Shown: in pieces, positions 1 through 64,000 of the stretch
Position numbering within the stretch: the stretch's first letter is position 1
Layout of the letters: every line of letters begins with the position of its first letter
Notes under the pieces: model-generated
Seen by the model: the letters and a program-made list of their open reading frames with translations, nothing else
Databases searched by the model: none
What the model was told of the DNA's origin: nothing
DNA from: Gemmatimonadaceae bacterium
Lineage (GTDB): Bacteria; Gemmatimonadota; Gemmatimonadetes; Gemmatimonadales; Gemmatimonadaceae
Assembly: GCA_025930755.1 (NCBI GenBank)
Contig: JAICOJ010000001.1
Span: 1 to 64,000 of the forward strand
DNA length: 64,000 nucleotides
Direction: 5' to 3'
Program-made: the position numbers and the translations under genes

Positions 1-376
1 GCTGGTGGCCGAAGTGGAGAAGTCACGCGGCCCGTACAAGGTGAGCGTGATGGCGGAGCGCGCCGCGGTCGTGGCGCTGGAGCACGATCAGGGATGGATC
101 GCCGACCGGGTGGTCGACGCCTGTGAGAGCCGGGAGCGGCTTGCAGAACGCTTGCGGGCGCTTGGTCTCACGCCGCTGCCGTCGCGAGCGAACTTCGTGC
201 TGGTTCCGGTCGTGAACGCGCCGGGCGTCGCGAGCGACATGCGCGCGCGGGGCGTTGCCGTCAGGGCCTTTCAGCGGTTGGCGCTCGTCGGCGATGCGTT
301 GCGCATCACCGCCGGTCCAGCACCCATGATGGACCAGGCGCTCGTCGCGCTCGAGGAGGCGCTCCGATGCGCGTGA
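1..376 (+). CDS. hisC: Histidinol-phosphate aminotransferase, C-terminal part
   Basis: This is the last ~124 codons of a gene that begins before the window. HisC is a PLP enzyme that converts imidazole-acetol phosphate and glutamate to histidinol phosphate. The segment KSRGPYKVS near the start corresponds to the RGPYNV region just after the PLP lysine in HisC, and the remainder has the small C-terminal domain (SRANFVLV, GDALRITAG). The stop lies 10 nt inside hisH, so the genes are translationally coupled. The position at the head of hisH-A-B-F supports HisC over other class I/II aminotransferases. The catalytic lysine lies outside the window. Confidence 0.9.
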   Translation, partial: LVAEVEKSRGPYKVSVMAERAAVVALEHDQGWIADRVVDACESRERLAERLRALGLTPLPSRANFVLVPVVNAPGVASDMRARGVAVRAFQRLALVGDALRITAGPAPMMDQALVALEEALRCA

Positions 377-963
377 CCATTCTGGACTACGGCGCGGGAA
401 ACCTGCACTCTCTTGCCAAGGCGCTCGACGATGGCACGTCGGCGGTGCGGGTCGACGCCGATCCGATCGGGGCGCTGAATACCGATGTGCTCGTTCTTCC
501 CGGAGTCGGTGCCTTCGGCCACGCTGCCTCACGACTGGCACCTGCGCGGGCGGCGATTCGCGACGCGATTCAGGAGGGACTCCCGTGTGTTGGGATCTGC
601 CTCGGCATGCAGCTGCTCTTCAGTGAGAGCGATGAGGGCGACGGCGCCGGCCTGGATGTGATCGACGGACGCGTCACGCGCCTTCGCGCTCGCCGCGTCC
701 CCCACATTGGCTGGGCAATGATCGACGAGTCGAGCGATTCGGCCTTCACACGCGCGCCGCTGGACGTCGCCTACTACGCGAACGGATTCGCATGCCGGCC
801 CGCGCGGCCCGACGTCGTGCGCGCCTGGAGCGTGCACGAGAACGACCGCTTTCCGGCGATGGTGCGCGCGGGAAGCGCCGTCGGAGTGCAGTTTCATCCG
901 GAGAAGAGCTCGCGTGCAGGGGTGGCATTTCTACGGGCATTGGTTCGGGACGCTGGGGCATGA
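367..963 (+). CDS. hisH: Imidazole glycerol phosphate synthase, glutaminase subunit
   Basis: HisH (198 aa, normal length) hydrolyses glutamine and channels ammonia to HisF. It is a class I glutamine amidotransferase: the oxyanion region is PGVGAFG, the nucleophile is Cys78 in GICLGMQLL, and the catalytic His177/Glu179 are in VQFHPEKS. The start overlaps the hisC stop by 10 nt and the stop overlaps the hisA start as ATGA, so it belongs to one coupled operon. Its partner HisF is encoded at 2239-2997. Confidence 0.97.
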   Translation: MRVTILDYGAGNLHSLAKALDDGTSAVRVDADPIGALNTDVLVLPGVGAFGHAASRLAPARAAIRDAIQEGLPCVGICLGMQLLFSESDEGDGAGLDVIDGRVTRLRARRVPHIGWAMIDESSDSAFTRAPLDVAYYANGFACRPARPDVVRAWSVHENDRFPAMVRAGSAVGVQFHPEKSSRAGVAFLRALVRDAGA

Positions 964-1685
964 TCGCGATTCCGGCAGTGGACCTGCGCGGTGGCGCCTG
1001 CGTGCAGCTGGTGGGAGGCTCGTATGACCACGAGCGGCTCCGCTTCGACGATCCGATCGGTGTCGCGCGCGGCTGGGCACGAATCGGCTTCTCGCGGCTG
1101 CACCTCGTCGATCTCGACGCGGCAACGGGGCGTGGATCGAACGACGATCTGGTCGCCGAGCTGCTGCGTGATCGTGAGGCGAGCATTCAGGTGGGCGGCG
1201 GCGTGCGGAGTGGAGACGATATCGAGCGCCTGCTCACGCAGGGCGCCGACCGGGTGGTGGTGGGGACGCGCGCCATCGAGGAGCCCGGGTGGATCGACGC
1301 GATGTCGTCGCTCTTCCCCGGTGAGCTCGTCGTCGCCGCCGATGTGCGCGATCGCCGCGTCGTCACGCGCGGATGGGAGCGCACGCTCGCCCGCAACGTG
1401 ATCGACGTCGTGGAGGAGCTGAATGCCCTCCCGCTCGCCGCCATCATGGTGACGGCGGTGCATCGCGAGGGGCAGCTCGCGGGGACCGACCTTTTTCTCA
1501 TGGAAGATGTGGCGGACGCCAGTGAGCACCCCGTATACGCCTCGGGGGGCATCACGACGTACGCTGATCTGCGTGCGCTCGAGGATCGCGGGCTTGCTGG
1601 CGCCATTGTCGGCATGGCGCTGTATACGGGCGTACTCGACGCCCGGCTCATCGCCGAAGAGTTCGCGGAGGAGTTCGTCGAATGA
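960..1685 (+). CDS. hisA: ProFAR isomerase HisA
   Basis: This 241-aa TIM-barrel enzyme carries out the Amadori rearrangement of ProFAR to PRFAR. The catalytic acids are Asp8 (IPAVDLRGG) and Asp128 (VVAADVRD), and the phosphate-binding glycines are present (QVGGGVRS and ASGGI). The ATG at 960 overlaps the hisH stop by 4 nt. The open frame extends further upstream, but that stretch lies inside hisH and shows no HisA homology, so the internal start is chosen. Confidence 0.96.
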   Translation: MIAIPAVDLRGGACVQLVGGSYDHERLRFDDPIGVARGWARIGFSRLHLVDLDAATGRGSNDDLVAELLRDREASIQVGGGVRSGDDIERLLTQGADRVVVGTRAIEEPGWIDAMSSLFPGELVVAADVRDRRVVTRGWERTLARNVIDVVEELNALPLAAIMVTAVHREGQLAGTDLFLMEDVADASEHPVYASGGITTYADLRALEDRGLAGAIVGMALYTGVLDARLIAEEFAEEFVE

Positions 1686-2239
1686 CCGTCCTCACGAGGG
1701 AGACGCGGGAGACCCGCGTGCGCGTCGAGATCAGGCCGGGGCCGGGGGAAGGCACGATCGATACGAGCGTGCGCTTTCTCGATCACATGCTCGCCACGCT
1801 CGCGCGTTACTCCGGGCTGGAGCTGTCGGTCAGTGCGCGGGGAGATCTCCCCCATCATCTCATCGAGGACACGGCCATCGCTCTTGGCGCCGCGCTCGAG
1901 CAGTTTCGGCCCGCGCGCATTGCGCGATATGGTGACAGAACGATTCCCATGGACGACGCACTGGTGCACGCGTGCATCGACCTCGGGGGTCGGCCCTTCT
2001 ATCGCGGCCCGCTGCCGAGCACGCTCTACGATCACTGGATGCGCTCCTTCGCCGACCATGCGCGCGCGACGGTGCACCTGCGCGTGCTGCGTGGACGCGA
2101 CCGCCATCATGTGATCGAGGCCGCGTTCAAGGCGCTCGGTCTCGCGCTGCGCGAGGCGCTCGTCGTGAACGAGGGCGGCATGAGCACGAAGGGAGATGTC
2201 TCGTGGAAGGATCAGCTCCTGCAAACGCCGGAGTCGTAA
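1682..2239 (+). CDS. hisB: Imidazoleglycerol-phosphate dehydratase
   Basis: This 185-aa enzyme dehydrates IGP to imidazole-acetol phosphate using two Mn ions. The metal-binding His motifs are recognisable (FLDHML, then [12 protein letters not shown]). The C-terminal repeat has [14 protein letters not shown]. It is the monofunctional form, without the HAD phosphatase domain found in E. coli HisB, which fits the separate HisN-like gene downstream. Overlaps are 4 nt with hisA and 1 nt (TAATG) with hisF. Confidence 0.95.
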
Positions 2240-2997
2240 TGCTCACCCGACTCATTGTCTGCCTGGACATGCGTGATGGGCGCGTCGTGAAGGGCGTTCA
2301 GTTCGAGGGATTGCGTGACGTCGGTGATCCGGTCGAGTTGGCGGCGCGCTATGAGATCGAGGGGGCAGATGAAGTGGTCTTCCTCGACATTTCGGCGAGC
2401 GTCGAGGGGCGGGCGACCCTTCTCGGGACGGTGCGTCGCGCCGCCGACGTGTTGTTCGTGCCGTTGACGGTGGGCGGAGGTGTGCGGAGCGTCGACGACG
2501 TGGCCCAGGTGCTTCGCGCCGGGGCGGACAAGGTGAGCATCAACACGGCCGCGATCGCACGTCCGGCCCTGATCACCGAATGTGCCGAGCGTTTCGGCTC
2601 ACAGTGCGTCGTGGCGAGCATCGATGCGCGAAAAGCGGGTGACCGGTGGCGGGTCTGGACGCACGGCGGCAGCGTCCGCACCGAGCTCGACGCGATCGAA
2701 TGGGCGCGAGAGTGTGTCGCCCGCGGGGCAGGGGAGATTCTCCTCACGAGCATCGATCGCGACGGCGCGCGGCGGGGCTACGATCTCGCGCTGACCCGCG
2801 CGGTGGTGGACCACGTGTCGGTTCCGGTGATTGCGTCAGGGGGCGCCGGCTCCGCGGAGCATGTGCGCGATGCGGTCCTCGAGGGTGGTGCCGACGCGGT
2901 GCTGGTCGCCGGCATCCTGCACGACGGGCTGACGACGGTGCGCGAGCTCAAGGATGTCCTCGTGCGCGCACACATTCCCGTGCGGGCGGTCGCATGA
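2239..2997 (+). CDS. hisF: Imidazole glycerol phosphate synthase, cyclase subunit
   Basis: This 252-aa TIM barrel is the partner of HisH and makes IGP and AICAR from PRFAR and ammonia. The catalytic acids are Asp10 ([12 protein letters not shown]) and Asp129 (VVASIDARK); phosphate-binding loops are TVGGGVRS and IASGGAG. The start was set at the ATG in the hisB TAATG overlap because [10 protein letters not shown] matches HisF N-termini; the longer open frame is antisense-free read-through of hisB. Confidence 0.96.
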
Positions 2998-3773
2998 CGC
3001 ACGTGACGACACAGCGGGCGCTGCTCGACGCGGTGCACGAGGCGGCGCGCGTCGCGGGCGACGTCGCGATGCGGCACTATCGGACGTCGCTGGCGATCGA
3101 ATCGAAGTCGGATGGGTCCCCGGTCACGATCGCCGATCGTGAAGCGGAGGCCGCGGTGCGCGAGTGGATCACTCGTCGCTTCCCCGAGGACGGGATCGAG
3201 GGTGAAGAGCTGGGGGTGCTGCGGCCCGACGCGCAGCGTCGCTGGGTCATTGATCCCATCGATGGGACGAAGACGTTCGTGCGCGGCGTGCCGCTGTGGG
3301 GAACGCTGGTGGCGATCGTCGAGGGAATGGACGTGCTGGCCGGCGCCGCGTTTTTTCCGGCGGTCGATGAGATGGTCGTCGCCGCGCGCGGGGAGGGGAT
3401 GTGGTGGAACGACGCCCGGTGCTGCGTGTCGCGCATCGATCGGCTGGAACGGGCGACCATCCTCACGACCGATGAGCGGTTCCGCGATGACGACGCCAAG
3501 CGCAGCGCATGGCGGCGCTTGACTGATCGCGCGCTGGTGAGCCGCACGTGGGGCGACTGTTACGGCTACCTGCTCGTGGCGACTGGCCGCGCCGAGGTGA
3601 TGGTCGATGGCTCGATGCGGGCGTGGGACGCGGCGGCGCTCGCACCGATCATCGAGGAGGCAGGTGGCGTCTTCACCGATTGGACGGGCGCCCGCACCGC
3701 GTTCGGTGGCAATGCGATCGCGACCAACGCGGCGCTTGCGGTCGAGACCCGAGGGCTGCTGCTCCGTTCATGA
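2994..3773 (+). CDS. hisN: Histidinol-phosphatase, inositol-monophosphatase family
   Basis: This 259-aa member of the Mg-dependent IMPase fold has metal ligands in GEELG (Glu71/72), DPIDGTK (Asp87, Asp90) and WDAAALAPI (Asp212). In IMPase-family histidinol phosphatases the second motif is followed by a sequence like FVRGVPLWG, which is present here. Location between hisF and hisIE, with ATGA overlaps at both ends, makes dephosphorylation of histidinol phosphate the likely role. It replaces the HAD- or PHP-type phosphatase of other bacteria. A general IMPase role cannot be excluded from sequence alone. Confidence 0.88.
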
Positions 3774-4387
3774 CGCTGACCCTTCCGGTGCTCGACTTCT
3801 CCAAGGGCGACGGCGTCGTCATCGTGGTGACGCAGGACGCCCGAACCGGTGCCGTTCTCATGGTCGCGCAGGCCGACCGTGAAGCGCTCGAGCGCACGGT
3901 CGCGACCGGGGAGATGCACTACCGCTCGCGCACGCGCGGGCTGTGGCACAAGGGAGCGACGAGCGGGAACGTGCAACGCGTCGTCTCGCTTCACGCTGAC
4001 TGCGATGGCGATGCCGTGCTTGCGCGTGTCGTCCCCGCGGGCCCTGCGTGTCACACGGGCGCCGGAACGTGCTTCGGGGTGAATGAGGCGCCGAGATCCG
4101 GCAACACCGTGCTCGACCGTCTCGACCGAACGATCGCGGCTCGCGCCGCCATGACCGACGACGACCGAGAGAGCTACACCCGTCGGCTTCTCGTCGATCG
4201 CAACCTGCGACTCAAGAAGCTCGGTGAAGAGTGCGCCGAGCTGCTGACGGCGTGCGCCGACGGGGACCGCGACCGCGCCGTCGAAGAAGGGGCGGATCTC
4301 GTCTATCACACGCTCGTCGCGCTTCGTGCCCTGGGCGCCTCGCTCGACGATGTGTGCTCGGAACTGGCGCGACGGGAGCGACCCTGA
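3770..4387 (+). CDS. hisI: Bifunctional PR-AMP cyclohydrolase / PR-ATP pyrophosphohydrolase
   Basis: The protein (205 aa) is a HisIE fusion. Residues ~1-110 are the HisI domain with [16 protein letters not shown], the Mg/Zn motif LHADCDGDA and the zinc cysteines [12 protein letters not shown]. Residues ~115-200 are the HisE helical domain with [13 protein letters not shown] and EEGADLVYH. It catalyses steps 2 and 3 of the pathway. It starts in a 4-nt overlap with hisN and closes the histidine part of the operon. Confidence 0.96.
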
Positions 4388-5589
4388 CGCGGGCGCGGCC
4401 TCGCGCGGGCCACCGCCGGCCCCTGTCGCGCGGCGGCTCCTTTTTCGGCCGGCTTCTCGCTGTCCTCCTGACCTGTTGGCTGGTCGTCGCCGCGATCATT
4501 GCTCCCGCCATTCCGGGAGGATGGACGGCGATGGCGCTCGCGATGCTCGTGCTCACCGGGCTTCCGCTCGCGGCGTTCCTCCGGCGCCAGCGGCGGCGTG
4601 AGACTCCGGGAGTGCTCGTCAGGCTCTTCGTCTACCGTCCGTTCTGGTACGCGCAGCTTCTCGTGCTGCTGGCTGGCGCGGCAGGCCTCGCCGGACTCGT
4701 GCTCGGCGCGCCCTTCGACGCCAGCGGAGCCCTGGCGCGATGGATGGTGGCAGGGGCTGGCGTGGTGTACGCGTTGGGGGTGTTTGCCGGATGGATCGGA
4801 TCGCGCTGGCTGCACGTACGGCGGCTCACCGCGAGCTTCCCCCGCCTGCCATCCGCGCTCGAAGGTTTGAGGATCGTTCAGCTCTCCGACCTCCACATCG
4901 GGCCGCAGACCTCGCGCCGCTTTCTCGAGCGCGTGCGCTCGGCGGTGGCGGCCGTGGGCGGCGACCTCATCGCGGTCACCGGCGATCTCGTGGATGATCA
5001 CGCGCTGGACAGCGCGCATTATGCCAGCGCGTTAGGTGAGCTCGCCGCCCCGCTCGGTGTCTTTGTCGTGCCCGGCAATCATGACGTCTACGCCAACTGG
5101 CCGGCTGTGCGTGCCGAGCTGGCACGTCTGCCGGTGACGATTCTCGTGAACGAGTCGCGCGTGGTGCAGCGCGGCGACGCATCGTTCGCGGTCGCCGGAA
5201 CGGGCGATCCGGCCGGCCGCTGGATCCCCGCGTCGGACGCCGCGCCCGACATCGACGCCGCCCTTCGCGATGTCGCCCCCGCCACCTTCACCATCGCGCT
5301 TGCCCACAACCCCTCGCTCTGGCCCGCGCTCGCCGACCGCGGCGTCGACCTCACGCTGAGTGGGCACACCCACTGGGGCCAGCTCGCGCTCCCCGCCTTC
5401 AAGTGGAGCCTGGCCGGTCTCTTCGTCGATCATGCCATGGGGGTGGTTACGCGCGACGCCTCGCTGCTGTACATCCACCCGGGCACGGGATTCTGGGGAA
5501 TTCCGTTCCGAATCGGCGCGCGTCCGGAGGTCACCATCATCGAGCTCAGACGCGGCGCGCACGTGGAGCTTGGTCCCGTCAGCGGATGA
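4384..5589 (+). CDS. Membrane-anchored metallophosphoesterase (YaeI/YkuE-like)
   Basis: Four hydrophobic segments fill residues ~15-140. They are followed by a calcineurin-like phosphoesterase with all five metal motifs: [28 protein letters not shown] and LSGHTHWG. The family includes YaeI/YkuE-type phosphodiesterases of the cell envelope; the substrate here is unknown. The start is uncertain. No ATG lies before the first membrane segment, so a CTG at 4384 overlapping the hisI stop and preceded by GGGAG was taken; a GTG about 30 nt upstream is an alternative. It overlaps the next gene by ATGA, so it is likely transcribed with the his operon. Confidence 0.85.
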
Positions 5590-6617
5590 CGACACCCGGT
5601 CCAACACGCTACGATCGTATGACGTACCGCCGGTGCGGCCGCAGCGGCCTCGAGCTGCCGGCGGTCTCACTCGGCCTGTGGCACAATTTCGGGAGCGTCG
5701 ATCCGCCTGACGAGGCGCGCGCCATGATCCGGCGAGCGTTCGACCTCGGGATCACCCATTTCGACCTCGCCAACAACTACGGGCCAGACCCGGGCACGGC
5801 CGAGGAGACGTTCGGCCGCGTCCTGCGCCGCGACCTCGCGAATCACCGTGATGAGCTCATCATCTCGACCAAGGCTGGCTGGCGCATGTGGCCCGGGCCG
5901 TATGGCGATCACGGCTCGCGAAAGTATCTGCTTGCCAGTCTCGACCAGAGCCTCGCGCGAATGCAGCTCGACTACGTCGACATCTTCTACCATCACCGTC
6001 CCGATCCCGAGACGCCGGTGGAAGAAAGCATGCTCGCGCTCGACCAGGCGGTGCGACTGGGCAAGGCGCTGTACGTGGGCATCTCGGCGTACGATCCGCA
6101 GCAGACGCGGGATGCGATGAAGATTCTTCGCGAGCTGCGCACGCCGTGCATCATCCATCAGCCGCGCTACAGCATGCTCGACCGCCGCATCGAGGACGGC
6201 CTGCTCGAGGTCCTCGCCGACGAGGGACTGGGCTGCATCGTCTTTTCCCCGCTGGCGCAGGGGCTGTTGACGAACCGATATCTGCGCGACATTCCCGCCG
6301 GCTCGCGGGCGAGCAAGGAGCACGGAGCACTCAGGCCGGATGCGATCACCGATGAGCGTCGCGCGCAGCTCGTGAAGCTTACCGAGGTGGCCACCGCTCG
6401 AGGCCAGAGCCTTGCACAGCTCGCCATCGCATGGGTGCTGCGCCACGACACCGTGACGTCGGCGCTCATCGGAGCCAGCCGGGTGTCGCAGATCGACGAC
6501 GGGGTGGCAGCGCTCGACCAGCTGGCGTGGTCGGACGACGAGCTGCGCGCGATAGATCAAATACTCGCCGCGAAGGAACCAGGTCCTGCTTCCAGGAGCG
6601 TTGCACAACGTGCCTAG
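5586..6617 (+). CDS. Aldo/keto reductase, YghZ (L-glyceraldehyde 3-phosphate reductase) type
   Basis: The protein (343 aa) matches the YghZ branch of the AKR superfamily nearly motif by motif: RCGRSGLELPAVSLGLWHNF, FDLANNYGP (Asp60, Tyr65), ISTKAG (Lys96) and DIFYHHR (catalytic His). C-terminal SALIGASR and the Q/D pair bind NADPH. Known relatives reduce L-glyceraldehyde 3-phosphate and methylglyoxal. The ATG overlaps the metallophosphoesterase stop by 4 nt. Confidence 0.92.
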   Translation: MTTPGPTRYDRMTYRRCGRSGLELPAVSLGLWHNFGSVDPPDEARAMIRRAFDLGITHFDLANNYGPDPGTAEETFGRVLRRDLANHRDELIISTKAGWRMWPGPYGDHGSRKYLLASLDQSLARMQLDYVDIFYHHRPDPETPVEESMLALDQAVRLGKALYVGISAYDPQQTRDAMKILRELRTPCIIHQPRYSMLDRRIEDGLLEVLADEGLGCIVFSPLAQGLLTNRYLRDIPAGSRASKEHGALRPDAITDERRAQLVKLTEVATARGQSLAQLAIAWVLRHDTVTSALIGASRVSQIDDGVAALDQLAWSDDELRAIDQILAAKEPGPASRSVAQRA

Positions 6618-6635
6618 ACAAGGAGCGCGTACGAC

Positions 6636-7103
6636 GTGACCGACCCGTCTGATTCCGGGCTACGACCATGGTCCGCGGGGCCGAGCGCGAAGGCGAGGAA
6701 CGCCGTTCAGCGCTCCGTCACTGCGTTGCTGGACGAGCTGGCGCCTGAGCGGGTCCTGACGCGCGGGGAGCGCATACGCCTGCCCGTCGAGCAGCACCGG
6801 ACTCCCACCGGATGCGTGCTTCAGGCCGCGACGGCGGCGGTGAGCGTCTCCTGGTTCGCGGAGGCGTCGCCGGACGCCGCACTCGGCGAGCTGCGCGTCA
6901 TCGTCTGGCGCGGAACGGTGTCACGCCGCGGGTCCAAACGTGAAAGCGCGACGATGGTCAGAGAAGTCGTCCTGCATCCCCTGGAGCGGCCGTTGGAGGA
7001 TTGCCTGTGGCGGGCGACGGACGGCACCGAATACGACACCGCCGCCCTGGCTGCGTACTGCATTGCATTGCTGGAGGACCAGATGCGCGCCGACCATGGC
7101 TGA
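6636..7103 (+). CDS. Hypothetical protein
   Basis: A 155-aa soluble protein that I do not recognise. It starts at GTG 6636 with AAGGAGCG about 11 nt upstream. There is no signal peptide or membrane segment; a β-rich middle (VIVWRGTVSRRG) is followed by a helical C-terminus. The downstream small membrane gene starts 8 nt before its stop, so the two are coupled and may work together. Codon usage matches the neighbours. Confidence 0.6.
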   Translation: MTDPSDSGLRPWSAGPSAKARNAVQRSVTALLDELAPERVLTRGERIRLPVEQHRTPTGCVLQAATAAVSVSWFAEASPDAALGELRVIVWRGTVSRRGSKRESATMVREVVLHPLERPLEDCLWRATDGTEYDTAALAAYCIALLEDQMRADHG

Positions 7104-7326
7104 GTTCACGAACCGCGACCGTGCGGTCGGTCAGTGGGTGCTCGCGACGCTGTTTGCGATTGCCGCCATCGCCGCCGCGGCGTGGAGCTGGCGGCTGATT
7201 CGCGCGGAAGGCTTTACGGTGAGGTCCGCGATCTGGCTGCTCGCGCTCCTCGGCTTCATCTCCCTGGCCTGGCGAAGCGCGCGCGCCGCCAGCCTCGCCG
7301 GTCGAGGAGCGCCGCCGCGACCCTAA
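7096..7326 (+). CDS. Small two-helix membrane protein
   Basis: This 76-aa product has two predicted membrane segments, at residues ~13-32 (VLATLFAIAAIAAAAWSW) and ~40-58 (AIWLLALLGFISLAW), with Arg-rich tails. The ATG lies inside the end of the preceding gene. The stop TAA is itself part of a CCTAAC hexamer. No family is recognised. The gene converges with the carboxypeptidase. Confidence 0.6.
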   Translation: MAEFTNRDRAVGQWVLATLFAIAAIAAAAWSWRLIRAEGFTVRSAIWLLALLGFISLAWRSARAASLAGRGAPPRP

Positions 7327-7338
7327 CGAGACGCGCCG

Positions 7339-8670
7339 TCAGCGCTCGCCCGACGCGACAATCGAGCGGACCAGCTCACTCGCGGCATCCGCGCCCCGAC
7401 GGATGTCGATCGCGGCCGGAGCGCCAAGGCGCAGCCACACGCCCCCGCTGCCGGTGGTGAGCGCCGGGGGTTGCGGATGCAGGAACAGTCCCGAGGCGTC
7501 GATCGTGTCGATGGCCACGACCTCGCGCAGGTCGCCGACATCGCGCACTCGTGGCCCCGTGCGGGCCAATGCATCCTCGTAGGTGAGGGCGATGTCGGCG
7601 CGCAGAGGCGACATGCCAGGAAGGACCACCTGTCCGCCGACGATGAGGACGTCGCTGGCGCCACCGCGGTTGCCCGGGAGCGATTCGTACGCATTCGGAT
7701 TGACGCTGGCATAGCTGCCGGTTGCGATCGCATCGAGGGCGGCGAGCAGAGCCGCGACGTTGAGTGCGCGCAGCCGCTGCTTCTCCGGATCGTCAGGCAG
7801 CGCGCCGCTCTCGATGAGCACGGTACTCGTTCCCCACTGCTGCATCAGATCGCCAAAGGCGCGCGGATTGAAGGTGTCGTCGTATCGCGCGATACGCCCG
7901 GAAATCTCATCACCGAGGGTGTGCGCGATCACCGCGGCCACCAGCCGGGCTCGGGCTCGCACGTCATCATAGCGGCGATCGTTGGAGAAGGGAGGCGCGA
8001 GGAGCGCGATGCCAACCTGTCTGCCGCGCGGTCCCGCGAGAACACGCGCGCCCTGATCGTGGAGGTTGAATCCAAAGTCCGGCCGAATGCGATCGCGCAG
8101 ACCCTTCAGCGCCCGCCCCTCAGGCGTCGCCAGCTGCCGCGCATCACGATTGATGTCGATGCCGGCCGCGTTCTCCCGCTGAAAGAGCTCGGCCCCATCC
8201 GGATTGAGCATCGGGACGAAGACGATCGTCAGTCGCTCCCGCAGCCGCTCCCGCAAGGGATCGCTTGTCGCCTCGGCGAGAAAACGAAAGATGTCCCCAA
8301 GGGCCATCGTCGCCGTGGCCTCGTCCCCGTGCATCTGAGACCAGAGCAGCACGGTCGTAGATCCCGTGCCGAACGTGACCGACCGGATGGGTCGTCCCTG
8401 GAGCGACCGTCCCACCTCGTCGGTGCGTAATCCGCCCGAGGAGATGGAGGGCTGAATGGCCCGCCAATACACCTCCTGGCTGAAGCGCCGGCCGGTGATG
8501 GCGGCAACGCGATACTGCTCGGCGACTCGCAAGCCGTGCGACACCGGCAGCAGCGCGGCCGCGGGCGATGGAGCCCCGTTTGTGGCTGGTGCAGCGTTCG
8601 TCGCACAGGCGGCGATACCGGCGAGGAACAGGGTCGCGGGCCGAGATCGGAGAGATTGAAATCTTTTCAC
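7339..8670 (-). CDS. Secreted M14 zinc carboxypeptidase, probable lipoprotein
   Basis: The 443-aa protein has a lipobox-like N-terminus (IAAC, Cys22) and an M14 carboxypeptidase domain. The zinc ligands are His114 and Glu117 (MHGDEAT) and His203 (NLHDQG). NPDGAE and DINRDAR supply the substrate-binding Asn and Arg, and the Glu of VLIESGALP is a plausible general base. Residues ~340-443 form a tail that I cannot assign. It likely trims peptides in the periplasm or at the outer membrane. Confidence 0.88.
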   Translation of the reverse strand: MKRFQSLRSRPATLFLAGIAACATNAAPATNGAPSPAAALLPVSHGLRVAEQYRVAAITGRRFSQEVYWRAIQPSISSGGLRTDEVGRSLQGRPIRSVTFGTGSTTVLLWSQMHGDEATATMALGDIFRFLAEATSDPLRERLRERLTIVFVPMLNPDGAELFQRENAAGIDINRDARQLATPEGRALKGLRDRIRPDFGFNLHDQGARVLAGPRGRQVGIALLAPPFSNDRRYDDVRARARLVAAVIAHTLGDEISGRIARYDDTFNPRAFGDLMQQWGTSTVLIESGALPDDPEKQRLRALNVAALLAALDAIATGSYASVNPNAYESLPGNRGGASDVLIVGGQVVLPGMSPLRADIALTYEDALARTGPRVRDVGDLREVVAIDTIDASGLFLHPQPPALTTGSGGVWLRLGAPAAIDIRRGADAASELVRSIVASGER

Positions 8671-8796
8671 AGGCGAGGGTTGACGACCTCATAAGTGTGC
8701 GTGGCGCCAAGCCGTTGCACCAGCACCGGCGACCGTATCCCCGCTGTGGGGTCATGCGTCCTCTATCGAGGCGGATTCGCCACCTCCTCGCCACCC

Positions 8797-10236
8797 ATGC
8801 GCTCGCAAATGTCCCTCTGCGATCACTGCGAAACCGAGCTTCCCGACGCCGCACGCTTCTGCTTCGTCTGCGGCCGCGATGTCGTTCCGAGCGCCGCGGC
8901 GTCGAGCAAGGCGCATCATGCGCCCGATTCGATCAGCAAGCTCAGGGATCACCTGGCGAAGAGTCTCGACGGCCGGTACAAGCTCCGCGAGCTCCTTGGC
9001 GCCGGCGGCATGGGGGTCGTCTTTCGGGCTGACGATCTCAGCCTCGGCAGACCGGTAGCGGTCAAGGTGCTGCCCACCGAGCTCTCGAGCGACAAGAACA
9101 TCGTCGCGCGCTTTCGCCGGGAAGCGAAGACGGCTGCCAGCCTCGACCATCCTGGCATCATCCCGGTGCTGTCGGTCGAGAGCGACCAGGGGTTGCACTA
9201 CTTCATCATGAAGTACATCGCCGGGCAAACGCTCGAAGCGACGCTGCGGGATGGGCCGCTTCCCGTTCCACTCGCGGTGCAGGTGCTTCGCGAAGCGGCG
9301 GCGGCGCTCGGCTATGCACACCGGCGTGGGGTCGTCCATCGCGATGTGAAGCCGGCGAACATCATGCTCGAGGATGAGCGTGTCACGCTCACCGACTTCG
9401 GCATCTCGAAGGTCGAGTCGACGGCCTCGAGCAGCGCAACGACGGCGGCGCGATTGACGGACCTTGGTACCGTCGTCGGCACACCCGCGTACATGGCGCC
9501 CGAGCAGGCGATCGGTCAGCCCGTCGATGGGCGCACCGACCAGTACGCGCTCGCGGTGGTCGGCTTCGAGATGCTGGCGGGGAAGGTTCCATTCGATGAC
9601 ATCACGCCGCACGCGATCATTCAGCGCCACATCAACAATCTGCCGCCGGACCTGGCGGGTCTGCGGCCCGACGCGCCTCGACACGTCGTGGCGGCGATCT
9701 CCCGCGCGCTCTCGAAGGCGCCGTCGAATCGCTTTCCAACGATGGAGGAGTTCGCCGCCGCGCTCAGTGGTGCGGGATCTCGCGGGACCGCCAACCTCGA
9801 GTTCACGGTGCCGGTCGCCAACGTGACCGAGACAACGCCACGGGCCAAGCCAGCGTCGAAAGGCAGCCGCCTCGGGCGGTGGGCGGCTGTCATCGCGCTG
9901 TTGCTCGCCGGTGTTGGAGCCGCGGCGGCCTGGGCGCGTACCCGGGAAACACCGACGCGGGCGGCGGAGGTCGCGCCATCATCTGCGGAACGGCCCCGCG
10001 AGACACGTCGCCGGTCGGTCTCGTTCACCGTCGAATCAAAGCCGAGTGCGACCGTCTACATCAACGATGTCCGCGTCGGCGAGACACCGCTGGCCGGGCA
10101 CAGGCTCCTCGTCGGTCGCGAGTATCAGATTCTCGTCGTGCGGGCGGGATATCGCCCGAAGCGCGAGACCATCACGACGACGGGCACATCGCCGGTCAAG
10201 CGAAGCTACGTACTGGAGCGCTCCAGACGCCGTTAG
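8797..10236 (+). CDS. Membrane Ser/Thr protein kinase with zinc ribbon and PEGA domain
   Basis: Domain order is a CxxC...CxxC zinc ribbon (residues 8-25), a Hanks-type kinase (~60-320), a membrane helix (~378-397) and an extracytoplasmic PEGA domain (~425-475). Kinase motifs are complete: glycine loop LGAGGMGVVF, Lys90, HRDVKPAN (Asp183), TDFG (Asp200) and GTPAYMAPEQ. Starts at ATG 8797 and ATG 8809 are both possible (479 or 475 aa), with no clear ribosome binding site for either. The PEGA domain probably senses or binds envelope material. The gene is divergent from the carboxypeptidase. Confidence 0.93.
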   Translation: MRSQMSLCDHCETELPDAARFCFVCGRDVVPSAAASSKAHHAPDSISKLRDHLAKSLDGRYKLRELLGAGGMGVVFRADDLSLGRPVAVKVLPTELSSDKNIVARFRREAKTAASLDHPGIIPVLSVESDQGLHYFIMKYIAGQTLEATLRDGPLPVPLAVQVLREAAAALGYAHRRGVVHRDVKPANIMLEDERVTLTDFGISKVESTASSSATTAARLTDLGTVVGTPAYMAPEQAIGQPVDGRTDQYALAVVGFEMLAGKVPFDDITPHAIIQRHINNLPPDLAGLRPDAPRHVVAAISRALSKAPSNRFPTMEEFAAALSGAGSRGTANLEFTVPVANVTETTPRAKPASKGSRLGRWAAVIALLLAGVGAAAAWARTRETPTRAAEVAPSSAERPRETRRRSVSFTVESKPSATVYINDVRVGETPLAGHRLLVGREYQILVVRAGYRPKRETITTTGTSPVKRSYVLERSRRR

Positions 10237-10982
10237 GCGATCTGCAGTCCGAGGTGGAAAGTCCCGCTGTACCCCTCACCCACTTCCGCGACGTCCAGCA
10301 TCAGCTGGTTGCCGTTGCGCCGGAAGATGCCGTCGCCCTCGTTTCGCACCGTACGCTGACCCTTGCTCACATACGGCTCACGCGCATGCACCCGATCCGT
10401 GAGCGCGTCGTCGAAGTAGAGCTGTGACGTGAACTCGTGGCCACGCGGTGCGGACGGCTCCGTCCGCACCTTGAAGTGCGTGTGGACGGTTCGCCCGCGG
10501 TACCAGCCCGGATAGATCGTCATGAAGCGTGCGGTCCCCGTGGCGTCGGTCACCTGATACCCGCGGAGAAAGAGCTGGCCGGTCGTGTCGAACGATGGGT
10601 CTCGCACTCCCGAGTACACGCCATCCGCATCGCACTGCCACAGATCGACGCGCGCCCCGGGCAGCGGCGTGCACGCGCCGCCGGTTCCGATGCGTGACAC
10701 CACGATCGCGATCTGCAGAGGCGCACCCCCCTTGATGGTGCCGTTCTCGGGATCGGATCGAATGTCGGAGCGATCGAGGCGGCCATCCACGAAGTACGGG
10801 CCCTCGGTTTGCTCCGGGCGAACGACGCACGACGGCAGCACACTCCCGGCCGCCGCTCCGCCCTGTGCGACTTCGCGAGAAGGCCTGCATCCCGCGAGTG
10901 CCGCGATGCCCGAGGCGCCGAGGAGCGCGAGAATCTCCCGGCGTGAGAGCAGCCTGCCGACCTGAATGTCGTCGCGGTCCAT
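10233..10982 (-). CDS. Intradiol ring-cleavage dioxygenase, exported lipoprotein
   Basis: The 249-aa protein belongs to the non-haem Fe(III) intradiol dioxygenases (protocatechuate/catechol type). Likely iron ligands are Tyr123, Tyr161, His167 and His169 (YPGWYRGRTVHTHF). The N-terminus reads SRREILALLGASG...LAGC, a twin-arginine-like signal ending in a lipobox, so the enzyme is exported, unusual for catabolic cytoplasmic relatives. A strong AGGAGG lies 6 nt before ATG 10982, which excludes the longer upstream frame. Only 60 bp separate it from the divergent P450. Substrate unknown. Confidence 0.88.
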   Translation of the reverse strand: MDRDDIQVGRLLSRREILALLGASGIAALAGCRPSREVAQGGAAAGSVLPSCVVRPEQTEGPYFVDGRLDRSDIRSDPENGTIKGGAPLQIAIVVSRIGTGGACTPLPGARVDLWQCDADGVYSGVRDPSFDTTGQLFLRGYQVTDATGTARFMTIYPGWYRGRTVHTHFKVRTEPSAPRGHEFTSQLYFDDALTDRVHAREPYVSKGQRTVRNEGDGIFRRNGNQLMLDVAEVGEGYSGTFHLGLQIA

Positions 10983-11042
10983 GGTCCTCCTGGCAAAGGC
11001 GGTCGTTCGGGCACAAACTGTGGTCGTCGCCGCGAATCCGCC

Positions 11043-12389
11043 ATGCCAGCCCTGCGCCGCCCGCCCGGCCCCAAAGGCCACTTCCTCCTCGGCAACCTGC
11101 CCGAGCTGGGCAGCGACATCCTCGAGCTCTTCGCGTCATGCGCGCGCGAGCATGGGGAGGTCGCCTTCCTGAGCCTCGCGGGATGGCCGGCGTTCGTGCT
11201 CAGCAATCCCGAGCACATCGAGCAGGTCCTGGTGACCGACCACAAGAACTTCATCAAGCACACGTTCTTCTGGCGACACGTCCGGGGGATCTTCGGCAAT
11301 GGGCTGCTCACCAGTGAGGGCGACTTCTGGCTTCGTCAGCGCCGTCTCGCGCAGCCGTCGTTCCACCGGGATCGCATCGCGGCCTATGGCGACGTGATGG
11401 TGAGCTACACCGAGCACGCCCTCGACCAGTGGCGAGACGGCGACACGCTCGACGTGCATCACGAGCTCATGCGTCTCACGCTGCTGATCGTCGCGAAGGT
11501 GCTCTTCGATGCCGACGTCGCGCAGGAAGTGGAAACGATCGGCGGCGCGCTCGACGATGCGACGAAGGAGATCGCCTCTCGATTTCGCCGGCCCTTTCGC
11601 ATTCCCGACGCGATTCCGATTCCCGGGAATCTCCGGTACAAGCGGGCCGTTCGCCGGCTCGACGGCGTGGTCCATCGCATCATCGACCAGCATCGCGACC
11701 ACGATGGGCGTGGGGACCTGCTCGGGATGCTCATGCAGGCGCGCGATGACGAGGGTCGTCCCATGACCACCGAGCAGCTCCGCGACGAGGCGATCACCAT
11801 CCTTCTCGCCGGCCACGAGACGACGGCGATCGCACTGTCGTGGACGTGCTATCTGCTCTCGAAGCACCCGGCGGTGGCGGAGAACATCCACACGGAGCTC
11901 ACCGAGGTTTTGGGGAGCACGCGGGCGCCGGCCGTCGCAGATCTGCCACGCCTGCGATTCACCGAGATGGTGGTCATGGAGGCGATGCGGCTCTATCCCC
12001 CGGCGTACGCGTTAGGCCGCGAAGCGGTGAACGATTGCCGCATCGCCGGCTACGAAGTCGCTGCGGGGACATCGATCTTCATCAGTCCCTGGGTCGTGCA
12101 TCGCGATGCGCGCTGGTTCGATCGTCCCGAGGAATTCCTTCCGGAGCGGTGGGCGGGAAACGCGGCGCAGCGGTTGCCCAGGTTCGCCTATTTCCCCTTC
12201 GGCGGCGGTCCGCGCATCTGCATCGGGAACCGATTCGCGATGATGGAAGCGGTGTTGCTCCTCGCCTGCATCGTGCGGCGATTCCGGCTGGTGCTGGATG
12301 ACGAAAAGGGCGTAGCGCTGTTTCCGACGATCACGCTACGCCCCGCGAACGGGATCAGGATGACGGTTCGTCGCCGACGCTCAGTCTGA
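11043..12389 (+). CDS. Cytochrome P450
   Basis: The 448-aa soluble P450 has every hallmark: proline-rich RRPPGPKG start, I-helix AGHETT, K-helix EAMRLYPP (ExxR), FDRPEEFLPERW, and the haem loop FPFGGGPRICIG with Cys393 as the thiolate ligand. It inserts oxygen from O2 into an unknown substrate and needs a redox partner not encoded nearby. It is divergent from the intradiol dioxygenase and probably shares its regulatory region. Confidence 0.95.
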   Translation: MPALRRPPGPKGHFLLGNLPELGSDILELFASCAREHGEVAFLSLAGWPAFVLSNPEHIEQVLVTDHKNFIKHTFFWRHVRGIFGNGLLTSEGDFWLRQRRLAQPSFHRDRIAAYGDVMVSYTEHALDQWRDGDTLDVHHELMRLTLLIVAKVLFDADVAQEVETIGGALDDATKEIASRFRRPFRIPDAIPIPGNLRYKRAVRRLDGVVHRIIDQHRDHDGRGDLLGMLMQARDDEGRPMTTEQLRDEAITILLAGHETTAIALSWTCYLLSKHPAVAENIHTELTEVLGSTRAPAVADLPRLRFTEMVVMEAMRLYPPAYALGREAVNDCRIAGYEVAAGTSIFISPWVVHRDARWFDRPEEFLPERWAGNAAQRLPRFAYFPFGGGPRICIGNRFAMMEAVLLLACIVRRFRLVLDDEKGVALFPTITLRPANGIRMTVRRRRSV

Positions 12390-12752
12390 GCGTTTCTTTC
12401 GCGGCAGACCGCCCCGTCCTCTCGTCGTGTTGTCCGCGCGGTGCGAGCGGCTTCCGGTGACGCCGTGAAGGTTGCCGGTGTTGTCACTCGGTCCATCGCC
12501 GGTCTTCCCGTGCTGATGGTCCTTCGCGAACCGTGTGCGCTCGCTGTTCTTTTCCCCTTCATCATGCTGTTGACGATCTTCGACGAGGCGGCGCTTGCCT
12601 TCTCGCGCGGCCCGTACGCGTTTGCGCTCGACGATTTCCTTGACTGGCTCTGCCGGTGGCGCCTCGTGCAGCTGCTCGACGAAGCGCGCGTGCGTACGCG
12701 GCCCGTGTTGCCCTTCGGCGTGCATCGATCGCGGGTCTCTACGCTTGCCCAT
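12381..12752 (-). CDS. Small hydrophilic His/Arg-rich protein
   Basis: This 123-aa reading frame is very hydrophilic (MHAEGQHGPRTHARFVEQL, then VEDRQQHDEGEKNSERTRFA) and resembles small uncharacterised HAEGQHG/DRQQHDEAEKNSE proteins that I recall from other bacteria. The second of two nearby ATGs (12752) was chosen because GGGAGGA is spaced correctly for it. It overlaps the convergent P450 3' end by 9 bp. The opposite strand is also open here and was rejected. Confidence 0.6.
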   Translation of the reverse strand: MGKRRDPRSMHAEGQHGPRTHARFVEQLHEAPPAEPVKEIVERKRVRAAREGKRRLVEDRQQHDEGEKNSERTRFAKDHQHGKTGDGPSDNTGNLHGVTGSRSHRADNTTRGRGGLPRKKRSD

Positions 12753-12839
12753 GTCCACATGTCCTCCCGATGGTGCGTCAGATGAGGACGACACCTTCAA
12801 CATCGGGGCCACGGACTGCCGGAATGGCCCAATGAAGAA

Positions 12840-12935
12840 ACACGGGCGCTAGAATAGCGCTGGGAAAAGCGCTGGAGAAGCGCTAACAAATCCCAGCGCG
12901 TTTCCAGCGCTCTCAGCGCTTGTTCAGCGCCGCCG
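12840..12935. repeat. AGCGCT-rich repeat hairpin (family H)
   Basis: The palindromic hexamer AGCGCT or its core GCGC recurs about seven times at 8-12 nt spacing. Half of the copies are followed by GGGA or GGAG and the other half are preceded by TCCC or TTTCC, so the region can fold on itself in two registers. It lies just 3' of the phosphofructokinase gene and may terminate it. Architecture resembles the other hairpin elements in this window. Confidence 0.6.
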
Positions 12936-14123
12936 CTAGTCGCTCGTCATGATGAATAGTGGCGCCCCGTCGAACTCGTAGATCGGCCGCAATCGATCGG
13001 TGTTGTAGTACTTCTTGACGTCGACCACTTTCTTCTCCGACGTCACGCTCGTGATCGGCACGCTGTCGTAGACGCCGCGGTGGATGCTGACGAGACGGCC
13101 GTATTGCTTCTTCAGCACCAGCTGCAGGGCGAGATTGCCGAAGGCCATCGGCACGATCGAGTCGAGCGCGTCGGGATCGCCGGAGCGAACGAGGTAGCCG
13201 AGTCGCTGGTTGACGACGTCGATGCGCCGGCCCCTGTTGTATTTCGGTGAGTACTCCTTGAGCGCCGCGGCGATCTTATCGCCCACGCCACCGAGCTTCT
13301 TGTGACCGAACATGTCGGTCTCTTCGCTCTCGAAGCTCATTCCCTCGTGCGCGCTGAGACTCGCGCCCTCGGATACCAGCGCCACCGAATACTTGCTCGT
13401 GTGCCGGTTGTGGTCATAGACCATGAGCTCGGTGAGCTGCTCGACGTCGGCCGCGTACTCGGGGATGAGACAGCGATCGGCCGCGCCGGCCATCGTTGGG
13501 AGTAGCGCGGTGAACCCGGCATATCGGCCAAAGACTTCGATTACCAGAAAGCGCTCGTGCGACCCCGCCGACGTCCGCAGCCGGTGCGTGAGCTCGATCG
13601 TCCGGGTGACGCAGGTGCTGAACCCGATGCAGTAGTCGGTGCCGTAGACGTCGTTGTCCATCGTCTTCGGGATCGCGACGACGTGCATCCCTTCGTCGTG
13701 CAGGCGCTTGCCGTAGCTGAGCGTGTCGTCGCCGCCGATGGGGATGAGCGCGTCCACGCCGATGTGCTCGAGATTCTTGAGCACGTCGGGCGTCACGTCG
13801 TTGACGTCGGCGTCATAACCGCTCAGGTGTGCGGGCACGCGGGCGCGCGGCAGGTGGCTCGGCCGGGTGCGCGACGTGTGGAGGAACGTGCCGCCGGTGC
13901 GACCGGCGCGATTCACGATCGCCTCCGAGAGCTCTTGTACGCTCTCGCTATTGTCCACGCCCTTCTCCCGACTGTAGTCGACGAGACCCGCCCATCCGCG
14001 GCGAATGCCGACGACGCGGTATCCTTCCCGCAGCGCGCGGATGGTGATCGCCCGGATCGCGGGGTTCAAACCGGGGACGTCACCGCCGCCGGTGAGGATC
14101 GCGATGGTTCCCTTGGCAGGCAT
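12936..14123 (-). CDS. 6-phosphofructokinase, pyrophosphate-type active site
   Basis: The 395-aa enzyme phosphorylates fructose 6-phosphate. TGGGDVPGLN binds the phosphoryl donor; IGGDDT (Asp132, Asp133) and PKTMDND (Lys153, catalytic Asp156) form the active site. In the PFK-A family, ATP enzymes have GGDG and G-T-IDND; the GGDD plus PKT combination marks PPi-dependent or group III enzymes. I therefore expect pyrophosphate as donor, which would make the step reversible. The donor assignment is inference from two residues. Confidence 0.88.
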   Translation of the reverse strand: MPAKGTIAILTGGGDVPGLNPAIRAITIRALREGYRVVGIRRGWAGLVDYSREKGVDNSESVQELSEAIVNRAGRTGGTFLHTSRTRPSHLPRARVPAHLSGYDADVNDVTPDVLKNLEHIGVDALIPIGGDDTLSYGKRLHDEGMHVVAIPKTMDNDVYGTDYCIGFSTCVTRTIELTHRLRTSAGSHERFLVIEVFGRYAGFTALLPTMAGAADRCLIPEYAADVEQLTELMVYDHNRHTSKYSVALVSEGASLSAHEGMSFESEETDMFGHKKLGGVGDKIAAALKEYSPKYNRGRRIDVVNQRLGYLVRSGDPDALDSIVPMAFGNLALQLVLKKQYGRLVSIHRGVYDSVPITSVTSEKKVVDVKKYYNTDRLRPIYEFDGAPLFIMTSD

Positions 14124-14135
14124 GGGAGCTAAAAA

Positions 14136-14173
14136 AGGCGATAAGGGCGCTTACGGCGCTAGGGGCGCTGAAG
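14136..14173. repeat. Four tandem 9-bp GGCGCTnnn units
   Basis: Upstream of the phosphofructokinase start the sequence reads GGCGATAAG, GGCGCTTAC, GGCGCTAGG, GGCGCTGAA, i.e. four tandem 9-mers. It abuts the family A hairpin. It lies in the phosphofructokinase leader and may affect its expression; no function is demonstrated. Confidence 0.6.
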
Positions 14174-14331
14174 GAGGGGTCAGGAGTCAGGAGTCAGGGG
14201 TCAGGGGTGGAAAGGGGCCGCCGCGCTTCGCGCGGCCGGCCCTCATCAGATGAGCGCGGCAGCTTCGCTGCCGCGCCTTTCCTTCCCTGACTCCTGACTC
14301 CTGACCCCTGACTCCTGACTCCTGACTCCTC
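14174..14331. repeat. Hairpin element, family A (TCAGGAG heptamers)
   Basis: The left arm (14178-14210) has four tandem TCAGGAG/TCAGGGG units and the right arm (14284-14330) has six inverted units (CTCCTGA). The spacer carries further perfect hairpins, including GCGCGGCAGC-TTC-GCTGCCGCGC at 14254-14276 and CCGCGC-TTCG-type pairing at 14221. It begins directly after the stop of the L,D-transpeptidase gene. Confidence 0.85.
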
Positions 14332-16080
14332 CTAATCCGCCAACTTCCTCAGCTCCTCCAACAGGGCAACCTCTCGCGGCGACGGGATCGCCGACCGCTC
14401 GACGAGCTTCACGAGCTCGCTGTCCCGCTCGTACAGGTCGTTTGCGAACCAGAGCGTTCCGTCGCGAACGTACGCTGTGAAGTAGACGATGTAGACGGGG
14501 ATCTTCTCCTTGAGCACGACCTGGCGGTTCGGCCCGCGTACCGCGCGCTGGATGCGCTCCTCCGTCCAGCCGGGCATGCCCGACAGAGCGTACTGCGCCA
14601 GCTCGTGCGGCTTCTGAACGCGAATGCATCCGTGGCTGAATGCGCGCACATCGCGGTCGAACAACGAGTGGTCCGGCGTGTCGTGAAGATAGATGTTGAG
14701 ATCGTTCGGGAAAATGAACTTGACGGTGCCCAGCGCGTTCTTCTCCCCGGGACGCTGACGGATGCGCGGACCGCCGCGATCTTCGACGATCTCGTAGTCG
14801 TTTCGCTCCAGGTAGCCCGGGTCGGCGTTGATCTTCGGCCAAAGCTCTTCCTCCGCGATCTTCTTCGGCACGTTCCAGTACGGCGCGAACTCCAGATACG
14901 TCATCGAGTCGGCGAACGCGGGCGTCGCCTGGTCCGCATAGTCCTGACCGACGATGACCCGCATGGACAGGACAGGCCGCCCATCCTCGTACGCGTCGAG
15001 CCGGAAGGCGGGAACGTTGACGTAGATGTACCGGTCGCCTAACGAACGCGGCATCCACCGATAGCGCTCGAGATTCGCCATGATCTGTCCCGCGCGGTAC
15101 TCCGCGGTCTGATTGAGCGACGCGAGCGTACCGGGCCCGAGGATGCTGTCGACGACGATGCCGTGCCTGCGCTGGAAGGTCGCAACGGCGCCAGCGAGCT
15201 CACCTTCGTAGATCGCCCGCCCGGTGGAATCGGTGGTGATGTCGCCGCGGTCGATGAACTCCTCGACGGCGAGACGCTCGCGGAGCGCCCTCAAGCGCTC
15301 GACTTGCGCGGTGTCACCGGGGCGAAGCGACGGGCCACCGGGGACCTTGGTCCAGCCGCCTGCGGCCGCAATCTCACGGTACCGCTTGAGCTGCTCGCGG
15401 AGCGCGGTGTACTGCTCGTCCTGCGGGCGCATGAGTTCGATCGCCCGCGCGAGCGGGCTTCCGCGCAGCGTACGCGCGAGCAAACTGTCGACGTCGGCCG
15501 TCGACTGCCGAATTCGCCAGTCGGGGGACACCTTCCCCGGGTCGATCTGGCCGGTGAGCAGATCTTCGCCGAGCGCGACGTAGATCGACGTCAGCACCAC
15601 ATCCGCCTCGGCCAACTGCTCCACGCGCGGACGACGGTTCTTGTCGATGGGCGCGAGGGCCGCACGAAGCTCCTCCAGCGGGTATGCGGTGCCGACGAGC
15701 CCGTGCTCGTGCACGGTCGACAGGGCATCGACCAGCTGGTCCGCACGCTCGCTGTCGGCGTCTTCTTCCAGCCAAAGCGGCACGTTCTGGTAGTACTCGT
15801 ACAGCTTGACGACGCGCGCCCAGTCGCCCTCGTCGAGCCCCTTGGGCCGCTTCCCGCTCGCGACACGGGCCTCGATCGCCTGCTGAATCGCGGCAACCGG
15901 GATGTTCCGGACCTTGGTGAGGCCGTGTGGGCTCCACGTCTCCGCGACGTCGCCCAGGTGGCTCTCGGGGGTCGCCGCGTCCTGGTTCCGGCACCCGGCG
16001 GCGAGCGCGACCGCCAGTATGGCTATGCCGAGGAGCCCCGCGCGACGACGCGCCAGGGGCCCGTGCAGCGTATCTTGCAT
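14332..16080 (-). CDS. L,D-transpeptidase (YcbB/LdtD-like), lipoprotein
   Basis: The 582-aa protein starts at ATG 16080 so that an export signal ends in a lipobox (LAAGC). It has a scaffold region, a peptidoglycan-binding domain (~315-350, GAVATFQRRHGIVVDSILG) and a YkuD domain with HDTPDHSLF and SHGCIRVQKP; Cys485 is the nucleophile. It forms 3-3 or protein cross-links in peptidoglycan. The 31 codons upstream in the same frame lack a signal and were dropped. It is divergent from the HhH lipoprotein. The stop abuts a family A hairpin. Confidence 0.92.
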   Translation of the reverse strand: MQDTLHGPLARRRAGLLGIAILAVALAAGCRNQDAATPESHLGDVAETWSPHGLTKVRNIPVAAIQQAIEARVASGKRPKGLDEGDWARVVKLYEYYQNVPLWLEEDADSERADQLVDALSTVHEHGLVGTAYPLEELRAALAPIDKNRRPRVEQLAEADVVLTSIYVALGEDLLTGQIDPGKVSPDWRIRQSTADVDSLLARTLRGSPLARAIELMRPQDEQYTALREQLKRYREIAAAGGWTKVPGGPSLRPGDTAQVERLRALRERLAVEEFIDRGDITTDSTGRAIYEGELAGAVATFQRRHGIVVDSILGPGTLASLNQTAEYRAGQIMANLERYRWMPRSLGDRYIYVNVPAFRLDAYEDGRPVLSMRVIVGQDYADQATPAFADSMTYLEFAPYWNVPKKIAEEELWPKINADPGYLERNDYEIVEDRGGPRIRQRPGEKNALGTVKFIFPNDLNIYLHDTPDHSLFDRDVRAFSHGCIRVQKPHELAQYALSGMPGWTEERIQRAVRGPNRQVVLKEKIPVYIVYFTAYVRDGTLWFANDLYERDSELVKLVERSAIPSPREVALLEELRKLAD

Positions 16081-16206
16081 GTGGGATAAGTCTCCGTTCG
16101 AGTAGCCTTCGAGCCTGACAATGGCAGAAGCAGTGCCACAGGAACAGGGCCGATTTCGCGCCGTGCGGAGCATGTCAAACCGTCAACGCCAACCGCAGGA
16201 GCCCCG

Positions 16207-16737
16207 ATGATTCGCGCGCGTGCCTCGCTTGTCCCATTTACCCTCGTTCTGGCCGTCTCGATCCTCGCGTGCGGTGACGCAGCCCGCGACGGTGATCAGG
16301 CGATGGACACGACCGCCTCCGGGGCGGCCGAAACCACCGCCTCGGCCGGGTCCACCGAGAGCTCCGGCGCCTTTCTCGATCCGAACACGGCGACCCGGGA
16401 GCAGCTGCTCGCCCTTCCGGGGATGGATTCCGCGGCAGCAGCGGCGGTGGTGCAGGGTCGTCCTTATGCCAACATGACCGCGGTCGATCGCGCCCTCGGA
16501 AGCCACCTCACCGAGGCCGAGCGCGACAGCGTGTATACGCGGCTCTGGCGGCCGATCGACCTCAACAGCGCGAGCGATGAGGAGATCCTGCTGATCCCCG
16601 GCGTCGGCCCGCGCATGCAGCACGAGTTCGAGGAATACCGTCCGTACAACTCGATCGAGCGCTTCCGTCGAGAGATCGGCAAATACGTCGACAGCGCCGA
16701 GGTGGCGCGGCTCGAGAGGTACGTCACGATTCGGTGA
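16207..16737 (+). CDS. Helix-hairpin-helix (ComEA-like) lipoprotein
   Basis: This 176-aa protein has a lipoprotein signal (SILAC, Cys21), a low-complexity Ala/Thr/Ser linker, and two helix-hairpin-helix units of the ComEA type: DPNTATREQLLALPGMD (~58) and DLNSASDEEILLIPGVGP (~118). ComEA-like proteins bind DNA at the surface, but many lipoprotein HhH homologues are uncharacterised. The stop overlaps GTG 16734 of the next frame. Confidence 0.85.
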   Translation: MIRARASLVPFTLVLAVSILACGDAARDGDQAMDTTASGAAETTASAGSTESSGAFLDPNTATREQLLALPGMDSAAAAAVVQGRPYANMTAVDRALGSHLTEAERDSVYTRLWRPIDLNSASDEEILLIPGVGPRMQHEFEEYRPYNSIERFRREIGKYVDSAEVARLERYVTIR

Positions 16738-16754
16738 TCGCGATAGTGAAGGAG

Positions 16755-16842
16755 GAACGAGGAATGAGGAACGAGGAAGCCACGGGTGGGAGCTTGCACG
16801 CAGGAGCATCCGACCAGCTTCCTCGTTCCTCATTCCTCGTTC
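16755..16842. repeat. Hairpin element, family B copy 1 (GAGGAAC heptamers), inside a gene start
   Basis: Perfect 26-bp inverted repeat: left arm 16755-16780, loop of 36 nt, right arm 16817-16842. Arms are tandem GAGGAAC/GAGGAAT units. The left arm contains the ATG at 16764, and both arms are translated as the N-terminus of the DUF4230 protein (MRNEE... and ...LPRSSFLVR). Confidence 0.92.
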
Positions 16843-17447
16843 GTTTTCGCCCGTGGCTCCTCCCCGTAGCGGCCACGGCGCTCATCCTCGGCATCGGGCT
16901 TCAGCAGTGCTCGACGATCGGCGGATTTCTCACCGGTCGGAAGAACACGACCACGGTTACGCATGAGCTCGTCGTCGACCGCGTGCAGAACGTGGCGAAG
17001 CTCGTGTCGGTCGAGGCCACCGTTCGGGACGTGCTGGTCTACCGCAACACCTGGTATGGGTCGACCAAGCAATCGCTGGTGGTGGTGACGGCACGGCTCC
17101 TCGCCGGGGTCGATCTCAAATCGGGCGCGGACGTGAAGATCGATGAGCAAGCACGCCGTATCGACATCTCGTTGCCGCACGCGTCGCTGCTCGCGACGGA
17201 AGTGACCGATATCAACACCTACGACGAGCAGCGCGGCCTGTGGAACCCGTTCCGATCGGAGGATCGCGATCGGATTTTTCAGTTGGCCCGCCAGCAGCTC
17301 GCGCGATCGGCGGAGCAGATGCGGCTGACGACGCGCGCCGAGGCGAGCGCGAAAGAGATGCTGGAGACGATGTTCGGCGTCGACGGGTGGGTCGCGGAGG
17401 TCACCTTTCGGGACGTCCCTACGGTCAGAACGAGGGACGAGGAATGA
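16764..17447 (+). CDS. DUF4230 family membrane-anchored protein
   Basis: A hydrophobic segment (PWLLPVAATALILGIGLQQC) is followed by a DUF4230 domain (VTHELVVDRVQNVAKLVSVEA...ARLLAGVDL...IDISLPHASLL). The function is unknown. Start choice is difficult. ATG 16764 has GGAGG 8 nt upstream; both are parts of a family B hairpin. GTG 16734 overlapping the previous stop is the alternative. The last residues (RTRDEE) are also encoded by family B units. The protein ends are therefore repeat-derived, while the domain itself is intact. Confidence 0.8.
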   Translation: MRNEEATGGSLHAGASDQLPRSSFLVRFRPWLLPVAATALILGIGLQQCSTIGGFLTGRKNTTTVTHELVVDRVQNVAKLVSVEATVRDVLVYRNTWYGSTKQSLVVVTARLLAGVDLKSGADVKIDEQARRIDISLPHASLLATEVTDINTYDEQRGLWNPFRSEDRDRIFQLARQQLARSAEQMRLTTRAEASAKEMLETMFGVDGWVAEVTFRDVPTVRTRDEE

Positions 17448-17459
17448 GGAGGAGGAAAC
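17424..17459. repeat. Partial family B arm providing a ribosome binding site
   Basis: A half-arm of family B units (GAACGAGGGACGAGGAATG) spans the DUF4230 stop and runs into AGGAGGAGG just before ATG 17460, so the repeat contributes the Shine-Dalgarno sequence of the next gene. No facing arm is seen nearby. Confidence 0.75.
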
Positions 17460-17918
17460 ATGAAAGCGACCACGCTCTGGCTCGGACTCGTCCTGGTGGT
17501 GGTTGCGTGCGCGAAGTCATCGGCACCTGGCGATGACACCGCCTCGCTGACGGGCTCGGTGAGCGCGACGAGTGCCCTCGTAGGGCCGCGATGGCGACTG
17601 GTGGAGCTCGAAGGTCAACCGTCGCTCGCGGGCGGCGGTGCTCGCGAGCCGCACCTGATCTTCTCTCGCGACAGCGTCCACCGCGTCGCCGGCGCAACCG
17701 GCTGCAACTCGATGGGCGGGCGCTACGAGGCTGACGGCGACCGCATCCAGTTCTCCGATCTCTTCAGCACGAAGATGGCGTGCGTAGAAGAGGATCGGAT
17801 GCGCCAGGAAACTCGCTTCGTTCGTGTGCTCGAGCGAGCGGATCGGTACTCGATCAGCGGCGATACGCTGGCGCTGAGCGAGGGTGAGACGGTGGTGGCG
17901 AAGTTTGTGAGGAGCTGA
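17460..17918 (+). CDS. META-domain (HslJ-like) lipoprotein
   Basis: The 152-aa product has a lipoprotein signal (LVVVACAK) and a META domain: WRLVELEGQP, then the signature GATGCNSMGGRYEADGD and MACVEEDRM. HslJ/META proteins are periplasmic proteins tied to heat or antibiotic stress, with unknown mechanism. The ribosome binding site AGGAGGAGG derives from the preceding repeat. The stop codon lies within the left arm of the family B hairpin that follows. Confidence 0.88.
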   Translation: MKATTLWLGLVLVVVACAKSSAPGDDTASLTGSVSATSALVGPRWRLVELEGQPSLAGGGAREPHLIFSRDSVHRVAGATGCNSMGGRYEADGDRIQFSDLFSTKMACVEEDRMRQETRFVRVLERADRYSISGDTLALSEGETVVAKFVRS

Positions 17919-18018
17919 CAGGAACGAGGAACGAGGAACGAGGAAGTGGCAGGGATGGCCCTGCGCACGAAGCACCGTCGGCCACTTCCTCGTTCCTCGT
18001 TCCTCGTTCCTGTCAGCT
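17913..18018. repeat. Hairpin element, family B copy 2 (perfect 38-bp stem)
   Basis: Left arm 17913-17950 and right arm 17981-18018 are perfect reverse complements (38 bp). Arms are AGCTGACA plus three GAACGAG units plus GAAGTGGC. The 30-nt loop shares GGGA-GG-CCTGCGC with copy 3. It lies between convergent genes, so it could terminate both, but there is no T-tract. Confidence 0.95.
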
Positions 18019-18023
18019 TCTCA

Positions 18024-18470
18024 TCATGCCATGCGCTCGATGACGTCGAAGATCTGCACCCACCCGTCATTCGTCTCCTTCACTTTTGCCTCCGTCAGCT
18101 GCGTGTGCGTGAGCACGACGTCGGTGGTTTCGCCGCGCTCGGTGAATTCGATCGTCACCAGTGAGGGTGGCTCGTCGTAGCCACGATCGTTCGTGAAGTG
18201 GAAGGTGTGCACGAGCTTCCTGTTCGGCACGACCTCCTTGAACACTCCGTCGAAGTACCAGTTCTCTCCCGTGGTGCGGTCGTGGATGTGTTGTCGCCAG
18301 GTTCCGCCTGGCTGACAGGCGAGCTCGATGGAGACCGTGTCGTAGTCCGGTCCCCAGCTCCAGCGCTTCGCCATCGAGGGATCGCTCCAGGCGCGAAACA
18401 CCCGGCTGACCGAAGCCTTGAACGTGCGGCGCACGACGACGGTTGCGCCCGGTGCGGCGGTGGCTGCCAT
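18024..18470 (-). CDS. SRPBCC/AHSA1-type ligand-binding protein
   Basis: The 148-aa protein shows the AHSA1 pattern of the START-like fold: RRTFKASVSRVFRAWSDP, WSWGPDYD, GGTWRQH, VFKEVVPNRKLVHTFHF and TEAKVKETNDGW. Proteins of this type encoded next to an ArsR regulator are common, with unknown ligands. It starts 3 nt after the regulator's stop, so the two form one operon. Confidence 0.9.
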   Translation of the reverse strand: MAATAAPGATVVVRRTFKASVSRVFRAWSDPSMAKRWSWGPDYDTVSIELACQPGGTWRQHIHDRTTGENWYFDGVFKEVVPNRKLVHTFHFTNDRGYDEPPSLVTIEFTERGETTDVVLTHTQLTEAKVKETNDGWVQIFDVIERMA

Positions 18471-18473
18471 GCG

Positions 18474-18809
18474 TCAATCCTCCTCTCGAGTGTCCTCGGC
18501 GAGCAGGGCGTCGAGCGCGTCGAGCCGCTGATTCCAGAAGCGACGGCAGCGCGCAATCCATTCGACGGAGCTCTCCAGCGCCTTGGGGCGCAGATAGCAG
18601 ATGCGTTGCCGGCCAGTGCGTCGCCGGCCGATGAGCCCCGCATTCTCCAGCGCGTCGAGGTGTTTGGTGACGGCGGGCTGCGAGATCGAGAACTCTCGAG
18701 CGAGCTCCATCACGGGGTGGTCGCCTCGGGCAAGACGCTCGACGATACGCCGTCGCGTAGGATCGGCGAGGGCGTGAAAGGCGAGGTCGAGTCGGGTCGC
18801 TCGATTCAT
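18474..18809 (-). CDS. ArsR-family winged-helix repressor
   Basis: The 111-aa protein has the ArsR fold: LAFHALADPTRRRIVERL, recognition helix ISQPAVTKHLDAL, and wing GRRRTGRQRICYL. It lacks the usual metal-binding cysteines, as do most members paired with an SRPBCC gene. ATG 18809 is preferred over an upstream in-frame ATG because it matches family N-termini. It probably represses its own operon through the palindrome directly upstream. Confidence 0.9.
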   Translation of the reverse strand: MNRATRLDLAFHALADPTRRRIVERLARGDHPVMELAREFSISQPAVTKHLDALENAGLIGRRRTGRQRICYLRPKALESSVEWIARCRRFWNQRLDALDALLAEDTREED

Positions 18810-18823
18810 AACTAATAGGTTAT
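18808..18823. promoter_or_regulatory. Candidate ArsR operator
   Basis: ATAAC-N6-GTTAT is a perfect inverted repeat that touches the start codon of the ArsR gene and lies in an AT-rich patch (TATATAAC) unlike the surrounding DNA. Autorepression is inferred from position and symmetry. Confidence 0.55.
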
Positions 18824-18905
18824 ATAACGCGCCCACTCCCGCCGGTCAAGCTGCATGCAGCGGGGCCTTATGCACGCGCCGCCGCCGGTGCATTTTCTCC
18901 GGATC

Positions 18906-19871
18906 ATGCGAGGACTGGTTGCCCTGGCGCTGATCGGGCTCGCTTGCGCTCGAGACGACGGCGGCGGGACGGACACCCGTGCCCGCGACGAGGGACCCCT
19001 CGTGGTGTTCAACGCGGGCAGCCTGGCGCGACCGATTCGCGCGGCCCTCGACAGCTTCTCCGTCCGCGAGGGGGTTCGCTTCGAGCAGGAGCAGGCGGGA
19101 AGCCTCGAGACGGCGCGGAAGGTCACCGAGCTCGGTCGCGTTCCGGATGTCATCGCGCTGGCCGACTACGAGATTTTTCCTCAGCTACTGGTTCCCGAGC
19201 ACGCCTCGTGGTATGCCCGATTCGCGCGCAACCGGATGGTCCTGGCGTACACCGGTCGATCCCGCTACGCCGACGTCATTACGCCGGCGAACTGGTGGCA
19301 GGTCGTGCTGCGCCCCGGCGTGGAAACGGGGCACAGCGATCCCGATCTCGATCCTGCCGGATACCGGTCTCTGCTCGTTATGCAGCTCGCGGAGCGGTAC
19401 TATCGCCAGCCGGGGCTGGCGGAGCGGCTCCGCCGCGCGATTCCGCCGCGCAACGTGCGGCCGAAGGAGATCGATCTCGTGGCGCTGCTCGAGACGGCCG
19501 AGCTGGACTACGCGTTCGAGTACGAGTCGGTCGCGCGCGGCGCGGCGCTCGAGTTCGTCCCGCTCCCCGACTCCATCTCGCTCGGGGACATGAGCGACTC
19601 CGCCTTTTACGAGACCGCGGCCGTGCGCGTCGTTGGGCGCCGGCCGGGCGACAGTCTCACGATCCGCGGGCAGCCGATCGTGTACGCGCTATCGATTCCG
19701 CGTCGTGCGCCGCATCCCCGACTGGCCGAGCGCTTCGTGTTGTTCCTGATGTCCGAGGACGGACGGCGGGTCCTGCGCGCGAACCACCTCGACGCGCTGG
19801 ACTCCGCCGCTGTCTCGGGGCAGGACGCGCCCGCCGGCCTCAGCGCGCGGCGAGCTCCGGCCGCCCCGTGA
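18906..19871 (+). CDS. Molybdate/tungstate-type ABC substrate-binding protein (WtpA-like)
   Basis: The 321-aa exported protein follows the WtpA pattern: VVFNAGSL, QEQAGSLETARKV, PDVIALADYEI, FARNRMVLAYTGRSRYADVI, NWWQVVLRPGVETGHSDPDLDPAGYRSLLV and LAERYY. Such proteins bind tungstate or molybdate. The start at 18906 places a signal peptide first; two earlier in-frame ATGs give a longer leader. No ABC permease or ATPase gene is nearby, so it is an orphan here. Its 3' end overlaps the convergent gene by 32 bp. Confidence 0.82.
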   Translation: MRGLVALALIGLACARDDGGGTDTRARDEGPLVVFNAGSLARPIRAALDSFSVREGVRFEQEQAGSLETARKVTELGRVPDVIALADYEIFPQLLVPEHASWYARFARNRMVLAYTGRSRYADVITPANWWQVVLRPGVETGHSDPDLDPAGYRSLLVMQLAERYYRQPGLAERLRRAIPPRNVRPKEIDLVALLETAELDYAFEYESVARGAALEFVPLPDSISLGDMSDSAFYETAAVRVVGRRPGDSLTIRGQPIVYALSIPRRAPHPRLAERFVLFLMSEDGRRVLRANHLDALDSAAVSGQDAPAGLSARRAPAAP

Positions 19872-20721
19872 GCTGCGCGACAAGGTTGCGCAACGCAACC
19901 TGCCAGACGAGCGGCTGACCGGGAAGATCTTCCCGCCGCGCGGTCCGCAGGCGCTGCACGTCCTCGTCGCTGATGAGTTCCTGCCCGCCGATGCTGCTGA
20001 CGAGAAGCCTCGTGCGGCGCGCGAGCAGCCCTTCCGCGCCGATGCGCACCGCCTTCCCATCGCGCTCGATGAGCGCGCCGGTCAGCTGCAACACGTTCAC
20101 CGGTGTCTCGAGCGACGTCAGCCATGGCACGTTGACCGAGTAGCCGGTACCAAGGAACACCGCCTTGTCGCCGCGCCACGACTTCTGCGTCATGCGATAG
20201 TCGCCGATCTCGAGCGTGAGCAGAAGCGCTCGGGAAGCGCCCGCTGCGTCGAGCGCAGGAGCGAGCCAGGCGGTCCATTCGGCCGAAGGCCGTGCAACGG
20301 CGAGGCGCATCTTCTCGGCGCGATCCCCGAGCACGCCTTCCTCCTCGGTGGCGCAGTCCCCGTCCGGAGTGGTCTCGCAGCTGAACATCACGTCGGGCGA
20401 CCGACCCGGGGCAGCCGAGGTGGGAGCGAGGCGGACGCTCGCTCCTAACGAGTCGAGGTAGGCGTTCATGTCGCGAAGGAGAGCGGCGATGGGACTTCCG
20501 CTCTCGTTCGCCGGCTCGAACATCGGCTCCTGCGTGGCGCCGCGCTGGTAGCCGATGCCGAGGTGACCGATGCGCCCGGCAGCGGTGACCGGTCCCCCGG
20601 CGTAGAAAGGAGGAGTCTCGAGAAACGCGTCACCAACACCGCTGCCCAGCGTGGAGCCAGCGCACGCAACACAGACAAATGCGAGTGCCGCGGAGGCAGT
20701 CGCACGAATCGAGGTAAGCAT
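19840..20721 (-). CDS. Hypothetical lipoprotein
   Basis: The 293-aa protein begins with a signal peptide and a cysteine at AFVCVAC, then an extracytoplasmic domain I do not recognise (FLGTGYSVNVPWLTSLETPVNVLQLTGALI near residue ~210). ATG 20721 is chosen because it starts the signal peptide. It converges on and overlaps the WtpA-like gene. Function unknown. Confidence 0.65.
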   Translation of the reverse strand: MLTSIRATASAALAFVCVACAGSTLGSGVGDAFLETPPFYAGGPVTAAGRIGHLGIGYQRGATQEPMFEPANESGSPIAALLRDMNAYLDSLGASVRLAPTSAAPGRSPDVMFSCETTPDGDCATEEEGVLGDRAEKMRLAVARPSAEWTAWLAPALDAAGASRALLLTLEIGDYRMTQKSWRGDKAVFLGTGYSVNVPWLTSLETPVNVLQLTGALIERDGKAVRIGAEGLLARRTRLLVSSIGGQELISDEDVQRLRTARREDLPGQPLVWQVALRNLVAQLTGRPELAAR

Positions 20722-20822
20722 AAGACGGAGAAAGGATGAGTCAGAAGGGAGGGGTACGCCCACGAAGGATAGTCACACGCTTCTGCGGCGCGCCAGCGGC
20801 GTGACCCCGCGGCGTCTGGATC

Positions 20823-21860
20823 GTGGAGTGCGCGTCGGGATCGACGTACCCTCCCCCCCGATTCCTGCCCGTGGACATCGGTTTCGAGCTCTCCAATCTC
20901 TGCAACCTGCACTGCACCCACTGCATCCGTGGGTCGCATCAGGCGACCATCGACCAGCTCGATCTCGCGCTCGTCCGGCGCGTCCTCGACGAGGCGACCG
21001 CGCTCTTCGAGTCGGTCGAGGTGGTGTTCACCGGTGGCGAGCCTCTGGCCTCGGCGCTGTTCCCGGATGTCGTTCGGGAGCTGGCGCAGCGGCGGCTGTC
21101 CTACCGGTTCGTCACCAACGGGTGGCTCGTTCCCCGCCATCTCCCGCTCCTTCAGGCGTACCCGCCGAGGTTCGTCCGCGTGAGCTTGAGCGGCGGCACC
21201 GAATCCACGCACGACCACCAGCGAGGGAACGGCAGCTTTCGCCGTGCGCTGCTGGGGGCGGCGTCGGTGCTCAGCCGCGGCATGGTCGCCGAGCTGTCGA
21301 TGCTCCTCACGCGGCGGAGCCGGTCCGAGATCGGGGAGGCCATCGCCGTCGCCGCCGACCTGCGCGTTCGCGCGCTGCACCTCACGCTCATGCAGCCGAC
21401 GCCGGAGACTGCTGCGTCCGGGTTGGATCTCTCACCGGACGAGTGGCGCGAGGTGGCGCGTGAGGTGACCGCGATCGCACCGCACGCGATCGTCCCGGTC
21501 GTGCTCGATTACGGCGGTCCCCTACCGGTGCCGCGCGAGCGGTGCAACACGCTCGCGTCACGCCAGCTGTACATCGACGCGCGAGGGCGGGTGCCGTTCT
21601 GCTGTCAGCTGTCCCGGTATGGCAGTGGCGGCGAGCGGGTCATCGGTGACCTCAGGCAGGAGCCGCTCGCCGCGATCGCGGCGCGCGCCGGGCAGGCGTA
21701 TGACGCATTCCACGAGGAGACGGCGCACCTGCACCAGATCGGGCAGCTGGACGTCCTCGATGACTTCCCCTGCATGAGCTGCGCACGTCGCCACGGGCAG
21801 ACGCGTTTTCTCGCCGAGTTTCCCGGGCACTCGTGGGCGCAGCTGGCACGGGCATCATGA
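20823..21860 (+). CDS. Radical SAM enzyme with SPASM/twitch-like C-terminus
   Basis: The 345-aa protein has the SAM-cluster motif CNLHCTHC (residues ~27-34), GGEPL for SAM binding, and a Cys-rich C-terminal region (RCNTLASRQLYI, PFCCQLSRYG, FPCMSCARRHG) of the SPASM or twitch kind that binds auxiliary Fe-S clusters. Such enzymes commonly modify ribosomal peptides. It starts at GTG 20823; no strong ribosome binding site is visible. It overlaps the HprK-like gene by ATGA and heads the four-gene cassette. Confidence 0.9.
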   Translation: MECASGSTYPPPRFLPVDIGFELSNLCNLHCTHCIRGSHQATIDQLDLALVRRVLDEATALFESVEVVFTGGEPLASALFPDVVRELAQRRLSYRFVTNGWLVPRHLPLLQAYPPRFVRVSLSGGTESTHDHQRGNGSFRRALLGAASVLSRGMVAELSMLLTRRSRSEIGEAIAVAADLRVRALHLTLMQPTPETAASGLDLSPDEWREVAREVTAIAPHAIVPVVLDYGGPLPVPRERCNTLASRQLYIDARGRVPFCCQLSRYGSGGERVIGDLRQEPLAAIAARAGQAYDAFHEETAHLHQIGQLDVLDDFPCMSCARRHGQTRFLAEFPGHSWAQLARAS

Positions 21861-22618
21861 GTGTCGCGGCCCGTCCCTGGGAATGGGAAGACGTTCGAGC
21901 GGAAACCGACGAGAACGGCGTGCACCTGACTCACGTCGCGGAGGCGGCCGAGCTGTTGCTTCGCAACGGGCGCCTGGTGAAAGGAGCCGGCTACGACGCG
22001 GCCTCCCCAATCGCGCGGCGCTCACTGGCGCGGGTCGGCGCGATTCTTCGGCTTCGCGCGCGCGGCCGCTATCTCGTGCATGCTGCGGCGGTCGTCGATC
22101 CGAGGGGGGGCGCGTGGGTTCTCGCCGGCGACAGCGGGAGCGGCAAGTCGACACTGGCGTGGGTACTCGTCAGGCAGGGATGGTCGCTCCTCGGCGACGA
22201 CGGAGTGCTCATCGAGGATGCGGAGGGTGGCATCATCGCACGGGCCTGGCGGGATCCTCTGCGGGTGAGTCTCAGCCTGGCCAGACAGTTCCCGGAATTG
22301 GCCGGGCTGGCGGGGCGCGTCTCGGCGGGCGACCCGCGGGCGCGCGTTCCTGTGGAGCGCGAGGTCGTCCGGCAGGCCCCGGTGCGAACGATTCTCTTTC
22401 TCGAACGCTCCGAGCGCGATCGCGTGCTGCGGGTGGGGCCCGCCGTCACCCTCGCGTCGCTCGTTCGACAGTCTCCGTGGGTGCTCATCGACGACGAGGA
22501 CGCCCCGCACCATCTCACCGTCCTCGCCGCCGCCGCCGACTCGGTTCCAGCGTATCACCTCGCCCACACGCCGTCGCAGCTGGAAGAGCTACCGCGGACC
22601 CTCGCCAAGCTCTCGTAA
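21857..22618 (+). CDS. HPr kinase-related protein
   Basis: The 253-aa protein has the HprK-type P-loop GDSGSGKSTLAW (~residue 98), preceded by LVHAAAVVD and followed by LLGDDGVLI, the DD pair of this kinase fold. HprK-related kinases occur in PqqD/radical SAM peptide cassettes and in some lasso peptide clusters, where they phosphorylate the peptide. There is no HPr or PTS gene nearby. The partner is inferred to be the peptide encoded downstream. Confidence 0.85.
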   Translation: MSVAARPWEWEDVRAETDENGVHLTHVAEAAELLLRNGRLVKGAGYDAASPIARRSLARVGAILRLRARGRYLVHAAAVVDPRGGAWVLAGDSGSGKSTLAWVLVRQGWSLLGDDGVLIEDAEGGIIARAWRDPLRVSLSLARQFPELAGLAGRVSAGDPRARVPVEREVVRQAPVRTILFLERSERDRVLRVGPAVTLASLVRQSPWVLIDDEDAPHHLTVLAAAADSVPAYHLAHTPSQLEELPRTLAKLS

Positions 22619-22692
22619 CACTCCGTAGTGACCCCGAAGGGTGAGATTCGTCTAACCCGATACACCGGGCGACGACGCCCGCGAGGGGCCCG

Positions 22693-22938
22693 ATGGACGA
22701 AACGCGGGACGCACAATCGAACGAGCGTGATTCGACCGACACGGCAGCGCCGCCGCGCTTGCGGCGCCCTTGGGTCGCGCCCGCGCTGACGCGCCACGCA
22801 TCGCTCACCGCCCTCACGCTGCAGTATCCGCCGCAGCTCGTCGTCGATCCGCGTACCGGCCAGCTGCTCGATCCCAACAATCCGGAAGACCGCGTCAAGC
22901 TCGCCGACATCCCGGGGAGCACGGGGTTCTTTCCGTGA
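22693..22938 (+). CDS. Candidate modified-peptide (RiPP) precursor
   Basis: This 81-aa peptide is preceded by GAGGGG at a good distance from ATG 22693. Residues 27-42 (WVAPALTRHASLTALT) fit the lasso-peptide leader motif YxxPxLxxxGxxxxxT, with Trp for Tyr and Ala for Gly. The following region is rich in Pro, Asp, Asn and Thr and ends GSTGFFP. It stands directly after a radical SAM enzyme and an HprK-like kinase and overlaps the next gene by GTGA. Precursor status is inference; no cyclase or protease gene is adjacent. Confidence 0.65.
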   Translation: MDETRDAQSNERDSTDTAAPPRLRRPWVAPALTRHASLTALTLQYPPQLVVDPRTGQLLDPNNPEDRVKLADIPGSTGFFP

Positions 22939-23849
22939 TCCGGCGCGCGCGCGGAGCGGTGGTCGCGATTGTCATTGCCGCCGCGTGCGACGGGACGGGC
23001 CCGCTGGACGTGGCGCTGCCCGCGGTCGTGTTCGTGTCGGGCGTGGGACAGGACGCCGAGCTCTACCTGTGGAGCGCGGACACGGTGACGCGCCTGACGA
23101 GCAACACGGCCGGCGACGGAGAACCGCACGTCGCCGCAGGCCGTCTCGTCTTCACGTCCGATCGCGAGGGAAATCCGGAGGTCTACATCTCGGACGTGCG
23201 GGCCGCCACACCGCGCCGCCTGACCACACACGTCGCGACGGACGGTGAGCCCGCATTGCATCCGGCCGGCGACAGGATCGCCTTCATCAGCCTGCGGAGC
23301 GGCACGCCGCGTCTGTGGATCATGGATACGCTGGGCGGCTCGCTGGCGGCGCTCCCGACCGGCTCCGCGACGTTTTCCCCGGAGCGCGCCCCCGCCTGGA
23401 GCCCGCAGGGCGATCGCATCGCCTTCACCTCGTCGCGAACGGGCACGTCGCAGGTGTTCGTCGTCGACGCGTCCGGAGGCGACGCGGTGCAGGTGACGAC
23501 GGAGCCCGGTGGCGCATTCGACCCGTCCTGGAGTGCCACCGGCACGCACATCGTCTATGCGGCTGGCGGGGGCACGCCGCGGTTGCGGGCCGTTCGGGTG
23601 ACGGGAGGCGAGGCCGCGGATTATGCCGTCCTTCCAGACACGGCGTTAGGCGAGCCATCCTGCGGCGCGCATTACTGCGTGGCCGTGCGCGGGGCCTATG
23701 GAGACGATGGTGACCTCGTCGCCTTCGGGGCGCCGCGGGTGGCGAGCGGTGGCGTGGGCGTGCCGCCGATCCCGCCACCGACGACGGGCGTGCGAGTGCT
23801 GGTCGAGGAAACGGGCAACGATCGCCAGCCGGCTATCGTGCCCGACTAG
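22935..23849 (+). CDS. PD40/TolB-like β-propeller lipoprotein
   Basis: The 304-aa protein starts at GTG 22935 overlapping the precursor stop. A signal with Cys (AIVIAAACDG) is followed by PD40-type repeats (VFTSDREGNPEVYISDV, RIAFISLRSGTPRLWIMD, RIAFTSSRTGTSQVFVVDA) of a TolB-like propeller. A surface or periplasmic binding role is likely. Coupling to the RiPP-like genes suggests a part in export, sensing or binding of the product. Confidence 0.82.
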   Translation: MIRRARGAVVAIVIAAACDGTGPLDVALPAVVFVSGVGQDAELYLWSADTVTRLTSNTAGDGEPHVAAGRLVFTSDREGNPEVYISDVRAATPRRLTTHVATDGEPALHPAGDRIAFISLRSGTPRLWIMDTLGGSLAALPTGSATFSPERAPAWSPQGDRIAFTSSRTGTSQVFVVDASGGDAVQVTTEPGGAFDPSWSATGTHIVYAAGGGTPRLRAVRVTGGEAADYAVLPDTALGEPSCGAHYCVAVRGAYGDDGDLVAFGAPRVASGGVGVPPIPPPTTGVRVLVEETGNDRQPAIVPD

Positions 23850-23856
23850 TTATGTA

Positions 23857-23976
23857 AACGGCAAAGATGACGGAATTCAGAATACAGAATTCAGAATCCA
23901 GAAACGACCACGGGGAGCCACACGCCGGCTCCCCGTAGGTTTTAGCTGAATTCTGAATTCTGTCATCTTTGCCGTT
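23857..23976. repeat. Hairpin element, family C copy 1 (ATTCAGA heptamers)
   Basis: The outer 15 bp AACGGCAAAGATGAC (23857-23871) pairs perfectly with 23962-23976. Inside are tandem GAATTCAGAAT units on both sides and a central stem CGGGGAGCC/GGCTCCCCG. It lies between convergent genes and is AT-rich compared with its surroundings. Confidence 0.92.
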
Positions 23977-23989
23977 GAGTCGCCACGCC

Positions 23990-24883
23990 CTACTTCGCGA
24001 CGAGAATCAGGAAACGCGACGTCCCCCAAAACCGCTCCGGATCCGGGATCCGCAGCTGTCCGCGGAAGATCTCTTCGTCACGCTCCCCGACCTCGGCGTT
24101 GTCCAGGCTCTGGCGCGACACCACGGCGTAGCGCTTGGTCGAGTCGGGCAGCGGTATCTCGCGGATGTCGCGGCGGTCGATCGCCACGAAGAGCTCGGGA
24201 TCGAGCGCACGCGCGGGTTGCAGCGTCCGTCCGATGCGCGCGAACAGAAGATTCGCGCCACCCTCGCGCTCGACGATGCCCTTCTCGATGAGCTCGTCTT
24301 CCGTTCCGACGACGTAATAGGCGCGGTAATAGCGCTCGCCCATTACCCTCGTCTCCGTCACCAGGCTGTCGACGCGCAGCTCGAGCGCCGCGATCGTCGC
24401 CGCCTGCTGCTCCACCTTGTTGCCGAGCTCGGCGATGATTCGCTGATCGTCTTCGATGCGCAGCTGCAGGGTGTCGTTCTTCCCGCGAAGCTCCTGCTCG
24501 CGCTTGCGGCTCTCGGCGAGCTCCGCCGCCGTTACACGCGCACGCTGCACGAGCGCTTCCACGCGATCGCTCAGCTCCTTGCGACGCACGAGCTGCTCTT
24601 CGAGGGGACTCTCGTAATTGCGCTTCACGCGCTTCTTGGCGGGAAGCCCTTTGACCGTGCGAATCTGGCTGTCGATCTTCGTGAGCAGCGAGTCGCTCTC
24701 GAAGATCGCGCGCATCAGCGAATCCTTCTGCGAAGACAGCGAGGTCGTCAGTGCGAGCTGGCGGTCGGTGATCGCCTGGAGGCTGTCGGCACGGGCGCGC
24801 TCTTTCTTGGTCTCGCAGCCGGCAAGGAGCAGCACCATCGCGAACGAGAGGCCGAGAAAGGCAGCGGGATGCGAAGTACGCAT
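23990..24883 (-). CDS. Coiled-coil lipoprotein of unknown function
   Basis: The 297-aa protein has a lipoprotein signal (MVLLLAGC), a long coiled coil (~30-185, rich in heptads such as LRIEDDQRIIAELGNKVEQQ), then a globular β-rich C-terminal domain of ~110 residues (RYYRAYYVVGTEDELIEKGI...). This architecture is common in Bacteroidota and Gemmatimonadota lipoproteins whose function is unknown. ATG 24883 is chosen at the signal peptide. Confidence 0.75.
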   Translation of the reverse strand: MRTSHPAAFLGLSFAMVLLLAGCETKKERARADSLQAITDRQLALTTSLSSQKDSLMRAIFESDSLLTKIDSQIRTVKGLPAKKRVKRNYESPLEEQLVRRKELSDRVEALVQRARVTAAELAESRKREQELRGKNDTLQLRIEDDQRIIAELGNKVEQQAATIAALELRVDSLVTETRVMGERYYRAYYVVGTEDELIEKGIVEREGGANLLFARIGRTLQPARALDPELFVAIDRRDIREIPLPDSTKRYAVVSRQSLDNAEVGERDEEIFRGQLRIPDPERFWGTSRFLILVAK

Positions 24884-25061
24884 GACAGGCAGTCTCCGGA
24901 AGAGTGCAAAGGTGACGTCGATCACACTGCGCGAATCCTAACGCGCAGGGCGGCATCACATGACGATGCAGCCGGCACGAGGGTCTCAGCGCCGATTCAC
25001 GCCACGCCGGGCTCGTGACGCGGAGCACCTTTCGTCGGAAGTGCGGACGTACCGGCCGAGC

Positions 25062-25691
25062 TCAGGGCGCGGACACCTCGAAGCAGCAGCGCGGATGCTC
25101 GCCTCGCTCACAACATTCCTCCACCGGCGCTTCCGCGAGATGGGCGACGAGACTTCCCATGGCCCGACACACCTCGGGCCGGCCGTGAACGGCCTCGCCT
25201 AACAAGCACCCGTAGCCCCGAAGGATGTAGCCTTCGTCCCACGGCTCCACCTCGGTGAGCGCTCCGAGGTCCTGGAGCACGCCCGCGATCGCGGCGACCC
25301 GCTCGCGCAGATCGCCCTTCAGGCGGGGCCACTCTGCGCCCAGGCGCTGGCCGACCGTCCGCATGAGCTCGTCGAGCTCCTCCTTCGACATTCGCTCGCC
25401 GAGCACGCGCAGGAGCTGGGCGACGAATGGGACATAGGCGTGCGACAGGCTGGAGTCGGCGCGCGGGACCAGCTCATAGACGACTGCCGGCCGGGTACCG
25501 CTGCGGCGGAGTCCGGCCTCGCGGACGAGCCCATCACGTTGCAGCGCCGTCAGATGGCCGCGAACGGCGTTGTGGGTCATGTCGCACTTCAGTGCGAGCT
25601 CGTTCGCGGTCAGCGGCGACCGGCGGAGCAGGTCGACTATGCGCCTCCGCGTTCCCTTTGGCGGACTCGGAAGCTCCGGGCGAGGCGCCAT
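25062..25691 (-). CDS. SufR/ArsR-like winged-helix regulator with Cys-rich C-terminus
   Basis: The 209-aa protein has an N-terminal winged helix (RRRIVDLLRRSPLTANELAL, MTHNAVRGHLTALQRDGLV), an effector domain, and a C-terminal Cys region with Cys-x12-Cys (CLLGEAVHGRPEVC) followed by ECCERGEHPRCC. In SufR a four-Cys arrangement binds an Fe-S cluster. The spacing here is similar but not identical, so Fe-S or redox sensing is a hypothesis. A perfect palindrome upstream is the likely operator. It is divergent from the cytochrome gene. Confidence 0.82.
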   Translation of the reverse strand: MAPRPELPSPPKGTRRRIVDLLRRSPLTANELALKCDMTHNAVRGHLTALQRDGLVREAGLRRSGTRPAVVYELVPRADSSLSHAYVPFVAQLLRVLGERMSKEELDELMRTVGQRLGAEWPRLKGDLRERVAAIAGVLQDLGALTEVEPWDEGYILRGYGCLLGEAVHGRPEVCRAMGSLVAHLAEAPVEECCERGEHPRCCFEVSAP

Positions 25692-25746
25692 CAGCCCTGC
25701 ACTCGCGCGGCCTGACGGGCAGCGGCCGGCCCGGAATGGCGCTTGC

Positions 25747-25765
25747 AGATATTTAATAAATATCT
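25747..25765. promoter_or_regulatory. Perfect 19-bp operator palindrome
   Basis: AGATATTT-AAT-AAATATCT is a perfect inverted repeat of 8-bp arms made almost entirely of A and T in a GC-rich genome. It lies 56 nt upstream of the regulator and 156 nt upstream of the divergent cytochrome gene. It is probably the binding site of the adjacent winged-helix protein. Confidence 0.7.
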
Positions 25766-25921
25766 TCCCAATCTCGACGCCTTGACGCACCAAGCCTCTC
25801 CTGCCAGGTGCGGCGTTCGGTTGTCGGCGCGGCGTCGTGCCTGGGTGAGCCTCATGGTCACTACCGCAATACGACTGCTTCCCGGTTTTCGCTAGGGATC
25901 AGGCGTGGGGAGGATCCAATC

Positions 25922-27175
25922 ATGACGAGCCCGAGCAGCACGCGTCCGTCCTCGCAACCCGCTGACCTGCGCGCCAACCGGTGGTGGCCGCTCCCGCTGG
26001 CAGTGGGTGTGGCGTGCGCCGTCGTACTCCTGGTGTCGTCATGCGACGATGATGGTCCGACCGGCCTGGCGCCGCTCGACCCCCTCCTCGTCGCGCAGGG
26101 GAAGACGGTCTTTCGGTTCGACACGTTCGGCGATGAGACGTTCTGGACCGATACGCTCCGAATGCACGAGGTGATTCGCACCGGCGTCAGTCCGGCCACC
26201 GCACTTTCGGTGGGCTTGAAGGTCGACGCCGACACTCTCCCGGCGCAGGTGCGAGCCGACCTTCAGGCCGGCCGCATCGATCTCGATGACCCGGCGACGA
26301 CCGTGGCGCTTCTCAAGCTGGGCGCGGTCGTCGGCGTAGTTGGTCAGGTCGATGCCAGCGACAACCTCACCCGTGTCGGCATCACCTGCGCGCTCTGTCA
26401 CTCCACGGTCGACAACTCCTTCGCGCCGGGGATCGGCAAGCGACTCGATGGGTGGCCGAATCGCGACCTCGACGTGGGCGCCATCGTCGCGCTTTCGCCC
26501 GCCCTCACCACCGCGCAGAAAGCGGTCTACAACTCGTGGGGACCGGGGATGTACGATCCTCGCTTCAACCAGGATGGCCTGAACATCCCGGTGGTATTGC
26601 CGCCGGCCTTCGGGCTGCGCGCGGTGCGGAGGGAGCTCTACACGGGCGACGATACCGTCGCGTACTGGAACGCGTATGTCGCCATCACGCAAATGCATGG
26701 GCACGGCACGTTTACCGATGCGCGGATCGGCGTCAACGTCCAAAATCCGCCGGACATGGTGTCGTCGAAGCTCGCCGCGCTGAGCGCGTATCAGTTCAGT
26801 CTCGACAAACCTGCGCCGGTGCAAGCCGAGTTCGATGCGGCAGCCGCCGCGCGAGGGCGAACCGTGTTCCAGGGCGCCGGGGAGTGCTCGAGCTGTCACG
26901 CCGGAGCGACGTTCACGGACATCAACGATGGGGAGCTACATACCGCGGCCGAGGTCGGGCAGGACCCGGCGTACGCCCAGCGAAGCGTGACCGAGATGTA
27001 CCGGACGACGCCGCTGCGCGGACTGTGGAATCCTCCGCAGTTGCGCGGGCCCTACTTCCACGACGGTAGCGCCGCGACACTGGAAGCGGTCGTCGAGCAC
27101 TACAACACATTGCGCACTCTCGGCCTCACCGCGGCGCAGAAGTCCGATCTCGTGCACTACCTGAAGTCGCTCTAG
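25922..27175 (+). CDS. Di-haem c-type cytochrome (CCP/MauG-like) lipoprotein
   Basis: The 417-aa protein starts at ATG 25922 behind GGGAGGA. It has a lipoprotein signal (VVLLVSSC) and two haem c sites, CALCH (~residue 158) and CSSCH (~321). The C-terminal segment TTPLRGLWNPPQLRGPYFHDGS is typical of bacterial cytochrome c peroxidase/MauG-like proteins. A role as periplasmic peroxidase or electron carrier is likely. The gene may be controlled by the divergent Cys-rich regulator. Confidence 0.85.
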   Translation: MTSPSSTRPSSQPADLRANRWWPLPLAVGVACAVVLLVSSCDDDGPTGLAPLDPLLVAQGKTVFRFDTFGDETFWTDTLRMHEVIRTGVSPATALSVGLKVDADTLPAQVRADLQAGRIDLDDPATTVALLKLGAVVGVVGQVDASDNLTRVGITCALCHSTVDNSFAPGIGKRLDGWPNRDLDVGAIVALSPALTTAQKAVYNSWGPGMYDPRFNQDGLNIPVVLPPAFGLRAVRRELYTGDDTVAYWNAYVAITQMHGHGTFTDARIGVNVQNPPDMVSSKLAALSAYQFSLDKPAPVQAEFDAAAAARGRTVFQGAGECSSCHAGATFTDINDGELHTAAEVGQDPAYAQRSVTEMYRTTPLRGLWNPPQLRGPYFHDGSAATLEAVVEHYNTLRTLGLTAAQKSDLVHYLKSL

Positions 27176-27230
27176 AAGAGCCTCGGCGAATGCGGTTGCC
27201 GTCGCGGTGGTCCTGCGCGAGGGGCTGAAC

Positions 27231-27326
27231 GCATCACCACCGAGGCACTGAGGCACTGAGGACGGCAACCACCGACGCGCCTTGGTGGTTGCCGTCCTCA
27301 GTGCCTCAGTGCCTCGGTGGTGATGC
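27231..27326. repeat. Hairpin element, family E (perfect 43-bp stem)
   Basis: Arms 27231-27273 and 27284-27326 are exact reverse complements (43 bp) with a 10-nt loop. The arms contain CACCACC, tandem GAGGCACT units and GACGGCAACC. AACG/CGTT flank the ends. It fills most of the gap between the cytochrome and the PPK2 gene. Confidence 0.96.
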
Positions 27327-27438
27327 CGTTGAAGTCCCGTAGACGCCAGCCGGCGTGTGGTCGAGCGGAACGGCGGCCGCCGCGCGCTTGCCAGCGGGGG
27401 GACGGCGCTCTATTGTCGCCGTCCCAAACTCCCAGGCG

Positions 27439-28254
27439 GTGTCGATCGTGAAGCTCCGTCCTCTCACGCGCACGACGCCGATCCGCATCGGCGATCGGGA
27501 TGCGCGGCGGCCGGGCCAGGTGCCCCGCGGCGACGCGCTCAAGAAAAAGACGAAGGCGCTCCTCGAGCGACTCACGGACCTCCAGACGCGCCTGTACGCA
27601 GAGTCGGAGCGTTCCCTCCTCGTCATTCTCCAGGGACGCGACACGTGCGGAAAGGACGGCACGATTCGTCGGGTCTTCGACGCCGTGAACCCCCAGGGAT
27701 GCGTCGTCACCAGCTTCAAGAAGCCCAGTGACCTCGAGCTGAGTCACGACTATCTCTGGCGCACCCATCACGCGGTACCGGCAAAGGGCACGATCGGCAT
27801 CTTCAATCGCTCGCATTACGAGGACGTGCTCGCGGTTCGCGTGCGCGAGCTCGTTCCGCGCGCCGTGTGGGCGAAGCGGTATCAGCAGATCAACGAGTTC
27901 GAGCGCATGCTCAGCGAGAACGGCGTCACGATCCTCAAGTTCTTTCTCCATATCTCGCGGGAGGAACAGAAGAAGCGACTGCTCGCGCGGCTCGAGGATC
28001 CATCGAAGCATTGGAAGTTCAACGAGGACGACCTCGGCGAACGCGCACGCTGGGACCGGTACACCAGTGCCTATCGAGACGCCCTCGCGAAGTGCAGCAC
28101 CCCGTGGGCGCCCTGGTACATCGTGCCCGCCGACAAGAAGAAGACGCGTGACTATCTGGTCGCCCAGACCGTGGTCGAGACCCTCGCGCGGATGGCCCCT
28201 CGATACCCCTCGGTCGGCGGTGATATCGCGAAGCTCAAGGCATCGATCACATAG
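27439..28254 (+). CDS. ppk2: Polyphosphate kinase 2 family protein
   Basis: The 271-aa protein has the PPK2 Walker A motif LQGRDTCGKDGTIRRVF, the lid and Walker B regions (VVTSFKKPSDLE, HDYLWR, GTIGIFNRSHYEDVL) and WYIVPADKKKTRDYLV. PPK2 enzymes phosphorylate nucleotides (ADP, GDP or AMP) with polyphosphate; the single domain of ~270 aa fits class I or III. No ATG precedes the domain, so GTG 27439 (or 27448) is the likely start. Confidence 0.92.
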   Translation: MSIVKLRPLTRTTPIRIGDRDARRPGQVPRGDALKKKTKALLERLTDLQTRLYAESERSLLVILQGRDTCGKDGTIRRVFDAVNPQGCVVTSFKKPSDLELSHDYLWRTHHAVPAKGTIGIFNRSHYEDVLAVRVRELVPRAVWAKRYQQINEFERMLSENGVTILKFFLHISREEQKKRLLARLEDPSKHWKFNEDDLGERARWDRYTSAYRDALAKCSTPWAPWYIVPADKKKTRDYLVAQTVVETLARMAPRYPSVGGDIAKLKASIT

Positions 28255-28325
28255 GTGATCGAGGGTGCCGAGGGCGTCGAGGTCCTCGATCACCTGGACG
28301 ACCTCGATGCCCTCGACCACCTTGT
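28250..28325. repeat. Hairpin element, family G copy 1 (GATCGAGG units)
   Basis: Left arm GGTGATCGAGGGTGCCGAGG... and right arm ...GATGCCCTCGACCACC form an imperfect inverted repeat of 7-9-nt units. It fills the gap between the PPK2 stop and the leader of the FAD oxidoreductase gene. Two related copies lie at 33.1 and 34.4 kb. Confidence 0.75.
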
Positions 28326-28373
28326 GCTTCATCTGCGCGCGCACGAACATGAGGTATCTCGCTGCGAGGTACC

Positions 28374-30221
28374 ATGCAGCCAACCGACGTCACGAATCCG
28401 CGGTACTACCACAAGGTGGTGGACTGCCAGTGGGGCTGTCCGGCACACACCAATGTGCCGGAGTACATCCGCCTCATCGCACAGGGCCGCTACACCGAGT
28501 CGTACCTCCTCAACCGGGCGTCCAACGTCTTCCCGGGTATCCTCGGCCGCACCTGTGACCGCCCGTGCGAGCCCGCCTGCCGGCGCACCCGCGTCGATGG
28601 AAAGCCGGTCGCCATCTGTCGGTTGAAGCGTGTGGCGGCGGATCTGCGCGATGACGTCAGCGACTTCCTGCCGAAAGTTCCTGAACGCAAGAACGGCAAG
28701 CGCATAGCGCTCGTCGGCGCGGGCCCGGCGTCGCTCACCGTGGCGAACGACCTCATGCCCCTCGGCTACGAGTGTGTGGTCTTCGAGAAGCTCGACCGGC
28801 CCGGCGGCCTCATGCGCACGAACATCCCGGCCTTCCGGCTCCCGGCCAGTGTGCTCGATGAAGAAGTCGCCATGATCATCGACATGGGCGTCGATCTTCG
28901 CCTCGCGACGCCGGTCACGAGCATGCGTGCGCTGCTCGCCGAGGATTACGACGCGGTCTTCGTCGGCAGCGGCGCGCCGAAGGGGAAGGAGCTGGACGTT
29001 CCGGGACGTTGGGACGCGAAGCGGATCCACATCGGCATCGAGTGGCTCGAGTCCGTCCACTTCGAGCATGTGACATCGATCGGCGAGCGCGTGCTGATCA
29101 TCGGCGTCGGCAACACGGCCATGGACTGCTGCCGCAGCTCGCGGCGGTTAGGCGGCCGCGACATCAAGGTGATGGCGCGCCGGTCGCGCAAATACTTCAA
29201 GGCATCCCCGTGGGAGCTCGACGACGCGCTCGAGGAGGGCGTCGAGATCGTCGAGAACCACGCGCCCAGGCGGTTCGTGGTGGAGAATGGCCGCCTGGTG
29301 GGTATGGAGTTCGAGCGGCTCGCGTGGAGCGAGAAGGATGGCAAGCAGCGGAGCGAGGTGATCGACACGGTTACCATCCCCTGCGACGACGTCATCCTGG
29401 CCATCGGTCAGGAGAACGCGTTTCCGTGGATCGAGCGCGACATCGGGATCGCGTTCGATGACGCCGGGATGCCGGTCGTCGATCGCGTGACCATGCAGTG
29501 TAGCCGCCCTGGCGTCTTCTTTGGCGGCGATGCGGCCTGGGGCCCGGAGAACATCATCTGGGCGGTGGAGCACGGGCATCAGGCCGCGATCTCGATCCAC
29601 AACTACTGCCAGGGGCTCCCGATCACGGACCGCCCATCCTACGGGATGAACCTCGTCAGCGCCAAGGTCGGCATGCATGCCTGGCGGTACAGCAACGACT
29701 ACAGTCCCGCGCCGCGCGCGGCGATGACGCACGTCGAGCTGACGCAGCGCTTTCAGAAGCTCAATGTCGAAGTCGAGCTCGGATTCACCGCCGAACAGAC
29801 CGCGCACGAGGTGGAGCGCTGTCTGAACTGCGACATCCAGACGCATTTCACGGCGCCCTTGTGCATCGAGTGTGATGCGTGCGTCGACGTGTGCCCGGTG
29901 AACTGCCTGACGATCACCACCGATGGGCCGGAGGAGGATCTGCGCACGCGACTGTCCGCACCAGCGCTCAACCGCACGCAGGAGATCTACGTGTCGGCCG
30001 CGCTACCACAGACGCAGCGGGTGATGGTGAAGGATGAAGACGTCTGCCTGCACTGCGGCCTGTGCGCCGAGCGCTGCCCGACGGCGGCGTGGGACATGAG
30101 GGAGTTTACAGTGTTGATTCCGTACGCCGGGAAGCCTGCGAGCTACGAACTGCGAACTGCGAACCCAATTCCCTCGGGTTTGAGCTCGCAGCTCGCAGTT
30201 CGCAGTTCGCAGCCGTTATGA
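28374..30221 (+). CDS. FAD-dependent NAD(P)H:ferredoxin-type oxidoreductase with two 4Fe-4S clusters
   Basis: The 615-aa protein resembles the glutamate-synthase small subunit/NfnB group. It has an N-terminal Cys-rich Fer4_20-type domain (CQWGCPAHTNVPEY, GRTCDRPCEPACRR), an FAD site (ALVGAGPASLTVA), an NAD(P) site (IIGVGNTAMDCC) and FGGDAAWGP. Two C-terminal ferredoxin clusters follow: CIECDACVDVCP and CLHCGLCAERCP. Coupled to korA and korB, it probably passes electrons between the 2-oxoacid oxidoreductase and NAD(P)H. The last ~26 residues are encoded by a family D hairpin. Confidence 0.88.
   Translation: MQPTDVTNPRYYHKVVDCQWGCPAHTNVPEYIRLIAQGRYTESYLLNRASNVFPGILGRTCDRPCEPACRRTRVDGKPVAICRLKRVAADLRDDVSDFLPKVPERKNGKRIALVGAGPASLTVANDLMPLGYECVVFEKLDRPGGLMRTNIPAFRLPASVLDEEVAMIIDMGVDLRLATPVTSMRALLAEDYDAVFVGSGAPKGKELDVPGRWDAKRIHIGIEWLESVHFEHVTSIGERVLIIGVGNTAMDCCRSSRRLGGRDIKVMARRSRKYFKASPWELDDALEEGVEIVENHAPRRFVVENGRLVGMEFERLAWSEKDGKQRSEVIDTVTIPCDDVILAIGQENAFPWIERDIGIAFDDAGMPVVDRVTMQCSRPGVFFGGDAAWGPENIIWAVEHGHQAAISIHNYCQGLPITDRPSYGMNLVSAKVGMHAWRYSNDYSPAPRAAMTHVELTQRFQKLNVEVELGFTAEQTAHEVERCLNCDIQTHFTAPLCIECDACVDVCPVNCLTITTDGPEEDLRTRLSAPALNRTQEIYVSAALPQTQRVMVKDEDVCLHCGLCAERCPTAAWDMREFTVLIPYAGKPASYELRTANPIPSGLSSQLAVRSSQPL
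30138..30216. repeat. Hairpin element, family D copy 1 (GCGAACT heptamers), translated
   Basis: Tandem ACTGCGA units (left, 30148-30164) face inverted TCGCAGT units (right, 30186-30212). The whole element is in frame at the 3' end of the preceding gene (YELRTAN...SSQLAVRSSQP) and the stop codon overlaps the start of korA immediately after it. Confidence 0.88.
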
Positions 30222-32086
30222 AGAACGACTTCGCCTTCAAGATCGGGACGGTGAACGGCACCGGATCGGCCAGCGCGAACGGGCTGATCATGCAGGCGAT
30301 CTTCCGAATGGGTATTCCCGTCTCGGGGAAGAACGTCTTTCCCTCCAACATTCAGGGGCTGCCCACCTGGTACGAGATTCGGGTCAACGGTGACGGCTAC
30401 ACGGCGCGCGCGCCCCGCTTCGACCTCGTGGTCGCGCTCAATCCCACCACCTATCAACGGGACGTCGCGGAGGTTCGTCACGGAGGCTTTCTTCTCTACG
30501 ATTCGTCGTGGCCGCTCGACCCGGCACTCGCGCGCGACGACGTCTCGCTGTTGGGCATTCCCTTCGGGCGGATGTGCGGCGAGGCGTTCGAAGGGGATCG
30601 CGAACGGCAGCTCATGCGCAACATCGCGTATGCCGGGGCGCTGGTCGCGCTCCTGAACATCGACATGAGCGTCGTCGAGGGCATGATCCGCGAGCAGTTC
30701 GGCCGCAAGCCGGCGCTGATCGATTCCAACTTCAAGGCGCTTCGACTCGGCTACGACTTCGCCACCGCGAGCTTCGCCTGTCCGCTGCCGTTCCACCTCG
30801 AGCGCATGGATGCAACCGCCGACTACATCATCATCGACGGCAACACCGCCGCCGCGCTGGGATGTCTGTACGCGGGCGCCACCGTCGGCGCATGGTACCC
30901 CATCACGCCGGCGACCTCGCTCATGGAGGCGTTCAAGAGCCTGTGCGAGCGCTATCGGGTCGACCGCGAGACGGGACAGAAGCGGTTTTGCATCCTCCAG
31001 GCCGAGGACGAGCTGGCCGCGGCGGGAATGGTCGTGGGAGCAGGATGGACAGGTGCCCGCGCGTTCACGCCCACCGCGGGGCCCGGCATCTCGCTGATGC
31101 AGGAGTTCATCGGGCTCGCGTACTACACGGAAATCCCGGCGGTCTTCTTCGATGTCCAGCGCGTCGGCCCGTCGACGGGAATGCCGACGCGCACGCAGCA
31201 GGGAGATCTGATGTCGCTCGCCTACGCCTCGCATGGCGACACGAAGCACATCGTGCTGTTTCCCGCGAATCCGGAGGAGTGCTTCTCCTTCGCGGTGCGT
31301 GCGTTCGACCTCGCCGAGCGGTTTCAAACGCCGGTCTTCGTCGCGTCGGACCTCGACATCGGTATGAACGACTGGATGTGCCGGCGTCTCACGTGGGATG
31401 ACGGCTACCGACCCGATCGTGGGAAGGTATTGGGGGCCGAGGATCTCGAGCGGATCGGTCGGTTCTCGCGGTACCTCGGCGACAATGGCGACGCGGTCGC
31501 CGCGCGCACGTTGCCGGGCATCGACCCGCGTGGCGCGTATTTTACCCGCGGATCGGGGCACGACGTCCATGCCGGCTACACCGAGGATGCAGCGGCGTAT
31601 TCCCAGGTGCTCGCTCGGCTCGCGCGAAAGCTCGAGCAGGCCGCGGCGGCGGTGCCGCCGCCGGTGATCGACCAGCGCGACGGCGCCGCGAGCGCTGGCA
31701 TTATCACGATCGGCAGCTGTGATGCGGCGGTGCGTGAGGCCGTCGATCGGCTGCGGTCGGAGGGTGTGGCCCTCGACTACATGCGCATTCGCGGGTTCCC
31801 ATTCGGTGCGGAGGTCGCCCGGTTCCTGAACGACCACGAGCGGCTGTTCGTCGTCGAGCAGAATCGCGATGCGCAGCTCCGGGCGTTGTTGGCCATCGAG
31901 ACCGGCACGCCGCGCGATGCGATGACACCGATTCTCGACTACGGTGGGGTCCCGCTCAGTGCGGAGCCGATCGCCGAGGCTGTGAAAAGCGGCCACGAGC
32001 TGCGACCCGCGAACTACGAGCTGACATCCAAGGGGGTGAGTTCGCAGTTCACAGCTGGCCGTTCGCAGCCAGGTGTACCGCGATGA
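30218..32086 (+). CDS. korA: 2-oxoacid:ferredoxin oxidoreductase, fused gamma-alpha subunit
   Basis: The 622-aa protein fuses a POR gamma domain (~1-190, KIGTVNGTGSASANGLIMQAIFRMG) to the alpha pyrimidine-binding region (~200-620, YITPATSLMEAF after GAWYP, and AEDELAAAGMVVGAGWTGARAFT, then STGMPTRTQQGDL). With KorB it oxidatively decarboxylates 2-oxoglutarate or a related 2-oxoacid with CoA and ferredoxin. The ATG overlaps the previous stop. The final ~28 residues are encoded by family D copy 2. Confidence 0.92.
   Translation: MKNDFAFKIGTVNGTGSASANGLIMQAIFRMGIPVSGKNVFPSNIQGLPTWYEIRVNGDGYTARAPRFDLVVALNPTTYQRDVAEVRHGGFLLYDSSWPLDPALARDDVSLLGIPFGRMCGEAFEGDRERQLMRNIAYAGALVALLNIDMSVVEGMIREQFGRKPALIDSNFKALRLGYDFATASFACPLPFHLERMDATADYIIIDGNTAAALGCLYAGATVGAWYPITPATSLMEAFKSLCERYRVDRETGQKRFCILQAEDELAAAGMVVGAGWTGARAFTPTAGPGISLMQEFIGLAYYTEIPAVFFDVQRVGPSTGMPTRTQQGDLMSLAYASHGDTKHIVLFPANPEECFSFAVRAFDLAERFQTPVFVASDLDIGMNDWMCRRLTWDDGYRPDRGKVLGAEDLERIGRFSRYLGDNGDAVAARTLPGIDPRGAYFTRGSGHDVHAGYTEDAAAYSQVLARLARKLEQAAAAVPPPVIDQRDGAASAGIITIGSCDAAVREAVDRLRSEGVALDYMRIRGFPFGAEVARFLNDHERLFVVEQNRDAQLRALLAIETGTPRDAMTPILDYGGVPLSAEPIAEAVKSGHELRPANYELTSKGVSSQFTAGRSQPGVPR
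31991..32070. repeat. Hairpin element, family D copy 2, translated
   Basis: A more diverged copy of the 30138 element: GAGCTGCGACCCGCGAACTA on the left faces GAGTTCGCAGTTCACAGCTG on the right. It is read in the same frame as copy 1 (ELRPAN...SSQFTAGRSQPG) at the 3' end of korA, 13 nt before the korB start. Confidence 0.8.
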
Positions 32087-33138
32087 CATCGATTCCGAAG
32101 CCTTCCGTCCGTCACCCGGGCCTCCCTCGCAACGCGCTGGGCCTGACGACGCGCGATTACGAAGGCGGCATGTCGACGCTGTGCGCGGGGTGCGGGCACG
32201 ACTCGATCACGGCGGCGATCATCCAGGCCGTGTGGGAGCTCGACCTCCCGCCGCATCGCGCGGCCAAGCTGAGTGGCATCGGCTGCTCGTCCAAGACGAC
32301 CGCCTACTTCATGCGGCAGTCGCACGGGTTCAATGCCGTGCACGGGCGCATGCCGGCGGTCGCGAGCGGCGTGCACGCGGCGAATCGCGAGCTCGTCTGC
32401 ATCGGCGTCTCCGGCGACGGCGATTCGCTGTCGATCGGGCTCGGCCAGCTCTGCCACGCGATCCGGCGCAACATCAACCTGCTGTACGTGCTCGAGAACA
32501 ACGGCGTGTACGGTCTCACGAAAGGCCAGTTCTCCGCATCCGCCGATGTGGGATCGAAATCGAAGCGGGGAGAGCCTAACGTGCAGCCCCCCATCGATCC
32601 GGTGCTGCTCGCCATCACGCTCGGCGCGACCTTCGTCGCGCGCGGGTTCTCCGGCGACAAGAAGCAGCTCGTCCCCATCCTCAAGGCGGGGCTCGCGCAT
32701 CGGGGGTTCGCGCTCGTGGATGTCATCTCGCCCTGCGTGACGTTCAATGATCACGAGGCCTCGACGAAGAGCTATCGCTTCACGCGCGGGCATCGCCATG
32801 AGCTGGCCCCGGTGGATTTCATTCCGCTGACGCACGAGATCGCGGCAGCCACCGTGCCGGGCGACCCGGTCAGTGTGACGATGCACGATGGAAGCGTCGT
32901 CCGCTTCCGATCGGTCGGGGAGGACTACGATCCGACCGACCGTGACGCCGCGTACGCCCATATCCGCCGGCTGCAGGCTCAGGGCGAAGTGGTAACCGGA
33001 CTGCTCTACATCGATGAGCGGGCCCCCGACATGCACGGCGTCAACGGAACGATCGAAGAGCCGTTGACGCGGGTGCCATACGCATCGCTCTGTCCGGGGA
33101 ACGCGGCGCTCCAGAAGTTGCAGGAGGAGTACCGATAG
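32083..33138 (+). CDS. korB: 2-oxoacid:ferredoxin oxidoreductase, beta subunit
   Basis: The 351-aa protein carries the TPP-binding motif GVSGDGDSLSIGLGQL...NNGVYGLTKGQ and cysteines for the proximal 4Fe-4S cluster (LCAGCGHD, GIGCSSK, and the later SPCVTFND). It is the catalytic partner of KorA and overlaps it by ATGA. SxKSKRGEPNVQPP is typical of KorB proteins. The complex fits reductive TCA or ferredoxin-linked oxidation of 2-oxoglutarate. Confidence 0.94.
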   Translation: MTSIPKPSVRHPGLPRNALGLTTRDYEGGMSTLCAGCGHDSITAAIIQAVWELDLPPHRAAKLSGIGCSSKTTAYFMRQSHGFNAVHGRMPAVASGVHAANRELVCIGVSGDGDSLSIGLGQLCHAIRRNINLLYVLENNGVYGLTKGQFSASADVGSKSKRGEPNVQPPIDPVLLAITLGATFVARGFSGDKKQLVPILKAGLAHRGFALVDVISPCVTFNDHEASTKSYRFTRGHRHELAPVDFIPLTHEIAAATVPGDPVSVTMHDGSVVRFRSVGEDYDPTDRDAAYAHIRRLQAQGEVVTGLLYIDERAPDMHGVNGTIEEPLTRVPYASLCPGNAALQKLQEEYR

Positions 33139-33142
33139 GCAG

Positions 33143-33270
33143 CGGTGGGCGAGGGAGTCGGCGTTGTCGAGGTGAGCGTCGTGTGCCACTCGAGCACCTC
33201 GACATCATGAGTCCCCTCGATCACCTTCCCTCGACCGCTTCGACACCCTCGATTACCCCGACCACCTTGG
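33143..33270. repeat. Hairpin element, family G copy 2
   Basis: Units GGTGGGCGAGGGAGTCGG and TTGTCGAGGTGAGCGTCG face CTCGATCACC, CCTCGACCGCTTCGAC and CCTCGATTACCCCGACCACC. Pairing is imperfect but the unit type matches copies 1 and 3. It fills the gap between korB and the DUF2911 gene. Confidence 0.65.
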
Positions 33271-33277
33271 TCCGATC

Positions 33278-34432
33278 ATGCGCCGACTCCTCTCCCTCCT
33301 CATTCCCTGCGCGCTCGCGGCGCAGAACACGCCGCCGACGGGGGCCTTCATCGTCAGGCTGGGTACCGACACGACCGCCATCGAGCGGTTCACGCGATCA
33401 GGACACACGTACCAGGTGGAGCAGGCGTTGCGAAGCCCGCGCACGAGCTTCCGCCACACACATCTCGAGCTCACACCCGCCGGCGAGATCGCGACCGTCT
33501 TCCTGATGTTTCACTCCATCGACAACCCTGGCGGTCCGCTCCTCGGCAGCACGCAGCTGTCCTATGGAAGTGGTGACAGTGCGACCGTCGAGATGAAACG
33601 CGGCGATTCGACCACCACCCGCCGTGTCCCCGCGCGTGCCGGCGGCATCCCATTGCTGGCTCAGTCGTTCCTCGCCTACGAGCTCGCGGCGATGCGCATG
33701 CGCGCCACGAAGGCCGATAGCATGACCGTGTCGCTGGTCAATCCGACGGGGGATCCGATGACGGTCGTTGTCACCCGCATCGGCACCGATTCGATGACGT
33801 TCCGGTTGCCGTTCCTCACCTATCGTGCGCACGTCGATGCGGCCGGACGCATCAGGCGTCTTTATCAGCCGCGCGGGACATCGGTCGAGCGCGTTCTCGA
33901 TGTCGACGTCAATCAGGTGGCGAAGACGTGGGCGGCGCTCGACGCGAGCGGCAAGGCGATGGGCCCGCTGTCGCCGCGCGATTCGGTCTCGGCGCGCCTT
34001 GGGGACGCGACCATCTCGGTGCGATACGCCCGTCCGAAGAAGCGAGGACGCACGATCTTCGGCGACATCGTTCCGTGGGACAGCGTGTGGCGCACGGGAG
34101 CGAACGATGCAACGGTGTTGACGACCACGCGCGATCTCGAGATCGGCGGCACTCGCGTCCCCGCCGGGAGCTATACCCTGTTCACCATTCCCTCGCGCAC
34201 CGGCGGAACGCTCATCATCAATCGCGAGACCACGCGCGACGGAGAGCCGCTCGCGGGGACGGACTACGACGCGCGCCATGATCTGGCGCGCATCCCGATG
34301 CGGAGCACGACACTCGCGACACCGGTCGAGGCGCTGACAATCGAGGTCACGCCGGGCGGCACCCAGACAGGTGAGATCCGCATCGCATGGGACACGCGGC
34401 AGATGACGGTGCCGGTTCGCGTGCGCCCCTGA
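33278..34432 (+). CDS. Exported protein with C-terminal DUF2911 domain
   Basis: The 384-aa protein has a short signal peptide (LLSLLIPCALAAQ), an N-terminal β-rich domain of ~210 residues, and DUF2911 (~225-330: ISVRYARPKKRGRTIFG, VPWDSVWRTGANDATVL, GGTRVPAGSYTLFTIP). The function of DUF2911 is unknown; it is frequent in Bacteroidota and Gemmatimonadota. Confidence 0.85.
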   Translation: MRRLLSLLIPCALAAQNTPPTGAFIVRLGTDTTAIERFTRSGHTYQVEQALRSPRTSFRHTHLELTPAGEIATVFLMFHSIDNPGGPLLGSTQLSYGSGDSATVEMKRGDSTTTRRVPARAGGIPLLAQSFLAYELAAMRMRATKADSMTVSLVNPTGDPMTVVVTRIGTDSMTFRLPFLTYRAHVDAAGRIRRLYQPRGTSVERVLDVDVNQVAKTWAALDASGKAMGPLSPRDSVSARLGDATISVRYARPKKRGRTIFGDIVPWDSVWRTGANDATVLTTTRDLEIGGTRVPAGSYTLFTIPSRTGGTLIINRETTRDGEPLAGTDYDARHDLARIPMRSTTLATPVEALTIEVTPGGTQTGEIRIAWDTRQMTVPVRVRP

Positions 34433-34500
34433 CGAGGCCGTCCAGGTGATCGAGGTACAGTCGTTTGTCCTCCCTCGATCACCCCGACGACCTCGAGGTC
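34430..34500. repeat. Hairpin element, family G copy 3
   Basis: CCAGGTGATCGAGG on the left faces CCTCGATCACCCCGACGACC on the right. It lies between convergent DUF2911 and S9 peptidase genes and includes the S9 stop codon, so it may act as a shared terminator. Confidence 0.75.
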
Positions 34501-36778
34501 AGGGCTTCTCTTCCGTCCCGGCGAGCTGCTTCTTCTCCTCCTCCTTCTTCTGGCGCTCGGCCTCGTCCTCGAGCGTCTTGAGCACGTCCCGCCAGGCGAA
34601 CCTGCGTCCGCTCCCGCGGACGTAGTAGTCCATCCACGCCATCTCGCTCATCGACTTCACGAGCTGGTTGCGCGGATCGGGAATGCCGTGCGACTCCCCA
34701 GGATACACGAAGAGCTCCGTCGGGACGCCTAACCGCTTGAGCGCCATGTGCAGCTCCTCCGACTGAGGACTCGGCACCCGTGGATCACCCTTGACGACGT
34801 GAATCATCGTCGGTGTCTTGGCGTTCTTGATGTAGCGGATGGGTGACTGCGCCCAATACGCATCGAAGTCCTCGTACGGCAGCTTGTCCCCCAGATAGAA
34901 CTGCCGGTTCCGCTGCACGTCACTCTGTGCGTACATGGAGATCCAGTTCGAGGTCCCGGCGCCCGAGCTGATCGCCTTGAAGCGATCGGTGTGCGTGAGA
35001 ATCCAGTTCGCCCAGTGGCCGCCGGCGCTCCACCCCAGCACGCCCATGCGCGTCGAGTCGACGATCCCCTGCGCGATGAGGTGGTCGACCCCGGTCATGA
35101 TGTCGTCGAAGCCGGGCGGGAAATAGTTGCCGACGATGTCCGTCTTGTGCGCCTCCCCGTAGTTGGTGGAGCCGCGATAGTTCGGGCGCAGCACCGCGTA
35201 TCCCTCACCAGCGTAGACCTGCGCGCCATACCCCCCGTTGAAGCCGAGCACGTCGGCGGACGCGGGGCCACCGTGGATGGCGACGATGAGAGGATACCGC
35301 TGCCCGGGGCGGAAGCCCACCGGCTTCACGAGCACCCCCGCGACCATCTTGCCGTCGGTCGACTTCCAGGTGACCTCTTCCTCCTCACCTAACGCGAGCT
35401 CACGCACCTGTGGGTTCGCGTCGGTGAGCTGCCGCCAGGCGGCGCGCTTCGCGGCCTGCTCGGGAGTCGCGATGGTGAAGAGCGTCGGCGGAGTCCGTGG
35501 ATCGGCGTAGCTGATGATCAGCGTGCCCGAATCATCATCGCGATTGACGAACAGCGACGCCCGCTCGTTCGTGACCGCACGAACCTGGTCACGAGCGATG
35601 TCGAGCGCCATGAGCTGGTTGGTCGCACGAACGCCTTCGTTGAAGTAGATGGTTTTGCCATCGGCCGACCAGAAGCCGGTCGTGACATCGCCGTCGAACG
35701 AGCTGCCGAGCTTGCGCCATTGTCCGCCGCGATCCGCGGTGCGGCGCAGGTAGACGCGCTGATTCTTCATGTTGTAGCGCGTGAGGTCATCGGGGGCGGA
35801 AAAGGCGACCCATTGCCCATCCGGCGAGAAGCTCGGCAAGCTTTCGCCGACCTCGGCGTTGTTCGTCAGGCGCTCGATCTGACCGGTGGCGACTTCCAGC
35901 AGGTACTGATCGGCGTAGATGTTCTGCTCCGTAATGTTTCGCTTGTAGCGGTCGCTGGCGGTCCCGCGAAACGCGATCCACCTGCCATCGGTGGAGATCT
36001 CGAAGTCGCTGACGGTGATCGTCGTATCCCGCGTGAGGCGGTTCGTCTTCCGCGGGTCGAGGTCGAGGGCCCAGAGGCTGGACCGCGGCGTCTCCATATT
36101 CCGAATCGAGACGTTGAACTTCTTCTCGATGCGCAGCTTCTCATCGGGATCGGTCGTGTCGGCGGTGACGAAGTAGATACGCCGGCTGTCCGGCGCCCAC
36201 TGCCAGAGCCCGACGCCGGTCGTCTGCTTCGTCAGCTGATCCGGCTTCGCCGTGTCGATCCCGGCGACGGGGAGGCGGTACAGCTGCTCTTCACCCGATT
36301 TGCCGCTGCGATACGCCAGCCACTTCCCGTCCTTGCTGAGCGCGAACGTCGAGACGCCTTCCTTGGCATCGGTGATCTTGCGCGCCTCGCCCCCGTCGGG
36401 GCGCATGAGGTACAGCTGGCTCTGCGTCGCGCTCGCCGATGGCGCATCGCGGTTCGACGCGAAGACGAAGAACGACCCATCCCGCGCCCAGCGCGGTGAC
36501 GTCTCGTTCTTGTCCTTCGTGAAGGTGAGCTGGCGCGTCGACGACACCCCACGCTCGAGCGACACGATGTGAATGTCGGTCTGTCGTTTCGCTTCCTTCC
36601 AGTCCGGGGTCGACACCGTGTAGAGCAGCCATTTGCCATCCGGGCTCGGCGTCGGCGACCCCACCTGCTTCATGTGCTGCATATCGAGGAAGGTCATGGG
36701 GCGCCTGGTGGGCGCAGGCGCCTGGGCGGCCGCGGGGAGCGCAAACGCGATGAACGGTACGAAGCAGAGAATACGCAT
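34499..36778 (-). CDS. Secreted S9-family (prolyl oligopeptidase-like) peptidase
   Basis: The 759-aa protein has a signal peptide (FIAFALPAAAQ), an N-terminal β-propeller made of PD40-like blades (SPDGKWLLY, STDGRWIAFRG, SPDGQWVAFS) and a C-terminal α/β-hydrolase with Ser584 (LGWSAGGHW), Asp665 (KGDPRVP) and His697 (GESHGI). It probably degrades peptides outside the cytoplasm. The long upstream open frame is read-through of a family F repeat, so ATG 36778 is used. Confidence 0.92.
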   Translation of the reverse strand: MRILCFVPFIAFALPAAAQAPAPTRRPMTFLDMQHMKQVGSPTPSPDGKWLLYTVSTPDWKEAKRQTDIHIVSLERGVSSTRQLTFTKDKNETSPRWARDGSFFVFASNRDAPSASATQSQLYLMRPDGGEARKITDAKEGVSTFALSKDGKWLAYRSGKSGEEQLYRLPVAGIDTAKPDQLTKQTTGVGLWQWAPDSRRIYFVTADTTDPDEKLRIEKKFNVSIRNMETPRSSLWALDLDPRKTNRLTRDTTITVSDFEISTDGRWIAFRGTASDRYKRNITEQNIYADQYLLEVATGQIERLTNNAEVGESLPSFSPDGQWVAFSAPDDLTRYNMKNQRVYLRRTADRGGQWRKLGSSFDGDVTTGFWSADGKTIYFNEGVRATNQLMALDIARDQVRAVTNERASLFVNRDDDSGTLIISYADPRTPPTLFTIATPEQAAKRAAWRQLTDANPQVRELALGEEEEVTWKSTDGKMVAGVLVKPVGFRPGQRYPLIVAIHGGPASADVLGFNGGYGAQVYAGEGYAVLRPNYRGSTNYGEAHKTDIVGNYFPPGFDDIMTGVDHLIAQGIVDSTRMGVLGWSAGGHWANWILTHTDRFKAISSGAGTSNWISMYAQSDVQRNRQFYLGDKLPYEDFDAYWAQSPIRYIKNAKTPTMIHVVKGDPRVPSPQSEELHMALKRLGVPTELFVYPGESHGIPDPRNQLVKSMSEMAWMDYYVRGSGRRFAWRDVLKTLEDEAERQKKEEEKKQLAGTEEKP

Positions 36779-36839
36779 GGGAGAAGGCCTTTGCGGTGAG
36801 CTTCCAAAATGCGCATTCGCGCTCCGTCCCGCGAGGGTC

Positions 36840-36946
36840 AACGGCACGAACCACAGAGGCACCGAGGGCACGGAGGAACCCCGAACTGCAGGACCTGCGG
36901 TTCGGGGTTCTTCCGTGCCCTCGGTGCCTCTGTGGTCAGTGCCGTT
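36840..36946. repeat. Hairpin element, family F copy 1 (GAGGCAC heptamers)
   Basis: A nearly perfect 107-bp palindrome. AACGGCAC is followed by ACCACAGAGGCACCGAGG, GCACGGA and GAACCCCGAAC; the second half mirrors this with about five mismatches in some 53 bp, and there is almost no loop. It lies between the S9 gene and the sugar dehydrogenase-like gene. Confidence 0.95.
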
Positions 36947-36966
36947 AGGACCCTGCGCGACAGGAC

Positions 36967-38319
36967 CTAACGATCCCTTCCGCTGAACACCACCCGCCAG
37001 ATCCGCCCGCCATCATCATCCGAGATGTACATCGATCCATCCGGTCCCTCCGCCAACCCCATCGGCCGATGCTCGGCGTCCGCTGGCGGATTCGTCGAGT
37101 TCCCGATGAATCCGTCGGCGAAGACCTCCCATCCTCCCGCCGGCGTCTGGCCCGCGAACGGAACGAACACGACGTTGAACCCTTCGTTGGGCAGCGGCGC
37201 GCGGTCGAACCCGCCGTGGAAGGCCACGAATGCACCTCGTGTAAACCGCGACGGGAACTGCCGCCCGGCGTAGAAGAGGAGGTCGTTCGGTGCCCAGTGG
37301 CCGGGGAATGCCAGGAGTGGGATCTCCTTGTCGGCGCATCGCGGGCCGACGATCGTGCCATCGCCGCCATATTCGGGAGCGAGAAGCTTCAAGCCTTTCT
37401 TCCAGTCGTGGTAGCAGTACGGCCAGCCGTTATCGTCACCGGCGTCAATGCGGATGAACTCCTCGGATGGCAGGTCAGCCCCATCCTGCGGTGTGTAGAA
37501 CTGCGGCCAATGGTCGTTGAGGTGGTCGCGTCCGTGTTGCACGCCGAAGAGTGCCCCGCGAGTCGCGTCCCACCGCAGCGCTTCCATGTTGCGGAGTCCC
37601 GTGGCGAACCGAATTCCATCGGCGGGGGTCTGGCCGGTGCGGTTCGCGTCGAACCGCCAGACCCCGGCGCGAACAGGGAGCTCCGGGCAGGGATCGACGC
37701 CCGGCGACTGCGCGACGCGGTTCGCGACCTGACAGGAATTCGAGGCCGAGCCGATGTTCACGTACATGTTGCCGCGCCCGTCGAGCTGCATGTTCTTGCG
37801 GAAATGATCGCCGGTGGAGGGCAGTCCACCGACGACGACCTCTGGCGTTCCGCGCGGCAGGAGCTCGCTGGAGTGCAGGCGCCAACGCTCGATGCGATCG
37901 CGATAACCGACGTAGAGGAACTCCTTCGTGACCACGATGCCGTTCGCGTTCGGCTCACCGAAGTACGCCTGCGTTTCGGCGCGTCCATCGCCGTCGCGAT
38001 CGCGGAGCGCGAGCACGCCGCCCCCATGCGTGGCGTCGCCGATCGCCACGTACGCGTCGCCCTTGTGCGTGACGCCCAGATGACGGGCGCGTCCGACCTG
38101 ATCCGCAACCACCACCGCGCAGAAGCCAGGCGGCAGTGTGATGCCGCCGTTTCCGTCGTCGCACTCGACCCGATTCGCCGAGCTGCGAAGCGAGACCTCG
38201 GTGCCCGCGTCCAGCGCCTCGGGCCCGGTCGCTCGATCGGCACAGGCGACGATGGTGATGCATGTCGCGAGCGACCCGAGCGCGCGCGCGCGTGAATGCC
38301 AGCAAGACGTCGTATGCAT
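36967..38319 (-). CDS. PQQ-type sugar/sorbosone dehydrogenase-like lipoprotein
   Basis: The 450-aa protein has a lipoprotein-like signal (CITIVACAD) and a six-bladed β-propeller similar to soluble glucose/sorbosone dehydrogenases: LPPGFCAVVVAD, GRGNMYVNIGS, GLRNMEALRWD, GRDHLNDHWPQ, WPYCYHDW and EGPDGSMYISDDDGGRIWRV. AAGGAGGAG before ATG 38319 supports the start. PQQ use is inferred from the family; I cannot confirm all PQQ ligands. Confidence 0.85.
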   Translation of the reverse strand: MHTTSCWHSRARALGSLATCITIVACADRATGPEALDAGTEVSLRSSANRVECDDGNGGITLPPGFCAVVVADQVGRARHLGVTHKGDAYVAIGDATHGGGVLALRDRDGDGRAETQAYFGEPNANGIVVTKEFLYVGYRDRIERWRLHSSELLPRGTPEVVVGGLPSTGDHFRKNMQLDGRGNMYVNIGSASNSCQVANRVAQSPGVDPCPELPVRAGVWRFDANRTGQTPADGIRFATGLRNMEALRWDATRGALFGVQHGRDHLNDHWPQFYTPQDGADLPSEEFIRIDAGDDNGWPYCYHDWKKGLKLLAPEYGGDGTIVGPRCADKEIPLLAFPGHWAPNDLLFYAGRQFPSRFTRGAFVAFHGGFDRAPLPNEGFNVVFVPFAGQTPAGGWEVFADGFIGNSTNPPADAEHRPMGLAEGPDGSMYISDDDGGRIWRVVFSGRDR

Positions 38320-38480
38320 GGCTCTCCTCCTTGTGTGGAGCATTCGACGGGAGGAGCGCCTTCAAGTGCCGTACACTGTCGCGCGTGTCGATGTCGGGTT
38401 CCGACGGAGGCGCGTAGAGGGTCAGGAGCGCGCGGCGAGAGCCTCTCATCACGCGGTGACGGCTGGCAATGTGATGCAGG

Positions 38481-38578
38481 AGGGCAGAGACGTCGGAGGT
38501 CAGAATACGGATTTCGGAATACAGATGACGTTTCCGAGCTCTGAATTCTGAGTCTGACGGTCTGACGTCTTTGCCGTC
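38481..38578. repeat. Hairpin element, family C copy 2
   Basis: GGCAGAGACGTC and GGTCAGAATACGGA on the left face CTGAATTCTGAGTCTGACGG and GACGTCTTTGCCGTCA on the right. Outer end GACGGCAAAGACGTC parallels AACGGCAAAGATGAC of copy 1, but the arms are less perfect. Confidence 0.75.
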
Positions 38579-38587
38579 AGGAGTCCA

Positions 38588-38611
38588 TTGACATAGCCCC
38601 CCGGGGTATAC
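38588..38611 (+). promoter_or_regulatory. Promoter with CsoR-type operator
   Basis: TTGACA (38588-38593) is followed by ATAGCCCCCCGGGGTATAC. The C-tract/G-tract palindrome flanked by TA steps resembles CsoR/RcnR-type operators, and the site is 13 nt before csoR, so autorepression relieved by metal is likely. Confidence 0.65.
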
Positions 38612-38623
38612 GAGCTTTCGCGC

Positions 38624-38971
38624 ATGCCAACGACATCCCACCCGCAGGTCGCCGAGTGCGGCTGCGCGACCCACACCCGGGGGCGGAAGGCGGTCGCCGT
38701 CGATCCCGACATCAAGGACCGCACGACGAAGCGTCTGCGACGCATCGAGGGACAGGTGCGCGGGCTACAGAAGATGGTGGACGAGGAGCGCTACTGCGCC
38801 GATATCCTGACGCAGATCTCGTCAGTCCACGAAGCGCTGCGGGGCGTCGCCCGCGAGCTCCTGCGCAATCACCTGAAGCATTGCGCCGCGACCGCCATCC
38901 GCGCCGGCGATGCGCAGGCGGACGCGATGTACGACGAGCTCGTCGAGTTGGTGTATCGGCACGGGCGATAA
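38624..38971 (+). CDS. csoR: CsoR/FrmR-family metal-sensing repressor
   Basis: The 115-aa protein is an all-helical CsoR-type repressor (TTKRLRRIEGQVRGLQKMV). The Cu(I) ligand set Cys-His-Cys is present: Cys in RYCADIL, then His and Cys in NHLKHCAA. An N-terminal extension of ~25 residues carries a further CGC...H. No copper exporter is adjacent, so its regulon lies elsewhere or it senses another metal. Confidence 0.9.
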   Translation: MPTTSHPQVAECGCATHTRGRKAVAVDPDIKDRTTKRLRRIEGQVRGLQKMVDEERYCADILTQISSVHEALRGVARELLRNHLKHCAATAIRAGDAQADAMYDELVELVYRHGR

Positions 38972-39066
38972 AACGAACGAGGAACGAGGAACGAGGAAGT
39001 GGCTGGGACGGTCCTGCGCGCACGCGCCCAACTGCCATTTCCTCGTTTTTTCGTTCCTCTTCAGAA
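38969..39066. repeat. Hairpin element, family B copy 3
   Basis: AACGAACGAG-GAACGAG-GAACGAG-GAAGTGGC on the left faces GCCATTTCCTCG and TTCGTTCCTC on the right. The 30-nt loop begins TGGGACGGTCCTGCGC, almost the same as the loop of copy 2 (AGGGATGGCCCTGCGC). It lies between convergent genes and includes the stop of the OMP gene. Confidence 0.88.
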
Positions 39067-39606
39067 CGCGTACCCAATCGACAGTCTGAGTGTCGGGTAC
39101 CCATAGGTCTCGTCTTCATCATCGTCCCCCCCGATGGGGAAGAGGCGCTTCGCGCCGATCCCGGTTCCGATGAAGAACTGCCGGGTGCGCCCCAGGAGCC
39201 AGCTGTACCCAAGATCGAGCCCCACCGAGAGCGCGTCGAACTCGCGCTCGATGAGGGTGCCGTCTCGCCGGTCATCCTCGCTCACGCGCGAGTAGCCGAA
39301 GGAGATGCCGGCCGCGAACTTCGTGGGCGCCTCCGCCGACGGGTAATAGCGCAGCCGGATGTCCGCGCTCGTGTAATCGATCTCCTCGTCATCGTCGTCA
39401 TCCCCGATGCTGATGTGGCCGACGCCCGCCGACCAGCTCGCCGTCGAGCTGAAGGCCCGTTCGTACTCCATGTTGTACCATTGGAACAGAAAGCCGAATG
39501 GGTTGATGGAGAGAACGTTGGACTGCACCGGCAGGTCGATCGTTTGAGCGCGCGCCGTTGTCGCGCAGAGGGTAGCGACGAACAGCACGAACGAAAGGCG
39601 TTTCAT
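39061..39606 (-). CDS. Outer-membrane β-barrel protein
   Basis: The 181-aa protein has a signal peptide (LFVATLCATTARAQ) and amphipathic β-strands ending in an aromatic C-terminus (LRLSIGYAF), as in small β-barrels. Two acidic loops (GDDDDDEE, GGDDDEDE) are likely surface-exposed and could bind cations. The start at 39606 was chosen at the signal peptide. Confidence 0.8.
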   Translation of the reverse strand: MKRLSFVLFVATLCATTARAQTIDLPVQSNVLSINPFGFLFQWYNMEYERAFSSTASWSAGVGHISIGDDDDDEEIDYTSADIRLRYYPSAEAPTKFAAGISFGYSRVSEDDRRDGTLIEREFDALSVGLDLGYSWLLGRTRQFFIGTGIGAKRLFPIGGDDDEDETYGYPTLRLSIGYAF

Positions 39607-39895
39607 GGTGGCCTCATGGAGGGAGTCGCGTACGAAGGATAGCGCCGCCCTGGGCAAGATCACGGCCTGGTCGCCTCCCGGCCGGCTGCGCGACCAGCCG
39701 GACGGGGAAGCATTGGGCGGCTTGAACTTGCGCGATCGGGGCGGTAGCGCAACGAGCGTGGCTCCGCCGCCATGGCCCTCGCCGAGGACGCGCCGCTGTC
39801 TCGCGAGTTGCACAACGGGGCGACCGTCAGCGATTGTACGTGGACGCGCGTATCAGATGCGTCGCTCCTGACCCCTTACATCAGACTCGCCGAAT

Positions 39896-42451
39896 ATGCG
39901 TCAGATCGTGGTCGCCCTCGCATCGGTGGCGGTCGCCGTTGCGGCCGCCGGGTGTCGTCCCTCGTCCGCACCGACTCCCGCCCGTCGCGCACCTGGGGCC
40001 GAGGGCGCGGAAGCGCCCGCCGATAGCGCCCAGCCGTCCGGGGGCGGGCAGCGCGCGCCCGTTAGGCCCCAGCCCTATGCTCGCGTCATCACGAGCGACT
40101 TCACCACGCGCGCCGGCCTCTTCAAGGCACACCGGCGCGGCGATCGACTCCTGTACGAGATCCCGCGCAGCGAGCTCGGCCGCGACTTCCTGCTCGTCAC
40201 CCAGATCGCCCGGACCACCCTCGGCGTCGGCTATGGCGGTCAGGCGGTGAGCAACCGCGTGGTGCGATGGGAGCGTCGCGACAACAAGGTCCTGTTGCGG
40301 ACGGCCTCGTTCGACATCATGGCCGATACGTCGCTGCCGATTTACCAGGCGGTTCAGGCGGCCAACTACAACCCGATCGTCGCGAGCTTCGACGTGCTCA
40401 CGTATGGGCCTGACAGCGCGGCGGTGATCGACGTGTCGCGCCTGTTCACCAACCCGCCCCCCGAGCTCGGACCCGGGCAGCGATTGCGCGGCGCCGCGGA
40501 CGCCCAACGCAGCTTCATCGAGCGCGTCGCCGCGTTCCCCGAAAACGTGGAAGTCGAAGCGACCCTGACGTACGCCGTTCCCCCACCACAGCAGGGGCAG
40601 GGTGGGCCGACGCCGACGCCGGGGCCATTCGGTCAGGGCGGCGCGCCGCCAGGCGCCGCGAGCGTGCTCATGCACTGGAGCATGGTTCGCCTTCCGGCGA
40701 CGCCGATGAAACCGCGCCTGCACGACGAGCGCGTCGGCTTCTTCAGCATCCGTCAACAGGACTACGGTCGCCCCGAGCAGCGCGCCGCACTGCGGCGCTA
40801 CATCACGCGGTGGCGTCTCGAGTGTAGCGAGCGGCGCGTCGATTCGCTCTGCTATCCCGTGAAGCCGATCGTGTACTACGTCGATCCGGCGACACCGCGG
40901 CAGTGGGTGCCGTACGTGAAGCGCGGTGTGGAGGACTGGCAGCGGGCGTTCGAGGCGGCGGGCTTCAAGGAGGCGATCCTCGCGAAGGAAGCGCCCTCGC
41001 CGGCGGACGATCCGGACTGGTCGGCGGAGGACGCACGCTATTCGGTGATCCGGTGGTTGCCGTCGACCATCGAGAATGCCTCCGGGCCGCACATCCACGA
41101 TCCGCGCACGGGGGAGATCATCGAGTCGGACATCCAGTTCTACCACAACGTCCAGCAGCTGCTGACGACGTGGTACTGGGTGCAAGTCGGCCATCTCGAC
41201 CCCCGCGCCGACCGGCTCCCGCTCCCCGACACGCTGATGGGCCGTCTGCTGCAGTACGTCGTGGCCCACGAGGTGGGGCACACGTTAGGCTACCCGCACA
41301 ACATGAAGGCGAGCTCGATGTATCCGGCCGACAGTGTGCGCAGCCGGAGCTTCGTGTCGCGCTGGGGGCACACACCGACGCTGATGGATTACTCGCGGTT
41401 CAATTACGTGGCGCAGCCGGAGGATTCCATCCCGCTCGCGGATCTCATCCCCGACATTGGCCCCTACGACAAGTTCGTGACGATGTGGGGGTACAAGCCG
41501 ATCCCCGGCGCGACCACGCCTGACGAGGAGCGCGAGACGCTGGACCGGTGGGCCCGGATGCAGGACACGGTGCCCTGGTTCCGCTTCTCCACCTCGAACT
41601 CGCTCGGCGCCGACCCCGGGGAGAATACGGAGGCGGTCGGCGATGCGGACGCGGTGCGCTCGACGACGCTGGGCCTGCGCAACATCAAGCGCCTCGTGCC
41701 AAAGCTGATCACGGCGACGCAGCGTCCGCTGGAGGGGTACGCCGATCTTCAGCTGCTCTACGACCGCCTGATCAACCAGTGGGTCGTCGAGCTTGGCCAC
41801 GTCGCATCGGTCGTGGGCGGCGCCGACACGCGCGAGAAGGTGTCGGGCCAGGATGGGGTACGCTTCACGCCGCTGCCGCGGGCCCGGCAGCAGGAGGCAG
41901 TGCGCTTTCTGAACGAAAACGCCTTTCGCACGCCGTCGTACTTTCTGGATGAGCAGATCCTGCGGCGCATCGAGGTCGAGGGAGCCCTCGACCGGATCCG
42001 CAGCGCGCAGACCCGCGTGCTCGCGCGACTGCTGGACGACGGCCGGATGGAGCGCATGATCGAATTCGAGGCGCTGGCCCGGAACGGGCGCGATGCCTAT
42101 CCGCTCGCGGACATGCTGGTTGACGTGCGGCGAGGGATCTGGTCGGAGCTCTCGTCAGGCAGCGAGATCGATGCGGTGCGGAGGAATCTCCAGCGCGCGT
42201 ATCTCGAGCTGTTCGATGCCAAGCTCAATCCCCCGGTGCCTCGGGTCACTCCGGTCGGCCAGGGGGGTCCCGTGGTGATCCCGCCGAGCCCACGGCAGTC
42301 GTCTGACGCGCGTGCGCTCTTGCGTGGCGAACTCACGGCGCTGGACGCGCAGATCGTGGGAGTCTTGCCGAGGGTTCGGGATCGGGTGACGAGGTATCAT
42401 CTCATGGATGTCAGGCATGAGATTCGTCGGATACTCGATCCGGAGCGCTAA
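39896..42451 (+). CDS. Zinc-dependent metalloprotease lipoprotein (DUF5117/DUF4953 type)
   Basis: The 851-aa lipoprotein (VAAAGC) has a DUF5117-like N-terminal region (TTRAGLFKAHRRGDRLLYEIPRSELG is spread over ~70-95) and a metzincin active site, H458-E-V-G-H462-TLG-YPH468, that fits HExxHxxGxxH. The Met-turn candidate follows at SLMDYS-like TLMDYSRF. The C-terminal ~300 residues are helical. It is exported and probably digests proteins; the family is common in Gemmatimonadota and Bacteroidota. A family F hairpin follows the stop. Confidence 0.92.
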   Translation: MRQIVVALASVAVAVAAAGCRPSSAPTPARRAPGAEGAEAPADSAQPSGGGQRAPVRPQPYARVITSDFTTRAGLFKAHRRGDRLLYEIPRSELGRDFLLVTQIARTTLGVGYGGQAVSNRVVRWERRDNKVLLRTASFDIMADTSLPIYQAVQAANYNPIVASFDVLTYGPDSAAVIDVSRLFTNPPPELGPGQRLRGAADAQRSFIERVAAFPENVEVEATLTYAVPPPQQGQGGPTPTPGPFGQGGAPPGAASVLMHWSMVRLPATPMKPRLHDERVGFFSIRQQDYGRPEQRAALRRYITRWRLECSERRVDSLCYPVKPIVYYVDPATPRQWVPYVKRGVEDWQRAFEAAGFKEAILAKEAPSPADDPDWSAEDARYSVIRWLPSTIENASGPHIHDPRTGEIIESDIQFYHNVQQLLTTWYWVQVGHLDPRADRLPLPDTLMGRLLQYVVAHEVGHTLGYPHNMKASSMYPADSVRSRSFVSRWGHTPTLMDYSRFNYVAQPEDSIPLADLIPDIGPYDKFVTMWGYKPIPGATTPDEERETLDRWARMQDTVPWFRFSTSNSLGADPGENTEAVGDADAVRSTTLGLRNIKRLVPKLITATQRPLEGYADLQLLYDRLINQWVVELGHVASVVGGADTREKVSGQDGVRFTPLPRARQQEAVRFLNENAFRTPSYFLDEQILRRIEVEGALDRIRSAQTRVLARLLDDGRMERMIEFEALARNGRDAYPLADMLVDVRRGIWSELSSGSEIDAVRRNLQRAYLELFDAKLNPPVPRVTPVGQGGPVVIPPSPRQSSDARALLRGELTALDAQIVGVLPRVRDRVTRYHLMDVRHEIRRILDPER

Positions 42452-42456
42452 GGGTC

Positions 42457-42558
42457 GAACTGCGTAAACCACAGAGGCACCGAGGCACAGAGAACGGCCA
42501 ACTGCACGTCCTCTGCAGTTGGCCGTTCTCTGTGCCTCGGTGCCTCTGTGGTTATGCA
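42457..42558. repeat. Hairpin element, family F copy 2 (perfect 40-bp stem)
   Basis: Arms 42467-42506 and 42514-42553 are exact reverse complements with a 7-nt loop. Units are ACCACAGAGGCACCGAGG, CACAGAG and AACGGCCAACTGCA. It lies between the metalloprotease stop and the GxxExxY stop, 7 nt from the latter. Confidence 0.96.
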
Positions 42559-42560
42559 GT

Positions 42561-42983
42561 CTACAGCACGAGGCGCACAATGCCATCGCGCAGCACGTCC
42601 GCATTGAAGTTCATGAGAAGTCCGACACGAAGGCCAGTCAGCTTGAGGTAAGTGAGTACTTGCGCGGTATGAACCGGCGCCAAACGCTCGACGGCTTTGA
42701 GTTCGACAAGAACGCGTTTCTCGACGATTAGATCAAGCCGATAGCCGGCGTCCACATGAACGCCCTTGTAGACGAGCGGAAGCGCCATCTCGCGCTCGAT
42801 AGTCAAACCGCGGTGATTGAGCTCCCAACACAGGCACTCCCGATACGCGGACTCGAGTAGCCCAGGCCCGAGCTGCCGATGCACCTCGATTCCCGCGCCG
42901 ATGATCTGGCCGGTGAGGGAATCCCTCTGTGCCCTCGGTGCCTCTGTGGTTATGCTCTTGGCTCGTTGCGAGAGGAGCCCCAA
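42561..42983 (-). CDS. GxxExxY protein, PD-(D/E)XK nuclease-like
   Basis: The 140-aa protein contains the eponymous motif G41-LLE-SAY47 and D84...E94-L-K96 (YRLDLIVEKRVLVELKAVE), the D-(x)n-ExK arrangement of PD-(D/E)XK nucleases. Function is unproven. It lies between a family F hairpin (downstream) and a family F half-arm that encodes residues ~10-20 (SITTEAPRAQR). The only start in frame before the domain is TTG 42983. A second frame with an ATG at 43023 would join the domain if one G were removed from GAGGG in the half-arm. A recent frameshift is therefore possible. Confidence 0.82.
   Translation of the reverse strand: MGLLSQRAKSITTEAPRAQRDSLTGQIIGAGIEVHRQLGPGLLESAYRECLCWELNHRGLTIEREMALPLVYKGVHVDAGYRLDLIVEKRVLVELKAVERLAPVHTAQVLTYLKLTGLRVGLLMNFNADVLRDGIVRLVL
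42924..42955. repeat. Family F half-arm at the start of the GxxExxY gene
   Basis: CTCTGTGCCCTCGGTGCC and TCTGTGGTTATGC match the right arm of the 42457 element, including the GTTATGC end, with one additional C/G. There is no facing left arm except the complete hairpin on the other side of the GxxExxY gene. Confidence 0.9.
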
Positions 42984-43044
42984 GCGTGACCACCAGATAT
43001 CGCGACGACGTCATCCATCCCATTCCGAAAGCATCGAGGATGCC

Positions 43045-44265
43045 ATGAGCCGCCTAGTCTCCGCCGTCCTGCTCCTCGTTTGCCTCACGACCATTTCTCC
43101 TGCCCAGGCCACCCGCGCCCGCGATCTCGGCCTCGACTCTCTCATCGGCGGTGTACCCGGACCCCTCGACGCCATCACCGACGTCGCGGGGGTCGAAGTC
43201 GGGCACACTACGCTCATCTCGGGAAGTGGACGACTCATCGTGGGGCGGGGGCCGGTGCGCACCGGGGTCACCGTCGTGCATCCGAGGGGTCGCGCGAGTA
43301 GTGATCCGGTGTTCGGCGCCTGGTTCACGCTCAATGGAAATGGCGAGATGACGGGCACGACCTGGCTCGAGGAGAGTGGGGTGCTCGAAGGGCCGATCGC
43401 CATTACCAACACGCACAGCGTCGGCGTCGTGCGGGACGCGATTCTACAGTGGCAGGTGAATCGCCCCGGCACCCAGCCGTGGGGCCTTCCCGTGGTGGCC
43501 GAGACGTTCGATGGGGGCCTCAACGACATCAACGGGTTTCACGTGAAGCCCGAGCACGTCATCAGCGCACTGGACGGCGCGCGCGGGGGCGCCGTCGCGG
43601 AAGGAAACGTCGGCGGCGGAACGGGGATGCGGTGCCATGGATTCAAGGGTGGCATCGGCACCGCCTCACGTCGCGTGGAGCCCCGCATGGGTGGATGGAC
43701 GGTCGGCGTCCTCGTGCAGTGCAACTACGGCGCGCGGCGCGAGCTGCGCGTGGCCGGTGTCCCGGTTGGCGAGGAGATCACCGATCTCATGTCGTGCATC
43801 GCGTCGGCGGACCGGAGCATCCGGCCTGGGGTGCCCCGCTGCGATGCGGGCGCAAGCGCTCCGCGCGAGGAGGATGAGGGGGCGGGCTCGATCATCATCA
43901 TCGTCGCCACCGACGCGCCGCTCCTGCCACATCAGCTCAAGCGCCTCGTGACGCGCGCGGCGCTCGGCGTCGGCCGGATGGGCGGAAAGGGGGAGAACAG
44001 CTCGGGCGACATCTTCATCGCCTTCTCGACCGCCAATGCGCGGACGGCGGGAGATACCGGCGTGGTCCAGACGGCGATGCTGCCTAACGCCCGGATCAAT
44101 CCGCTCTTCTACGCGACCGTGCAGGCGACGGAGGAAGCCATCCTCAACGCGATGCTGGCCGCCGAGACCATGACCGGCGCGGACGATCTGCGCGTACATG
44201 CCCTGCCGCACGACCGCCTGCTCGTCGCACTGCGGAAGTATGGCAGGGCACCACGCCGGCGGTGA
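43045..44265 (+). CDS. P1-family (DmpA-like) aminopeptidase, secreted
   Basis: The 406-aa protein has a signal peptide (VLLLVCLTTISPAQA) and matches β-peptidyl/L-aminopeptidase D-Ala-esterases: ITDVAGVEVGHTT, RTGVTVVHPRG, NGNGEMTG, GGGTGMRCHGFKGGIGTAS. These proenzymes cleave themselves before a catalytic Ser; Gly281-Ser282 in GAGSIIIIVAT is the expected site. It hydrolyses N-terminal residues of peptides. ATG 43045 is chosen because it starts the signal. Confidence 0.92.
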   Translation: MSRLVSAVLLLVCLTTISPAQATRARDLGLDSLIGGVPGPLDAITDVAGVEVGHTTLISGSGRLIVGRGPVRTGVTVVHPRGRASSDPVFGAWFTLNGNGEMTGTTWLEESGVLEGPIAITNTHSVGVVRDAILQWQVNRPGTQPWGLPVVAETFDGGLNDINGFHVKPEHVISALDGARGGAVAEGNVGGGTGMRCHGFKGGIGTASRRVEPRMGGWTVGVLVQCNYGARRELRVAGVPVGEEITDLMSCIASADRSIRPGVPRCDAGASAPREEDEGAGSIIIIVATDAPLLPHQLKRLVTRAALGVGRMGGKGENSSGDIFIAFSTANARTAGDTGVVQTAMLPNARINPLFYATVQATEEAILNAMLAAETMTGADDLRVHALPHDRLLVALRKYGRAPRRR

Positions 44266-44268
44266 GGC

Positions 44269-44436
44269 TTACCGGCTCACCTTGATCGGGATCTCCGCCG
44301 TCCACTGCGGGAATGGCTCGTATTCCAGTCCTCCGCTGCCCGCGGAGCCAAAGCGCGGCGCCGTGAACCAGCCCCACAGCGTAGTGAACCGAGCGCTGAT
44401 CGCGCGCTGCACGGTGTTCTTCTTCTGGGATTTCAT
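44269..44436 (-). CDS. Possible 55-aa small protein
   Basis: A short frame begins with MKSQKKNTVQRAISARF, contains the aromatic run LWGWFTAPRFGS, and ends IPIKVSR. GGAGG is 5 nt before the ATG at 44436, better than chance. It lies 56 nt downstream of the GH43-like gene on the same strand. No relative is recognised. It could be a small structural or signalling peptide, or noise. Confidence 0.45.
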   Translation of the reverse strand: MKSQKKNTVQRAISARFTTLWGWFTAPRFGSAGSGGLEYEPFPQWTAEIPIKVSR

Positions 44437-44492
44437 GGTGCCTCCGGATCGTCCTGTCATCTAAACGATGAGGACGTCCGGTGTGTTCCGCG

Positions 44493-46286
44493 TCAGCGCA
44501 CCGCGACGGGGGCGCTCGGTCGCGAGACGCCGCTCTCGTCGAACGCCTCGATCGCGACCCAATACTCCTGGTCGACGGTGAGCGCGCGCAGCTCGAGGGA
44601 CGTCGGCCGGTCGGCGAACACCTGGTACGTCTGGTAGAGCTTGTTGGGCCGGATGCCCCAGAGGATGTTGTAGCCGACCGCGCCCGGGACGCGCGACCAG
44701 CCGACGAACGCATTGCGGCGGTCGGCATCACGCCGAGCCGTTAGGCCGCGCGGGGTCGCGGGGCCGCGTCCATCGCCGTTGCCGAACACGCGGATGTCGC
44801 CGATGGCGAGGTTCGCGGCACCCACGTACCCATGCTCGTATCGGATGTGCCGCGCGCGCGCGGGCGTCGCCAGCTCGATGTACGCGTTCGGCCGGTCGCG
44901 CGTCTCCGCGCTCAGGTCGGCGATCGTTTCCCAGGCTCGGCCGTCGCGTGACGCGCGAATTCGGAATCGGGTGTACACCATCGAATCGTTGGCGAAGAGG
45001 CCGGACCGATAATCGATGAAGTTCACCTGGACGGCTTTCACCGTGTACTCGCGCTGGAGATCGATGTGAAGCCACTCGTCCGGCGCCGTCGAGTGCGCGA
45101 CCCAGAAGCTCTGGCGGTTTTCGTCGGTCACGTTCGAGGCAGGGAACGTATCGCGAACCGACGAAGCGGTCACGGGCTTTCGATACGAGAGCAGCATCCA
45201 CCCGGTGAACAGCTCATCCTTGTTCGCCCATCGTCGCGTCGGCACGTAATGGGGAAAGTCGCCGAAGCGCGTGTTGGCGAACATTTGCCCATCCGCGTCG
45301 AAGCCGGCGGGGAACATCGAGACGCGGCGCTCGAACGTCCAATTGACGGCCAGCCAGGGCGTGCCGGTGTTCCAGTAGTTGCCGTAGTTGTCCTGGAACG
45401 TGCTGCCATGACCCGCTCCGGTCATGAAGCCACCGGGCTTGTAGGCCACGGGGTTGTACGGCGCGTACGCGAACGGGCCTAACGGGTCGTCACCGACGTA
45501 CGTGCCATTCGCGTAGACGTTGTACTCGGTGCCGGGCGCGCCGTACTGGAGATAGTACTTGCCGCGGTGCTTCGTCATCCACGCGCCTTCGAGGTAGGGC
45601 CGGATCGTGTCGCGATGATCCTGCCCGAACCGTTCCCACCCGTGTCGGGCAGGGTCGAGGGTGAACAGGGGCTTGGGATCGCCGGCGAACGTGAGACGCC
45701 GGCTCTTGTCGAGCTCCATCGCGTACAGCGGATACACGTTCGAGGAGCCCCAGTACAGGTACCACCGGTCGGTGTCGGGATCGTGGAAGATCGCGGGGTC
45801 CCACGGCCCCGGTGGCACCGAGCCCGGGGGCCCGGGCGGCGGCTCCCAGCTCGGCATCATCTTCGGAAGCCGCGGCAGCATCCGGTTGTAGAACTCGAGC
45901 CGGCCAGTGGCGGGCGCCGTCGAAAAGAGAATCGGCCGCGGCTCGAACATCGACTGCATCAGGTACAGCGTGTCGCGCACCGACAACGCCGCCGGCGCGA
46001 CCACGTTCTCGAATGGCCAGCGGCTCGGCGTCACGAAGCGCCAGTGGAGCAGGTCCTTCGAATGCCAGTAGCCGTCCGATACGGTCATGAACAGGAAGTA
46101 TTCCCCGCCATGGTTCACGATCACCGGGTCGGCGCCCTGCCGATACGAGATGCCCTGATTGTGCTGCTCGAAATTGTACCGGTAGTCGACGTCGATCGGA
46201 TTCGCATACGTGCGAATCCCCGCGGACTGCGCCCAGGCCGACGACGCGATCAGCAGCGTCGCCAGCGGTATGCGATTCATGGCCAT
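44493..46286 (-). CDS. Secreted GH43-like glycosidase with F5/8-type C and FN3 domains
   Basis: The 597-aa protein has a signal peptide (TLLIASSAWAQ), an N-terminal five-bladed β-propeller of the GH43/GH32 type (GADPVIVNHGGEYFLFMT, GPWDPAIFHDPDTDRWYLYWG, RPYLEGAWMTKHRGKYYLQYG), a discoidin-like module (~410-500, PASNVTDENRQSFW) and a fibronectin type III module at the end (GYNILWGIRPN). It probably acts on plant or microbial polysaccharides. Two ATGs (46286, 46280) are possible. Confidence 0.88.
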   Translation of the reverse strand: MAMNRIPLATLLIASSAWAQSAGIRTYANPIDVDYRYNFEQHNQGISYRQGADPVIVNHGGEYFLFMTVSDGYWHSKDLLHWRFVTPSRWPFENVVAPAALSVRDTLYLMQSMFEPRPILFSTAPATGRLEFYNRMLPRLPKMMPSWEPPPGPPGSVPPGPWDPAIFHDPDTDRWYLYWGSSNVYPLYAMELDKSRRLTFAGDPKPLFTLDPARHGWERFGQDHRDTIRPYLEGAWMTKHRGKYYLQYGAPGTEYNVYANGTYVGDDPLGPFAYAPYNPVAYKPGGFMTGAGHGSTFQDNYGNYWNTGTPWLAVNWTFERRVSMFPAGFDADGQMFANTRFGDFPHYVPTRRWANKDELFTGWMLLSYRKPVTASSVRDTFPASNVTDENRQSFWVAHSTAPDEWLHIDLQREYTVKAVQVNFIDYRSGLFANDSMVYTRFRIRASRDGRAWETIADLSAETRDRPNAYIELATPARARHIRYEHGYVGAANLAIGDIRVFGNGDGRGPATPRGLTARRDADRRNAFVGWSRVPGAVGYNILWGIRPNKLYQTYQVFADRPTSLELRALTVDQEYWVAIEAFDESGVSRPSAPVAVR

Positions 46287-46299
46287 TCGCGCGACTCGG

Positions 46300-46923
46300 T
46301 CAGAAGTAGAGTCCCCCGACGATTCGGACGGGTGAGAGCCCGATGCTGAAGTGGCGATCTCGCTGTACGCCGGCAAAGCTCACCGAGGCCTGGCGAAACT
46401 CCAGATAGCTCGCCGAGGCATCGACGCGCGCTCCCAGGCTGAGCCGGCGCGTCACGAAGTAGGCGGCGCCAAGCTCTCCGAACACGCCGGCATTCCAACC
46501 TCGGCGCCAACTGTCGCTTCGTTCCGACCAGCTGTATCCGCCAATGAGTCCGGTTCCAACGTAGGCGGCAACGCCCTGAACAAGGGGGCGGTACTTGCGT
46601 GGGCCGGCGCGAAGGTTCACGAACACGTGCGTCTCCGAGCCCTGGAACGGCGTAGTCGACTTGGACCAGTCGGCTGCCATGTGGGCGTTGAGCTGCCAGG
46701 CCGTTCGTGTGGAGCGAAAGCGCAGGACGCCGAGACCGACGGTGCCGTCGTCAATGCCGAATTCCGCTCCCCACTGGCCTCGACGGAACGGCAACGAATC
46801 GACTCCCACCGAGGGCGCCGCGGTAGGCGCTGGCTGCTCCTGAGCGGTGGCGTGTCGGGGCATAACGAGGCTTGCGACGAGCACCAGGCTCGCGAGCGTG
46901 AGGTGCGGCGCGGAGGTCGGCAT
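46300..46923 (-). CDS. Outer-membrane β-barrel protein
   Basis: The 207-aa protein has a signal peptide (VLVASLVMPRHATAQ) and alternating β-strand sequence with Gly/aromatic turns (GAEFGIDDGTVGLGVLRF, AYFVTRRLSLGARVDAS), ending in GLYF, a typical OMP C-terminus. It lies 13 nt upstream of the GH43-like gene, suggesting coexpression. Confidence 0.8.
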   Translation of the reverse strand: MPTSAPHLTLASLVLVASLVMPRHATAQEQPAPTAAPSVGVDSLPFRRGQWGAEFGIDDGTVGLGVLRFRSTRTAWQLNAHMAADWSKSTTPFQGSETHVFVNLRAGPRKYRPLVQGVAAYVGTGLIGGYSWSERSDSWRRGWNAGVFGELGAAYFVTRRLSLGARVDASASYLEFRQASVSFAGVQRDRHFSIGLSPVRIVGGLYF

Positions 46924-46997
46924 GTGCGGTCGGATGAAAGGGTCCGCGGCAGTTCCCCCGGCCTCGGCTTTCGAGAAGCCTAACCGGGCTCGCTACG

Positions 46998-50003
<3,006 letters not shown>

Positions 50004-50120
50004 CGCGGAGGAAGCGCTGGTGGGATCCGTCGTGCCTGCCTTAAGACAACCTCTGTGCGGGTGAGGTTGGCAAGACGTCGCGCTCCGCGTTTACAAGACG
50101 CTCCGGAACATCACCCAACG

Positions 50121-51095
50121 ATGACAGTCCCCATGCCGCTGATCGGATACCACGCTTCGCACGAGCAGTACCCCCCGAGCGAGCTGCTGGCGCATGTGCG
50201 GGCCGCGGATGCCGCTGGCTTCGAGGGCGTCATGTGCGCCGACCACTTCCACCCGTGGCTGGAGGAGAACGGCCACAGCGGGTTCGCGTGGTCGTGGCTC
50301 GGTGCTGCGCTCCAGGCGACGTCGATGCCCTTCGGCGTCGTCAATGCGCCGGGCGACCGGTATCACCCCGCGATCATCGCTCAGGCTGCCGCAACGCTCG
50401 CCGAGATGTATCCAGGTCGCTTCTGGATGGCGGCCGGGAGCGGCGAGGCGCTCAACGAGCACGTCACCGGCAACCGGTGGCCGCCGAAGGCCGAGCGCAA
50501 CGAGCGGCTGAAGGAGTGCGTCGACGTGATGCGCGCGCTCTGGAATGGCGAGACGGTCACGCACCATGGCCGCGTCACGGTCGAGGATGCGTGCCTCTAC
50601 TCGCGACCCAAGGACCCACCCCGCCTGGTTGGTGCCGCCGTCTCGGAGGCGACCGCGGAATGGGTCGGTCGGTGGGCGGACGGCCTGATTACGACGGGGC
50701 GTCCGCGCGAGGCGATGCGGCGCATGATCGAGGCGTTCCACCGCGGTGGGGGAGAGGGGAAGCCGATCATCGTCCAGCATGGATTGTCGTGGGCGCCCCA
50801 CGAGGCTGATGCGCGTCGCAATGCGCACGAGCAGTGGCGGTTCAGCACGCTGGGTGGCGACGTCCTCTGGACGCTCCGCATGCCCAACGAGTTCCACTCC
50901 GCCTCGCGATTCGTGACGCCCGAAGATGTGGCGGGCACGATTCGCATTTCATCTGATGTCGGGCGGCACGTGGAGTGGATTCTCGAATACGCCGAGGCCG
51001 GTGTAAGCGAAGTGTATTGTTTCAATGTCGGAAAGAACCAGCGGGAGTTCATTGAGGTCTTCGGCGATCGGGCGCTTCCGTCCCTGCGCGGATGA
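50121..51095 (+). CDS. LLM-class flavin (F420 or FMN) oxidoreductase
   Basis: The 324-aa protein is a luciferase-like monooxygenase TIM barrel: IGYHASHEQYPPSELL, GVMCADHFHPWLEENGHSG, ATLAEMYPGRFWMAAGSGEALNEHVTG and NERLKECVDVMRALWNGE. Members close to G6PDH (F420) and to an FMN-type subgroup share these motifs, so the cofactor is undecided. ATG 50121 starts the homology; the frame continues upstream opposite the kinase and was ignored. Confidence 0.9.
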   Translation: MTVPMPLIGYHASHEQYPPSELLAHVRAADAAGFEGVMCADHFHPWLEENGHSGFAWSWLGAALQATSMPFGVVNAPGDRYHPAIIAQAAATLAEMYPGRFWMAAGSGEALNEHVTGNRWPPKAERNERLKECVDVMRALWNGETVTHHGRVTVEDACLYSRPKDPPRLVGAAVSEATAEWVGRWADGLITTGRPREAMRRMIEAFHRGGGEGKPIIVQHGLSWAPHEADARRNAHEQWRFSTLGGDVLWTLRMPNEFHSASRFVTPEDVAGTIRISSDVGRHVEWILEYAEAGVSEVYCFNVGKNQREFIEVFGDRALPSLRG

Positions 51096-51208
51096 TCGAT
51101 CGCGGGAGCAACCATTCACTGCTTGCTGACATCTAAGAGAGGGCCCGTTGGAAACAACGCGATCCGCCATGACGTAGCGCCTGTAGATCGCTGATCCGGC
51201 TGAGGTCC

Positions 51209-54200
51209 ATGCAGAACCGCACCTGGTCATTCGAATCAGAGCGTCTGAAAAAGGGTGCGCGGACGACGCTGCTCCTCGTCGTGGCGCTCGCCGCGCTCGC
51301 GGTGTGGAAGCCGACGTGGCAGTGGTTCCCGATCGGTCTCGTCTTCCTGCTGCTGCTCGCGCTCTGTGTCGCGATCGCTCCGGTCCGACGGCGGTTCTTC
51401 CCCGGTCATCCAGTCATCCCGTGGAGCCTGCTCGTCGCGACGTCATGGCTCTTCGTCGTCCACAGCTACTATGTCGAGCTCCGCCGCCAGCGCAGCGAGC
51501 GTCTGGAGCTCCTCGGCGTGCAGCTGCCGGCGTCGCAGACCCGCGCGCTCACCGTCGGAGTCGATGATTCGCTGGACGTTCGCCTCGAGCGTGCGTCGGA
51601 TCCCACGATTCGCTGGCGCCTCGCGCTGGCGCTCGCGCCGGATGGCAAGATCGCCGTCAAGGACATGCGCGGCATCGATGCGCTGCAGCAGCGGGAGCGC
51701 CTGACCTCTCCGGCATCGCGCTTCGTCGACTGGTTAGGCATTCGGCGGCGGGCGTGGCCGCACGTGTGGGGCGCCGAGCTGAGCGAGCGTGCGCCGCAGG
51801 TGCGCGTGTCGCCCGAGCATCGCTTCTCGTTCCAGCGGGTGGACGGTGTGCCCGTTCTCATCTGGAACCGGGTGCGACTCCCGCTCCTCCAGGAAGAGAA
51901 CGGCGATCCGGCGATCGAGGTGCGAAACCGTCGCATGCTGGCGAGGCTGCGCAACGGAGTGCGGATCGCGGAGCTGCCGTGGCCGATCCTCCCCGATCCG
52001 CTGCTTGCGCCGCAGCTCGCGGTCACGCTCGTCTCACAGCCGCGGGAAAAGCTCGGATGGACGGACCCCTTCGGCCTGCTCCCGCGATGGGAATTTCGTC
52101 TCACCTCCACCGACAGCCCGTTACCGCTGCTCCAACGGGGCGACTCGCTCCGGGTACGAGCGGGAGGCGCGCAATGGGTCCTGGCGGTCGACTCGCGCCG
52201 TCGCACCGCGTACGGCGCGGGCGACATCACCGTCGGCTTCGGCCGGGGACCGAGCCCTCGGCTCGGCTGGCTGCCGGCCAACGAGGTCTGTCGGCCGATC
52301 GACCGCTGCACGCTCATCAGCAGCCGCTCGCTTCCGCCGACGATTCCGCATTTCGACATCGCTGGATTCGGGCTCGACACCTCGCGCTTCTCGTTCCTCG
52401 CCCGCGTGGCCGCGGCCGGCGAGCGCTACGTCGTCATCACTCCCGAACGCGAGTATGCCGCCGCCACCGGCGAGGAGCTGCTCGTCCCCGCGCGCTCGTC
52501 AGGCAGGGACCAGGGATGGTATCGCTTCCGTGTGTTCAAGATGGAAAGCGGAGAGCTCGCCTCGCTCCTCCTCACGCTCGGAGGTCTCGCGCTGATGATG
52601 CTCGGCGCCGGCGTGCTCATCGGCCGCTCCAGTCGTGTCCGTCACCTACTGGAGCAGGACACGGTGGCGGTGAATGCCGCCTGGGCGATCGCGAGCCTCG
52701 CTGTGGTGTTACTCGCGGTGCGGCTGGCGCTGGGCTATCGGGTGAGCTACGCCGCGCCGTACCACGCCCGGGGAGCCGATACCGCCGTGGGGCTCTGGGT
52801 GGTGCTCATTGTCACGACGACCGCACTGCTCCGCTGGGATGCCTGGGGCGCGCGCGTGCTCGACTGGTTCTATCGCCTCGAGCGCAGCATGCGGATTCGC
52901 ACGCGTGCGACGGCGCTCGCGGTCGTGCCGCGTGTTCGATGGGCCAGCGTCATTCCGCGCTCGTCAGGCAGCTGGAAGGGATGGCTGCCCCTTCTCGGCG
53001 GCCTCGCGCTCGTCATGTACGAGCGCCCCGGTACCTTCGCCGGGGCGGCCGGCGTCGTCTCGCTGACGCTGCTGGCGTGGGTGCTCGTCGAGTACCTCAC
53101 AGCGCAGCGGAAAACCCACCGCACCGTCGACACCGCGGGTACGGTGCTGTCGTCCGAGGACCTCGAGTACGACCGCGCGCGATGGGCGGCGCTCGCCCTG
53201 ATCACGTTTGGAATTCCGATCAGTGTCCTGGTGCGCGACGTCGCGCTCGTCATGACGATCGCGATCACCGCGATGCTGCTGATCGCGGTCGTGGCCACTC
53301 AAGTCATCACGCGGCTCGACTCGCGCACCCGCGACACCTTGTCGGACGGCGCGGAAGGGACGGCATCGCGATGGGGTGCGGTCACGATGGTGCTGTTGCT
53401 CCTGACCGCGCTCAACCTCGCGATGCTGTGGGTCGAAGGGCCGACGCTCCTCTTCGTCGGCGTCTTCTTTCTTTTTCTTCTGGCGGTCCGCCTCGGTCAT
53501 CACCTCGGCGCCTCGCTGACTCGGCTCCACGTGGCGCGCGCGGTCACCGTCGCCGGCGTGCTCCTGGCGGCGATGTTTCTCGTCGTGTCCATCGACTTCG
53601 GGCTCGTGCTCGTCGTCGGGCTCCCGCTGCTCGTGACGCTGCTCTTGTCGGTGGGAATCGATCGGGTCCCCACGCGGCTCGCCGTCGTCGCGGGAGTGCT
53701 GGCGGTCGTCGGTGCGATCCTCGCCTGGCCCGCCCTGTCGCCGGACGCCGAGAGTCTCTCCACCGAGCAGACGCCTCACGAGACCGACGCGGCGTTCGCG
53801 TCGCTCGGCGGGCCGCTCCGGCACGTGCCGGGCTTCACCGATCCGGTGCGGCGGTCGGTCGTTCGCGGTCTTGCGGCGTTCCATCCCGAGCTGCTGGAGC
53901 GAGTGCTCGCCCGCGCGGGCCCCAGCCCCGCGCGTGAAGAGATCGTCCCCGCTCTCGAGCAGGTATGGGGTGGACGCGCGTACTCGGCCAGCGGCCTGGC
54001 CGGACATGGGTTGGCGGGGCCGACGGTGATCGGGCGGGGCGTGCCCGCCGCGGTATCCGACGCGGAGAACGCGTTCGCCGTGTATCTCATCGCCGAGCAC
54101 GGGTTTCTTGGCGGTCTGGCGGTGCTCGCCGCGTACATCGTCATGGCGATCGTGCCACTGGTGGTGCTGTGGTCGATCTACCGCGCGTCGCCTGACGTGA

Positions 54201-54439
54201 ACCGTCCCGATGACACCGCGATCGCCGTCCTCGTGGGCGGAATCCTTCTGATCACGGTTCCGGCGGTGTACGTGGCCGCCTCCAATCTGGCCATGGTGCC
54301 GCTGACCGGGCAGAACATGCCCTTCCTGGGTCTCAACGCGTGGAGCGACGTGACGTTCGTGGGGGGCATCATCACCGCCATCCTCGCGGTACTGCTCGAC
54401 ACGTCGCTCGTCACGGACAATCGGGAGCGAGTCGCATGA
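51209..54439 (+). CDS. Oversized SEDS (FtsW/RodA-like) glycosyltransferase
   Basis: The 1,076-aa protein is two to three times longer than ordinary FtsW/RodA. Three N-terminal membrane helices are followed by a ~340-aa extracytoplasmic insertion (~95-435), then about 12 helices. SEDS motifs are in the C-terminal half: SIDFGLVLV (cf. QPDLGTAL), SDAENAFAVYLIAEHGFLGG with the catalytic Asp951 (cf. TDFIFAVIGEE-LGFIG) and VPLTGQNMPFLG (cf. P-TGI-LPF). It probably polymerises lipid II. It overlaps its PBP partner by ATGA. Confidence 0.85.
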   Translation: MQNRTWSFESERLKKGARTTLLLVVALAALAVWKPTWQWFPIGLVFLLLLALCVAIAPVRRRFFPGHPVIPWSLLVATSWLFVVHSYYVELRRQRSERLELLGVQLPASQTRALTVGVDDSLDVRLERASDPTIRWRLALALAPDGKIAVKDMRGIDALQQRERLTSPASRFVDWLGIRRRAWPHVWGAELSERAPQVRVSPEHRFSFQRVDGVPVLIWNRVRLPLLQEENGDPAIEVRNRRMLARLRNGVRIAELPWPILPDPLLAPQLAVTLVSQPREKLGWTDPFGLLPRWEFRLTSTDSPLPLLQRGDSLRVRAGGAQWVLAVDSRRRTAYGAGDITVGFGRGPSPRLGWLPANEVCRPIDRCTLISSRSLPPTIPHFDIAGFGLDTSRFSFLARVAAAGERYVVITPEREYAAATGEELLVPARSSGRDQGWYRFRVFKMESGELASLLLTLGGLALMMLGAGVLIGRSSRVRHLLEQDTVAVNAAWAIASLAVVLLAVRLALGYRVSYAAPYHARGADTAVGLWVVLIVTTTALLRWDAWGARVLDWFYRLERSMRIRTRATALAVVPRVRWASVIPRSSGSWKGWLPLLGGLALVMYERPGTFAGAAGVVSLTLLAWVLVEYLTAQRKTHRTVDTAGTVLSSEDLEYDRARWAALALITFGIPISVLVRDVALVMTIAITAMLLIAVVATQVITRLDSRTRDTLSDGAEGTASRWGAVTMVLLLLTALNLAMLWVEGPTLLFVGVFFLFLLAVRLGHHLGASLTRLHVARAVTVAGVLLAAMFLVVSIDFGLVLVVGLPLLVTLLLSVGIDRVPTRLAVVAGVLAVVGAILAWPALSPDAESLSTEQTPHETDAAFASLGGPLRHVPGFTDPVRRSVVRGLAAFHPELLERVLARAGPSPAREEIVPALEQVWGGRAYSASGLAGHGLAGPTVIGRGVPAAVSDAENAFAVYLIAEHGFLGGLAVLAAYIVMAIVPLVVLWSIYRASPDVNRPDDTAIAVLVGGILLITVPAVYVAASNLAMVPLTGQNMPFLGLNAWSDVTFVGGIITAILAVLLDTSLVTDNRERVA

Positions 54440-56886
54440 CGCGCAGGCTTCGCATCATCTCCCTGCTCATTCCCGCGATCGTGCTGGGGGGCGTGCTCGC
54501 CGCGTTCGGCTTCGTCGTCGTGCGCCTCTATCATTCGGCGTACGATCAGCGCGCGAGGGGCCCACTGCTGTACCACGCGCTGGAGGAGGAGCTCGCCGCC
54601 GGTCTCGAGCCGAACGACAGCTCGCTGCGACGCGCCATTATCGTGAACGAGGACTCCGTGCGGCTGCGGCGCCGCGGCGCGTTCCTGACGGTCCGGTTCG
54701 ATACCCTCGCCATCATCGACACGACGCAATCCCCGTCGCTTCGTGAGGGAGGGTTTGTCGCCGACCACGTCCATCGGTACAACACGATCCAGCGCCGCCG
54801 GGTGAGAGACGTCCGGGATCGCTTCGCACGGCGGGGCGCGAGTCTCGGGCCACTCGTGGATCTTCGCGAGAAGGAAAACCCATCGGTCTTTCGCACGCGC
54901 ATCCGCTTCGTCGACGACTCGTCAGGCGACGGCTACCGCAGCACGCTGAGCTCCCGCGCCGCGACGACGGGGATGCGCGTGGCCTCACCCTTCGAGTCGA
55001 GGCGGGAAGTGATGATCACGGCTCGCCGAGCCACCGAGCGATTCGCGTTCGTGGGGCTGGACACGACGGTCACCCTCACCGGCAAAGGTACGACGCCGGG
55101 CGGGCGTCGCGGATGCGCGTTTCTGGTTCGCGAAGATTCGACGGGCATTCAGTGCCGGAAGCCAGGCGCCGCGCGCCCAGAGATCCTGATGTCGCTCGAT
55201 CGCCAGGGCCATCCCGGATCGCTGCGGATGTTCCGCCGCGACAGTGTCTTCTATGACGGGAAGCTCGTGCCTCACGGGCGACAGTTGTCGATTCGCCGAG
55301 GCGGCCTCCTCCGTCTTCCGTCGCGCATTCTCGGTCAACCGGGCGAGCCCATGGCGCTCGAGCAGACGGTGTCGGGTATTCTCGCCGGTACGCAGTGGGT
55401 GAACGGGCGCGTCGTGTGGCGACAGAATGCCGATTGGGACACGCCCATCGCGCGACAGCTGGTATCGGCGAGCGGATTCGGACTGATGTCGGCTCTGTCG
55501 ACCCCTCGCGTCGTGCCGCTGAGCCTGGATGAGCAGCTCTCGCGAGAGCTGCAAGCGGAGCTCGAAGCCTTCATCGCGGCGCAGCCGCAAGCGCGCGACC
55601 TGTCGTTCGCCGTCGGTGTCATCGCGAATCTCGCCACCGGGGAGATTCTCGCCGCTCCCGAGGTGAATCATCGGTACGCCGACGCACCGAGCAGCGTGCT
55701 GCGGAGCGTCAACGTCGGTTCAGCCATCAAGCCCCTGCTCGCCGCGGCGACCCTCGTGTCGTTTCCGGAGCTGGCATCACTTCAGATACGCAACCCCGGT
55801 GGCAGAGTGAGCGAGCTGTGGGGGTATCGGCTGTCGAGCGACTTCGAGACGGGCAGTCGGTGTGCCCCGGGATGGATCGACCTGCGGCGTTTCCTCGAGT
55901 GCTCGAGCAACGTGTATTCGGCGAGCCTCGTCAGTGCCGGGCTTCAGCCGAGGACGAATGGCCGCGTCGCGCTCGAATACCGCGACGGTGCGCCGTATCG
56001 ACTCGGCAGTCGGGAAGAAGCGGGGCGGCAGCCGCGGATTCCGCTCGAGCCCGATCTCGCGATTCACCCGGAGTCGTTGTTCGCGAGTGCGCTGTCACAC
56101 GGGCTCGACGATCTCTTTGGCATCACCACATCGCTCGAGGAGGCGAGTGTGGATCATGGAGACTCGACGGTGTGGGAGGGACTCAGCGACGCCGCGGGCA
56201 ATCCGGTGCGCGTGCCAAGCGGCCTCTGGCCCGATCGGTCGCGCGTCGGACTGGCGTATCAGGGACGTCGCTCGACGCTTCGACGCCTTGCCGCGGTTGC
56301 GATCGGGGCGGGGGAGGCGCGGCTCACGCCGATCGATCTCACCCAGGCGTTCGGGCGGCTCGTGAGTGATCGGACGGTGGTGCTGCGCTTCGTACCAGCC
56401 GACACCGGGGCAGCTCCCTGGTCGGATCACGGCCTGCGATCTCAGCGCTGGTACTCGACGTTCATGGCTGGGCTGCGCGGTGTCGGCGAGACGGGAACGG
56501 CGGCAGGCACCGGGTCCATCGTGAGGCGCATCCTGGGACCTAACGTGGCTTTCTTCGGGAAGACGGGCACGCTCAACGCCGCGGCGTCGTCATTGCGCAG
56601 ATCCCCGGACACGGTGGTGACGGTCGACCCGGTCGTCGCGACGACGCTGGTGTTCGCGGTCGGGACTGCGTCGAGGAATGGAAGCGCGGCGCTTGGCTGC
56701 GGCTTCGTCGGTACGATCTATTTCCGGCTCAATCGCGAGGTCGAGCGCGTGGAGCCGCTCGCGACTACGTTCGCGAACCAGAAGCTGTGGCCGGTGCTTC
56801 GAAAGCACTGGGGCAGGCTCGGAGTCTGCCCTGCCCAACGACCTGCTCGTGCATCGAACGTCCGGTTCACGGCGTCGCGGCCGTAG
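54436..56886 (+). CDS. Penicillin-binding transpeptidase, partner of the SEDS protein
   Basis: The 816-aa class B PBP-like protein has one N-terminal membrane helix (~8-30), a long divergent pedestal (~40-380), and a transpeptidase domain with all three motifs: Ser429-A-I-Lys432, Ser490-Ser-Asn492 and Lys709-Thr-Gly-Thr. SEDS and class B PBPs form synthase pairs, and translational coupling (ATGA) supports that here. The pedestal is unlike that of classical PBP2/PBP3. Confidence 0.88.
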   Translation: MTRRLRIISLLIPAIVLGGVLAAFGFVVVRLYHSAYDQRARGPLLYHALEEELAAGLEPNDSSLRRAIIVNEDSVRLRRRGAFLTVRFDTLAIIDTTQSPSLREGGFVADHVHRYNTIQRRRVRDVRDRFARRGASLGPLVDLREKENPSVFRTRIRFVDDSSGDGYRSTLSSRAATTGMRVASPFESRREVMITARRATERFAFVGLDTTVTLTGKGTTPGGRRGCAFLVREDSTGIQCRKPGAARPEILMSLDRQGHPGSLRMFRRDSVFYDGKLVPHGRQLSIRRGGLLRLPSRILGQPGEPMALEQTVSGILAGTQWVNGRVVWRQNADWDTPIARQLVSASGFGLMSALSTPRVVPLSLDEQLSRELQAELEAFIAAQPQARDLSFAVGVIANLATGEILAAPEVNHRYADAPSSVLRSVNVGSAIKPLLAAATLVSFPELASLQIRNPGGRVSELWGYRLSSDFETGSRCAPGWIDLRRFLECSSNVYSASLVSAGLQPRTNGRVALEYRDGAPYRLGSREEAGRQPRIPLEPDLAIHPESLFASALSHGLDDLFGITTSLEEASVDHGDSTVWEGLSDAAGNPVRVPSGLWPDRSRVGLAYQGRRSTLRRLAAVAIGAGEARLTPIDLTQAFGRLVSDRTVVLRFVPADTGAAPWSDHGLRSQRWYSTFMAGLRGVGETGTAAGTGSIVRRILGPNVAFFGKTGTLNAAASSLRRSPDTVVTVDPVVATTLVFAVGTASRNGSAALGCGFVGTIYFRLNREVERVEPLATTFANQKLWPVLRKHWGRLGVCPAQRPARASNVRFTASRP

Positions 56887-56922
56887 CGCGGTCGTGTGAT
56901 GGACGAGGCATTCCTTCGCCGG

Positions 56923-57270
56923 CTACTCGCTGCGCGGTAGCGAATCGGGAACGATATCGCGGTCCTCGCTCGATGGCGGTACGCCCCAGAGCCGCAGGGG
57001 CCCCATTCCCCCCGAGCGCTCGAGGGAGAACGACGTCCAGCCGTTCGTTTCGGCGGCGGAGCGATTCGCGGCCAATCGGTCTTGGACGGCTTCGTGTGCG
57101 GCCCTGCTGTCGCCCGGCGCCCCACGGCGCGCAATCGCGTCGAACCGGCTGTACAGGGTTTGAAGCGAAACCATGTGCTGCGACATAAGCGGCCTCAGGG
57201 GGAGAAGGAATTCGAGCTCCATCCGGCGCCAGTGAGCGTGTTCCGTACGCCAGGGCATCGCGCTCTTCAT
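56923..57270 (-). CDS. Hypothetical protein coupled to ompA
   Basis: The 115-aa protein is helical and basic in its first half (WRRMELEFLLPLRPLMSQHM) and ends in an acidic tail. ATG 57270 overlaps the stop of the OmpA gene by 4 nt, so it should be translated from the same mRNA. No signal peptide or known domain is recognised. It converges with the PBP gene. Confidence 0.55.
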   Translation of the reverse strand: MKSAMPWRTEHAHWRRMELEFLLPLRPLMSQHMVSLQTLYSRFDAIARRGAPGDSRAAHEAVQDRLAANRSAAETNGWTSFSLERSGGMGPLRLWGVPPSSEDRDIVPDSLPRSE

Positions 57271-58418
57271 TGCATCCTCGATTCGATGCGGTCGGCACCC
57301 GCGACGATCACGAACTCGGCGCGCCGGTTCTGCCAGAGACAGGATTCGTGGCGGTCCTCGCAGATGGGACGCCACGAGCTGAAGCCCACTGCATCGATGC
57401 GGTCGGAGGCGATTCCGTGTGCGGTCAACCACCGCTTCGCCGCCTCGGCGCGTGTCCAGGCAAGCGTGGTGTTGCTCGCGCTCGAGCCACGGACATCCGC
57501 CTGCCCCTCGATCCGGATCCGCAACTCAGGGATCTCGCGGAGCAGACCGAGCTTCGTGTTCAACGTCGTAACAGCGTCCGGACGGAGTTCCGCGCTGCCC
57601 ACATCGAAATGAATGGCCATGCTCATCCGATCATGCATCTCGATCGCCCGGAGGGCGGCGATGCGCGGGACGCTACCGCCGGTGATCGAGTCCTGTCGAG
57701 AGCCCGCGTCGCTCGCGGCGCGGTCGGTTTCGAGTCGCATGATCGCGACCGGATTCGATTCGCGCAGAGGCGGCATCGGGATGGGATATACCGTCGCCAG
57801 CTCTCCGCGGCTGATGGTGATCCGATCGCTGGGCACGCTCGCCGTCGGCAGCATCCAGCTGAGCCCCAGGCGAAATCCCCAGTTGGAGTGCCGACGGAGC
57901 GTGTCGCCACCGTTGATGTACTCGCGCGTGCCATCGACACGGAGTGCCGCGGAACGGCCGAAGGGCAGGCGGACGCCGGCGGTCAGGCTCGTGCCCCACG
58001 CGTCATACGATCCGTAGTCGTTATGCACGGCCCCGCCACCCAGCAACAGCTGATTGGACCCCACCGGCAGGTTGTACGTGAGGTCCACGAGGAACGGCAT
58101 GATGTTCCGGGCCTCGGATCCGGCCACGCGATCGACCCGCGTGAACCCCACGCCCGCTTCCAGTTCCCATCGCGGATGGAGGAAATAGCCTAACCGGAAC
58201 CCGCCGCCGACACCGGACTCGAGGTTGGTGGCCGGTGCGAAGTCGGTGAACCGACCAAAGGTGTTGAGCTCCAAGGTCCGCATCCCCAGCGGTTGGGCGA
58301 ATGCGGGGAACGCGAGGATGGCCGTGAGAAGGAGCCCGACGGTCGCAATCTTCACCAGCAAGGTGAGGATGGCCCTGACGCCCAGCGTCGGCTGATCGTG
58401 AACGACCGCGTGATTCAT
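57267..58418 (-). CDS. OmpA-family outer-membrane protein
   Basis: The 383-aa protein has a signal peptide (ILAFPAFAQ), an N-terminal eight-stranded β-barrel-like domain (~40-200, VGGGFRLGYFLHPRWELEAGVGF), a linker, and a C-terminal OmpA peptidoglycan-binding domain (IHFDVGSAELRPDAVTTL, IRIEGQADVRGSS, LAWTRAEAAKRWL, WQNRRAEFVIV). GAGGAGC precedes ATG 58418. It anchors the outer membrane to the cell wall. Confidence 0.93.
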   Translation of the reverse strand: MNHAVVHDQPTLGVRAILTLLVKIATVGLLLTAILAFPAFAQPLGMRTLELNTFGRFTDFAPATNLESGVGGGFRLGYFLHPRWELEAGVGFTRVDRVAGSEARNIMPFLVDLTYNLPVGSNQLLLGGGAVHNDYGSYDAWGTSLTAGVRLPFGRSAALRVDGTREYINGGDTLRRHSNWGFRLGLSWMLPTASVPSDRITISRGELATVYPIPMPPLRESNPVAIMRLETDRAASDAGSRQDSITGGSVPRIAALRAIEMHDRMSMAIHFDVGSAELRPDAVTTLNTKLGLLREIPELRIRIEGQADVRGSSASNTTLAWTRAEAAKRWLTAHGIASDRIDAVGFSSWRPICEDRHESCLWQNRRAEFVIVAGADRIESRMQ

Positions 58419-58518
58419 GACTGCTCCTCGGGCGACGATACTGCGCCGAGGCGACCATTCGGCGGGGGACGCGTTCGCAGGTCGGGGTCGCGTTGTCTGT
58501 ACAGCAGTTGCCCAATTG

Positions 58519-58546
58519 ATTATATAGCTGTGTCTGGCAATGTCAA
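58519..58546 (-). promoter_or_regulatory. Consensus σ70 promoter of ompA
   Basis: On the minus strand TTGACA (58546-58541) and TATAAT (58524-58519) are separated by 16 nt. The predicted transcript would start near 58512, giving a 5' leader of ~94 nt. Both hexamers are perfect consensus. Confidence 0.75.
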
Positions 58547-58567
58547 TAGCATGTTCATATAAACTGA

Positions 58568-58598
58568 TTGACATAGCCTGAACAAACATCCATGTTTG
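58568..58598 (+). promoter_or_regulatory. Promoter and operator palindrome of the MerR/B12 gene
   Basis: TTGACA (58568-58573) is followed after 17 nt by CATGTT. The perfect palindrome CAAACAT-CC-ATGTTTG (58583-58598) covers this -10 region and ends 6 nt before the ATG. Transcription from here would give an almost leaderless mRNA, and the palindrome is a likely autoregulatory operator. Confidence 0.65.
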
Positions 58599-58604
58599 AT
58601 ACCC

Positions 58605-59573
58605 ATGACCGGTATTGCTGACCTCCAGGTAGGCAGGCACCCGATAGGGGTAGTCGCCGAGCGAACGGGGCTGTCGCCCGATCTCCTGCGTGTCTGGGAG
58701 CGTCGGTATCGCGCGGTCGAGCCCTCTCGTGCGGCCGACGGGCAGCGGTTGTACTCGGACGCTGACGTCGAGCGACTCCGGTTGCTCCGGCTCGCGACGC
58801 TGGCGGGGCGCGGCATCCGGCAGGTGGCGCAGCTCGGAACCGGCGAGCTCACGCAAATGGTTCGGGAGGACGAAGCGGCACGTCAGCGCGCCGTGCGATG
58901 GGAGGAGCGGGCGATGCCGGCGTCCGTGGGAGAGGACGTCGAGCGCGCGCTCGAGCTCGCGCGAGCGGTGGACGCATCGGCGCTGGACAGTCTTCTGCGC
59001 CGGACGGCCGCGGCGCTCGGCGTGCCGGTCTTTCTCGATGGGCTCGTGGCGCCGATGCTGCGGCGCCTGGGGGAAGAGGGGGAGGCGGGCCGCCTGGCCG
59101 TGGCGCAGGAGCATCTCGCGACGGCGATCATACAGCGCGTGCTCGAGGGGATCATCCACTTTCTCGTGGCGCCGCACGGCGCACCGAACCTCCTGCTCGC
59201 GACCCTCGCCGGCGATACGCACAAAATGGGAACCTTGCTGGCGGCCACGGCGGCTGCCGCCGAGGGGTGGCGCGTGACGTATCTCGCTCCCGACCTGCCG
59301 GCGGACGAAATCGCAACGGCTGCGGTGGCGGCGCGAGCGCGCGTCGTCGGCGTGAGCATCGCGCGGCTTGCCGAGCGCGAGCAGGTACTGGCGGGGCTTC
59401 GCACACTGCGGACTGGGCTACCCGCCTCGGTGCCGCTGCTGGCGAGTGGCGCCGGCGCGGTGGATCTCGCGCCGGAGCTCGATGGCCAGGGCATCCACAT
59501 CGTCGCGAATCTCGCCGAGCTTCGCACCGCCCTCCGGAAAGGGACGATCTGGCCTAACGACGGACGGCGATAG
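58605..59573 (+). CDS. MerR-family regulator with B12-binding domain (CarH/LitR-like)
   Basis: The 322-aa protein has a MerR winged helix (IGVVAERTGLSPDLLRVWERRY), a helical B12-cap domain and a cobalamin-binding domain with DTHKMG (Asp204, His206, Gly209; canonical DxHxxG). The CarH cap pair Glu-His (Glu169-His170) is present, but the Trp about ten residues before it is absent. It may be a light- or B12-responsive repressor, but CarH photochemistry is not assured. Confidence 0.88.
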   Translation: MTGIADLQVGRHPIGVVAERTGLSPDLLRVWERRYRAVEPSRAADGQRLYSDADVERLRLLRLATLAGRGIRQVAQLGTGELTQMVREDEAARQRAVRWEERAMPASVGEDVERALELARAVDASALDSLLRRTAAALGVPVFLDGLVAPMLRRLGEEGEAGRLAVAQEHLATAIIQRVLEGIIHFLVAPHGAPNLLLATLAGDTHKMGTLLAATAAAAEGWRVTYLAPDLPADEIATAAVAARARVVGVSIARLAEREQVLAGLRTLRTGLPASVPLLASGAGAVDLAPELDGQGIHIVANLAELRTALRKGTIWPNDGRR

Positions 59574-59597
59574 CCGCGGGGCGGTGCGGATGAACGA

Positions 59598-59627
59598 GAC
59601 GGCGCGGGGCTCTCGCCCCGCGCCGTC
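59598..59627. terminator. Bidirectional hairpin terminator
   Basis: GACGGCGCGGGGC-TCTC-GCCCCGCGCCGTC is a perfect 13-bp stem with a 4-nt loop between the convergent MerR and Hsp20 genes. No T-tract is present. Unlike the repeat elements, it has no heptamer units. Confidence 0.75.
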
Positions 59628-59670
59628 CATCTATCCCCGCATTGTGACGCGGTGGTTATGCCACCAGCGT

Positions 59671-60192
59671 TTACTTCGTGGTGCGCGTCTTCGCGACCGC
59701 TGTCGGCGCGTCCGGTCGGGCCTCGCCACGACCGGTGGTCAGCTGGCCGCCATTCTTGCCGTGGGCGACCGTTCTCACCTGGATCGTCCTGGGCTGGGGC
59801 ATGGCCGACTTCGGGATGCGCACCTGGAGCAGGCCGTTGTCGACATCTGCCTGGATCTTGTCGATCTCGACACCCTCCGGCAGCTGGAAGCGGCGGGTGA
59901 ACGAGCCATAGCCGCGCTCGACGAGATGGTACCGTCCCTCGTCCTTCCACTCTTCGCTCCGCTCGCCGCGGATCGTGAGCACGCCGTTCTCGGTCGTGAC
60001 GTCGATGTCACTGGCGTCGTTTCCGGCGATCTCGACGGCGAAGTTCAGCTCGCGATCGGTCTCCCGGATGTCGACGAGCGGGGTCCACTCGCTCTGATCG
60101 GCTTTGCCCTGCGTGACGGCGCCTTCGAAGAGTCGGTAGAGCTCGCGCTGCAGGCCGAGCGTCGGGGTGGTCATGGCTGGTGTATACAACAT
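59671..60192 (-). CDS. Hsp20/α-crystallin small heat-shock protein
   Basis: The 173-aa protein has an α-crystallin domain: PLVDIRETDRELNFAVEIAG, NGVLTIRGERSEE, FTRRFQLPEGVEIDKIQA, NGLLQVRIPK. These chaperones hold unfolding proteins under stress. ATG 60192 with AGAGGC upstream is chosen; the open frame continues further but overlaps the promoter. A long basic tail follows the domain. Confidence 0.93.
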   Translation of the reverse strand: MLYTPAMTTPTLGLQRELYRLFEGAVTQGKADQSEWTPLVDIRETDRELNFAVEIAGNDASDIDVTTENGVLTIRGERSEEWKDEGRYHLVERGYGSFTRRFQLPEGVEIDKIQADVDNGLLQVRIPKSAMPQPRTIQVRTVAHGKNGGQLTTGRGEARPDAPTAVAKTRTTK

Positions 60193-60272
60193 GTAGCCTC
60201 TTGTATTTCGAGGGCCCTTCCTTCGATTTCGCTGGACAGTCGGGCCCTGATGGCTCCCAGGTATGTGGTAAA

Positions 60273-60301
60273 ATGATAGCATGGCGAAGCCGAATTGTCA
60301 A
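60273..60301 (-). promoter_or_regulatory. Promoter of the hsp20 gene
   Basis: On the minus strand TTGACA (60301-60296) and TATCAT (60278-60273) are separated by 17 nt, a near-consensus housekeeping promoter, ~75 nt upstream of the start codon. No CIRCE element is visible. Confidence 0.72.
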
Positions 60302-60321
60302 TGGTCTGTCCAAGACAATGC

Positions 60322-60337
60322 CATAACATGGGTTATG
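60322..60337. promoter_or_regulatory. CATAAC-N4-GTTATG palindrome between hsp20 and fasciclin genes
   Basis: This perfect inverted repeat has half-sites similar to those at the ArsR gene (ATAAC/GTTAT) and lies between divergent promoters. It may be an operator for either gene. Confidence 0.45.
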
Positions 60338-60375
60338 CAGGAAGTTGGCGTCAAGGCTTTGTCCACGTCAATTGA

Positions 60376-60404
60376 TTGACATGGATGCCTCTCTACCGTA
60401 GCTT
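60376..60404 (+). promoter_or_regulatory. Promoter of the fasciclin gene
   Basis: TTGACA (60376-60381) and TAGCTT (60399-60404) are separated by 17 nt, 77 nt upstream of ATG 60481. The -10 is weak. Confidence 0.5.
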
Positions 60405-60480
60405 CAAGGTCGATATGCAGGGCGGCGTTGGAGCCTGTCGTCCCCGCAGCCAGCAACACGGCTTCGAAGGAGCGACTCAA

Positions 60481-61008
60481 ATGAAAGCCTCATACGCCGA
60501 GAAGGTCGTACTCTCGCCCCCGACGCCGGATCGTCTCGAGTCGCAGTCCCCACGCGACGCACAAAAACGCGCCGACGCAGCGCGCCTGCCTCGCTGGGGT
60601 CCCAAAGCGAATGTCCTCGAGGCGGTCGAGTCCGCAGCCGACTTCAAGATCCTCGGGAAAGCGCTCCATGATGCTCACCTCGACGACATGCTGACCGGGA
60701 AAGGGCCGTTCACCCTCTTCGCACCCACCGATGAGGCGTTCGCCAGGATGCCGAGCGCCGATATGCGCACCCTGCTCGCCGATCCGGTGCGACTGCGCTG
60801 CGTGCTCAGCCAACACATCGTCGCGTCGAAGATCAGACCTCCGCGCGAGCGCGTGCCGAACACCGCGACCGCCATTGATGGGGGCAAGCTGACCATGTCC
60901 GTTCGGCAGGGATCGTACAAAGTGAACGAAGCGCAGATCGTGAGGACCAATCTCCGCGCGTGCAACGGCGTGGTCCACGCTCTCGACACACTCCTGCAGC
61001 CGGCGTGA
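60481..61008 (+). CDS. Fasciclin-domain protein
   Basis: The 175-aa protein has a single FAS1 domain (~45-175): NVLEAVESAADFKILGKAL, the H1 motif GPFTLFAPTDEAFARMP, and the H2 motif ACNGVVHALDTLLQP. It lacks a clear signal peptide in the first 45 residues, which is unusual for FAS1 proteins. GGAG is 9 nt before ATG 60481. FAS1 domains mediate adhesion. Confidence 0.9.
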   Translation: MKASYAEKVVLSPPTPDRLESQSPRDAQKRADAARLPRWGPKANVLEAVESAADFKILGKALHDAHLDDMLTGKGPFTLFAPTDEAFARMPSADMRTLLADPVRLRCVLSQHIVASKIRPPRERVPNTATAIDGGKLTMSVRQGSYKVNEAQIVRTNLRACNGVVHALDTLLQPA

Positions 61009-61012
61009 AGCC

Positions 61013-61090
61013 AACGACGACGGGATGATGGTCGGCCGCACCCGGGGCGTCGGCTCCGCCTTCGAGCTGACGCTGCCGCGCGGCGGGTAG
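61013..61090 (+). pseudogene. 3' remnant of a sensor histidine kinase
   Basis: The frame ending at TAG 61090 reads GRTRGVGSAFELTLPRGG, the typical C-terminus of a HATPase domain (G-GS-F-LPR). The rest of a kinase is absent; the fasciclin gene stops 5 nt upstream. It is best read as a deletion remnant. Confidence 0.5.
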
Positions 61091-61109
61091 CCTTCAGTAG
61101 ATTGCGCGC

Positions 61110-61958
61110 GTGCTCCGACAGGCTCGCGCGTTCTCGCTCGTCGTCGTCCTGCTGTGCTCCGCCACGGGTTGCGTCTCACGAACGCGATCCGCGGAGGACC
61201 TCCAGCGCGCCGACACCGTTCGCGTGCTCGTCTACAACATCCATGCGGGGAAGGACGCGAAGGGCATCGACAATCTTCAGCGTGTCGTCGCCCTGATCCG
61301 CGAAGCACGAGCGGACCTCGTTCTCCTCCAGGAGGTCGATCAGGGCACGCACCGGTCGGGAGTCGTCGACCAGCCAGCGGTTCTCGCGGTGGGAAGCGGC
61401 CTTCACGTCGCGTTCGGAAGCGCGCTCGACTACGATGGCGGAAAGTACGGAGTCGCGACGCTGTCGCGCTGGCCGATCACGTTCGATACGCTGTATCGAT
61501 TGCCGGTCGATCCGCCGCAGGAGCGTGCCGGTCGCTCGCGCGAGCCACGCGGGCTACTCCGAGTGGACGTCCTTTCGCCCTACGGGACGATAGTCGTGTT
61601 CAACACGCACATCGACGCCTCTCGCGAAGACACGTGGCGCCGGCAGGAAGCCCGCGTCATCGCGGGCACCGTTACGAGCGTACGGCAGGCACGGCCGCTC
61701 GTCCTGCTCGGCGGGGACATGAACTCGACTCCGGAGAGCGCGGTGCAGCAGATCGTGCGCGAGCCGGGCCTCCGCGATGCGTTCGCGGAGTGTGGTCGTG
61801 GGACGGGCCTCACGTTCCCGGCGGATTCCGCGGTGAAGCGCATCGACTATCTGTACTTGAGTGGGGCAATGCGGTGCGCCCGGGCTGACGTACCAGCGAC
61901 GGTCGTGTCCGATCATCGGCCCCTCACGGTTGACGTGCTGATACCACGCGGCCAATGA
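61110..61958 (+). CDS. Endonuclease/exonuclease/phosphatase-family lipoprotein
   Basis: The 282-aa protein has a lipoprotein signal (LLCSATGC) and the EEP fold motifs RVLVYNIHAGKD, LVLLQEVDQG (metal Glu), VVFNTHID, LLGGDMNSTPES (Asp, Asn) and VVSDHRPLTV (catalytic Asp-His). Members cleave phosphodiesters in lipids, nucleotides or DNA; export suggests an envelope or extracellular substrate. The start is GTG 61110. Confidence 0.87.
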   Translation: MLRQARAFSLVVVLLCSATGCVSRTRSAEDLQRADTVRVLVYNIHAGKDAKGIDNLQRVVALIREARADLVLLQEVDQGTHRSGVVDQPAVLAVGSGLHVAFGSALDYDGGKYGVATLSRWPITFDTLYRLPVDPPQERAGRSREPRGLLRVDVLSPYGTIVVFNTHIDASREDTWRRQEARVIAGTVTSVRQARPLVLLGGDMNSTPESAVQQIVREPGLRDAFAECGRGTGLTFPADSAVKRIDYLYLSGAMRCARADVPATVVSDHRPLTVDVLIPRGQ

Positions 61959-62028
61959 ACGAAAGCGCCAGTCCGTGGCTCCTCGCGCCTGAAGGTTGTG
62001 TTCTGACGCGGTGCGCCTTGCCGCCCGA

Positions 62029-64000
62029 CTAATCCCCAGCGGCTGGGGCTGCTTCCGGCATCTTCTCGGTGCCCTGCTTTCCGGTGAGCCACGCCTTTAG
62101 CCGATCCCCGCCGGTCTGCATCACCACATACGCGCTTGGCACCACGAACAGCGTGAGCAACGTCGATACCGACAGCCCACCGACGACGGCAATCGCGAGC
62201 GGCTGCATCAGCTCCGAGCCCTCACCGATGCCCAGGGCGAGCGGCAGCATGCCGAACACCGTGGTGAGTGTGGTCATCAGAATCGGCCTGAGTCGAACGG
62301 CGCCGGCATCGATCACCGCCTGATGCATTGGCGTTCCTCGCTCTCGGCGGTACTCCTCGACGTACTCGACCATCAGAATCGCGTTGTTCACCACAATGCC
62401 GGCGAGCAGGATGACCCCCAGCAGCACGGGGGCGCTCAGTGGCGTTCCGCTGATCCAGAGGGCGAATGCGACGCCGATGAGCGACAGCGGAATCGCGAGG
62501 ATGATGACGAACGGATTGATCAGGCTCTCGTACTGCAGCGCCATCACCACGAACACCAGGAATACGGCGAGCAGCGTCACGATGGTCAGCTGCTGATTGC
62601 TCTCACGAATCGCTTCCTCTTCGCCGCCGAGGATGATCCCGTAGCCATCGGGGAGCTCGAGGTCGGCGATGCGCGCGCGGATGGAATCACTGACCTGGCC
62701 CACCGACGCCACCTCGGTGATCACGTCGCCATTGAAGCTCAACACGCGATTCTGGTTCACGCGCTCGATCTCCGTGGGGCCGAGCATCGTGCTGACGTCG
62801 GCAATGTCACGCAGGTAGATCGGCGCACGGCCCGAGGACCCGGGAAAGAGCGCGACGGAGCCCATGTCCTCCGCACTGGTGAACCGCTCGCGTGGGAGCA
62901 TCACGCGGACCGCGTACTCCCGATTGCCTTCGGTGTATCGCGTCGCGACCGACCCGTCGAGCGCCGTGCGCAGCGTCTGTCCGACCTCGGCCACGGTCAG
63001 GCCGAGCTGCGACGCGCGGTCGCGATCGAGTCGTACGACGAGGAGCGGACTCGCTTCCTCGGTCGAGGGCTCCATGTTCTCGAGCCCGGGAATCCCGCGC
63101 ACCCGCACGGCGATGTCGCGCGCGATGCGCTGCAGCATCTCGAGATCATCGCCCTGCACGGTGATGTCGACGTCGGTGCCGGAGCTCGAGGTGCGCAAAC
63201 CACGAATGCGAGGCGGTCGGACGGAGACGCGTGCACCGGGGAACCCGCGCGCATCGATTTTCGCCTGCAGCGTGCGCACCCACTCGTCGGCGCTCATGTC
63301 GCGATCGGCGGCCGACACGAGTCGAATGTCGAGCGACCCGCGTCCGGCGCGATTGGCAGTGGAGCCGCCGAAGAGGAACCCGCCCGCGGTGGAGAACACG
63401 TGCCTGACGTGCGGCATCTCCTTCACCATGCGCTCCACCTCGAGCGTGATGGCGTTCGTCTGCTCCGGAGTACTGCCCGGTCCCAGCCACACCGAGACAC
63501 CGACGCCACCGTCGTCCACCTGCGGCAGGAACTGCGAGCCGAATCCGCGCGAGAGGAGTATCGCGACGCCGAACGCCGCGACGGACACGGCGAGCACGAC
63601 CCACGGCCGACGCAGCGTCACCGTCGCGGCGCGACGATACGCGGTGCGCGCGCGATCGACCCCACGGTCGAAGGCAATGAGGGGACGAGACGCCGATAAC
63701 CGACTCGTGAAGCGGACCTTCGCGAGCTGCGCCGACAACATGGGGACGAGCGTCAGCGCCACCACCAGCGACGCGAGGATCGCGAAGGAAATCGTGAGGA
63801 TGAGCTCCTTGAAGATGAGGGCGGCCAGGCCGCTCACGAGCAGGAAGGGCAACACCGCCGCGAGGTTGGTCGTCGTCGACGCGACGACCGCGCTCGAGAC
63901 CTCACCCGCTCCGGCGTGGGCCGCGTCCTCCGGGTCGTCAAAGCCCTCCTCGCGCTTTCGAAAGATGTTCTCGAGCATCACGATCGAATTGTCGACCAGC
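62029..64000 (-). CDS. RND efflux permease (AcrB/HAE1 type), C-terminal part
   Basis: The gene runs off the right end; about 657 residues are present. LVDNSIVMLENIF at the window edge is TM4 of RND pumps, followed by AST-TN in TM5, the docking and porter subdomains, and ILLAGIVVNNAILMVEY, RLRPILMTTLTTVFGMLPLALG in the C-terminal half. No metal-specific motif is seen, so a drug- or lipid-type HAE exporter is likely. Adaptor and OprM-like genes must lie beyond the window. Confidence 0.92.
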   Translation of the reverse strand, partial: LVDNSIVMLENIFRKREEGFDDPEDAAHAGAGEVSSAVVASTTTNLAAVLPFLLVSGLAALIFKELILTISFAILASLVVALTLVPMLSAQLAKVRFTSRLSASRPLIAFDRGVDRARTAYRRAATVTLRRPWVVLAVSVAAFGVAILLSRGFGSQFLPQVDDGGVGVSVWLGPGSTPEQTNAITLEVERMVKEMPHVRHVFSTAGGFLFGGSTANRAGRGSLDIRLVSAADRDMSADEWVRTLQAKIDARGFPGARVSVRPPRIRGLRTSSSGTDVDITVQGDDLEMLQRIARDIAVRVRGIPGLENMEPSTEEASPLLVVRLDRDRASQLGLTVAEVGQTLRTALDGSVATRYTEGNREYAVRVMLPRERFTSAEDMGSVALFPGSSGRAPIYLRDIADVSTMLGPTEIERVNQNRVLSFNGDVITEVASVGQVSDSIRARIADLELPDGYGIILGGEEEAIRESNQQLTIVTLLAVFLVFVVMALQYESLINPFVIILAIPLSLIGVAFALWISGTPLSAPVLLGVILLAGIVVNNAILMVEYVEEYRRERGTPMHQAVIDAGAVRLRPILMTTLTTVFGMLPLALGIGEGSELMQPLAIAVVGGLSVSTLLTLFVVPSAYVVMQTGGDRLKAWLTGKQGTEKMPEAAPAAGD

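Follow-up and report, generated by a model that had tools for sequence, protein, structure and literature searches.

Four genes lie together on the forward strand of the window (the whole stretch of 64,000 nucleotides that was analysed), and they encode a radical-SAM (rSAM) enzyme, an HprK-like peptide kinase, an 81-aa precursor peptide and a PD40 beta-propeller lipoprotein (Table 1). An earlier sequence-only reading had described them as co-directional genes joined by ATGA and GTGA overlaps or a short gap, and all of these ORFs proved to be there at the coordinates given in the table. In the other genome of the same genus (G001), all four genes are kept in unchanged order with 74-83% amino acid identity, and the dN/dS between the window genome and G001 was ~0.13-0.19 for three cassette proteins (rSAM, kinase and PD40). 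It was confirmed that the four-gene cassette is a real Gemmatimonadota gene set for a small modified peptide.

Table 1 Features of the cassette in the window
Feature	Coordinates	Strand	Remarks
Radical-SAM (rSAM) gene	20823..21860	+	ORF; alternative start GTG 20871
HprK-like peptide kinase gene	21857..22618	+	ATGA overlap with rSAM gene
Precursor peptide gene, 81 aa	22693..22938	+	74-base gap after HprK-like gene
Leader motif W27xxPxL...T42	22771..22818	+	Presumed RRE-binding, cleavage-guiding part of precursor
C-terminal core motif GSTGFFP, residues 75-81	22915..22935	+	Candidate modification site
PD40 beta-propeller lipoprotein gene	22935..23849	+	GTGA overlap with peptide gene; lipobox ...AACDG

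Pfam analysis of the rSAM protein gave matches to Radical_SAM (PF04055, 1e-15) and, partially, to SPASM (5e-5). The alignment of its relatives begins at the alternative GTG, which may be the true start of the gene. The conserved cysteines are CxxxCxxC and five after the barrel (C, CC and CxxC), compared with the seven of a SPASM domain with two auxiliary clusters. By the definition of twitch (one auxiliary cluster) and full SPASM domains (PMC9012708), the auxiliary domain looks more like a one-cluster twitch type than like a full SPASM domain, so the radical SAM part of the earlier label "SPASM-like radical SAM" stood and the full SPASM part did not. The best NCBIfam relatives were MftC (TIGR03962; 74 bits, cut-off 265) and ScmF (69.2 bits, cut-off 400), and the ScmE model gave 52.4 bits (cut-off 400). 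The structure model had a pLDDT of 78 with the region of the auxiliary cluster poorly modelled, and its nearest folds were BlsE, SkfB, PqqE and anSME/SuiB. An RRE fused to the rSAM protein was rejected, since the rSAM alignment starts at the barrel.

The next protein had been called HPr kinase-like, and this was upheld by a Pfam trace (Hpr_kinase_C, 3e-5, below the family cut-off), by the predicted HprK/P fold and by the catalytic residues. Its best NCBIfam relatives were HprK-related A (HprK_rel_A, 5e-10), HprK-related B and ScmC (34.6 bits, cut-off 125), all far below their cut-offs. The AlphaFold model (pLDDT 87.7) matched HPr kinase/phosphorylase and PEPCK structures. H75, GxxGxGKS at 91-98 and D115 are invariant, with D114 alongside, and each of the eight catalytic-motif residues of BsfK (PMC10368454) has its counterpart in this kinase. 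An RRE fused to the kinase was also rejected, since the kinase N-terminus is alike in loci with a stand-alone PqqD. At the other end of the cassette, PD40 (PF07676, 3e-27) together with the lipobox bore out the PD40 lipoprotein, homologues of which are present in the majority of related cassettes, whether or not these contain an rSAM gene.

The 81-aa peptide carries W27-P30-L32-A36-T42 in exactly the spacing of the lasso leader motif, as had been noticed before; W replaces Y, and otherwise YxxPxL...T is matched exactly. A search for the strict leader motif followed by a short tail gave a single match in the 64-kb window and 0 in the 1.4 Mb of controls, which consisted of 777 kb from other rSAM loci plus 649 kb of reversed Gemmatimonadota sequence. 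The NCBIfam lasso leader model gave 10.9 bits for the window precursor (cut-off 19). Comparison with G001 gave an overall dS of ~0.74 for the peptide (about 0.6-1.0 against the low dN of leader motif and core). The dN was 0.37 for the first 24 residues but fell to 0.024 for residues 25-44 and was 0.037 for the core, so the leader motif and the core are the constrained parts of the peptide, a pattern that would be expected for a RiPP precursor. The earlier claim that this frame is a gene thus gained support from strong purifying selection in a relative (dN/dS ~0.02-0.06 in leader motif and core). The presumed core has 38 residues with Gln as residue 1, and it is longer than, and unlike, most cores of the family. 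The thioethers of sactipeptides and ranthipeptides require Cys in the core, but the window peptide has none, and of the 24 rSAM-linked cores only 6 contain at least two.

Of 395 genomes sampled from the phylum, 18, spread over several families, had members of the window's rSAM family, and the named records of this rSAM family were Gemmatimonadaceae, Gemmatimonadales and Longimicrobium MAGs plus one deltaproteobacterial outlier. The flanks of every member were scanned up to 4 kb, on the same strand, for the strict leader pattern followed by a short tail. A leader-bearing small ORF was present at 22 of the 26 loci with enough flank (window included), 21 by the scan and one (L126) by inspection; no precursor was found at L072, L129, L141 and L147 even with relaxed motifs. 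The conserved small ORF that the sequence-only reading expected in homologous cassettes is therefore there at most of them. One compact operon (L122) consists of two precursors, rSAM, a lipoprotein, a secreted protein, PD40, PqqD, B2 and HprK, and its precursor core is QTGPGIPGGGGPGGGGSTVII. Cassettes without rSAM, with the order SEC-peptide-HprK-(PqqD)-PD40 (SEC is our label for a lipoprotein family without a Pfam match), form a group in Gemmatimonadaceae and are common in this family. Searches by tblastn with one query each detected no lasso cyclase homologue in the related loci and no exporter in the cassettes. Peptide matches in L039 and L041-L045 were discarded as weak and coincidental, with no cassette genes there, and HprK-like matches in L079-L083 were discarded because they belong to other neighbourhoods.

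In the rSAM tree, the window groups with G001, G003 and L134, and the fork joining this clade is modestly supported. The cores of the clade end with (G/C)-S-(T/Q)-G-F-(F/C)-P, and the other rSAM-linked cores are mostly Gly-rich and end with G-S-T-V-F or similar. All 39 precursors compared have W/F/Y-xxP-x-L/V/I and a Thr at motif position 16. S-T near the C-terminus was found in 20 of 24 rSAM-linked cores vs 0 of 15 rSAM-less ones, and a Ser, Thr or Tyr three residues after the leader Thr in 22 of 24 vs 1 of 15, but these sequences are not independent and shared ancestry may be the cause. Kinase-bearing cassettes without rSAM have neither the C-terminal S-T nor the +3 hydroxyl, so these residues, at first taken for kinase sites, are more plausible as targets of the radical reaction than of phosphorylation. 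In the window, the +3 position is Tyr45. The known precursor kinases phosphorylate LppA and BsfA at core Ser3 (PMC13381572, PMC10368454), and S3Y was not modified by LppK (PMC13381572) or BsfK (PMC10368454), nor was S3T by LppK (PMC13381572). Because Tyr45 is of the type that LppK and BsfK did not phosphorylate, Ser76 or Thr77 is, by analogy, the likelier phosphosite in the window.

The sequence-only reading had also reported that there was no cyclase, no protease (B2) and no PqqD. This held within the 64-kb window, where tblastn found no homologue of any of the three, but it did not hold genome-wide, since PqqD and B2 are encoded on contig C165. The window genome has three PqqD-like proteins above the Pfam cut-off, and B2 occurs at C165 and at C40/C207, where two pieces look like the ends of a single broken gene. 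The gene order at C165 (locus L093) is SEC lipoprotein, PqqD (PF05402), B2 (PF13471) and nucleotidyltransferase (NTase, PF14907), and no leader-motif peptide, kinase or cyclase was found beside these genes. Each of the four C165 proteins is closest to its counterpart in G003 or L134: identities to G003 and L134 were 57% and 49% for PqqD, 49% and 58% for B2, and 38% and 39% for SEC, and the NTase had 45% identity to G003. The rSAM proteins nearest to that of the window outside the genus are also those of G003 and L134 (61% identity). In G003, the genes form the operon pep-SEC-rSAM-HprK-PqqD-B2-NTase-PD40, put together from two contigs that overlap by 609 bp at 94%, and L134 matches this order up to its contig end. 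C165 also has neighbours in common with sites of rSAM-less cassettes in G022 (ispG side) and G033 (other side). In G001, whose MAG is 81% complete, neither a PqqD of the C165 kind nor C165 itself was found. The simplest reading of these gene arrangements would be an ancestral single operon that is now split, the window having rSAM-HprK-peptide-PD40 and C165 having SEC-PqqD-B2-NTase. A split is preferred to a pathway without RRE because RRE and B2 occur elsewhere in the genome. The unlinked PqqD and B2 of C165 would then act in trans on the window peptide, and this is helped by the finding that FusB1, a lasso RRE from outside Bacillota, bound non-cognate precursors (PMC13381572).

We consider it probable that the window belongs to a split RiPP pathway in which an RRE-guided rSAM and a kinase act on the window precursor, followed by B2 cleavage and envelope lipoproteins. 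The stand-alone PqqD-like RRE from C165 would bind the leader at W27..T42 and present the precursor to the enzymes. The rSAM/twitch enzyme would then oxidatively alter the core, with the G-S-T-x-F motif at the C-terminus, Tyr45 or both as the likeliest targets, and the HprK-like kinase would phosphorylate a core hydroxyl (Ser76 or Thr77, as above). The B2 cysteine peptidase from C165 would remove the leader near Thr42-Leu43, the NTase from C165 may add to the phosphate, and PD40 and the second lipoprotein would act on the product in the envelope. For the type of radical reaction, a cross-link is our tentative first guess, with epimerisation or a C-terminal change behind it. The cleavage site, the modified residues, the radical reaction type, export and the role of the product are what we infer. 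Two of the proposed functions have precedents, since the BsfK/BsfB1/BsfB2 system has a precursor kinase and a B2 aided by a separate RRE (PMC10368454), and LppK carries out multiple phosphorylation of a linear peptide with a lasso leader (PMC13381572).

Radical chemistry and phosphorylation rather than threading had been proposed before, and this chemistry would be consistent with the kept residues and fold of the kinase and with the related loci and cores. Threading is unlikely because no cyclase homologue was found in the window or in the related loci, the cores have no conserved acid and the window core begins with Gln. A phosphorylated lasso peptide, ringed from core residue 1 to Asp52 by a cyclase supplied in trans from the separate lasso cluster of the genome (C207/C40), would agree with the lasso-type leader, with the lasso-type PqqD and B2 in the genome and with the Asn_synthase cyclase at C207. 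But that cyclase, the one identified in the genome, sits with its own precursors, and tblastn found no cyclase homologue in any related cassette. Asp52 is indeed at core position 9 if cleavage follows residue 43, as had been pointed out, but it means little, since an Asp there is not conserved: Asp and Glu are absent altogether from 8 of 23 tabulated family cores and an acid lies at positions 7-9 in only 7 of 23. We therefore regard the lasso peptide as very unlikely. It is highly improbable, too, that the cassette is a decaying remnant after the operon split, although PqqD, B2 and SEC are gone from the window locus, no such PqqD was found in G001, and both Cys of the sister cores (CSTGFCP) are replaced in the window (GSTGFFP); the four genes are intact in two species, three of the proteins are under the purifying selection given above, and the peptide core is among the most constrained parts.

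Another explanation is that the C-terminus gives rise to a small redox cofactor or signal like mycofactocin or PQQ, in which case the rSAM would act on the final residues and the remainder of the peptide would be discarded. MftC is the best NCBIfam relative of the rSAM and PqqE is a near fold, many cores end with V-F, and PqqA has the same type of leader. However, the rSAM scores well under the MftC cut-off, the C-terminal residues are variable (FFP, FCP, VIP, VVP, VII, VCP), the kinase and NTase would have no role, and the window core is conserved along its entire length, so we consider a cofactor unlikely. A linear phosphopeptide of the LPP type (see below), with the rSAM acting elsewhere or as a minor tailoring step, would be in line with the rSAM-less cassettes that have the same leader, kinase and PD40. 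This is quite unlikely, since the precursor lies directly beside the rSAM in most rSAM loci and the rSAM-linked cores have their own common features.

The split rSAM and kinase pathway is closest to the linear polyphosphorylated peptides (LPPs) of Bacillota (Nat Commun 2026, PMC13381572). Both have a lasso-like leader, a stand-alone RRE, an HprK-like kinase, an NTase and no macrolactam cyclase, with RRE and NTase located at C165 here. LPPs, which use an SpI-like peptidase and an MsbA-like exporter, are said to be confined to Bacillota (PMC13381572), whereas the window pathway has a B2 peptidase, a radical SAM enzyme, PD40/SEC lipoproteins and a Gemmatimonadota host. No SpI-like leader peptidase or MsbA-like exporter was found in the window cassette or at C165, nor by tblastn in related cassettes, and the LPP paper mentions neither radical SAM nor Gemmatimonadota (PMC13381572). 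Phosphorylated lasso peptides (paeninodin and the Bradymonas bsf cluster, PMC10368454) share the leader, RRE, B2, NTase and an HprK-like precursor kinase with the same catalytic residues, but they have a cyclase and a core acid and no radical SAM. The SynChlorMet cassette (NCBIfam TIGR04248-TIGR04251) likewise joins the HprK-like ScmC and PqqD-like ScmD with the rSAM/SPASM proteins ScmE and ScmF, but all scores of the window proteins with its models (TIGR04249/TIGR04250/TIGR04251) are far below the cut-offs. The PQQ and mycofactocin pathways have a small precursor, an RRE protein and an rSAM in common with the window, and the PqqA leader has a lasso-like motif, but they have no kinase, their cores and Cys pattern are different, and the window rSAM falls well short of the cut-off for either family.

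The cassette thus appears to be a radical-SAM branch of the cyclase-less lasso-leader phosphopeptides, with predicted radical chemistry and a predicted phosphosite. In the open-licence literature searched, we found no description of the combination of radical SAM, kinase and lasso leader, nor any such product from the phylum, though a description outside that literature may exist. On balance we lean towards a new RiPP class that spans several families of Gemmatimonadota and is split over two loci in this genus. In such a class, a twitch rSAM and a kinase would share one core and be served by a lasso-type leader with RRE and B2; the products would be phosphorylated peptides, cross-linked by radical chemistry or oxidised in another way, that have a conserved C-terminal S-T-x-F-like motif and are handled by dedicated beta-propeller lipoproteins. 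This suggests that lasso-type leader recognition (RRE and B2) is paired here with rSAM and kinase instead of a cyclase, and such pairing would support the leader module as a general adaptor that accepts different chemistries; more than 20 precursor/enzyme sets are ready for testing. The two loci are also a clear example of a RiPP operon split within one genus, and the window cassette would escape genome-mining rules that require an RRE close to the precursor.

In Gemmatimonadaceae, the cassettes that lack a radical SAM gene (L218, L226, L227, L228, L230, L036, L037 and L076) are ordered SEC-peptide-HprK-(PqqD)-PD40, where SEC is a lipoprotein family without a Pfam match and PqqD an RRE protein, and most of their cores carry two cysteines near the C-terminus (ISC...CG or QCFDxxGxPxxC). 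The sister cores in the window's radical SAM clade also have two cysteines, a pair that is lost in the window precursor. The inverted repeat downstream of the window cassette, with arms GGCAAAGATGAC...GAATTCAGAAT and ATTCTGAATTC...GTCATCTTTGCC, resembles a small repetitive element or a terminator.

Features outside the window cassette
Feature	Location	Content
Further candidate RiPP set, window genome (contig C223)	L094:6448-9601	signal-peptidase-I-like protein, HprK-like, PqqD-like, radical SAM, 58-aa peptide
Lasso cluster pieces, window genome	C207, L096:2-6706; C40, L095:3-678	PqqD, leader peptidase B2, Asn-synthetase cyclase, two precursors, HprK-like kinase, ABC transporter, nucleotidyltransferase-like protein
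Short-precursor sets	L078:6003-9499 (G040); L038:8657-11731 (G026)	cyclase-less
Secreted proteins in radical SAM operons	L121:9862-14363; L122:8616-11241
Long inverted repeat around GC-rich hairpin	window 23858-23985	directly 3' of PD40 gene

The C223 set looks like an LPP-type (linear polyphosphorylated peptide) set plus a radical SAM enzyme. This 387-aa enzyme is distinct from that of the window, its nearest models being GeoRSP/MftC, and the accompanying peptide (MTKRDPYIKPSLLRLEFTQDVAVCDITSCKT...) has a tail rich in Cys/Ser. The C207 and C40 pieces are apparently one canonical lasso cluster broken over two contigs, and its precursors are MYEKPRVERFGTFRELTRAG... and VYEKPKVQRFGTFRELTQAG....

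Very short precursors (29-30 aa) were seen in the cyclase-less sets of two other genomes, which also encode HprK, PqqD, B2 and a nucleotidyltransferase; four lie in tandem in L078 (e.g., MRKTFTAPKLVHEATLASLTLNPVTSQTV). Precursors of this size would leave a core of no more than roughly 8-10 residues. The secreted proteins within radical SAM operons are large, and similar ones among them share SDILLRLRSGSPxxDRFRVDS, with two tandem copies in L121.

Follow-up and report, generated by a model that had tools for sequence, protein, structure and literature searches.

Palindromes with heptamer arms at gene 3′ ends of a Gemmatimonadaceae genome, two of them read as C-terminal tails in an overlapping operon

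Two adjacent operon genes of a Gemmatimonadaceae bacterium end in protein tails that are read from palindromic repeats, called here D1 and D2. We consider it likely that both are GAACTGC-family copies of dispersed palindromes with heptamer arms lying at gene 3′ ends, and that the tails are tolerated passengers. The two repeats were recognized in a 64 kb stretch of the source genome, hereafter the window.

The genes concerned overlap without a gap. The upstream one (28374..30221, + strand) encodes a putative NAD(P)-binding/FAD oxidoreductase, judged by its sequence to be of the glutamate-synthase-small-subunit type; no profile reached its cut-off, the best NCBIfam match being NF009410. It is followed by korA (30218..32086, +), coding for 2-oxoacid:acceptor oxidoreductase alpha (TIGR03710, above cut-off), and by korB (32083..33138, +), coding for the beta counterpart (TIGR02177, below cut-off). 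Stop and start overlap as ATGA on the + strand at 30218..30221 and at 32083..32086, as read from the sequence. The FAD protein ends in ...YELRTANPIPSGLSSQLAVRSSQPL, its last approximately 26 codons being D1, while KorA runs from the ATG at 30218 to the stop at 32084-32086 and ends in ...HELRPANYELTSKGVSSQFTAGRSQPGVPR.

D1 (30140..30212, +), translated as SYELRTANPIPSGLSSQLAVRSSQP, is a near-perfect single hairpin with (GAACTGC)n arms (DNA fold z -6.26). It sits one to two codons upstream of the FAD/korA ATGA: behind the tail comes only L and the stop, whose TGA overlaps the korA ATG. D2 (31997..32068, +), translated as ELRPANYELTSKGVSSQFTAGRSQP, is of a decayed GAACTGC type and has lost its hairpin (fold z -1.01, with 31 of 200 shuffles equally good); behind it stands the native GVPR and the stop, whose TGA overlaps the korB ATG. 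With up to three mismatches, GAACTGCGAACTGCGAA is found seven times in the window versus 0.23 expected, always within D1 and D2, and none of 100 shuffles reaches this count. The preliminary description had presented both tails as translated D elements that preserve coupling to the next start codon, and this holds, D2 being a decayed copy. It had also placed the tails after the natural end of each protein, which has to be corrected: both elements precede the native stop, and since KorA keeps its ancestral GVP(A/R) ending behind D2, this element lies inside the coding end. A search of positions 12000-44000 of the window gave no match to curated Rfam families, and assignment of the hairpins to one of them was abandoned.

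Gene ends in relatives were compared in two sets. KorA was searched in 60 genomes, 36 of which had a match, and the closest 19, including the source genome, were retained; the second set comprised the source locus and 80 named loci, most of which bear the label Gemmatimonadetes or Gemmatimonadaceae. Orthologues usually end in HLAGVPA for KorA and in PYAGxxxR for the FAD protein, both with ATGA, and the KorA stop overlaps korB by 4 nt in 74 of the 78 loci with a readable korB start (3 of 81 rows gave no value). Past the conserved match, the usual KorA tail has 7-13 residues; it has 32 in both the source genome and G001, a genome of the same genus. ELRTAN-type tails were found in no other locus of either set, and the comparison of homologues proposed earlier supports their absence from relatives. 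G001 (also locus L087, Gemmatimonadaceae OF_bin.40) carries instead GGATTGC elements at both korA junctions, in the same place and frame, with tails of another sequence (GGLRTAD versus HELRPAN in the source KorA). Because G001 also has elements there, D1 and D2 may descend from a single old pair whose sequence has changed, rather than from two recent insertions.

Further repeats occupy these gene ends in other genomes. The KorA end of G017 carries a GGGACTC element, and the FAD end of G021 a GGGGCTA element with the FAD stop inside the arm. At the FAD-korA junction of loci L097 (around 2385-2500) and L115, a GAAGATG-type hairpin contains the ATGA stop/start in its loop, so that one arm is the FAD C-terminal tail and the other a KorA N-terminal extension. 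The KorA tail of L041 (genome G015) is made of a non-heptamer repeat (CHPERSEG...SLSLLGMT) that precedes the ATGA as D2 does.

Several hairpin families, all built of 7-nt units, are scattered across the source genome. A D 15-mer has 344 copies there (reversed control, 0), 142 in G003 and one or two in each of G004, G011 and G029; the other 55 of 60 genomes, same-genus G001 among them, have none. In the same 60 genomes, a GAACGAG 18-mer is present 124 times in the source and 3 times in G001 and is missing from the other 58, and a GGATTGC 18-mer is most frequent in G003 (121), G053 (11), G001 (9) and G036 (5), with 3 copies each in G006 and G007, 2 in G044, 1 in the source and none in the rest. 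GGATTGC runs lie within the first ~150 bases of three G003 contigs (C64, C115 and C122), and such arrays may break assemblies.

The make-up of these elements was examined in a 371 kb sample of the source genome, consisting of stretches chosen around D matches and of the window. Perfect runs are dominated by period 7 (92), followed by periods 14 and 21, which are multiples of 7 (20 and 19), and by period 9 (17); period 8 gave 2, and periods 4-6 and 10-13 gave 0-1. Forty-nine of the 72 period-7 clusters have an inverted partner and are counted as 49 hairpin elements, many with a core sequence inside the heptamer arms. In G001, full-length family B copies of ~115 nt with up to 90% identity lie on many contigs, so that whole elements are dispersed. 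Among 20 D elements, arms are more alike within a locus than between loci (0.901 vs 0.865), a small but real difference that 0 of 2000 permutations reached. The window also holds perfect or near-perfect hairpins of a further family, with units of an 8-nt type (GAGGCACT; ACCACAGAGGCACCGAGG), at 27231-27326, 36840-36946 and 42467-42553. Hairpins with 9-nt, GCGCTGGAA-like units are common to the source (window ~12800-12915) and G001, where they also stand at the counterparts of junctions 14123 and 23849.

The position of the elements was related to gene ends called by our own codon-usage script, not by a standard program. The 49 elements lie at a median of 0.5 nt from gene 3′ ends (n=60) versus 37.5 nt from 5′ ends (n=36). 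Among tandem gaps, those offering a free space of at least 20 nt were scored: the element is closer to the upstream stop than to the following start in all 20 cases of the 371 kb sample and in all 3 from 171 kb of contigs picked without regard to D (together 23/23, p 2.4e-7), even when 100-276 nt separate it from the start. Choice by D may bias the family make-up of the larger sample, but hardly the stop/start asymmetry; the 171 kb sample has only 9 elements, 6 of them classified, and one of its nine 3′-end distances is 153 nt. G003 (6 elements) and G001 (4, one gene call being doubtful) show the bias in the same direction, with too few elements to replicate it. The preference for 3′ ends, envisaged earlier for D, is thus supported for the whole hairpin class and not for D alone. 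Insertion exactly at a stop codon, the other suggestion, agrees with the many elements that start 2 nt inside a gene or within 15 nt of its stop, but not with D1 and D2, which precede it. In two palindromes between convergent genes (L066 8895-9041 and window 17908-18023), pairing continues past the heptamers into flanks peculiar to the locus, and both stop codons lie within these flanks.

We propose that elements, presumably mobile, would be retained, or inserted, almost exclusively at the 3′ ends of genes, directly against the stop codon. Because operon genes overlapping by ATGA leave no gap, a gene-end element would land one to four codons upstream of the stop. It would remain readable, GAACTGC-type heptamers being free of stop codons in all frames of both strands; this, with a net length that would leave the ATGA overlap intact, could explain why D1 and D2 stay open. 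The outcome would be a C-terminal tail of ~25 residues, translated if the genes are expressed as read and most likely a tolerated, neutral passenger. Some observations count against this proposal: the stop-codon flushness is tighter than simple tolerance requires, and D2 has decayed to the point where its hairpin no longer scores. Moreover, in three aligned loci we found no clean border and no clean empty site with the target duplication that marks a MITE, leaving insertion as a unit a possibility.

Hairpin sites were also compared with those of G001. From 57 gene junctions in three source regions, 50 could be mapped: at fold z <= -4.5, 12 are occupied in both genomes, 9 in the source only, 3 in G001 only and 26 in neither (Fisher p 5e-4). 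Of 24 junctions inspected by eye, 13 bear heptamer or nonamer elements in the source and G001 alike. None of the 13 has the same repeat unit in the two genomes, although the units of three look related (families assigned by eye). In the window, such junctions include hairpins, without assigned strand, of family B (AGTCAGG; 14172..14333, nonamer hairpin in G001), of family A (GAACGAG; 16752..16842, and 17908..18023 between two convergent stop codons, GGATTGC in G001 at both) and of family C (CAGAATT; 23857..23976 between convergent genes, nonamer repeat in G001). Permissive sites, a selected 3′-end function or replacement could each produce this pattern. A possible but rather doubtful alternative to the passenger reading is that the hairpins are functional 3′-end structures, such as bidirectional terminators, exonuclease barriers or REP-like ribosome-pausing signals, selection keeping the site while any family supplies the hairpin. 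Apart from the shared sites with different units, this would account for the RNA folds of the elements (-31 to -271 kcal/mol) and for their orientation, 18 of 53 classified elements being convergent and 4 divergent, compared with 62 and 64 in a background of 461 junctions; ribosome stalling has also been reported where E. coli REPs stand no more than 15 nt from the stop, in the sections consulted of PMC12306157. Yet the association fades at stricter cut-offs (p 0.023 at -5 and 0.085 at -6), sites that are merely permissive, with a gap available and no promoter, would be shared too, and termination would do harm within the operon that holds D1 and D2, the latter even without an intact hairpin. 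More speculatively still, gene 3′ ends of Gemmatimonadaceae might act as lasting 'docks', passed on as sites although sister species exchange the repeat family that occupies them, either by placement directed to stop codons or by one element replacing another, so that overlapping operons would keep rewriting protein C-termini.

An enzyme might instead direct elements to stop codons, or to sites opened by terminating ribosomes or transcripts, which we regard as unlikely. Such targeting would fit the stop-side position of every tandem element, long gaps to the start included, and the finding that, for 10 of the 60 gene 3′ ends, the element starts exactly 2 nt inside the gene, so that the far arm pairs with the final two bases of the stop codon; however, element borders were obtained by extending palindrome edges with a script, a procedure that may include chance pairs, and the putative enzyme was not found in a search of one transposase family. 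This family, the Y1 transposases (PF01797), has one match in the source and none in G001, G003, G017 and G021, and no heptamer runs lie in 6.8 kb around the sole source copy; with neither correlation with the repeats nor adjacency in this PF01797 search, a RAYT was rejected as mobiliser. Quite improbable, finally, is that selection maintains the tails as useful extensions of the proteins and acts on their frame. In each of the two species of the genus, the tails at both junctions are open and in frame, and those of KorA are of equal length in source and G001, but their sequences differ and open frames are cheap. Indeed, every unit of a heptamer array moves the reading on by one base, and the array thus gives an identical seven-residue cycle in every frame: (GAACTGC)n reads as ELRTANC, rotated, in all three, and the other arm as AVRSSQF, rotated. 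Consequently, an equal frame for D1 and D2 is expected in about 1 of 3 cases or better; the 'same frame' of the preliminary description is real in both tails, but being nearly automatic it was rejected as a sign of selection. Its suggestion of selection for frame is likewise weakened by counts made by eye on element-bearing junctions only: the ATGA is kept at 4/4 KorA-KorB junctions (source, G001, G017, G015) but at only 4/8 FAD-KorA junctions (source, G001, L097, L115), being lost in L135, L145, L164 and G021. Neither strand of the units GAACTGC, GAACGAG, GGATTGC and GGGACTC gives a stop codon, while CAGGAGT, CAGAATT and GGGGCTA do contain stops. We also discarded the idea that the D unit is special in this respect, as 50% of all heptamers are stop-free on both strands, or 74% when weighted by the base composition of 67% G+C.

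Heptamer repeats are over-abundant in bacteria. We found no published report of heptamer hairpins in Gemmatimonadota in the literature searched. In the present case several families coexist in one genome, the elements are closely linked to stop codons, and G001 has other units at many of the gene ends concerned; these features make it testable whether the site is selected or targeted, and who moves the elements. The tails illustrate how proteins can be lengthened by a 7-nt repeat that lacks stops while the operon stays intact.

As the best reading, the hairpins resemble dispersed palindromic repeats akin to the reported Xanthomonas heptamers and to REPs, and would be translated like Rickettsia palindromic elements; the comparison is with the consulted portions of the papers cited. 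The closest precedent is the Xanthomonas heptamers (PMC4692102), described there together with those of Nostoc as dispersed GGGAATC or GGGGA(C/T)T units without an assigned function. Xcc has 186 heptamer patterns, 70 as convergent inverted pairs; on average they are 28 nt away from the nearest ORF on the 5′ side and 160 nt from the next downstream ORF, and most lie between the same genes in two species, with varying length and sequence. Here too, tandem 7-nt units are dispersed in many copies, nearer the upstream ORF end and often as inverted pairs. In contrast to the one unit kind per genome and the G-quadruplex reading of Xanthomonas and Nostoc, our elements have several units, GAACTGC without G-tracts among them, and are mostly long hairpins; their median of 0.5 nt from stops, the translation of some as protein tails and the different units of sister species at the same site also set them apart. 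REPs, mobilised by RAYTs, often provide with their GTAG termini a TAG stop to flanking ORFs (PMC3733652, PMC12306157); they share with our palindromes the location near gene 3′ ends, whereas heptamer arms do not figure in these accounts and a Y1 transposase link is missing here. In Beggiatoaceae, TAACTGA repeats form intergenic heptamer arrays noted for stops in all three frames (PMC4679880), a comparable all-frame property, but as direct repeats before start codons, not inverted at gene ends. Rickettsia palindromic elements (~150 bp) encode a conserved peptide within ORFs (PMC10969869); D1 and the decayed D2 are likewise palindromes in frame inside an ORF, with the difference that they form C-terminal tails made of heptamers.

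Follow-up and report, generated by a model that had tools for sequence, protein, structure and literature searches.

A GxxExxY nuclease-like gene family framed by inverted heptamer arms, and its possible kinship in function with REPIN/RAYT systems

GxxExxY genes, annotated in very many genomes without a function, are bracketed across bacterial and archaeal phyla by inverted arms built of 7-8-mers, and in some genomes dozens to hundreds of solo hairpins share the arm of a unit in that same genome. Heptamer hairpins are themselves common in genomes of several phyla and occur at contig ends; the link between the two gives both a testable function. The pattern suggests an unrecognised mobile-DNA system that resembles REP repeats and is built around a different enzyme.

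The window unit and its predicted nuclease

The window, by which we mean the whole 64,000-nucleotide stretch of Gemmatimonadaceae DNA that was analysed, carries the following features:

42561-42983, minus strand: GxxExxY gene, PD-(D/E)XK nuclease-like (longest ORF, TTG start, 140 aa)
42570-42917, minus strand: conserved core of this gene
42467-42553, unstranded: complete heptamer-arm hairpin 3′ of the gene (arms 42467-42506 and 42514-42553, loop 42507-42513)
42933-42957, minus strand: left half-arm at the 5′ end of the gene (GCATAACCACAGAGGCACCGAGG on the minus strand), translated as the N-terminus
36840-36946, unstranded: solo hairpin of the same family as the window unit (ACCACAGAGGCACCGAGGGCACGGAGG; 53-nt arms, 92% complementary)
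27231-27326, unstranded: solo hairpin of a sister variant (ACCACCGAGGCACTGAGGCACTGAGG; 48-nt arms, 96% complementary)
14172-14333, 16755-16842, 17908-18023, 23857-23976 and 30136-30213: hairpins of other heptamer families

The complete 40-bp hairpin claimed by the original prediction for the 3′ end of the gene is present: its 40-nt arms are 100% complementary around a 7-nt loop, with 7 nt between the arm and the stop codon of the ORF on the minus strand. Folded as single-stranded DNA, it forms a longer stem (42459-42560) with an energy of -61.4 kcal/mol (z = -17.7 against shuffles). The second claim, a matching half-arm at the 5′ end that is read as the N-terminus, also holds. The sequence CCTCGGTGCCTCTGTGGTTATGC at 42933-42955 is identical over 23 nt to 42535-42557, positions 42933-42951 are the reverse complement of 42467-42485 (19 nt), and the half-arm is translated in frame as ...SITTEAPRAQRDS..., N-terminal to the conserved core. 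The window unit has a mixed layout, with a half-arm on the left and a complete hairpin on the right. The pattern ACCACAGAGGCAC matches nine times in the window at up to two mismatches, against 1.1 expected; it is found exactly on both arms of the solo hairpin at 36840-36946 and with one mismatch in the sister variant. In Rfam, the only matches were to miRNA-like hairpins and fell short of the gathering score. The hairpins of other families are of AGGAGTC, GAACGAG, GAATTCA and CTGCGAA types with arms of 21-51 nt, and no GxxExxY gene adjoins them within the window.

The window protein belongs to the GxxExxY family (TIGR04256, E 9e-45, 151.8 bits against a cut-off of 35) and matches PDDEXK_3 (PF13366, E 5e-43, 146.7 bits against a cut-off of 22), in both cases over nearly its full length. 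An alignment of 51 GxxExxY proteins shows G39, G41, E44, Y47, D84, K96 and Q108 to be invariant, with E94 and Y112 kept at 90% or more. The nuclease signature D84...E94-x-K96 proposed for the window protein was correctly read, and the motif order of the family is D...E-x-K...QxxxY. An AlphaFold2 model places residues 21-140 in a core of high confidence (pLDDT >90) with the secondary-structure order H-H-EEEEE-H-E. Residues 1-20 are disordered in the same model (pLDDT <50), so the residues derived from the arm are probably not part of the protein fold. The predicted nuclease residues follow the D...(D/E)xK arrangement on an alpha-beta core that defines the PD-(D/E)XK superfamily. The nearest solved folds are lambda-exonuclease, Cas4 SSO0001 and AdnAB, all of them weak matches (E 0.008-0.13), and the Protein Data Bank holds no sequence relative of the GxxExxY protein. 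Weak matches to the Cas4 profile were obtained for 27/51 members (best E 0.0014); the window protein stays below the gathering score at 13.6 bits against 22.7. From the conserved residues and these weak fold and profile matches, we infer that the GxxExxY enzyme is a Cas4/RecB-like PD-(D/E)XK nuclease. The 4.27-Mb genome of the window contains a second full-length GxxExxY gene (C62), flanked by hairpins from another arm family (TTACCGCAGAGGACGCGGAG), as well as a partial third copy without evident arms.

Inverted arms around the gene across genomes

To score bracketing, the 250 nt on the 5′ side of the conserved core were aligned with the reverse complement of an equally long stretch on its 3′ side; every other ORF of 100 aa or more on the same contigs or loci served as a control. 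Two samples were scored in this way. The first comprises 198 genomes of the window's class within Gemmatimonadota, 43 of which are positive, with 76 GxxExxY genes. At a cut-off of 20, 28/76 GxxExxY genes are bracketed in this sample and 48/76 fall below the cut-off, against 2/372 bracketed controls (Fisher p ~ 7e-22). The second sample was drawn from all prokaryotes by protein sequence alone and yielded 80 loci that span about 15 phyla or classes of bacteria and archaea. Here, in a sample confined to the HRxLGPGLLE subfamily, 67/77 genes (87%) are bracketed at a cut-off of 14, against 12/419 controls (p ~ 1e-59); at a cut-off of 20 the counts are 45/77 and 5/419. Arms are mostly still recognisable by eye in the ten genes that score under 14. 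Stricter controls, for which at least 60 nt on either side of the gene had to be non-coding, gave 7/138 against the 67/77 units in the all-phyla sample (cut-off 14) and 0/77 against 28/76 in the class sample (cut-off 20). In both samples, GxxExxY genes are thus found between heptamer arms 30 to 70 times as often as control genes are. The original prediction had ventured that the association may be general and would fall if no enrichment were found beside GxxExxY genes; the association turned out to be stronger than proposed.

Coincidence, or an assembly artefact in repeat-rich genomes, could be invoked here, as several hairpins lie at contig ends and these genomes commonly carry heptamer hairpins of diverse types. 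This reading is scarcely credible: controls on the same contigs are bracketed at 0.5-5%, and the pattern extends over about 15 phyla or classes and is also seen in genomes assembled into one or few contigs.

The arms are inverted, 25-40 bp long and built of 7-8-mers (67/77 loci). A typical unit reads TTC/TTA-ACC(A/G)C(A/G)GAG-(A/G)CAC(A/G)GAG-ACAC(A/G)GAG, followed by a short gap, the gene, another short gap and the inverted arm, with a median length of 453 bp from ACC to GGT. Arm variants include CACAGAG, CGCAGAG, CACGGAG and CACGAAG, and further variants occur in Gemmatimonadota (GACTGAAGAAG, GACAGGATGACAGGA and CACGGATG). The gene often stands alone in the loop between left and right arm, and in the fold of one unit (L206) the arms close around the whole gene. 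At four loci (L113, L101, L120 and L107) a complete hairpin lies on either side of the gene. The left arm does not interrupt the reading frame in 41/59 loci, and in several ORFs an ATG immediately precedes ACCAC. This open frame explains the NHRGTEDTE-like N-termini that the original prediction ascribed to other GxxExxY proteins as translations of the repeat.

The two arms of one unit match each other better than they match the arms of other units. Left and right arm types agree within a unit in 49/69 cases, against 14.5 when shuffled, and the mean arm-pair score is 21.1 for a unit's own pair against 12.0 for arms swapped between units. Could the arms instead be regulatory, acting as a terminator, an mRNA stabiliser or an autoregulatory site, with the solo hairpins as unrelated REP-like terminators? 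The window hairpin does lie between two convergent genes and folds very stably. However, a stem that encloses a gene over 350-500 bp is no terminator, the arm sequences are common to the solo population of the genome, and the arm sequence itself, beyond its pairing, recurs across phyla. We therefore consider a regulatory role very improbable.

Solo hairpins, filled and empty sites and turnover of the arms

Solo copies that share a unit's arm are found in the same genome. Counted by genome-wide pattern searches, ACCACAGAGGCAC has 48 exact sites in the 4.27-Mb window genome, mostly paired as hairpins, and the reversed ACCACAGAGGCAC pattern has none there. The arm of one Gemmatirosa unit has 259 sites in its own genome and none in four relatives. 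The arm of the unit in genome G113 recurs more modestly, at six sites against 0-2. A repeat that flanks the gene and is also dispersed in numbers through that genome in particular is what characterises the way RAYT/REPIN systems work; the dispersed population is weaker in G113. In genome G008 (L247-L251), solo hairpins measure about 185 bp, and their heptamer arms enclose a second conserved palindrome, GGCTCGGCGGACAGATCTGTCCGCCGAGCC.

Co-occurrence was assessed with a generic ACCRCRGAG-type pattern, requiring at least two matches per genome. Such repeats are present in 9/43 genomes with the gene and 2/155 without it, and the associated p = 2e-5 overstates independence because the sampled genomes are related. 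The original prediction expected hairpins to be scarcer in genomes without a GxxExxY gene. That expectation stands for the sample as a whole and fails in genome G108, which is rich in hairpins (47 ACCRCRGAG-type arm sites) and has no PF13366 gene. A hidden gene carrier was ruled out in this genome, as there is no PF13366 match; gene loss, a missing contig or another mobiliser are candidate readings of the exception.

The empty-site alleles that the original prediction proposed to look for exist among congeners. At a site between two conserved genes in genus g4, six species carry the unit (542-741 bp), while the same intergenic site in five other species measures only 39-64 bp; in genus g11, solo hairpins and a gene unit alike occupy syntenic sites in some genomes and are missing there in others. 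The filled and empty sites in g4 could reflect loss of the unit as well as its gain.

Arm sequence turns over fast at an orthologous site. The arms of the six g4 units differ between species and are complementary within five of the units (scores 14.5-30), against a mean score of 10.3 when arms are compared between species; the remaining unit, in G232, has no detectable arms (score 8.0). Between G113 and G144 (L089 and L292), the flanks of this orthologous site are about 93% identical and the GxxExxY proteins 66%, so gene and arms either evolve jointly and fast or the cassette has been exchanged. At the window's own site, the genus mate G198 has kept the gene together with a related hairpin, the arms of which have changed and still pair. 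Two side observations concern these genomes. A hairpin adjoining the GxxExxY gene (GAACTGAC...GTCAGTTC) is present as three tandem copies in G113 (L081 6260-6650) and as one copy in its sister species G144 (L082 6270-6400). At one intergenic location, G113 (L316 2390-2605) has a heptamer hairpin where G144 (L334, G144:C4:7655-7844) has an unrelated repeat array, CAGCTCTGACCC.

The unit of about 450 bp might be an autonomous element of the insertion-sequence kind, in which the arms would be terminal inverted repeats, the GxxExxY protein a transposase and the solo hairpins MITEs produced by internal deletion. Terminal inverted repeats, as in a classical DDE insertion sequence, surround the gene at 67/77 loci, and the layout is constant over many phyla, with about 450 bp between TTC/TTA|ACC...GGT|GAA/TAA ends. 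Presence and absence at orthologous sites, the intermixing of phyla on the protein tree and internal-deletion derivatives with both arms kept (L232 and L244, which have lost the catalytic middle) are all in keeping with such an element. The target-site duplication of a classical DDE insertion sequence was, however, not found: flanks of 57 units show no clear excess of duplication over permuted flanks at any offset. No fixed target sequence was found at the unit ends, and comparison with congeners did not place the insertion ends to the base, as intergenic DNA is too diverged. Moreover, a genome usually holds one to few divergent copies rather than near-identical ones, the sole near-identical amplified copies found use other ends, and strand-joining chemistry is, to our knowledge, not known for a lone PD-(D/E)XK domain. 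An autonomous element of this kind is thus doubtful. Carriage of the units by phages was rejected, with no match in 50,697 phage records and one locus in viral contigs.

The amplified copies lie in genome G033 (L237-L243 and L252-L271). There, a truncated GxxExxY gene and its arms have been captured by a transposon-like unit, which has GTAGTGGGTCAGTTT/AAACTGACCCACTAC ends and 8-bp direct repeats and has carried them to at least six places. These dispersed copies were rejected as proof of self-mobility; since they carry ends of their own and 8-bp direct repeats, their amplification was probably driven by another transposase.

The gene might also be a passenger: the hairpins would spread by other means, and the gene would enter them when its arms recombine homologously with resident hairpins, or through other transposons. 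The truncated units amplified inside GTAGTGGGTCAGTTT ends in G033, the several hairpin families of the window that have no GxxExxY gene nearby, and G108, with hairpins and no gene, all point this way. This explanation leaves unaccounted for both the 87% bracketing of one gene family, against 1-5% of other genes, and the arm-to-arm match that is upheld while the arms change; we judge it unlikely.

A cut-and-repair proposal and comparison with known systems

We favour, with moderate confidence, a two-part system that works like REPIN/RAYT through a non-homologous nuclease, the hairpins being spread by cut-and-repair. Its parts would be the gene for a PD-(D/E)XK nuclease of about 120 aa between inverted arms of 7-8-mers, and genome-specific solo hairpins with the same arms. 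The nuclease would recognise its own arms, as a single-stranded DNA hairpin or as a cruciform, and nick or cut there. Host repair templated by another copy could then carry hairpins to new intergenic places. Such templating would also keep the copies alike, and arms and nuclease would evolve together for this reason. Because PD-(D/E)XK enzymes hydrolyse, and we know of no strand joining by a lone domain of this type, cut-and-repair fits better than strand transfer by a transposase. Copying of this sort would account for the cognate arms, their concerted change and the absent target duplications. The protein may cut, copy or mobilise the hairpins, as originally suggested; what the observations establish is the association of gene and hairpins. 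A broader claim is more tentative, possible though short of probable: the units may represent a new class of mobile or selfish DNA in bacteria and archaea, in which a lone Cas4/RecB-type nuclease of about 120 aa would be the only element-encoded enzyme needed for copying of the arms by cut-and-repair, with arms and specificity co-diversifying.

Among 5.39 million open-access papers, no link between GxxExxY genes and repeats was found; most subscription papers and bioRxiv preprints lay outside this scope and priority is uncertain. Six arm 15-mers are likewise not described there as repeats, the single match being in a fish eDNA paper.

Several known systems share part of this design. IS200/IS605 elements (TnpA, subterminal hairpins) are small, have hairpins at both ends and make no target duplication. 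GxxExxY units are similarly small, with hairpins at both ends and without target duplication, but they lack the HUH motif, their ends are inverted copies of each other and no fixed target tetranucleotide was seen. The Cas4, RecB and lambda-exonuclease nucleases have the D...E-x-K...QxxxY order and the fold in common with the GxxExxY protein (the fold matches being weak), whereas the latter falls below the Cas4 cut-off, is much shorter and has no sequence relative in the PDB. Cyanobacterial STRR are abundant intergenic heptamer repeats, and we know of no nuclease gene reported as linked to them or to the TAACTGA repeats. The latter are abundant intergenic heptamers of Beggiatoaceae (PMC4679880). 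Both form direct arrays, in contrast to the inverted arms of the GxxExxY system. Rpn (YhgA-like) proteins are PD-(D/E)XK nucleases as well; no heptamer arms are known to us for them, and their family, PF04754, is absent from the Pfam hits of 51 GxxExxY members at E <= 0.1. Rpn nucleases have been implicated in RecA-independent DNA mobilisation (PMC5350276) and have a gene-within-gene toxin-antitoxin layout (PMC10327210).

The closest parallel is REPIN/RAYT, where a resident nuclease gene is bordered by its own palindromic repeats, which form dispersed, genome-specific intergenic populations (PMC3116915, PMC8266576). RAYT genes are mostly present in one to few copies and common to related species, and several repeat families can coexist, each beside its own gene (PMC3116915, PMC8266576). 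The GxxExxY system also combines a nuclease gene with border repeats and a genome-specific dispersed population; its gene, too, is mostly found in one to few copies and in related species, and its several repeat families each adjoin a gene of their own. It differs in its enzyme, which is of the PD-(D/E)XK type (Cas4/RecB-like) rather than HUH-Y1, in its arms, which are tandem 7-8-mer units of the ACCACAGAG-ACACAGAG type, and in that the gene often occupies a loop enclosed by a single left arm and a single right arm. No HUH motif with a Y1 tyrosine was found among the 51 members, all of which (51/51) match PDDEXK_3 with no transposase or HUH family among their Pfam hits, and no GTAG-type REP tag was seen beside the gene, where the arms end in TTC/TTA-ACC(A/G)C... 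The system thus works like REPIN/RAYT and is not one, because the HUH enzyme and the GTAG-tagged REPs are absent. If the proposal is correct, a system of the REPIN/RAYT kind would have evolved a second time, independently, with an enzyme similar to the Cas4/RecB nucleases that act in DNA repair and in CRISPR spacer acquisition.
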